Part shown: in pieces, positions 1 to 32,964 of the stretch
How the letters are laid out: each line of letters begins with the position of its first letter
Numbering within the stretch: position 1 is the stretch's first letter
Origin: a bacterium
GTDB lineage: Bacteria; Patescibacteriota; Gracilibacteria; BD1-5; UBA6164
Assembly: GCA_024635485.1 (NCBI GenBank)
Contig: JAGXIV010000001.1
Coordinates: 1 to 32,964 of the forward strand
DNA length: 32,964 bases
Direction: 5' to 3'
Program-made: the position numbers and the translations under genes
Notes under the pieces: model-generated
Seen by the model: only the letters and a program-made list of their open reading frames with translations
Databases searched by the model: none
Told to the model about the DNA's origin: nothing

Positions 1-1012
1 CATGTATAATATCATCTTTTTGATTCTTCGCCATTTTTATCCCTTCTTTTTTATGTTTTTTGAAAAGTTCTTTTATGATTTGTGGAGTGAGTGTTTCACC
101 AGAACGTCTATAATAAAAATACATCACATAGATTTTTCATAATGCGTAGGAAACCCCAAAACTAATAGGTGCAAAAATATATCCTCAAAATCCAGGTAAT
201 AATATTTTAATAGCTGTTCCAGCTCATTGGAGTGCTAAAAATGAAACTCATAGTGGAGTAATAAGCTCTGCAAATATTTTAGAACTCTCTTTGAGATTCA
301 CTTCCATTTCAAATCTTTCTGAAATTTTGAGAATCATATAGAGATGTACCGCAATCAGATTGAGATTTTCTAAAAATGGAATAGGTTGTACTGACAATAT
401 TGCCGCGACACATGAAGACTTAAAAATAATATCATCACAATCTTGTATGTGGATATCCCCCATCATATGGAGGCTATCAATTTCTTCTTGGGGTATAGGT
501 CACAGTGAATACACCGGAACCTTTTCTAATATGCCATGAAATGCAAAGTCTCCCACAAACTTAGTAAGCACTGCACTTGGAAGCTCATTATATACTTCTC
601 TCGAACAAAATATCTTAGAAACAGGAGTAATATCCATTATTCTTGAGCCTAAATTTATCGATTCACCAAAATAATCTTGCAAATGTAAGCTCTCATGTTC
701 GCTAATATGACCATAGCTTATAGTTACTCTGAGAGATATTTTTTTGAGATCAATTTTTTTTTGTGCATCAATTTTGAGTGAATTTTTGAGTATTTCCTGA
801 GAAAATAACACGGCATCATTTACATTATCAGCAAGTGCTAAATAGGCATCTCAAATACTCTTTACCAGTTTAATTGAGTGAGTCTCTGCTGAATCCACTG
901 TTATAGCCTCAAAACTGTCTAAAATCTCATGAATCTGTGAGTCAGTGAGGAGTGAATTTTTATAGGTAAAATTCTTAAGATCAGCGAATATAATAAATTT
1001 TTTGTTTTCCAT
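1..1012 (-). CDS. Class III adenylate/guanylate cyclase-domain protein with DUF697-like C-terminus (partial)
   Basis: Runs off the left edge; 337 codons are visible from ATG 1012. The N-terminal ~185 residues look like a class III nucleotidyl cyclase. Residues 9-16 (FADLKNFT) give metal ligand D11, KSIGDAY gives D55 (G54 is UGA), and INLGSR at 119-124 matches the Asn/Arg transition-state motif. The family makes cAMP or cGMP; substrate cannot be told here. Residues ~195-290 (PIPFLENLNLIAVHLYMILK, then glycine-rich hydrophobic stretches and YALGKIYVMYFYY) resemble DUF697, a membrane-associated domain usually attached to GTPases. That assignment is by eye and less certain. The tail is Lys-rich. 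UGA codes Gly at several C-terminal positions, and no TAA/TAG occurs before the edge. It ends upstream in the same direction as uvrB. A degenerate or non-catalytic cyclase-like domain remains possible. Confidence 0.75.
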
Positions 1013-1053
1013 AGCTCCATTCTAGCATACAAAGGAGTATTTTAGCAAAAATA

Positions 1054-3200
1054 TTATCTTCTTTTTCAGGTTTTTTTTGAGTTTTTGAGTTCGAGAATTT
1101 CATCCCGCAGTCAGGCTGCTTTTTCATACTCCATATTTGCAGAAGCGATATCCATCTCAAGTTCCAGTCTTTTTATTTCTTTTGGAATTGCTTTAGGATC
1201 TCCACTCAGCTCTCTTTTTTTCTTATTACTCGCTATTCCTATATCTTTAATAGAGCTATAAACTGTCTGAGGATCCATCCCAATTTTTTCGTTATGAGCT
1301 TGTTGAATAGACCGTCGATATATAGTGAGATCTATCGCCTTTTTCATAGCTTGAGAAATAACAAGACCTTGATTGTTGATAAATTTCCCAGCATTGAGAA
1401 TACGCAGATGCGCATCAAATTTTTCAAATTCTTCTTTTTTTACATCATAGTTTCGTATTTGTTCGACATACATAGTAACGACTCCGTTGACGTTTCTCGC
1501 AGCTCGACCAATAATCTGTATCAGCGCTGACTCACTTCGTAAAAATCACTGTTTATCTGCATCTAAAATCGCAATTTTGGATACTTCAGGGAGATCAAGT
1601 CCCTCTCTGAGAAGATTAACTCAAACAATAACATCGATTTTTCCTTCTCGAAGTTCTTTGAGTATTTCAAGTCTTTCAAGTGTATCTACTTCCGAGTGCA
1701 AATACTGTACTTTGATTCCATTTTCTATGAGATATTCTGTGAGTTCTTCACTACTCTTTTTTGTGAGAGTCGTTATAAGCATTCGTTCTCCTGACTTGAT
1801 AACGCTTTGTAAACTTTCCATAATATCATCTACCATAAAATCCATAGCTTTTACCGTGATATTTGGATCAAGAAGTCCTGTAGGACGTATCATCTGTGGA
1901 ACAATTCGCTTATCGTCATCTGAAGCCCAAATTTCTCATGAAGCTGGTTCAAATTCATAGAATTCTTCTGCTCGCTTTGGTGTTTTTGAACTCGCTAAAA
2001 TTTCATACTTTCATGGAGTTGCAGAAACAGCAATAACTTGTCCAAGCTTTTGTTCAAATTCAGTAAAACGAAGAGGTCTATTATCCATCGCAGATGGCAA
2101 TCTAAATCCATTTTCCACAAGATTTTCTTTTCTACTTCTATCACCAGCGTACATCCCTCCTACTTGAGGAATCGTCATATGAGATTCATCTATAAAAGTA
2201 ATAAAGTCTTTCCCAAAATAATCAATCAGCGTTTGAGCTGGATCTCAAGGATTTCTTCCATCTAAATAACGTGAATAGTTCTCAATCCCATTCACATATC
2301 CTACTTCTTGCATCATCTCAATATCATATTCTACTTTTGCTTTGAGACGTTCGTATTTCACGACTTGGTGGGTTTCTTCAAAATATGCAAGTCTTTCATC
2401 AAGATCTTTTTGAATTTGCGGAATAACTCTTTCTAAGGTACCAGCAGAAGTCACCGTATGTTTTGCAGGAAATATTTCAATTGATTGATGTGTTTCATAT
2501 ACTTGGCCTGAAATAGGATGTCGCGAAGAGATTTGAGATACTTCGTCTCCCCAAAACTCAATAGTATAGACAAACTCTTTACTTGCTGGCCATATCTCAA
2601 GAATATCTCCAGATACAATAAAATTCCCAGAACCAAAATCAGCTCCAGCTCGAGTAAATTGGATAGAAACAAGTTTTTTTAATAGATCTTCAATGGCATA
2701 ACTTTCTCAGAGTTGTATTTGGAATATTTGGTCTACATAACTTGATATATCCCCTATTCCATAGATACAACTTACCGAAGCAACAATTATAACGTCCTTT
2801 CGTCTCAGTAAATCTTGTGTCGCAGCATGTCGCAGTCTATCTATTTCTTCATTAATGGTAGCTTCTTTTTCGATATAGGTATCCGTTTTTGAAACGTAGG
2901 CTTCAGGTTGATAATAATCATAATAGGATACAAAATAATGGACCGCAGAGTCAGGAAAAAACTCTTTAAATTCTTGCGCTAGTTGAGCTGCAAGCGTCTT
3001 GTTATGAGCGAAATCAGCGCTGGTTTTTCCATTTGCTCTATGATATTAGCCATGGTAAAAGTCTTTCCACTTCAGGTTACCCCCCAGAGTGTTTGCCACT
3101 GATGTCCGTCATCTACATATTTTTTGAGAGACTTTATAGCCGAACCCTGATCTCAGGCTGGTGAATATTTACTTTTTAAGTGAAACAGTGGTGATGACAT
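1054..3200 (-). CDS. uvrB: Excinuclease ABC subunit B, UvrB, with apparent 1-nt frameshift
   Basis: DNA-damage-loading helicase subunit of UvrABC nucleotide excision repair. Start ATG 3200 gives [20 protein letters not shown], then Walker A GVTGSGKTFT (first Gly of the loop is UGA), the beta-hairpin region [18 protein letters not shown] (Walker B type), [21 protein letters not shown], and a C-terminal UVR motif (MEYEKAAGLRDEIL) that contacts UvrC. The span is 2147 nt, not a multiple of three. The frame shifts near 3008-3016, where KPALI must be followed by [12 protein letters not shown], which is the conserved sequence if one base is restored. As written, the upstream frame ends at TAG 2979-2981 after 73 codons. 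A ~30-residue insertion lies between MYVEQI and QAMKKAID (about 1355-1465), making the repaired protein ~715 aa against ~660-680 usual. Identity is certain; whether the lesion is real or a sequencing error is open. Confidence 0.93.
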
Positions 3201-3346
3201 GTAATCTATTAGATAAAAAAATATCAGAGAAGTATACACAATTTATACTCTATTTGAAATGATTTTTTGAAAAAAAGAACCTAAAATTTTCATAAATTAC
3301 AAAAAATATGATAGAATAAAACTAATTTAGCATTATAAGATGGCTC

Positions 3347-4252
3347 ATGAAACAATCACACTCTGGAAATATCTACGCAAAAATACTGTTACTGACAAGT
3401 ATATTGGTTATTGTTTTTCAATTTTGAAGTATGTTAATGGCTTCAAAATCAGATAAGAGCACGGACGCTTCATCAACTATCTCAGCTCCTATTACAAGTG
3501 GTTCGGGCGATATTGTCGCAGTCAAAAATACAAATCAGGCTCGATTCCAGAGTGCCTACGCTGCCAACTTTGGAAATGTTTGAGTGGCATTATCTACTCG
3601 AATAGGAATGCAGTTTAGTTCTGGAAACTCATCAGCTTGAAATACTTTTTACCGAGAAATATCAATACTTTGAAAAAATGTGAGTGAGAGAAACACTATC
3701 AGAGAGCAACTCATCGCTCAAAATATGCTTATTATCCAAGAATATCTCAACCTCTCTCGAACCGATATCAAACAAATGCTCAATAGCTCAGCAAATAGAG
3801 AAGCTACCCTTGAATGATTTATTTCTCAACTGGAAATGCGTTACAAAAACTCAGCTCTTTCTATCGAGAGTCTTCAAGCACAAAAAGTATTATATGTCGC
3901 TGAAATCGATAGACTTTCTCAACAAATAGAGCAAACAAAACAAACACTGGAAACAAATTTTTCTCAGTTTAACCAACAAGGTGCTATAGCCGATACACAA
4001 AAATACTTCGAGCTCAGAGCAGATTATACCGAAGTATTTACTGATGTCGTATTTATCAATCAATTCTTAAAACAACACCAATTCTTAAATAATTATAATA
4101 AAACGGTTCTTGATACCCTCATCAACAACAAAAAAGCCCTCATACAAGAGAGCTTTGTAGTATTACCTGATTCTGGAACACAATTTCTCAAACCACTTGA
4201 TTTGATACTCGATGAATCAGAATTTAAAAACAATCTTTCAACGCAAGACTAA
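3347..4252 (+). CDS. Membrane-anchored coiled-coil protein, unknown function
   Basis: 301 aa, not recognised. ATG 3347 is followed by a signal anchor (residues ~11-32, AKILLLTSILVIVFQFGSML), then a Ser/Thr-rich linker and a mostly helical, Gln/Leu-rich region (~130-230) that reads as coiled coil (SLQAQKVLYVAEIDRLSQQI). The likely topology is a short cytoplasmic N-terminus with the body outside the membrane. Several UGA glycines occur in the first two thirds (for example QFGSM and GNVGVAL), so a standard-code reading would cut the gene to pieces. It is divergent from uvrB across a 146-base gap. Its TAA (4250-4252) interlocks with the stop of the opposing gene. No catalytic motif is visible. 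Confidence 0.85.
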
Positions 4253-4650
4253 TACAAGAAATCAGCTTTTACAATAGCATTTCCAAAGGCTTTTGATACT
4301 CCTGATTCTCTGACACTAATAAGCTCTGCACTATCAGAAAATCTCTCTATGACGTCTTGCATATTAACGTCAGGGCCTTCAAAACTCACACATTCATAGA
4401 CTCCATCTTCTGGATATTCCTCAGAAAGTATTTCTACCGTCCCATTATCACTATCAAGAGAAATATCAAACACTTCTATGGGTCAAAACGATGCTTCTAA
4501 GTCAGTTCTCAGTGCTTCAGGAGAGTGAAATTCTTCAGTCCCTCACATAATAAAAAAGTTTCTTGGAGAGAGTGTGATAATGTCATAGTCAAGATCAGGA
4601 GCTTGGATAAGATTTCAAACGAGACTGATATTTCCAGCAAATATATTCAT
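4249..4650 (-). CDS. Hypothetical acidic protein, 133 aa
   Basis: Not recognised. Starts at ATG 4650 (MNIFAGNISLVGNLI) and ends at TAG 4249. It is acidic, has no membrane segment, and includes UGA glycines in LVGNLI, IMGGTEEF and SFGPIEV. The alternating hydrophobic pattern in its C-terminal half (FDISLDSDNGTVEILSEEYP) suggests a small alpha/beta fold. It follows the glutaredoxin gene by only 12 bases on the same strand, so it is probably co-transcribed with the redox genes. Its stop overlaps the stop of the convergent coiled-coil gene. I infer no function. Confidence 0.8.
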
Positions 4651-4662
4651 AGCAAGCGAGTA

Positions 4663-4917
4663 TTAAGAAGTAAAAATTTGTCCGGCTTTATATTTAGCCA
4701 TCATATCATCATAGCCACCTATGAGATTTTCTTTGGTGATTGCTCCATCAAAAATTTGAGGAACGGTCATCATTCCAGATATTTGTACGATTTCAGCCAT
4801 ACGTTCTGGATTATTTTCGAGATCCACGACTTCAAACTCCTGGTCATGAGATTCAAGAAATTGTTTTGCAGCGCTACAAAATGGGCAGTATTCTTTTGAA
4901 AAAACAGTAATCATCAT
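4663..4917 (-). CDS. Glutaredoxin
   Basis: 84 aa thiol-disulfide oxidoreductase of the glutaredoxin/NrdH-like thioredoxin-fold class. The dithiol active site is CPFC at residues 11-14 (SKEYCPFCSAAKQFL). A TVPQIF segment carries the conserved cis-proline loop, and IGGYDDM is the usual glutathione-site GG-D element. I chose ATG 4917 because it puts MITVFSK at the normal beta-1 start. An in-frame ATG at 4965 would add 16 residues with no family counterpart. It sits between ferredoxin (upstream) and an unknown acidic protein, which suggests a small redox operon. Assignment to glutaredoxin rather than NrdH rests on the CPFC and GGYDD motifs. Confidence 0.9.
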   Translation of the reverse strand: MMITVFSKEYCPFCSAAKQFLESHDQEFEVVDLENNPERMAEIVQISGMMTVPQIFDGAITKENLIGGYDDMMAKYKAGQIFTS

Positions 4918-4979
4918 TTGATTGTTAAAAAATATTTCAAGCAAGAGTATATTCAGGCTCTTCAAGAAAAGTGTATGAA

Positions 4980-5270
4980 TTAGTACATCGTTCGTAATAC
5001 GATGGTTTCGTCCGTTTCTTTTACTCCAGCAATACAGGTCATAACCTCATCCTCCCCTAAAGGAAAAGCTGGTTCTCCTCTCAGGTTCTTGATGACATGC
5101 TCACTTCATTGAACGATATTACACATACAAGCCGCGCACATTCCAGCTCGACAGGCATTTGGGATTTCTATATCATGTGATTCGAGTTGAGACAGCAAGA
5201 CTCTCCCAACATCGATGGGGACTTCTTTTATAAGTTCTCCTTCACTATTTTCTATTCTCACGGTTGTCAT
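4980..5270 (-). CDS. Plant-type 2Fe-2S ferredoxin
   Basis: 96 aa, start ATG 5270, stop TAA 4980. Cluster ligands C40, C45, C48 and C79 are visible in CRAGMCAACMC and EVMTC, the C-x4-C-x2-C...C pattern of [2Fe-2S] ferredoxins; C50 is an extra cysteine. A soluble one-electron carrier. No ferredoxin reductase is seen nearby, so its partner is unknown. Its start overlaps the end of a tiny membrane protein gene by 26 bases, and glutaredoxin follows 62 bases downstream, so translation coupling and a shared transcript are likely. Confidence 0.92.
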
Positions 5271-5376
5271 TTTTTTGTTGTTGCGAATGTAAAATTTTTA
5301 TCACCATCACTCCGACTCAGATAATTATAACGGGGCCAATACTGAGACTCAAAAATTGTAATAATGCTGTATTCAT
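5245..5376 (-). CDS. Small single-pass membrane protein, 43 aa
   Basis: Begins at ATG 5376, four bases after the stop of the large membrane gene, and ends at TAG 5245 inside the ferredoxin start region in another frame. The product has one clear membrane segment (residues ~6-29, containing LSIGPVIIIGVGVMVIKI, first Gly of GVG is UGA) followed by a short polar tail rich in Gln, Asn and Arg. Spacing on both sides and the UGA-aware frame support it as a real coupled ORF rather than chance, but it has no recognisable family. It could be a small subunit for the adjacent membrane protein, or simply a leader for ferredoxin translation. Confidence 0.55.
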
Positions 5377-5380
5377 ATAT

Positions 5381-6775
5381 TTAATTTGTTGCTAACTTAA
5401 TAGGTATGAGCATCTCATCTATACACTCCTTAGATTGTGGTCCAAATATTCACTGCGTAGATTCTGGCCAATCACAGCTTTCTATGAGAGCACTTCTCAG
5501 AGCGATTCTCACATCTTCATCAAATTCTCCATTTATGTCTCACTGGTAGTATCACGCGAGAGAGAGTACTTCTTGCAAATCACTGACTCATGAACCGACA
5601 CTTCACTCCCTTAAACCAGAAATGAGTGTATACTCTTGGCTGACTGGAACCATTTCTTGTTGTTCTGGTACTTGATCATCAATTATTTCTTCATCGAGCA
5701 CCACAACTGGATCTGGAATAATCTGCTCACTCTCTTCTTCTGAGCTAGATATAGGGGCAGAAGCTTGAGGTATCGAGAAAAAGCTATTATATCCAAGAAC
5801 TCATATAAGTCATAATAAAACAGCGAAACTCAGAGAATTATATACTCAATTTTTTTTATTTTGTAAAAAAGGAATATCTAAAAATAAGAGCATTCCAATA
5901 AATAGATATACTACACTTACTAAAATATGATAGCTTCCAAAACTTTGACTTCCTAGACTGGAGCTATTTAAGAGCAGAGAAAACAATATCAAAAATACTG
6001 CGTAGCCAAGAGCAAATAGTCTCAGAGCCGTTATATCTCTGAGTCCCCTCCTCTCTGCTGCGTAATCAAGTCTAAATCAGTAAAATTTTCAGATACTATA
6101 TAATAGATAATAGAGTCCCGTTACAATCCATAAAAAAGAAAGTGTTTGTAGGATAAATCATTCAAGAAGTCAGAGAGTCAAAACAATGAATCAAGCATAT
6201 ATTATGGTGCTTATGGTATTTTTTGAAAGATTTTGAGGCAGCTTAGGAGTACTAGAATTCCTTTCTAGCGTATTTTGAGTCGTCTGTTTCTGACTTCAAA
6301 ATGAATCTATAATTTGTAGTATCACTCCAGCTACCAAAAAATAATATGCAATAATAGAGAGTGACTCAGCATACTGTTGAGCGTCAAGTAGGAGAGAGAG
6401 AGCCACAAAAGCAAATATTCATAAGGCTCCAAGAAAAAATATACGAGTATCACATCTATAGTATATGCTCAATCACATATAAGCCAGTATATATATAAGT
6501 GGACTATCAAATCAAGCGAGATAGACTCACAGCAAAACTAATAGAATAATCCCAAGCGTACTTCAAAATACAAGTGGATTGTGTCGAGCCTTATAGTCTG
6601 AGTCACACCTAATAGTCTCATGGAGCATATCATAGAGTGGGAGCAATGCTATAGCAAAAAGAGGGAAGATTCAAAGATGGAATGACGTAGATCAGATAAA
6701 ACTATGTAGAGCTATATATCCTATGAGAGCTCATAGTATTGCAAAATACAGCAGTTTTGAAATCCATGTAAGCAT
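5381..6775 (-). CDS. Polytopic membrane protein with C-terminal peptidoglycan-binding domain
   Basis: 464 aa from ATG 6775 to TAA 5381. Residues 1-~335 contain about nine or ten hydrophobic segments (for example LLYFAILGALIGYIALHSF and LGIILLVLLGVYLAGF). A Glu/Pro-rich linker follows (~345-385), and then a region resembling PG_binding_1: REGSVGSGVSDLQEVLSLAGYY at ~390-411, and GDINGEFDEDVRIAL then GIFGPQSKECID. Many glycines are UGA, including those in the binding domain. The membrane part is not recognised. It resembles the DUF2157/oligosaccharyltransferase-like polytopic proteins in shape only. It heads the minus-strand run leading to the small membrane protein, ferredoxin and glutaredoxin. 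The tail probably tethers the protein to the wall; transport or polymerase roles are speculation. Confidence 0.8.
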
Positions 6776-7096
6776 TGTGAGAGTGTGAAAAGAGTAGTAA
6801 ATTGTATAAATATTGTATTAATTTTCAGAGATATGTAAAAATATATCTTGTAGTGTAAGAGTTTTTTTATATAATCCCTGTAGTTTTTAAGAAGAGTCTT
6901 ACAAGTGATATTTGTACAAAACTTTCTTCAAAAGCTATCTACGCGCGTTTATAGTAGCAAAAATACAAATTAAAGAGTAGCTTGTGAGTCTTCACAAAAT
7001 ACTCACCTTAGTCTCTCGACATGTTATTTATTTCAAATATACTTGTCTTATGCTGAAAAATATTTCACGCATTTATTTTTTAAATTTTGTAGAATT
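6776..7096. promoter_or_regulatory. Divergent intergenic region with candidate promoter for the SLH gene
   Basis: 321 bases without a convincing gene. A TATAAT at 6870-6875 with TTGTAG 16 bases upstream (6848-6853) on the plus strand is the best sigma-70-like candidate. It would give a 5' leader of ~215 bases for the SLH protein gene, and long leaders are common for abundant surface-layer genes. A GC-poor stretch with a short CTACGCGCG block at ~6939 lies within it. No tRNA, repeat array or riboswitch was recognised. Confidence 0.3.
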
Positions 7097-8119
7097 ATGA
7101 AAAATTCTAATACAATGCTTTCAAGAGGATTATCAGTAATAACTGTTATTGCTCTTGTATTTGCATTAAACGTATCTGGAGCTCTTGCGGGTTTCTGGAG
7201 AACATTTGATGGTATGTCGGATTCTGGAGTTATGAATCCAAGTGAATTCCTCTATGGATATGGAACTGATAACAATTCTTATGGATATGGTTTTGGTTAT
7301 GGTTACGGAAATGGTGACTTCGATGCTGGTTACATCGTAACTGATGTAAATGGTAATACTATCGCTACTGGTTCTGCTGGTGGTACTGGTGGTTCAACTG
7401 GATCAGGAACAACTGGAGACACTACTGGTGGAGATACTAGTGGTGGAACAACTGGTGGATGATCTAACGGAGGAACTACTGGTGGAAACACAGGTGGTAC
7501 GACTGGTGACAGTGATACTACAGTAGATGAAGATGTTGATGGTGAAGTGGTAGTTATCGATACTGATGGAACTGCTCCTTTCTGTGATACAGGTCTTACA
7601 TTTGCTTCTTCGTATATCGATACTCTCTATAATCTTGGTATTGTAGTTGGTTACGATGGTACATGTGAATTTAGACCAGAAAATCCTATTACTCGAGCAG
7701 AATTCTTGAAAATAGCGCTTCGATCATTTGGTCAAGCTTATACTTCAGAAGATGCTGTATATGAAACATTCCCAGATGTAGAAAATGGTACTTGGGTGGC
7801 TAACGCTGTTGGTCGAGCTATGTTCCTTGGACTAGTTGATGGAAATGATGGTATGTTCTACCCAAATGCTTATATCACAAGAGGTGAAGCTATGAAAATA
7901 CTTATCAATACTGCTGAAATAGCGGTTGACGATAATATCGTAACTTCTTCATCATTCTCTGATGTATCAGGATGGGCTGCTAAATACGTTGAAGCTGCGA
8001 GAGATTTAGATATTATCTCTGCAAATGAACTATTTAGACCTATGGATAGCATTACTCGAGCTGAAACTTCAAAAATCGCTGTACGAGGTATTGCTGTAGT
8101 TTCTACTATAAACAATTAA
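7097..8119 (+). CDS. Secreted Gly/Thr-rich surface protein with three SLH domains
   Basis: 340 aa. ATG 7097 gives a signal peptide (MKNSNTMLSRGLSVITVIAL to ALA at residue 31). An in-frame ATG at 7043 would put 18 residues ahead of it and is less likely. Then come a Tyr/Gly patch (YGYGFGYGYGNG), a Gly/Thr/Ser linker (~95-145) and three S-layer homology domains: ~162-210 (ITRAEFLKIALRSF), ~216-262 (FPDVENGTW to ITRGEAMKILI) and ~277-330 (FSDVSGWA to ITRAETSKIAV). SLH domains bind secondary cell-wall polysaccharide, so this is probably a surface-layer or sheath component displayed on the glycan made by the downstream cluster. Only one glycine, at 7462-7464 in the linker, is UGA; about 51 others are GGN. 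That suggests high expression with UGA avoidance. Confidence 0.93.
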
Positions 8120-8136
8120 TCTACATTTAGATTTTA

Positions 8137-8171
8137 AAAAAGACTGAGAATTAATTCTCAGTCTTTTTTTT
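8137..8171 (+). terminator. Rho-independent terminator of the SLH gene
   Basis: A perfect 24-base palindrome (AGACTGAGAATT and its complement, 8141-8164) preceded by an A-run and followed by eight T. It lies 21 bases after the SLH stop. As a hairpin it would form a stem of about ten pairs with a four-base loop; the A/T flanks make it usable in both directions. Confidence 0.88.
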
Positions 8172-8258
8172 GTTTCTTTTTTTCATCAAATAAATAAAAG
8201 TACATTGCATTTCTATAATTAATTTATATACTTTTTATATACTCTATTATTGATATAA

Positions 8259-8702
<444 letters not shown>

Positions 8703-8703
<1 letters not shown>

Positions 8704-8736
8704 AAAAAAGACTGAGAAAATCTCAGTCTTTTTTTT
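8703..8736 (+). terminator. Rho-independent terminator after the RhuM remnant
   Basis: AGACTGAGA (8709-8717), loop AAA, TCTCAGTCT (8721-8729), then a run of eight T. The right arm plus tail (TCTCAGTCTTTTTTTTGTTT) is identical over 20 bases to the terminator after the SLH gene, so the two look duplicated. It directly follows the TAA of the remnant. Confidence 0.85.
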
Positions 8737-8771
8737 GTTTTTTAATACTCACATAATATTCAGAAAACTAA

Positions 8772-8800
8772 CTTTATTTTTAGATACAAATTTGTATAAT
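8772..8800 (+). promoter_or_regulatory. Candidate promoter of the polysaccharide cluster
   Basis: TATAAT at 8795-8800 in a very AT-rich setting, 61 bases before the first glycosyltransferase start and downstream of a strong terminator. Transcription of the cluster must therefore begin here or nearby. The -35 match is poor (CTTTAT at 8772-8777); a TTGACA at 8802-8807 has no good -10 partner. Confidence 0.35.
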
Positions 8801-8860
8801 CTTGACAATTAAACAACTACTTTTTCTTTGCGAAGAGATTATCTATTACATTTTTCTCAA

Positions 8861-9811
8861 ATGGCAAAAAATAAGCAACTCATTTCACTCGTAATTCCTG
8901 TATTTAAAGAAGAAAAAAATATTCCTCTATTTTATATTGAAGTAAAAAAAATTTTAAAAAATATTACATCATATAATTTTGAAATAATATTTATAAATGA
9001 CTGAAGTCCAGATTCATCGTGGTATGAAATCGAAAAACTCTGTATTCTCGATACTGATGTTAAGTGAATTAATCTGAGTCGTAATTTTGGAAAAGAGGTT
9101 GCAATGACTGCTGGTATTGAACATGCGAAGGGTGAGGCTGTTATTACGCTTGATGGAGATGGACAACATCCAGTAGAGCAAATACCTAACTTTATCCAAG
9201 AATGGGAAGCTTGATATCAAATAGTGTACAATGTTCGTCCAAATATTGCGTGAGCAAATGTACTAAAAAAACTTTCATCTCAACTCTTTTATAAAGTATT
9301 TAATGCTATCTCAGAGTTTGAATTTGAGGATAGAACTACTGATTATCGACTCTTAGACAGAGTTGTTGTAAACTATTTTCTAAAATTTTCTGAGCGAAAC
9401 AGACTCTATAGAGGTATCATCGACTGGCTTGGATTTGATAAAAAAGCTCTTGTTTTTGATGCTCGAGAACGACTTGATAATGGAGACTCAAGTTATAGTT
9501 ATAAGAAGCTCTGGACTCTCGCTATTAACTCTCTTACCTCATTTAGTATCTTCCCTCTCCGTCTTGTTTGATACTTTGGGTTTTTTATGACTCTTATATC
9601 ATCAATACTTTTTGTATTTGTAATAATTGATAAATTTACAATAAATCGTTTTTACTTTTCAAATATTGCTGCATTACTTCTTATAAATTCTGCACTGATT
9701 TGAATAGTTTTGATGGCTCTCTGACTTATAGCCCTCTATATCGCACGAATCCATGAAGAAGTTCAAGGAAGACCTATGTATATAATTAAGGATTGTAAAA
9801 ATATAAAATAA
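8861..9811 (+). CDS. Polyprenyl-phosphate-type glycosyltransferase family 2 (DPM1/GtrB-like)
   Basis: 316 aa from ATG 8861. The N-terminal GT-A domain has SLVIPVFKEEKNI, FINDGSPDSS (Gly is UGA), LSRNFGKEVAMTAGI and the metal-binding TLDGDGQHP. Two membrane helices follow near the C-terminus (~232-256 and ~268-293), and the protein ends in the RIHEEVQGRPMYII signature typical of the GtrB/ArnC/YkoT group. These enzymes usually load a sugar onto undecaprenyl phosphate at the cytoplasmic face. It is the first gene of the polysaccharide cluster, and the next ATG is four bases after its stop. The sugar donor cannot be told from sequence. Confidence 0.92.
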
Positions 9812-9815
9812 AGTT

Positions 9816-11015
9816 ATGAAAATTGTACACATATCACTCTATCCTCCGAAATGACAAATACACTGTAATAAAAGCTGAGTAGCTCCTTATACTAAAAATC
9901 TCGCAATGAATATTCCCTATTCTTGAAAAGATAAGGTGTATATTATTGGAGATATTGATCAAAGGACAGAAACATATCAAGAACAAAATATCGAAGTACG
10001 GAAAGTATTTTCAAAATGAGTTTTTTTTTATAAAAATATTCTTAAAGAAATTGATAGTATCAAACCTGATGTTGTTCATATTCAACAGGAGTTAGCTCTC
10101 TATTGAAATATACTCAGCGCTATTACACTGAGATTTTTACTCATGGCTCTAAAAAAAAGAAATATAAAAACAGTTATTACTTTTCATGGGATTGTTGATG
10201 TAGTGAGCATAGATGAAGAATTTATGAAAGAAAATTTCTCAGCACTTCCTATATTTATGGTAAAATTCGCTTTTAAGTTTATTTTTAATCCTCTTATACA
10301 ATATTCTGATGAAATAATAGTTCATGAAGACCTTTTTAAAAAGAGAATTTTAGAACAATATTATAAAAAAAATTCTGATGATATACATGTGATACATCAT
10401 GGAATTGAAGATTTTTCTTCAGAAATAATTTCTCAAGAAGATGCAAGAAATACACTATGAATATCACAACAAAAAAAAGTATTCCTTTTCATGTGATTCA
10501 TAACTGGATACAAATGAATAGATTTACTCATCGATTGAGTCGCAAAATACAAGCAGGAAAATGATGATGATTTTATTCTCTACATACTTTGAGCGCATCA
10601 CCCAAAACTTAAAGATGATGAAAACTATAAAAATGAATATTCAAGACTCAAAAATAAAGCTCTTACACAACTCTGAGACAATGTAGATTGGCAAGAGTGA
10701 TTTGTAGATGCTGCTAAAATGGCACTCTACTATCCTGCAAGTGATGTCGTTCTCTTCCCATATACTCGAAGTATTTCATCAAGTGGACCTATGGCTCTCT
10801 CTATTTGATACAATGTACCTTTTCTTGCAAGTGATGTATTTACTGAAAGTATTGATGATGAGAATCTTCTCTTTGAAAAGTCTCCAGATTGACTCAGTAA
10901 AAAACTTAGATTTTTCTTTGAGCATCAAGATGAATATGCTCAAATTATTTCAAAAATGAGAAATGAAAGATTATGGACAGAAATAGGAAAAGAAACTTAT
11001 AAAATATATATTTAA
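9816..11015 (+). CDS. Glycosyltransferase, GT-B fold (family 4-like)
   Basis: 399 aa from ATG 9816. The Rossmann-like N-terminus (MKIVHISLYPPKGQIHCN) is followed by a donor-acceptor loop (SGVAPYTKNLA), KPDVVHIQQELALYG, HVIHHGIED, the second-domain start VFLFMGFITGYKGIDLLID, and the donor-site region LYYPASDVVLFPYTRSISSS with GPMALSIGYNVPFLAS. The canonical E-x7-E is weakly represented by the SGPMALS stretch. UGA supplies many glycines. It overlaps no neighbour but is packed between two other glycosyltransferases (4 and 2 bases). It probably adds an internal residue to the lipid-linked repeat unit. Confidence 0.9.
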
Positions 11016-11017
11016 AA

Positions 11018-11851
11018 ATGAAAACAGCATTTATCATAGTATCATACAATTCGTCAGAAGATATTCAAAAATTATCAGAATCAATTGAGAAGCAAATTAT
11101 GAAACCTGACATGCTAATAATTGTGGATAATCAGTGAACACTCGAAGAAAGAAATAAGTTAAAAATTATAGCTAAAAAATATTGATTTAAATTAATTCTT
11201 TCTGACAAAAATTGATGATTTGCATATTGATGTAATATTTGAATTAAAAATGCTTTCGAACTTTGAGCTACACACATTTGATTAATTAATCCTGATGCGA
11301 TACTTAAGGATGTTTTATATTTAAAAAAAATAGAAGAAGAATTCTTGAAATGAAAATATTCAATTTTTTGAACTTATGTAAGAAACATTGAATCAAAAGA
11401 AATAGAATTTTGATGAGCAAAATTATGATTTTTTACACTTTATCCTCATATAATTCACAGATGAGAAATGTATGTAGATAATGAAAGAGATATTGAAGAA
11501 ACAACTTATGCTACAGGTTCATCATTATTTTTTACAAAAGAACTATATATTAGTGTTTGATGATTAGATGAGTCTTACTTTATGTATTTTGAAGAGACAG
11601 ATTTTTGTCTTAGAGCTAAAAAAAAGTGATATAAAATATGAATATTGCCATCAACATTCATAGATCATAATACAAGTAGTAGTGTTGGTAGAATGAGTTG
11701 GTTTTATGTAAAGTATATGATAAGAAATTTCTTAAAATTTGCTTTAAATCAAGCAAAATGGTATCAAATCCCTTGATTTATAATAGTATATTCCTTCTTT
11801 TGGGTACCTTGATTTTTATATAAATATAACTTACTAAAAAAATGAAAATAA
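11018..11851 (+). CDS. Glycosyltransferase family 2, rhamnosyltransferase-like
   Basis: 277 aa from ATG 11018. MKTAFIIVSYNSSEDIQKLS, IIVDNQGT, DKNGGFAYGCNIGIKNAF and GLINPDAIL are the landmarks of the WbbL/RfbF type of GT2. TGSSLFFTKELYISVGGLDE and FMYFEETDFCLRAKKKGY follow (the ED acceptor region), with a hydrophobic stretch near the end (GFIIVYSFFWVPGFLY). Almost every glycine after the first ~40 codons is UGA, and leucine shifts to TTA. The AT-rich segment of the cluster begins about here. Overlaps the glf start by 10 bases. Rhamnose as donor fits the rml genes but is inferred. Confidence 0.9.
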
Positions 11852-12957
11852 AAAATTTAATAATTTGAGCATGAATATCATGAATTGTAATAGCTCAAAG
11901 ATTAGCAGAAAAGTGAGAAGAGGTATTAATAATAGAAAAAAGAAATCATATCTGATGAAATTGTTATGATTATTTTGATAAAAATTGAATTTTAATACAC
12001 AAATATTGACCTCATATTTTTCATACTGATATTGAAGAAGTTTGGCATTATTTGAATAAATTCACAGAATTTACTAACTTCCAACATAAAGTATTAGCAT
12101 CTGTTGATTCAAATCTAATACCAGTACCTTTTAATTTCAATTCAATACAAAAAACTTTTCCTAAAGAATTAGCAAAAAATATAGAATCATCATTATTAAA
12201 ATTTTATGAATATTGAAGTAAAGTATCAATAACCGAATTAAGAGAAAAAGCAAAAAAAGAGGAAAATAAAGATTTGAAATTTATAGCTGATTATATTTAT
12301 GAAAAAGTATTTAAAAATTATACAGTTAAACAATGGTGAATTAGTGCAAATGATATAAATGATAATATATTAAAACGAGTTCCGGTAGTTATGAGTAAAG
12401 ATAATAGATATTTTCCAAATAATAAGTATCAGTGAATGCCAGTTAATTGATACACAAATATGATGAATGAAATGATTTCATCAAAATTAATTAAAGTTAT
12501 TTTAAATGCAGATTATAAGGATTTAATTAAAGAAATTAAATTTGATAAAATGTTTTTCACTGGACCTATTGATGAATATTTTGAATATAAATATGGTAAG
12601 TTAGATTATAGAAAAACATTGTACAAATTAGAAGAATATGATAAAAATTCTTTTCAAGAAAATATTGTTATCAATTATCCTAATGATTATGAATACACTA
12701 GAATCACTGAGTTTAAAAAATTTTACCCGAATTCACCAACTTTCTGAATTAATAAAACTGTTATTTGTAAAGAATTACCGTGAGTTTGAAATATAGATGC
12801 ATACCCAGTTGAAACTAGTAATAATTTAGAAATATTAGAAATGTATCAAAAAGACGCATCAAAATTAGATAATATTTGTTTTTTGTGAAGACTAGCAAAT
12901 TATAAATATATGGATATGGACAAAACAATAAAAAATGCTTTAGATATAAAACTATAA
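11842..12957 (+). CDS. glf: UDP-galactopyranose mutase
   Basis: 371 aa flavoenzyme that converts UDP-galactopyranose to UDP-galactofuranose. ATG 11842 gives MKIKNLIIGAGISGIVIAQR, the FAD-binding GxGxxG in which all three glycines are UGA. Then come EKRNHIGGNCYD, YGPHIFHT, PVPFNFNSI, YTVKQWG, KYQGMPVNGYT, FTGPIDEYF, AYPVET and FLGRLANYKYMDMD, in the family order and at normal length. By my count 16 of 18 glycines are UGA. It starts inside the end of the preceding glycosyltransferase, and its TAA is followed at once by TAATG that opens the next gene. UDP-Gal is presumably supplied by galE in the same cluster. Confidence 0.97.
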
Positions 12958-12959
12958 TA

Positions 12960-13973
12960 ATGAATTTAATAATTAATAAAAGTACCAGTATATACATATT
13001 GGCACCTGCATGAGTGGCTACTTGAGGACCAGAATTATTACACCAATTAAGCTTTAAAATAAAAAAAATATTGTGACATGAAAAAGTATTTATTTATTAT
13101 ATGGATATAAAGGAGGACTGAGTTTTAACTAATGAAAATTATAAACAATACTGAGTTAAAATAAGTAAAAATATCCAAGATGATGAAGATAATATATTAA
13201 TAGTTCCAGAAATTTATACCAAAGAATTAAAAAAATATAATAATATTAGAAAAGTTATATGGTGGTTAAGTATAGATAATTATTATTTTAACATAAATTT
13301 ATTTTATACAATATTAAATAAAGTTATCTTAGAGTTTTTTAATTCACAACAATATTTTGGATTTAATAAAAACTTTAGTAAGTGAATATTACATTTTGTT
13401 CAATCAGAATACGCTAATAATCATCTAAAAAATAAATGAATAATTGAGAGTAATATTTTTTCACTTTCAGATTATCTAAATAGTGATTTTTTAAAAAATG
13501 AATTTATATCTAGTAAAAAAGAAAATATCGTCGCTTATAATCCAAAAAAATGATATAAATTCACAAAAAAGATAATTGATTATTCAATAGAAAATTGATC
13601 AAATTTAAAATTTATTCCTATAGTTAATATGTCTAGAAATGAGGTAATAGAATTATTAAAAGTCTCAAAAATTTACATAGATTTATGATATTTTCCTTGA
13701 AAAGATAGAATCCCAAGAGAAGCATCAATATTGTGATGTTTAATACTTATATCAAATATGTGAAGTTGAAATTACTTTCAAGATTTTTGAATTGATAATA
13801 AATTTAAAATTAAAAAATTAAAAAAATTCAAAGATATATTTTTGAAAATAGAAAATTTAATTCTAAATTATGAAGAAAATTTAGAACTGCAAAAGAATTA
13901 CAGAAATATTATACAAAAAGAAGAATTCATATTCGACAATTCAATCAAAAATATATTTAAAATCCATAATTAA
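12960..13973 (+). CDS. Putative glycosyltransferase
   Basis: 337 aa from ATG 12960. Landmarks are ILAPAGVATGGPELLHQL near the start, VIWWLSIDNYYF, ILHFVQSEYANNHLK and, near the C-terminus, YIDLGYFPGKDRIPREASIL followed by GCLILISNMGSGNYFQDF. The first and last resemble a set of GT-B-type glycosyltransferase-like proteins that keep a PGKDRIPREA motif in the donor-binding half. I recognise the type but not a named member. Glycines are nearly all UGA and leucines mostly TTA, as in its neighbours. Its start overlaps the second TAA after glf, and a 5-base gap separates it from the next gene. Confidence 0.78.
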
Positions 13974-13978
13974 TTATA

Positions 13979-16051
13979 ATGTATATCCAAATTATTTTTT
14001 TGGCAATAATTTTTCTCATTTTTTTTAATCTGACTCCATCCTGATGAGATGCTGTATTTCCAATTGTATGAAACTCATTTAAATTAGTTGAAAATTCATA
14101 TCTATTTATTTGGAGTGATTGAATTTTATGATCAGTCAATATGCTAAATAATATAAGATGATTATTACCATTCATTACTTCAAACCTCAACCTCTTTAAT
14201 TTTAATTTTTATTTATTTATTATTTGATATTTGGGTTGGCTTTTAACCTATCTATCTTTAAAAAAGTTATTCTCTATAAATGACAATAAGTGATGTATTT
14301 TTATGGCAATTTTGTCACTGTTTTTTATAGTAAATCCTATTACAGTTTGACAATATTGACATTATCTAATATTACAATGATTTTTTCTATACATATTTAT
14401 AATTGTAATGTACTATTACTATTTAATTGATCCAAAAAAAAATTATTTATATTGATTGTTTTTTTGTTTAGCACTTCCTTTCTTATGACAACCTCATAAT
14501 TATTATAATATAATTTTATTATGTATATTTTTATGAATTTTCACATTATATTACAAAAAGATAAAATTTAAAGAATATCTTATAAAAAATTTTAATATTT
14601 TATTTTTAGTATTACTAATTTTTTCAGGTTCTATTTTTTTATTTTTTAGTACTATACCAAACGATTTAACCTCTTCAATCTCATGATTTGATTGATGAGA
14701 ACCTAATATGGTTTGGAGTTGATATCAATGAATAATTAATACCTTTACTTTCAAGAAATCTAGTTTTTGAGGTTATAATTATTTATTAACAATATTTTTC
14801 TCAATTAATGTATATTTATTCTTTGTTATTATTTTTAACTTAAATAAAAGAGAAAATAAATTTTGGTATATCGTATTTTGTATATTAATATCATTATCAT
14901 TTATTTGAAATAATCCATTACTTCAAAATAATAGTTTAAAGTTTTATATATATAAATTTATTCCTCATTTAAGAGTTGATGTATCATATTTATTATTAAT
15001 AATTATTCCTTTATTTATTTTATGAATAGCATACATTTATAAAAATAAAAAAATCTCTCAAACTTTGATTTGTATACTTTTAATTGTTCAAATTTCTATA
15101 TCAACATTTCTATTGTTTGAAAGAAATAATCAAGAGAAAAATTCAATTAATATTAATGAATACTCAAATTTTCAGAATTTTATTAACAGTAAATTAGCCA
15201 CTAATAATGGATTTAGCACTGTTTTATTTTGGCCTTTATGAGTAACTTATAATCTACCTTGAATTGAACAATCAATTTATCCTACTCTTGTCACTTCTCA
15301 GTTTGAAAACAAAGATTTATTGCATTGGAATTTTTTAGAAATTGCACTTTCAGACACTTGAAAATTTATAAGTAATAATATAAACTCTGAAAAAAATAAA
15401 CTTAATATAGAAAATACTACAATTAATTACATTGTATGCTTCAATAAAATAATTAATTGTAATTGATTAATTAAATTGAATAAATTCGATATTATTTGAA
15501 TTTATAAAGATATATTCATATTTGAAAGAAATATTAAAACTCCTTTAATTCTTTCAAAAAATGCTAATTTTTCAAAAATAAACCCAACGAGTTACAAAAT
15601 AAACTTAAACTTAGGTTGAAAAAATAATGATTTATACTTTTTAGAATCTTTTCATCCAAATTGGAAAATATACTTAGAACCGTTCAAAAAAAATAACTGT
15701 AATGAAAAATACTCTTACTATTTAGCTAAATACAATGTTACAGAATGTTGAATGAAATCTAATTTATTTAGTTGATGAGATATACTTAAATTAATTCAAA
15801 AACCTGTATTTGATGAAAGTCATCAAAAAGTTTTTGATTATGCAAATAAATGGACAATTGATAAAGAGTTTATCATAAAAAATTATTCTAAAGAATATTA
15901 TAGAATTAATCAAGATTGAAGTATTGATATACTTTTAAGTATGTATTTTAAACCTCAAAGCTATTTTTATTTATGAATATTGTTAACTTGAATTACAATG
16001 TTATTAATTATGTGATTTTTAATATTTTCTAAAATTAAAAAATTTAAATAA
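13979..16051 (+). CDS. Polytopic GT-C-like membrane protein
   Basis: 690 aa from ATG 13979 to TAA 16049-16051. A first hydrophobic helix (IIFLAIIFLIFFNL) is followed by PSGDAVFPIVGNSF, an early extracytoplasmic acidic loop of the kind seen in GT-C enzymes. About a dozen membrane segments run to ~residue 385, then a large soluble region (~390-650), and a final helix (ILLTGITMLLIMGFLIF) with a basic tail. This shape resembles the arabinofuranosyltransferase/YfhO-like GT-C proteins that use polyprenyl-phosphate sugars outside the membrane; no family match is certain. Of 40 glycines I count 35 UGA and 5 GGN. Placed between a glycosyltransferase and rmlB, it may glycosylate or polymerise the exported unit. 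Confidence 0.75.
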
Positions 16052-17004
16052 TGATAATGAAACAAAAAATAATCATAACATGATGAGCTTGATTTATAGG
16101 ATCAAATTTTCTAAATACATATGTTTTAAAATTTCCAGAAATAGATTTTATTAATCTTGATGCTCTAACTTATGCTTGAAATCTAAAAAAGATAGATGAA
16201 TCAGTAAAAATATCTCCAAATTATTATTTTGAAAAAGTAGATATAACTGATATTGAAGCTTTAAAACAAATATATATAAAATATAAACCTACAGATATTA
16301 TTCATTTTGCAGCAGAGAGCCATGTGGATAACTCAATTAAAAATCCACTCTTATTTACACAAGTGAATATTATTGGGACACAAAACTTACTAGATTTGCA
16401 TAGAGAGTTTGAAATGGATAGATTTCATTATGTTTCTACTGATGAAGTATATGGAGACATACCAGATACAGGATATTTTACTGAAGAAACGCATTTAGAA
16501 CCATCATCACCCTACTCTGTCAGTAAAGCTGGATGAGATATGCTCACACAAGCTTATGGAAGAACATTTTGAATCAATTATAGTATTAGTAGATGTTCTA
16601 ATAATTATGGGAAAAATCAAAATTTCATATCTCTCATACCTTTATTTATTTCAAAAATACAAAAAAATGAACAAGTACCTTTGTATGGAGACGGAAGTAA
16701 TATACGTGACTGGCTCTATGTAGAGGATCATTGTGATGCTATTTGGCAAATATTTAGAGAATGAAAAAATGGATCCATTTATAACGTTGGTGGAAATAAT
16801 GAATATACAAATTTGGAAATTACAAAAATAATTCTCAGTGAACTCTGAAAAGATGATTCTCTCATAAGTTTTGTAGCAGATAGACCTGGACATGACCTAC
16901 GGTACGCAATAGATGCCTCAAAAATGAAAAAAGAACTCTGATGGGAACCAAAAGTTGCATTTCCTGAAGGAATCAAAAAAACTATTTGATATTATTCTCT
17001 CTAA
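16051..17004 (+). CDS. rmlB: dTDP-glucose 4,6-dehydratase
   Basis: Second enzyme of dTDP-L-rhamnose synthesis, an extended SDR. Residues 9-17 read IITGGAGFIGS, with three UGA glycines in the NAD loop. [31 protein letters not shown] (catalytic Asp-Glu), [10 protein letters not shown] (YxxxK), [22 protein letters not shown] and [12 protein letters not shown] follow. 317 aa from ATG 16051, which overlaps the previous TAA by one base (TAATG); ATG 16057 is an in-frame alternative. The first ~90 codons are AT-rich with UGA glycines like the upstream genes. Later codons use GGA/GGT and CTC more, so a recombination boundary may lie inside this gene. Confidence 0.97.
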
Positions 17005-17014
17005 TTACAATCAT

Positions 17015-17896
17015 ATGAAATGAATTATTCTTGCAGGAGGAAGTGGAACCAGACTCTACCCTATCACAAAAGCTATATCAAAACAACTCATGCCTATTTA
17101 TGATAAACCCATGATTTATTATCCCCTATCAGTGCTTATGATAGCTGGGATACAAGACATACTAATCATTACAACTCATGAAGATCAAAGTGGATTTGTG
17201 AGATTATTATGAGATGGAAGTCAATGGTGAATATCAATTTGTTATGAAATCCAACCTAGTCCAGATGGTCTGGCTCAGGCATTTATAATCTGAGAAGATT
17301 TTATATGAAGTGATGATGTTTGTCTCGTCCTGTGAGATAATCTGTTTTATGGAACTGGATTCTCAAAACTCTTACATTCAAGTATTCAAAAAGTACAGGA
17401 AGAAAAAAGCTCTGTCGTATTTTGATACGAAGTTTCTGATCCAGAAAGATATGGAGTGGTTGAATTTGATAATCAAATGAACGCTCTTTCCATCGAAGAA
17501 AAACCAAAAAATCCAAAAAGTAATTTCGCGGTAGTTTGACTCTATTTTTATACAAATGACGTAGTACAAATAGCAAAAGATATCAAACCGAGTGAACGAT
17601 GAGAACTTGAAATCACGAGCATAAATGAAGTATATTTAGCACGAAAAAAGTTAAAAGTAGAGGTTATGAATCGTGGTTATGCTTGGCTTGATACAGGTAC
17701 CCACGAAAGTATGCTTGAAGCAAGTAATTTTATAGAAATTATTGAAAAAAGGCAAGGTCTTAAAATATCTTGTCCTGAAGAAATAGCTTGGACGAATGCT
17801 TGGATTAGTGATGCTGAGTTAGAAGCATTAGCTCTCCCTCTTAAAAAGTCTAATTATTGAAAATATTTATTAAAAAGAATAGGAAAAAATGTTTAA
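17015..17896 (+). CDS. rmlA: Glucose-1-phosphate thymidylyltransferase
   Basis: 293 aa, first enzyme of the dTDP-L-rhamnose pathway (dTTP + glucose-1-phosphate to dTDP-glucose). Landmarks: [18 protein letters not shown] (Gly 3 is UGA), [82 protein letters not shown] and [15 protein letters not shown]. Start ATG 17015. The last 8 bases overlap the rmlC start in another frame, so the two are probably translationally coupled. Confidence 0.97.
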
Positions 17897-18446
17897 TTTC
17901 ACCAAAACTGACATTGATTGACTTATCATTGTGGAACCTCAAATTTTTTGAGACGAAAGATGATTTTTTATGGAAACATATTCAAAAAAAGAATTTCAAA
18001 ATGCAGGTATTGATTGTGACTTTGTACAAGATAATCATAGTAAATCTAAGGCTTGAGTATTACGAGGTTTACATTTTCAGACTCAAAATACGCAGGCTAA
18101 ACTAGTAAGAGTTATTTCATGAAGAGTATATGATGTAGCTGTAGATCTACGTAAAGATTCAAACTCCTATTGAAAATGGTTTGGTATAGTCTTATCTGCT
18201 GAGAATAAAAAGCAGTTATTTATCCCCCAGTGATTTGCACATGGTTTTGTAACCCTTGAAGATAACACTGAGTTTGTATATAAATGTGATAATTATTATA
18301 TGCCTGAGAATGAAGGAGGGATAATCTATAACGATAGTACACTCGCTATAGATTGGACACAACACTACAATGGTGAACTATTTATTTCAAAAAAAGATAC
18401 TGAAAATGTAAGTTTTGAAGAATTTGATACTCCTAATATATTTTAA
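17889..18446 (+). CDS. rmlC: dTDP-4-dehydrorhamnose 3,5-epimerase
   Basis: 185 aa cupin epimerase, third step of dTDP-L-rhamnose synthesis. Start ATG 17889 inside the end of rmlA. IVEPQIFGDERGFFMETYSK, DFVQDNHSKSKAGVLRGLHF (catalytic His), AKLVRVISGRVYDVAVDLR, FIPQGFAHGFVTL and YKCDNYYMPENEGGIIYND follow the family closely. UGA glycines occur in FGDERG, AGVLRG and SGRVYD. The stop is immediately followed by the rmlD ATG. Confidence 0.97.
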
Positions 18447-19298
18447 ATGAAACGCATACTCATTACAGGAGCTGCTTGAATGCTCGCACATGATTTTATG
18501 AAATATTATGTTTGAGATGATGAAATAATATCATTTTCAAGTGCAGAACTTGATATAACTAATTATAAAATGTTAGAAGAAACTATATCTAATTATATTC
18601 CTGATCTCATTATTAATTTTGCAGCTTACACCAAGGTGGATGATGCTGAAGATATTGGAACTAAAATGAATTTTGACGTCAATACTTTGTGAGTAAGCTA
18701 CCTTGCACAGTTAACAAAGAAATATAAATCTGATTTTATCACATTTTCAACTGACTATGTTTTTGATGGTTTGAGTAAAGCAGGATACACAGAAAATGAT
18801 ACTTGCAATCCCATAAATAATTATGGAATGGCAAAATACTTATGAGAAAAAATATCAATAAAAGAAAATGAACATACAATAATTATTAGAACGAGTTGGC
18901 TGTATGGTGGATGAAAGCAATATAAGAATTTTGTAAACACGATGCTACATCTCTCTTCAAATAAGCAAGAACTCACAGTTGTGAGTGATCAATATGGAAT
19001 TCCTACATCATGTAAAGACTTATGTCTCGCTCTCTATGAAATCATTTCCCATTTAGATATCTACAGAGCAAAAATATTTCATTTTTCAAATAGTGCTGAG
19101 TCTCCTATAAGTTGGTTTGATTTTACAGAAAAAATAATTCGGCTGAGTAATAGCTCATGTATAGTAATGCCCTGCAATTCTTCATTTTATAAGATGAAAG
19201 CTAAAAGACCTCAAAATAGTATGATCATAAATAATAGCAATATACAACTCCAAAATTGGATACCTGCTCTTGAAGAATATATTACTCAAAATTCATAA
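18447..19298 (+). CDS. rmlD: dTDP-4-dehydrorhamnose reductase
   Basis: 283 aa SDR-type reductase, the last step to dTDP-L-rhamnose. MKRILITGAAGMLAHDF is the nucleotide-binding start, with VINFAAYTKVDDAED-like spacing (here IINFAAYTKVDDAED). TFSTDYVFDG, NNYGMAKYLGEK (catalytic YxxxK), RTSWLYGGG and SDQYGIPTSCKDL follow. It begins directly after the rmlC TAA, and its own TAA is followed at once by the next ATG. This makes an unbroken rmlB-A-C-D set. Confidence 0.96.
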
Positions 19299-20909
19299 AT
19301 GAATAAAAACGCATACCTCATATTTTCAATATTATTCATAATATTTTTTCTTGGACTTTCATTTATATCTCCAGGGTGAATCTATGTTCTTGATTTCGTA
19401 GTTACTCCTTTTACTACTTGGCAAAACTTTTTTTCCACTACACTACAGTGGCAAATACTAGATATAGTAAATTATTTCTTTTGAAATGAAGTAACTTCTA
19501 AGCTCTATTATCTCTTTGTATTTGTTTTATGACTTTTCACTGCATCAAAGCTCTGAAAACAATTATACGTACTGCTGAATTCTCCTAAAAATAAGCTCTG
19601 GATATATCAGGCAATCACAGCACTATTTTTGCTCTGTAATCCATGGACCTATGAAAGACTCGTGACTCAACCATGAATCGCTGTAGGGATGTTTGCGATG
19701 TGACTCTGAATCTCATATCTAATAGAAAATATATTTGAAACAAAGAAATATTCGCTTTTATGGGCAAGTATTTCATTTGCTTTTGCATTTATGCTCTTCC
19801 CACATGCAAGTGTGATGATACTCCTTATATGAATCGTGTACATTGCCCTCTATTATAAAACTGTAGCATGGAAATATTATTTCATTGCTCCTCTCATAAT
19901 TATATGACTCAATGCGAATTGGATTATTGGAAGTTTATTTTTTGGAGCTGAATTAGGGACTAATTATGCTGCAAGTTTTAATAGATGAGACATAGAAGTA
20001 TTTGTTTGAAATAGTCTCTCAAATTTGTGAGTAGATATTACTCATCTGCTTCTCTATGGATTTTGGGGTGAGAAATATCATATCCTGACTCCTGACAAAT
20101 TTAATGAATATTGGTATGTTTTTGGAATTATTGCTCTTTGTATTATTGTGTATGGAAATGTAAAACTCTATATGTTTAATAAGAGATTTTTTGTATTTTT
20201 AAATATTGTAGGTTTTTTTAGTTTCGTGCTGGCTCTAGGAATAGCATCTCCTATTTTTGGATGATTGAGTAACTGGCTTTACGCAAATATACCTGGATAT
20301 ATCTGAATGCGTGAGCCACAAAAGTGGCTCTGAGTTACGATGCTCTGTTACACCATATTTTTTGTTTTCTCAATCGATGATCTCTGGAAAAGATTTCCAT
20401 TAATATGAAAATATATGCTTTTATTTATAGTATTTGTACTTATGAATACATGGAACCCTATGAATTTATTTTGATATCAAAAACAACTATATTGAATTAC
20501 TATCCCAAGTGAATATAGAGATACCGCTCTAAAACAGTATAATACAGATCCTAAATCAAAATACTTACTACTTCCATGGCATACTTATATGGGCTGCTCT
20601 TGGTCAAGATGAAAAAATATATTATCTCAGCAAACTAATTATTTTTATCCATTGCAAACCATCGTAGCTGATAATATAGAAATTGCGCAAAAGTATTCAA
20701 ATAGTAGCTCACCAACTTCTCAGAATGTTGAAAAATATTTACAAAATAAGGATATCAGTTTACTCCAAGAAGAAAATATAAGCTATATAATCTATCAAAA
20801 GGATTGTGCTGATGCAAGTAAGTATATATTTTTAGCAGAAAACCCAGAATTATATATGCCAGTAGAAGAAAATAATTTCGTGAATATATACCAAATAAAC
20901 TATGAATAA
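19299..20909 (+). CDS. Polytopic membrane protein, GT-C/YfhO-like
   Basis: 536 aa from ATG 19299. About eleven membrane segments occupy residues ~5-390, starting NAYLIFSILFIIFFLGLSFI. ALFLLCNPWTYERLVTQPG and GMREPQKWLGV are loops of the sort seen in alpha-(1,3)-arabinofuranosyltransferase/YfhO-type GT-C proteins. The C-terminal ~140 residues are soluble (LLPWHTYMGCSWSRGKNILS). UGA glycines are frequent but mixed with GGA. It follows rmlD without a gap and overlaps the flippase gene by 8 bases. It may be a polymerase or a side-branch transferase for the exported glycan. The similarity in plan to the 690-aa protein earlier in the cluster suggests two extracytoplasmic transfer steps. Confidence 0.75.
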
Positions 20910-22140
20910 CTATCTCAACATACTTCTGATTTCAGGAAGCTGAATCCTTGCAGGGCTTATAAATTATTCGTATCATCCTTTGATGCTCCAATTTTTGAGT
21001 TTAGAAGATTTTTGAACCTTTTGAAGTTTAGTTGGTATTTTCAATTTACTCTGAGTCTTACTGGTAGGACTTGATTTCTTTTTTACAAAAAGTTTTAGTA
21101 AAAAAATAAATCAAAAAGAAACGCTTAAATTCGAGTTTTATTCAACTTTTCTGTGACTCTTAATTTTATGAGTTATATCTTATGTATTTTTCATATTACT
21201 CAGTCCTACGATCGCGCGATTTTTGAATATAGAAAATGTATGACTCTTATATATAACTTGATTTACACTGGTAACAAGTTTTATTTCAGTGAATATTTGA
21301 GCGATGCTCAAATCTATGAAAGCATTTAAACTTATATCTATTCAACAAGTATTATCTCCAGTTATAAAACTGTTACTCGGAATATTATTTTTGTATATCT
21401 GACTCAGAGTTTCAGGCGCTCTTTTGTGATTTGTACTTTCATGATTTATCCCACTCATCATTTGATATTTTTATATTTCAAAAAAACTTGCGAAATATGA
21501 GAGTAAGGGGGATAAACTAGAACTACGAAGAGAACTTATCAAAAATAGATGAGAAATATTTCATTTTTTTCTTATGAGTTTTGTATTTGCATTTTTTATG
21601 AATATAGATGTGATTCTTGCTAAAAATCTCTTTAGTTGAGAACTCAGTGGTATCTACGCTGCCATAACGGTTCTCTGAAAATTTCTTATATTCTTACTTC
21701 TCTCTATAGAGACCGTATATTTTGGTCAAATAATGGAGCACGAACAATCAAGCACTCCAAGAGCGCTTATCAAAAATCCTCTCATCCTTATAACTATCAC
21801 TATTATTTGAGCTCTCTTGTTTAATCTCGTATTTGGGAAGTTTATTTTATGAGTTTTGAAACCTGAACTCGCAAATTATTCAAATCTGTATATGTTGACA
21901 CTCGTATATTACTCATTTGTTGCCTATATAAGTTTTAGTATGAAAGTACTCGTTGGATGGAAGTATTATAAAATCATTTATACACTCCTTGGATTCGGTA
22001 TTATTGCTCTTGTAGTACTCTATACTTTAGACATAAGTTCTCTGTATCAGTATATTTCACTTTTTATTATCTTATGAGTGACTAGTACAATAACAAGCCT
22101 CTGACTTCTCGCGTACAATTTGAAATTAGCTAAAAAATAA
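20902..22140 (+). CDS. Wzx-like oligosaccharide flippase (MATE/MOP superfamily)
   Basis: 412 aa, almost entirely hydrophobic with about twelve membrane helices. ATG 20902 overlaps the previous stop. MNNYLNILLISGSGILAGLI, the YHPLMLQFLSLEDFGTFGSL loop (the position-specific EDFG is typical of polysaccharide exporters), VGIFNLLGVLLVGLDFFFTK and a central basic loop (KGDKLELRRELIKNRGEIFH) match the polysaccharide-transporter plan. Then comes NIDVILAKNLFSGELSGIYA. Function: flipping the undecaprenyl-linked repeat unit to the outer face of the membrane. It is the only flippase candidate in the cluster. UGA encodes many of the glycines in the helices. Confidence 0.88.
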
Positions 22141-22142
22141 TC

Positions 22143-23192
22143 ATGAAAACTCTTCTTCTCACAGGTGGAACCTGATACATCTGATCACATTGTGCTGTTG
22201 ACGCAATACAGGCTGGATACACCATAATTATTTTAGACAATCTTGCGAATTCATCTCGTGAGGTTCTCACAGCAATAGAACAAATTGTAGCCTCATCTTC
22301 CCTTTCCAAGGGAAGAATTGAGAAGAGTTCTTGAATAAAATTCTATCAGTGAGATATCAGAAATAGTGCAGATATAGAGCAAGTATTTGCTGAAAATAGT
22401 ATTGATGCAGTTCTCCACTTTGCTGGGCTCAAGGCTGTGTGAGAAAGTACACAGAAACCGTTTGAATATTATGAAAATAATGTCGTTGGGACGATGAATC
22501 TCTTACAAGTTATGCAAAATCATAGCTGCAAGGATATTATATTCTCAAGTTCAGCAACCGTCTATAATCCCCTTGAAGTTCCTCCATTTAGCGAAGAGTC
22601 TCAAACTGGAAACACATCCAATCCTTATGGAACGACAAAATTTATAATAGAAAATATGCTCAGAGATGTGGCACTTCATTTGAATTTCAGAGTCGCTAAT
22701 TTGAGATATTTTAATCCAATCGGAGCTCATAGCTCATGACGCATAGGAGAGAATCCAAATGATATTCCGAATAATCTACTTCCCTATCTCATGAAAGTGG
22801 CATCATGAGAACTCGAGACGCTCAGTATCTATGGGAATGATTATCAAACACTTGATGGGACTGGAGTAAGAGACTATATCCACGTGAGTGACCTATCTGC
22901 ATGACACCTTGCGGCTTTGAAATGGCTCCAAAAACAAGATAGTATAGGTATTTTTGAAAGCTTTAATCTCGGAACCTGAGTCGGGACTTCCGTCCTTGAA
23001 ATGGTTCATATGACACAAGATATCACCTGAAAAAAATTCAATTATACAATTACAAAGCGAAGAAGCTGAGATATTGCCAGTGCGTATTGCAATCCAGACA
23101 AGGCTCATGAAATTCTCTGATGGAAAGCAAGTAAAAGTGTGAAACAAGCAATTGCTGATAGTTGGATATACATATCTCATAAAAATGTATAA
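22143..23192 (+). CDS. galE: UDP-glucose 4-epimerase
   Basis: 349 aa extended SDR that interconverts UDP-glucose and UDP-galactose, feeding glf. [20 protein letters not shown] (two UGA glycines), [47 protein letters not shown] (YxxxK), [31 protein letters not shown] and the C-terminal [17 protein letters not shown] and LGWKA are all present. Residues ~51-65 ([15 protein letters not shown]) replace what is normally a much shorter loop before FYQGDIRN. The added DNA contains a 9-bp inverted repeat at 22296-22316. The gene starts three bases after the flippase stop. Confidence 0.96.
22296..22316. repeat. Inverted repeat inside galE
   Basis: TCTTCCCTT, loop TCC, AAGGGAAGA: a perfect 9-bp stem with unusually high G+C for this window. 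It sits at the centre of an extra loop in GalE, so it may be a small palindromic element that inserted in frame. No second copy was noticed in the window. Confidence 0.5.
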
Positions 23193-23253
23193 GCCTATTG
23201 AACTTATCACAAAAAAAAGTATTCTATAGCCAAAATATAACAAATTAGTATTC

Positions 23254-24579
23254 ATGAAACTTACAATTTTTGGAACTGGATATGCTGGACTCGTTTCGGG
23301 AACCTGTCTCGCACAGGTCGGACACGATGTGCTGTGTATAGATATAGATGCCAGTAAAATAGACCAACTCAATAATGGAGAAATTCCTATTTATGAACCG
23401 GGACTTGCTGAACTCGTAGAACGTAATGTCAAAGCTGGCAGACTGAGATTTTCGACGAATGCTGTAGAATGAATCAAGCACGGGATTGCTATTTTTAATG
23501 CGGTTGGAACTCCTCCAGATAGAGAAAATGCCAACAAAGCTGATCTCAAATATGTGCAAGCAGTAGCTGAAACCTTTGGGCAAAATATCACTGAATACAA
23601 AGTATTTATTAATAAATCAACCGTCCCTGTTGGAACAGGAAAAATGTGTGAAGAAATCATCAAACGAGCTATATACGCTCGGGAAAAAGATACTGAATTT
23701 GATGTTGCCTCTAATCCAGAATTTCTGCGAGAAGGAACTGCTGTACAAGATTTTCTCTCTCCAGATAGAATTGTTCTTGGTTCAAGTACGGCGCGAGCTA
23801 AAAAAATACTTGATGAAATATACAGGCCTTTTGAACGAACACATACACAGATTCTTCATACTGATATTCCAAGCGCTGAACTCATTAAGTATGCAGCTAA
23901 CTGTTTCCTTGCGACAAAAATATCATTTATAAATGATATCGCAAATTTCTCAGAACTCGCAGGAGCAAATATCACTGATATTGCAGCGTGACTTGGGATG
24001 GATCCAAGAATTGGGAGAAATTTCCTCTCTGCTGGACTTGGATATGGAGGGAGTTGTCTTCCAAAAGACGTCAAAGCACTCATTGAAACAGGAAAAGAGT
24101 ACTGATACGAGTTCCAGGTTATTGGCAGTGCTGATAAAGTAAATGAAGCACAGAAAAAGATAGCCGTTCAAAAACTCACTCATAAGTTAGGAAGTCTCTC
24201 AGGAAAGACGATATCAATTTGGGGGCTTGCTTTTAAACCAGAAACGGATGATGTTCGAGAAGCTGTCAGTATGACCGTTATAGATGATTTACTGGAAGGA
24301 TGAGTCGAGCAAATTCGAGTATTTGATCCCGTTGCCATGGAGTCAATGAAATTCTTTGGAAATAGAAGTGACAAAGTCATATATTGTGAATCTAATTATG
24401 AAACCCTCGAAGACTCGGATGCGCTCATGCTCCTGACTGAATGGGATGAGTTCTTTGCTCCTGACTGGAAATCTATGAAAAAATCTATGCGATGAAATCT
24501 GATTCTCGACGGACGAAATATCTGGCATAAAAATATTGTCGAAGACTATGGATTTGAATATATTATGATAGGAAGATAA
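23254..24579 (+). CDS. ugd: UDP-glucose 6-dehydrogenase
   Basis: 441 aa NAD-dependent enzyme making UDP-glucuronate from UDP-glucose. [20 protein letters not shown] is the NAD-binding start. [79 protein letters not shown] (catalytic Cys), [24 protein letters not shown] and ILDGRNIW follow in order. By my count only 5 glycines are UGA against ~32 GGN, the opposite of glf and its neighbours. A 61-base gap separates it from galE, so an internal promoter is possible. The EamA gene overlaps its stop (TAATG). Confidence 0.97.
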
Positions 24580-25475
24580 TGATTGGAATAGTTCTCGCAC
24601 TCGCGGTTGCATTTTTGAAGTCACTGGGAGAATTGGCTTGAAAATCATATACAGATATTCAAAAAGTAGACTCACTGGATGAATATTCACTTGCTTGGGG
24701 AACCAGGCTTTTTTCATTTATTGTTCTCATCCCCTTTGTATTTTTTATAGATTTTAGTGGTTTAGACCTAAAATTTCTGGCTATTCTGCTATGAAGTTCA
24801 CTCATAAATGCTATAACCACTATTACGGCACTCAAAGCAGTGAAATACTGAGACCTCTCTCTCGTCTCCCCTCTTACAGCACTCACTATCCCATTTTTGT
24901 TTATCACTTGATTTATCATCACCTGAGAGCTTGCAAATATGTATGGAGCGCTCTGAGTAGCTATCATTTTCATAGGAACATATTTTCTTAATATTCAAGA
25001 AATCAGAGGATGATTCTTCGCTCCAATACGGGCGCTCTATGAAAATCTCTGAGCAAGATATATGCTTGTAACCGCAGTACTTTGGAGTGTGAGTGCTCCA
25101 CTTGATAAACTCTGAGTTTTACAAGTTGGAGCTATAGGATGGATGCTGCTTACTAATGCAGTAATTTCCATTGTATTTGTAGGAATTATGCTTGTTTTAT
25201 GAAAAAGTATGAATCCAAGATTTATGTTTCAGTCAAAAAATCTAAAAAAAATAGGAGCACTCAGTATTCTCGGTGGACTGTGATCTTTTCTTCAAATGCT
25301 GGCACTTAAATTCACCCTCGTTATTTATGTTATTGCGCTTAAAAGAGCCAGTGGTATTTTTAGTGTATTTCTATGATATTTCATCTACAAGGAAAAAAAT
25401 ATTCTTGCCAAATTTATCGCTGCTTCAATAATGCTTGCGTGAGTGCTCATAATTAGTATACTCTGAAATATATAA
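24579..25475 (+). CDS. EamA/DMT-family transporter
   Basis: 298 aa with about ten hydrophobic helices in two halves, the drug/metabolite transporter plan: [60 protein letters not shown], then in the second half ALYENLGARYMLVTAVLWSV, SAPLDKLGVLQVGAIG and ALKFTLVIYVIALKRASGIF. LALKF...ALKRASGIFSVFLGYFIYKEK is the typical end of the second repeat. Starts with ATG overlapping the ugd TAA. The substrate is unknown. Some DMT proteins in such clusters move polyprenyl-linked sugars, which is only a suggestion here. Confidence 0.87.
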
Positions 25476-25476
25476 C

Positions 25477-25507
25477 TTGACTAAGTTAATTTAGAAATTA
25501 TTATAAT
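25477..25507 (+). promoter_or_regulatory. Candidate promoter of the unknown 276-aa gene
   Basis: TTGACT (25477-25482) and TATAAT (25502-25507) on the plus strand with a 19-base spacer, which is longer than ideal. It starts two bases after the EamA stop and ends 23 bases before the next ATG. It suggests that the polysaccharide cluster ends at EamA and a new unit begins. Confidence 0.45.
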
Positions 25508-25530
25508 AGTATTACTTATAAGAATAATAT

Positions 25531-26361
25531 ATGACACTCTCTAAAACTATACATGGACCAATCGACTTAAGTGCTAACAATAGAACAATAGGAACCTGTT
25601 GTTATTGAGCAATAGAAGTTTCTTGAATCCCACAAGCTGTAAAGCAAGATGATGAAACATCACTTGAACTATTAAAACAATTACTGCTTTGAGAAGCTAG
25701 CTTAAATGATACTAAAAAACTTGTGAGTCATATATTATCTGCAAATTATCCACTCGATGCATATTCTCAAAAACGAGAGGGGATAAATGGATTAATTAGA
25801 ACGGAACAACTAGTTACCATTTCAACAATCAACCAAGAGACTTGAGAAATAGAATATATCTGTAGATCAAGACCTGAAGAAATATGAGTGAATACCCCTT
25901 GAAAATTAGATCCAGGAGTTTTATCGCACGGGTGAATCGACCAAGCAGGTGTAGTAAATGCATGGAGGTATGTTGCAGACAAGCTTGGAAAAAACGATAA
26001 CACACTGACACCAGAAGAATACGAAAACTATCTTAGTAATAATCCTTTTCCAGAAAATACTTCAATAGTTACTGCTGGTCACTTTATACTTGCAAATGGA
26101 AGTAATGCACGAAATAAATGAAAAGACCCTGAAAAATACACACAAAGAACTTCATGACTTTTTACGGTAAGAACTGCTGTAATGCAATCAGTTGATTATA
26201 ATGAAATAATCGAAAGACAAAAAGTACAAAGTAATATAGATTATACCAGCGTATCATTAGCTCAATGAACGGACACTTCTGATTTTTCTCCTAAGCATTG
26301 AGCTGTTCATGACTTACTCAGTGGTATATTGAATCAAATTGATGCTCTATTAGGAGATTAA
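25531..26361 (+). CDS. Hypothetical soluble protein, 276 aa
   Basis: Not recognised. Starts MTLSKTIHGPIDLSANNRTI and has no signal peptide or membrane helix. Features that might mark its family: IGTCCYGAIEVSG near the N-terminus, LDPGVLSHGGIDQAGVVNAW in the centre, TAGHFILANGSNARNKGKDP, and a short TDTSDFSPKHGAVHDLLSGI near the end. The composition is polar with many Asn and Thr. Eleven glycines are UGA and about twelve GGN, intermediate between ugd and glf. It probably has its own promoter and a weak terminator after it (26381-26409), so it may be independent of the sugar genes. Confidence 0.82.
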
Positions 26362-26380
26362 ACATTGATTTCGTTGGAAG

Positions 26381-26409
26381 AATAGTAATAATACAGCTAT
26401 TGTTTTTTT
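26381..26409 (+). terminator. Weak terminator candidate
   Basis: AATAG (26381-26385) pairs with CTATT (26397-26401), followed two bases on by a run of seven T. Five A/T-rich pairs make a weak stem; its position in the 62-base gap between two plus-strand genes is the main support. Confidence 0.3.
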
Positions 26410-26423
26410 AAATAAAATATTTT

Positions 26424-27371
26424 ATGAAACTTATCATCCAAGTCCCTTGTTTTAACGAAGAAAAAACATTGGCATCAGTTCTCTCAGAGCTTCCAACTCA
26501 GATTGACGGAATTGATATTATCGAAACGATGATTATTGATGATGGGTCATCAGATAAGACCATTGAAATAGCAAATCAATACAAAGTTGATTATATCATC
26601 AAACATAGAGGAAACAAAGGACTTGGAAATGCTTTTCGTTCAGGAGTCGAAAAGGCACTTCGTGAGTGAGCTGATATCCTTGTAAATACTGATGGGGATA
26701 ATCAATATCCTGGAAAATTTATTCCTGATCTAGTAGCTCCAATCGTTGAAGGACGCTCTGACTTTGTGATGGGAAACAGACAAACAAAAGATATTCAACA
26801 TTTTTCTCCGATTAAAAAATTCTTCCAGTGGCTTGGAAGTCTTATGGTTCGTTTTCTCTCAGGAACCAAAGTACCAGATTCAGTAAGTGGTTTTCGTGCT
26901 TATTCACGAGAAGCTCTTCTCAAACTTAACGTGACTTCTGATTTTTCTTATGCGGTAGATACACTGGTACAAGCTGGAAGTAAAAAAATTAAGATAGATT
27001 ATATCCCGATGACGACCAATAAACCAACTCGTCCATCGAGACTTTTCAAGAATATTTGGCAACATATGTACAAGACCCTCTCAATATTACTAAGAGTCTA
27101 TGCGATGTATCACCCTCTCAGACTTTTTGTGAGTCTTGCAAGTGTATTTTTTGTACTTGGGCTTCTTGGTATGATACGTTTTTCTTATTTTTACTTCACT
27201 GTAAGCGGACCAACAGGACATATACAGTCTCTTATCGTTTCAGGAGCCTTTCTCACGATAGCAACTATATTTTTTGCCCTTGGTATCATCGGAGATCTCA
27301 TTTCAAAAAATAGACGACTTATAGAGGATAATCTCTATTTCACCAAAAAAGTATACTTCGATAAAAAATAA
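26424..27371 (+). CDS. Glycosyltransferase family 2 with C-terminal membrane helices
   Basis: 315 aa from ATG 26424. MKLIIQVPCFNEEKTLASVL, MIIDDGSSDKTIEIA, KHRGNKGLGNAFRSGVEKAL, NTDGDNQYPG (metal site), VMGNRQTKDI and SVSGFRAYSREALL are the GT2 polyprenyl-phosphate-transferase landmarks. Two helices follow (~235-260 and ~272-298). Paired with a terminator just downstream. Only one glycine (in REGADI) is UGA against ~21 GGN, unlike the other glycosyltransferases here. That suggests it is an older or better-expressed chromosomal gene, possibly for general glycolipid or protein glycosylation rather than the cluster product. Confidence 0.92.
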
Positions 27372-27374
27372 ATT

Positions 27375-27408
27375 ACAAAAAATCTCTCAAAATTGAGAGA
27401 TTTTTTTT
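27375..27408 (+). terminator. Rho-independent terminator
   Basis: AATCTCTCAA (27381-27390) and TTGAGAGATT (27393-27402) with two A between, preceded by an A-run and followed by T's, beginning nine bases after the glycosyltransferase stop. Stem about nine pairs with a small loop; can act in both directions. Confidence 0.85.
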
Positions 27409-27432
27409 GCATTCATATATTTATGGTACAAT

Positions 27433-27981
27433 ATGTTTATGGTTGAAAGAATGAAAACATCACCTGCTAAGACGAATCAAAAACTTAATCCTAATTCAGA
27501 GGTTAGTTCCAACGTTCAACGCGTACTAAATATTGATTTAGAAAGAGATAGGATTTATTCTGCCAGAATATCTCAAATTGGAATCCCTATAGATCCAAGT
27601 TGAGAATATTATAGATTTTTATGAGAACTTCTAGAAGCTGAAAATCAGAGTTTAGCACGAAGTTTTAATTGTTTCGGGCTACAAAAAAACGGATGAAAAA
27701 TTTTATGAAATCTTTTCAGTTTACCTGTAAATTATTGACTCATGAATGATATATCTAAAAATAAAAAAATTCAAGTCGACGAGAAATATCCATATCCTAA
27801 CAGATTGACAAAAAAATCATCAGAACAAGTGAAAAAACAAATACAATGAATAACGCAATTTCCTCTTTTTACCTATGAATGAAAAAGTATTCAGGAGTTA
27901 TTGTGTGGGGCAAATTGCACTCAAACCTTTTGGGATTTTGCTATCACTTGCTTAAAAAATTGAATTCAACTCAAAGCTTAG
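27433..27981 (+). CDS. Hypothetical protein, 182 aa
   Basis: Not recognised. ATG 27433 is the furthest start; ATG 27439 and 27451 are in frame. Soluble and polar (MKTSPAKTNQKLNPNSEVSS near the N-terminus). It contains FNCFGLQKNGGKILGNLFSL, an alternating segment PYPNRLTKKSSEQVKKQIQG and a Cys-containing C-terminus (LLCGANCTQTFWDFAITCLK). Nine or so glycines are UGA. Its TAG (27979-27981) interlocks with the metG TAA on the other strand, four-base overlap. It could be a small effector or regulator; nothing in the sequence decides. Confidence 0.75.
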
Positions 27982-29582
27982 TTTATTTCTAATCGTTGAA
28001 ATAATGCTTCTCATTTCTGTGTAATCTTGAATATTTCTTGTTTTTCTTGAAGAAAAGCGAGTTTTCCTGATAGTAATAATTCATTATAGTCTTCTAAGCC
28101 AAGTTTTATAAACAATTCAGACATTTTCTCTGGAAAAAATGCGTAGAGAGAAAGTCCAACTTGTCTGAGTCATTCAGCGAGCGTATAGAGTACTTCTCTT
28201 GTGCCTTCTTCATCTTCTTTTATCATTTTCCAAGGTTCTTTTTCATCTGCAAATTTATTGAGCATATCAAGAAATGCAAAACTCGTATCGAGAGCTGATT
28301 TGAGATTGTACTCATTCATTCTGAGTTTTACCATATGAGCGTAGCTTGCCATTCAGGTTGATGAAAGATTGAGTGTTTCTCTATTGACTTGTTCATCAGC
28401 ATTTCACATATCTGGAGCAGCATATCACTCTGCTTCTACTTGGGTATTATGTAATCCAGTATCAAGGATTCCAGATTTTTCAGTGAGTTTCAGAGCAAGT
28501 ACTACGACTCTATTCACAAGATTTCCAAAATTATTTGCGAGTTTAGAGTTGTACGTGAGGATTGCCTGTTTTTGATCAAAATCTCCATCCTGACCAATAT
28601 TAAAAGTTGAAAGTAAATAAAGAGTGAGCATTTCTTTAGAATATGTCTCAGAAAACTCCACAGGGTCTATAGCATTTCCAAGAGATTTTGATATTTTTTG
28701 TCCATCGACCGTAAAAAATCAAGTAGTGAGAATATTTTCAGGGAGATCATATCAAGCTGACATAAGCATAGCTGGCCAATAAATTGCATGGAAGCGTATG
28801 ATATCTTTTCATACTACATGTAGGTCTGCTGGCCAAAAATCTTCGTCACCATTTTGACAAACTGTGATATAATTAAAAAGAGCATCATACCAAACATAAC
28901 TTACTTGCGACTCATCAAATGGAAGCTTAATCCCAAATTTATTGGTTTCTCGACTGACAGAAAAATCCTCAAGTCCACGTTTTGTAAACGCAATAACTTC
29001 ATTAAATCTATCTTGAGGCATGACAAACTCAGGATTCTTTGCATAAAAATCTTCAAGTTGCTGTTGATACTTCGAGAGTTTGAAAAAATAATTTTTTTCT
29101 TTAATGAGATCTGGAGCTTTTAAGTGGTCTGGACAAACTAAGACTCCATCTCTTTCAATCAGGTCATCATCTTTTTTAAAGGCTTCACATCCAACACAAT
29201 ATTTTCCTTCATATTCTCCCTGATAGATATCTCAGGCATCAAAGCTCTTTTGGAGTACTTCTCTCACAAGTTCATGATGTCGAGGCTCAGTCGTACGAAT
29301 AAAATCTGTGTACTGTATTCCTAGTCCATCCCAAACTTCTTTGTGTTTTGCAGCCATTTCATCGAGATAGGCTCATATTTCTTTGCCATCCTTTTCTGCT
29401 GATTCGACTATTTTTTGACTATTTTCATCAACTCCAGTACTAAATTTTACTCGTTTTCCAGAAACCTTTTGAAAGCGAGCTATACTATCTGCGATGAGAC
29501 TACTATAACTATGACCAATATGTGGTATACCATTGGTATAATAAATAGGAGTAGTGACAAAAAATGTGTTTTTCTCAGACAT
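27978..29582 (-). CDS. metG: Methionyl-tRNA synthetase
   Basis: 534 aa class I synthetase that charges tRNA-Met. MSEKNTFFVTTPIYYTNGIP is followed by HIGH at residues 21-24, STGVDENSQKI and a zinc knuckle (YCVGCEAF at ~127-134, VCPDH at ~147-151). SYVWYDALFNYI, HAIYWPAMLMSAGY and KISKS (~295-299, the KMSKS loop) lead to an anticodon-binding helical domain (NNFGNLVNRVVVLAL and FADEKEPWKMIK). No C-terminal tRNA-binding (EMAP-like) domain is present, so this is the short form. Most glycines are GGN with a few UGA. A 13-bp hairpin lies just upstream of the start. Ends in a four-base interlocked overlap with the convergent unknown gene. Confidence 0.97.
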
Positions 29583-29600
29583 GTTGTGTTTTTAAACATA

Positions 29601-29636
29601 AAAATATAGCACTATTTATACTGAAATAGTGCTATA
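29601..29636 (-). terminator. 13-bp hairpin between the channel gene and metG
   Basis: TATAGCACTATTT (29605-29617) and AAATAGTGCTATA (29624-29636) form a perfect 13-bp stem with a six-base loop. Reading on the minus strand it is followed by TTTT and further T's, so it works as a terminator for the channel gene. It lies 22 bases upstream of the metG start, so it could instead act as an attenuator or leader structure for metG. Confidence 0.65.
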
Positions 29637-29659
29637 AATCAAAGATAAAAAGTGGCTTC

Positions 29660-30580
29660 TTATCTCCCAAATAATTTATGAATAAATGATGTATGTCGTG
29701 AATTTACGTCTTCCGGTGAAATGATATTGGTAAAGTGTTGTTCTCCACAATTCAGACAAAAGTTTGCATGTTCATTGTTTCGGGTTTTACAGGTCCTACA
29801 TATTTTAGAATCTGTAATTTTTTGGCTTTCTGCTACATCCATAAATACCAGAATAGTAATAGAGGAAATAACAGCTAAGAGTACCGGACCTAGTAAAATA
29901 AGCAGAACACCAAAAATTTTACCTATAGCAGTAACGGGAACCATATCACCATAACCAACCGTAGACATAGTCACAAAGCCCCACCAGAGTGAAGCTGGTA
30001 TAGATGAAAAGTCTTTATTTACTGGAAATTCCACATAATATACAAAACTGGAAATAATAATAAGCAGAGAAATAAAAATACTAAAAATTGCTTTATATTC
30101 TTTATGATATTCACGTATCGTTTTTAAAAATCCAAGGGCTATTGGTGAATGAGTAGAAACCTCAAAAAGTCTCATAATTCGAAGGAGTCTGAGAACCTTG
30201 AGTATGGATAAACCAGAAAGACCAGAAAAAAAGAAGGTGAGAAAAAATGGAGCAAAAGATAGGAGGTCAATAATATTGAAGGACTTGAACGGAAAAAGAA
30301 ATTTTTCTTTTGAGCGTAATAATCTGTATAGATATTCAAGTAAAAATATAATTGAAACCACAGCATCAAGGAAAAATAAATGAATATACCAAGAAAGCGG
30401 AAGTCATTGAATTGTTTCTATAATTAAAACACTCACACTTAAAATGACACAGAGTATAATAAAATTATTCAATCTTCTGCCTAAATGACTATCAGGATCA
30501 TGAAAAATATTTTCATATTTATCTCTGTCATAGAAGGCTAAATCCTTCAGCACTTCGTATTCTAAAAGTCGTTTAAACAT
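29660..30580 (-). CDS. Voltage-gated-type potassium channel with C-terminal zinc ribbon
   Basis: 306 aa from ATG 30580. Six-helix plan: S1 ~39-60 (NNFIILCVILSVSVLIIE), S2 ~68-90, S3 ~105-122 (IIDLLSFAPFFLTFFF), S4 with spaced positives (LKVLRLLRIMRLFEV), S5 (AIFSIFISLLIIISSFVYYV), pore helix SLWWGFVTMS, filter TVGYGD, and S6 (IFGVLLILLGPVLLAVISS). The TVGYGD filter shows K+ selectivity. After S6 comes a double CxxC zinc ribbon (CRTCKTRNNEHANFCLNCGE), an uncommon cytoplasmic tail for this class. The N-terminal soluble segment (VLKDLAFYDRDKYENIFHD) is unrecognised. Probably transcribed alone: a promoter is visible upstream and a hairpin downstream. Confidence 0.93.
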
Positions 30581-30612
30581 AAAAAAACTGGAGATATATA
30601 ATATATAGCTTC

Positions 30613-30642
30613 AGTATAGCATATTCTCTCAGTGTTTTACAA
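30613..30642 (-). promoter_or_regulatory. Candidate extended -10 promoter of the channel gene
   Basis: On the minus strand TTGTAA (30642-30637), an 18-base spacer, and TATACT (30618-30613) preceded by TGC, the extended -10 form. It lies 33 bases upstream of the channel ATG and just past the end of the M48 peptidase gene. Confidence 0.5.
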
Positions 30643-30643
30643 A

Positions 30644-31873
30644 TTATTTCAGTGCTTCCAGTCGTTTTAAAACCGTTGGGTGTGAATAATAAAAAAATTC
30701 GTAGGCAGGATGAGGTCTGAGGTTTGAAAGATTATTTCGTGAGAGCTTAATAAGCGCTTCTGAGAGATGTTCTCCTGAATAATTTTCTTTTGCGTAAGCA
30801 TCAGCTTCATATTCATTTTTTCGAGAAAATATACTTGATATCATTCCAAAAATCATAGAAATAGGAGTAAAGAGGATTCAAAAAGCTACGGCTCCTAAAT
30901 GAAAACTTTGTATTTCTCATCCTAGTGCTTGTGACACTACAGGAACAGCCAAAGCCAGTGAGAATATAAAAAGAATTACTCATGTTTGAATGGTTCCAAG
31001 AGCGAGCATCTGTAGTGTATGTCTTTTTTTATAATGCCCTATTTCATGAGCTAATACCGCAACGAGCTCCTGTGTTGATAAATCTTTTATAAGTGTATCA
31101 AATAATACAATTCTCTTTTTCGGTCCAAAACCACTAAAGTAGGCATTTGCTTTTGAACTTCGTTTACTTCCATCAATCACATAGATATTATCGAGTTTAA
31201 ATCATACTTTGTCTCAAAAATCTCCAATAGCTGATCTCAGTTCTCACGCTTCAAGCGGAGTTTGTTTATTAAATAGAGGGACAATAAGACTCGAATAAAA
31301 CATCATAAAAAAGAGTGATACGAGAGTTGTTAAAATCCATGCTTAGATCCAGAAACTTGCTCAAAATATGATATAGATACATACAACAAGACTTAAAAGT
31401 GGGATTCAGATAAGAGCAGAGAGAAACAGTCATTTCAAAGCATCTATAAAAAATAGTTTTTTCGTCATCTTATTAAATCAAAATTTTTCTTCGATTACAA
31501 AAGTAGAATAATAAGAAAACGGAAGAGAAAAAAGAGTTGAGAAAAAAGAAACCGTTCCAAAGAAATACAAAGCCAAAAGAATTTCATTTTGTGTATATTG
31601 TCTAAAAAAATCATCCAGCCATCCAAATCATCCAAATACTAAAATTAGGAGCATAATGAGAAATGATGGAATGGAGCTATACCATCCAAAAGTATATTTT
31701 GCTCGTTCGTATTTCTGAGAGCTGGCATATTTCTCCGTATCGTAAATATCAGCAAGTTCCGCTGGAATAGTATCTGACCATCTGAGAGTATTGAGGTATC
31801 AAAGCACTTTTGTGAGAAGGGTTTCAGCTATAAAAATTGAAATAATAAGAATAAAAATAGTTTGAACCGTCAT
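30644..31873 (-). CDS. M48-family (Ste24-like) zinc metallopeptidase interrupted by an in-frame TAA
   Basis: 410 codons from ATG 31873 to the stop at 30644. The N-terminal part has the CAAX-prenyl-protease/Ste24 plan: membrane helices, the AELADIYDTEKYASSQKYER motif, STFVIEEKFGFNKMTKK, then SFWI followed by TAA (31345-31343) and AWILTTLVSLFFMMFY. The catalytic half continues with PLFNKQTPLEAGELRSAIGD, NIYVIDGSKRSSKANAYF, SGFGPKKRIVLFDTLI, VAVLAHEIGHYKKRH (HExxH, ~275-279), NEYEADAYA (third ligand) and a C-terminal YSHPTVLKRLEAL. The TAA sits where the family normally has Trp (W-x-A-W). The frame is unbroken on both sides. From ATG 31306 the catalytic half could still be made as ~220 aa. Real nonsense mutation, readthrough or sequencing error are all possible. 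Confidence 0.88.
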
Positions 31874-31949
31874 GAAAAATTGGTAAGAAAATAGTATTTG
31901 AGTATTCTAAGTGAAAAAAGTGAAATTAGAAATTATTTTTCTCCTAAAA

Positions 31950-32204
31950 ATGTATAGCGTCTATATCCTCAAATGCTCCGATAATTCACTCTATACTTGA
32001 ATTACGAATAATATAGAGAAGAGACTCAAGATGCATGCTTGAGAGATTCCTGGCTGAGCAAAATACACAAAATCACGTCTTCCTCTCAAGCTCGTCTATT
32101 CACAAGAAATATGAGATAGGTCTGAAGCCACAAAAAAAGAGCTTCAAATTAAGAAGCTCTCTCGAGAAAAAAAACTTGAACTTATTTGAAACATAGATTA
32201 TTAA
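31950..32204 (+). CDS. GIY-YIG domain protein (UPF0213/YhbQ-like)
   Basis: 84 aa. MYSVYILKCSDNSLYTGITN carries the two-part VYI...YTG form of the GIY-YIG nuclease signature (Gly of YTG is UGA). IEKRLKMHAGEIPGGAKYTK, RLPLKLVYSQEIGDRSEATK (conserved Arg and Glu) and KELQIKKLSREKKLELIG follow. This is the stand-alone single-domain family, proposed to act on branched or damaged DNA or RNA; the precise substrate is not known. Divergent from the M48 gene (76-base gap). Its TAA interlocks with the stop of the convergent gene. Confidence 0.93.
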
Positions 32205-32635
32205 TCTAAAACTTCATTGAGACTCTTTAGAACTGTATCCTGAATATTCCTATTTGCTGGCATTTCTGAGCTTTCAAAAGTCCACTCATTTTCACTTTTA
32301 CTTTCAAAATGTTTTTCATACTTTGTCGGTATGAGAAAATAGAAATATATTGAATTTTGTGTTTGATCAAAATATATCTCACACGGTATTTCCACTTCCT
32401 GCAATCATTCAGTATTTGATGCAATTAAATTAAATTGAGAAATTGATTCTTTGTAAAATTCATGACACTTTTGGTCAATACGTTTAGTATCCATAGTATG
32501 AATGTTGACTGGTAATTCTTTTTTGACATATTGAAGTGAATATTTATTTTCAATGGTGTTTTTACTATTCAGTATTACTTGCCATAAATTTTGAAGCACC
32601 TCATCACTGTATAGTTCAAGTTCATTGGTATCCAT
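32201..32635 (-). CDS. Hypothetical protein, 144 aa
   Basis: Not recognised. Start ATG 32635 (MDTNELELYSDEVLQNLWQV); a TTG at 32656 would add seven residues. One UGA glycine (NTEGLQEV) joins two halves that the standard code would separate. Soluble, acidic in the N-terminal half, with a beta-rich C-terminal half (VEIPCEIYFDQTQNSIYFYF) and an end of SLNEVLD. It lies between the GIY-YIG gene, with which it shares a four-base stop overlap, and cysS upstream on the same strand. I see no catalytic motif. Confidence 0.8.
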
Positions 32636-32668
32636 GCGCACTTCTGTATTGTCCAAAATATATATAAA

Positions 32669-32705
32669 AATAAATGTTAATTACTATATATAATTAGCAT
32701 TTATT
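32669..32705. terminator. AT-rich inverted repeat downstream of cysS
   Basis: A 15-bp stem (AATAAATGTTAATTA, 32669-32683, with TAATTAGCATTTATT, 32691-32705) with one T-G wobble and a seven-base loop. It lies 14 bases past the cysS stop. On the minus strand it is followed by a T-rich tract, so it is probably the cysS terminator; a binding site for a dimeric regulator of the 144-aa gene is an alternative. Confidence 0.5.
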
Positions 32706-32718
32706 TTCATTAGTCAAA

Positions 32719-32964
32719 TTAATTTTTTTCTACCACAGTTCCCTGCTTCGTATCAACAACGCTGTATCAAGCTGCTATAATCTCTGCTCTGATACTATCT
32801 GAGAGTTCAAAGTTTTTTTCTATTTTCGCTTCGTCTCGCGCAATAGCCATATGAAGTATTTCTTCTGGAATATCTACTCCTCCATCAAAAATACTCACAT
32901 CCATAATTCCAAAAACTGCATTAAAACTCAAGAGCATATCAACACAACTATTGACTTCATCAAG
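32719..32964 (-). CDS. cysS: Cysteinyl-tRNA synthetase, C-terminal part (runs off right edge)
   Basis: The visible 81 codons end at TAA 32719. ILHMAIARDEAKIEKNFELS, DSIRAEIIAAGYSVVDTKQG and TVVEKN match the C-terminal tail of class I CysRS (DALIxxR-x-x-AR...AD-x-IR-x-x-L-x-x-x-G), just after the DALR domain. The Gly of AAGYSV is UGA. The catalytic HIGH/KMSKS part lies outside the window. The upstream segment LDEVNSCVDMLLSFNAVFGI fits the linker to the tail domain. Confidence 0.9.

Follow-up and report, generated by a model that had tools for sequence, protein, structure and literature searches.

DUF697 (PF05128) is named as a domain of unknown function. Elsewhere it occurs behind Era-like or dynamin-like GTPases, partners from which it is hard to read what the module senses. 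The family also includes the YcjF-type proteins of the Enterobacteria, and ycjX-ycjF is linked to the phage-shock regulon. A pspF-ycjF deletion label is carried in a passage of PMC5596341. For the class III nucleotide cyclases, passages of PMC11606603 and PMC4821796 provide precedent for membrane parts that act as receptors, neither source dealing with DUF697 as far as these passages extend. No publication treating DUF697 and a cyclase together was found in the one library searched, from which preprints and most subscription papers were beyond reach.

The window analysed here is a stretch of 32,964 nucleotides from a member of the Gracilibacteria, and constitutes the whole of contig C38 of a 1.14 Mb assembly. 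At its first edge lies a gene in which a cyclase domain is followed by a DUF697 module. We consider the chances about even (a probability of roughly 0.5) that this fusion is an adenylyl cyclase whose DUF697 helical-hairpin module tunes or, at the least, localises it, with the resultant cAMP read by cyclic-nucleotide-binding (CNB) proteins. The gene and its parts are as follows, invariance referring to the 16-row alignment A1 described below:

2..1012, minus strand, cyclase-DUF697 fusion gene, 337 of its 370 codons in the window (genetic code 25)
500..1012, minus strand, class III nucleotide cyclase domain, residues 1-171 (Pfam match 7-145, AF2 fold match)
980..982, minus strand, D11, presumed metal ligand, invariant (16/16)
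860..862, minus strand, K51, presumed adenine-selecting lysine, invariant (16/16)
848..850, minus strand, D55, presumed metal ligand, invariant (16/16)
674..676, minus strand, D113, presumed adenine-selecting aspartate, invariant (16/16)
653..655, minus strand, N120, presumed transition-state residue, invariant (16/16)
641..643, minus strand, R124, presumed transition-state residue, invariant (16/16)
2..454, minus strand, DUF697 module, residues 187-337, predicted to form two helical hairpins, then the first part of a basic C-terminal helix
374..388, minus strand, QPxPF motif, residues 209-213, placed by prediction at the turn of hairpin 1, its Q, P, P and F invariant (16/16)
134..139, minus strand, GK pair, residues 292-293, in the ALGKIYVMYFYY stretch, invariant (16/16)
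start of contig G000:C1, last 33 codons and stop of the fusion gene, putatively joined through a 17-base overlap

The reading frame, which includes six TGA codons, is intact only where TGA is read as glycine, and it is open at the contig edge. The C-terminus, which the earlier note had listed as missing and to be sought in adjacent sequence, was found at the start of contig C1 of the same assembly, where 17 bases repeat exactly the end of the window's reverse complement and are followed, in the same frame, by 33 codons and a stop. The full-length protein comprises 370 aa, as does the related protein L009. Contig C1 was reached by searching the window's own genome with the DUF4116-type gene (461 aa, 9413..10798) located downstream of the fusion gene in the closest relative (locus L086), which matched C1:126-1508. 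As the overlap, the frame, the total length and the gene order agree, we infer that C38 and C1 adjoin.

The N-terminal half had been read as a class III cyclase domain retaining the metal residues D11 and D55 and an Asn/Arg pair, and this holds throughout. Guanylate_cyc (PF00211) matches residues 7-145 of the window protein in Pfam (38.3 bits, E 1.4e-9, cut-off 21.9) and, when scanned singly, all 16 members of A1, which includes the window protein. Even at identities of 30-73% to the window protein, these relatives keep D11, D55, N120 and R124 without exception, along with K51 and D113, a pair that the earlier note does not list. D11 and D55 are taken to be the metal ligands, N120 and R124 the transition-state residues, and K51/D113 the ATP-type (purine) pair that selects adenine. 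The latter two residues align by phmmer with the lysine and aspartate of the adenylate cyclase chain 4p2m, presumably Rv1625c. As read from the sequence, the cyclase half is a complete ATP-type catalytic site. An AF2 model built on A1 (mean pLDDT 84.4, pTM 0.61) predicts a cyclase fold for residues 1-171, which match class III cyclases, the best being Ma1120 (4wp8_B; Z 23.7, 1.9 Å over 165 residues).

The earlier note had staked its reading on matches to both domain families, of which the cyclase is clear and DUF697 borderline in the window protein itself (17.3 bits against a cut-off of 27.7; E 0.0042, residues 201-257; E 0.0023 when its own genome is searched alone). Among the A1 members scanned singly, a DUF697 match at E<=1 is seen in 14 of the 16, the best at 6.6e-8. 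Six relatives exceed the cut-off, L019 reaches 32.9 bits, and the claimed module is upheld. The DUF697 assignment of the window protein is one that rests on its orthologues; judged by its own sequence, it would not qualify. A search of 341 genomes of the class with PF05128 gave ten matches at E<=0.001, six of them passing the cut-off, and comparison of their places with the both-halves search for relatives put all ten at the position of a fusion gene. The same threshold missed six of the 16 fusion genomes (the window's own, G376, G377, G378, G379 and G382), and divergent modules can therefore escape, so that absences in PF05128 searches are weak, including that across the phylum, where none of 273 sampled genomes, the window's own among them, matched at E<=0.001. 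Escherichia coli served among the positive controls of these searches, its DUF697 protein presumably being YcjF. Beyond the family match, the module retains Q, P, P, F, K, G, P, F, G, K and Y as invariant residues in its hairpins and F, G and K in its basic tail.

Outside the window's family, the module is found with other partners. A tblastn search with L009 against 72,556 plasmid records returned one match (E 7e-7), restricted to the module, on a plasmid of Vibrio sp. THAF190c. The protein encoded there (L102) is a GTPase-DUF697 protein of 371 aa (MMR_HSR1 E 2e-8; DUF697 26.5 bits against the cut-off of 27.7), sharing 29% identity with L009 over 176 columns that run through the whole module into the tail (BLASTP E 2e-15, single comparison). 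A module profile (A2) was searched against a survey of ten genomes, 299 Pseudomonadota genomes (the phylum of Albitalea) and 198 Thermodesulfobacteriota genomes (the phylum of Desulfamplus), and matched in 28 of the 299 and three of the 198, respectively. A total of 33 module loci were read, including two from the ten-genome survey, one of which was found again in the Thermodesulfobacteriota search. A P-loop motif is present in the module frame of 12 of these 33 loci. The five best A2 matches all carry GKTGAGKS, in frames of 379-393 codons, approximating the cyclase fusion in size and order, and the profile also finds proteins far over the DUF697 cut-off, such as L116 (113.5 bits). Pfam scans of ten of the 33 loci identified a GTPase domain in three, TerB/DUF533 in three and DUF697 as the sole family in four. 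In the TerB/DUF533 loci (L120, L127 and L131) the module-like match lies behind that domain, which represents another partner of DUF697-type modules; two of the three are without a DUF697 match at 0.001.

A cyclase profile built from A1 had no match at E<=10 in any of the 33 module loci outside the family, and as a control recovers all 44 of 44 loci with a known cyclase; conversely, the 43 cyclase loci other than the fusion gave no match to the module profile at E<=1, against 33 of 33 for the DUF697-type loci. The suspicion that this pairing is an uncommon architecture, to be settled by a survey of domain architectures, is thus confirmed for the loci surveyed (0/33 and 0/43). A tree of 49 modules places all 16 cyclase-DUF697 rows in one clade (100/100), and the 13 GTPase rows likewise form one group if ungrouped rows are set aside, on a backbone that is weak (46/40) and with long branches flagged. 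L133 was left out of the tree, as its best module frame is that of L119 and its own 251-codon frame is without a P-loop motif.

Within the Gracilibacteria, 23 of 353 genomes of the class match the window protein, of which 16 align over both halves, all in the window's family. Six genomes of a 286-genome phylum sample match, namely the window's own and five over the cyclase half only. The full-length fusion is thus present in 16 of the 48 family genomes, a count which fusions in incomplete assemblies may have escaped, and one of the 16 is a closed chromosome (28_42_T64, CP042461.1). An assembly chimera is ruled out, because the fusion is common to 16 genomes including this chromosome. The pairing, both of whose halves belong to known families, appears to be new and turned up in only one family of the Gracilibacteria among the genomes searched. 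An origin from phages or plasmids was also considered and rejected: no viral relatives were found in viral_contigs (query A1) or phages (query L009), and the plasmids gave one record, matched by the module only (queries L009 and the L018 module).

The C-terminal half had been described as a membrane module, of which the DUF697 part stands, the membrane part being a possibility. AF2 modelling of the L009 module alone (pLDDT 86.9, pTM 0.85) places helices at 2-22 and 26-47, with QPxPF at the turn, and at 54-85 and 89-117 around K83-G91, followed by basic helices; confidence falls to 62-68 at the turns. Foldseek comparison of this model with solved structures gave nothing below E 0.49, and a profile search of PDB sequences with the module nothing below E 0.062. 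The best VIA rows, of Mx and dynamin chains at Z <=5.0, fall inside the background for helical models and were not taken as a sign of kinship. Hydropathy peaks over 19 residues lie between 0.9 (the lowest value reported) and 1.8 for the modules of the 16 proteins, mostly below clear membrane helices such as those of the CHASE2 cyclase L001 from the same genome (2.2-2.75) and the single tails of the cyclases L004 and L005 from other Patescibacteria (about 2.9-3.2). The soluble cyclase part of L001 reaches 1.1-1.5, and some other membrane proteins have helices that score no higher than the module (1.6 in L025; 0.9-1.3 for parts of an ion channel encoded in the window). A clear transmembrane bundle is thus unsupported by hydropathy; membrane insertion is possible.

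On the preferred reading of a tuned or localised adenylyl cyclase, the product would be a 370-residue class III enzyme whose N-terminal half probably works as a homodimer that converts ATP to cAMP, the residues and the predicted fold being in hand. The C-terminal DUF697 module, homologous to that found behind GTPases and predicted to form two hairpins and a basic tail, would most likely lie against or in the cytoplasmic membrane and relay to the cyclase dimer the condition of that membrane or of a partner in it, so that cAMP rises or falls. The cyclase would stand in the place often taken elsewhere by the GTPase of the module, and its cAMP would most likely be read by small stand-alone CNB proteins, two of which are putatively linked to it in the same genome.

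The module may instead be a mere anchor that holds an unregulated adenylyl cyclase at the membrane, in the manner of the single-helix cyclase tails of other Patescibacteria. L004 and L005 carry one strong C-terminal membrane helix with no match to the module profile, and a related enzyme half exists alone in G383 of the same family (L024, about 175 aa, without the module), both of which are in keeping with a plain anchor. A passive part would not, however, be expected to keep invariant hairpin and tail residues at about 30% identity, and the hydropathy of the module is lower than that of the plain anchors of L004 and L005, so that we regard this explanation as unlikely, if still a serious contender. 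Less probable again is a soluble, dynamin-stalk-like unit for oligomerisation or scaffolding, which would assemble the cyclase into higher-order complexes with no lipid sensing. The overlap of the module's hydropathy with that of the soluble part of L001, the occurrence of DUF697 behind dynamin-like or Era-like GTPases, and the dynamin or Mx chains that make up five of the ten top structural rows (Z 4.1 to 5.0) would accord with such a unit; those Z values nevertheless lie within the helical-model background, and Foldseek gave no match below its E of 0.49.

Other candidate parts of a cAMP circuit are encoded elsewhere in the same genome:

L001 1246-3309 (contig G000:C20), second own-genome cyclase, 687 aa, CHASE2 (E 3.5e-37), membrane helices, then cyclase
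L084 3887-4318 (contig G000:C10), CNB protein, 144 aa, stand-alone, beside infB (IF-2 domains)
L085 3843-4250 (contig G000:C8), CNB protein, about 135 aa, stand-alone

Both CNB proteins have only the CNB domain in Pfam and keep the GE...R.A pattern, which we take to be the phosphate-binding cassette of CNB proteins and which is present in 11 of the 13 CNB loci examined, L076 and L089 being without a match. Class III cyclases are encoded in 44 and CNB domains in 46 of the 48 family genomes, and cAMP signalling, to judge by its genes, looks common in the family. The view that second messengers are rarely described in such tiny genomes may hold for the descriptions, but these counts do not bear out rarity in the family. 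As the fusion is found in 16 of the 48 genomes and CNB domains in 46, the CNB receptors are not tied to the fusion, and their presence in fusion-less genomes too makes the fusion one input among others.

In the CPR/Patescibacteria literature, the passages checked hold a single mention of adenylate cyclase genes, an adenylate cyclase gene cluster named in Saccharibacteria (PMC9040727). In PMC11809585, adenylate cyclase appears solely in the reference list. Term look-ups found cyclase, cyclic and second messenger nowhere in PMC11452946, and cyclase, cyclic and adenylate nowhere in PMC8406219. The near-universal presence of cAMP signalling parts in a small-genome family stands against this scarce mention, as far as these sources extend.

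The setting of the fusion gene begins with one upstream neighbour:

1054..3200, minus strand, uvrB, directly upstream of the fusion gene, 41 bases away

In all seven fusion genomes of the genus, uvrB is the gene immediately upstream, in the same orientation, and its copy in L086 has UvrB Pfam domains. It adjoins the fusion gene in divergent orientation in L044, lies downstream with one gene between in L042, and was not seen in the remaining seven fusion stretches. The window's own copy seems frame-shifted near its start, as residues 59-715 of the L086 protein map to the frame at 1057-3027 and residues 1-82 to 2955-3200. A DUF4116-type gene lies downstream in six of the seven genus members, the contig of the seventh ending. 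A patatin-like phospholipase gene is located directly behind the fusion gene, ahead of the DUF4116-type gene, in G376 (L086, 8648-9400) and in L035 (5304-6068), and so adjoins it in two of the six genus genomes with a visible downstream side. Members of one gene family (YceG by Pfam in L037) are directly upstream in L037, L038, L039 and L041. As the neighbourhood varies among the relatives, the setting does not fix the function. Elsewhere in the window, a protein that looks secreted and carries three stretches of S-layer homology (SLH E 3.4e-26) is encoded at 7043-8119. Four consecutive genes at 16051-19298 code for a dehydratase, a nucleotidyl transferase, a dTDP-sugar epimerase and RmlD (Pfam), presumably belonging to the dTDP-rhamnose pathway. 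The ion channel (29660-30622; Ion_trans E 1.4e-24) has a tail with a CxxC...CxxC pattern that reads as zinc-ribbon-like.

Two further explanations can be treated briefly. A catalytically dead cyclase domain, kept as a structural partner, is very improbable given that all six catalytic residues are invariant in 16 of 16 sequences, and nothing was found in its favour. Least probable is a Pycsar-type anti-phage system with a cyclic pyrimidine nucleotide product. In its favour, the cyclase is of class III with a weak PycC match (E 0.031, 11.4 bits, residues 5-59), PycTIR effectors have a CNB part to which the own-genome CNB proteins show a match, and PycC models pick up the CHASE2 cyclase at 5e-30, as is expected among related cyclases. 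On the other side, the invariant K51/D113 pair is presumably of the purine (ATP) type, the complete relative L009 is without a PADLOC hit, the own-genome CNB genes are on other contigs (C10 and C8) with only the CNB domain in Pfam, and no CNB, TIR or transmembrane effector was recognised beside the fusion, where the neighbouring genes are labelled only in part. Pycsar- or CBASS-type defence, which the class III cyclase, the CNB proteins and the adjoining patatin gene of G376 had brought into consideration, was set aside, the PADLOC match to PycC being at E 0.031 only and patatin adjoining in two of six genomes.

The cyclase partner would supply a simple quantitative read-out for a domain whose GTPase partners offer no easy one, in the form of cAMP output per minute under changing lipid, tension or partner-protein conditions. 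A wider proposal, that DUF697 is a general receptor of membrane-lipid state or stress serving various nucleotide enzymes, with the signal passed in the Gracilibacteria to cAMP and on to single-domain binders, is doubtful at present; it would give these presumably host-dependent bacteria a second-messenger circuit that is very small yet complete.

Among known systems, the mycobacterial class III adenylyl cyclases Ma1120 and Rv1900c (PF00211) resemble the cyclase half in fold and in their metal, purine and transition-state residues, at about 20% identity; in the fusion, unlike these, the attached part is a DUF697 module at the C-terminal end. Of the cyclases found beyond the family, the closest are L004 (1237-1998) and L005 (1120-2043) of other Patescibacteria, which share the order of enzyme followed by membrane part, but have in place of DUF697 one strong membrane helix near the C-terminus (hydropathy 3.17 and 2.87, respectively). 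The CHASE2 cyclase L001 shares both the catalytic family and the genome with the fusion; unlike the fusion, its cyclase is C-terminal, behind CHASE2 and strong membrane helices (2.2-2.75). PycC belongs to the same class III cyclase superfamily, from which the fusion is set apart by its ATP-type K/D pair, a match at E 0.031 only and no adjacent effector recognised. The YcjF-type proteins of the Enterobacteria share the DUF697 family, but not the cyclase. The GTPase-DUF697 protein L102 has a C-terminal module homologous to that of L009, in the same place and in a protein of nearly equal total length. In such proteins the N-terminal half is a GTPase, no GTPase family being identified in Pfam scans of the window protein and the A1 members, while in the fusion of the Gracilibacteria this half is a cyclase.
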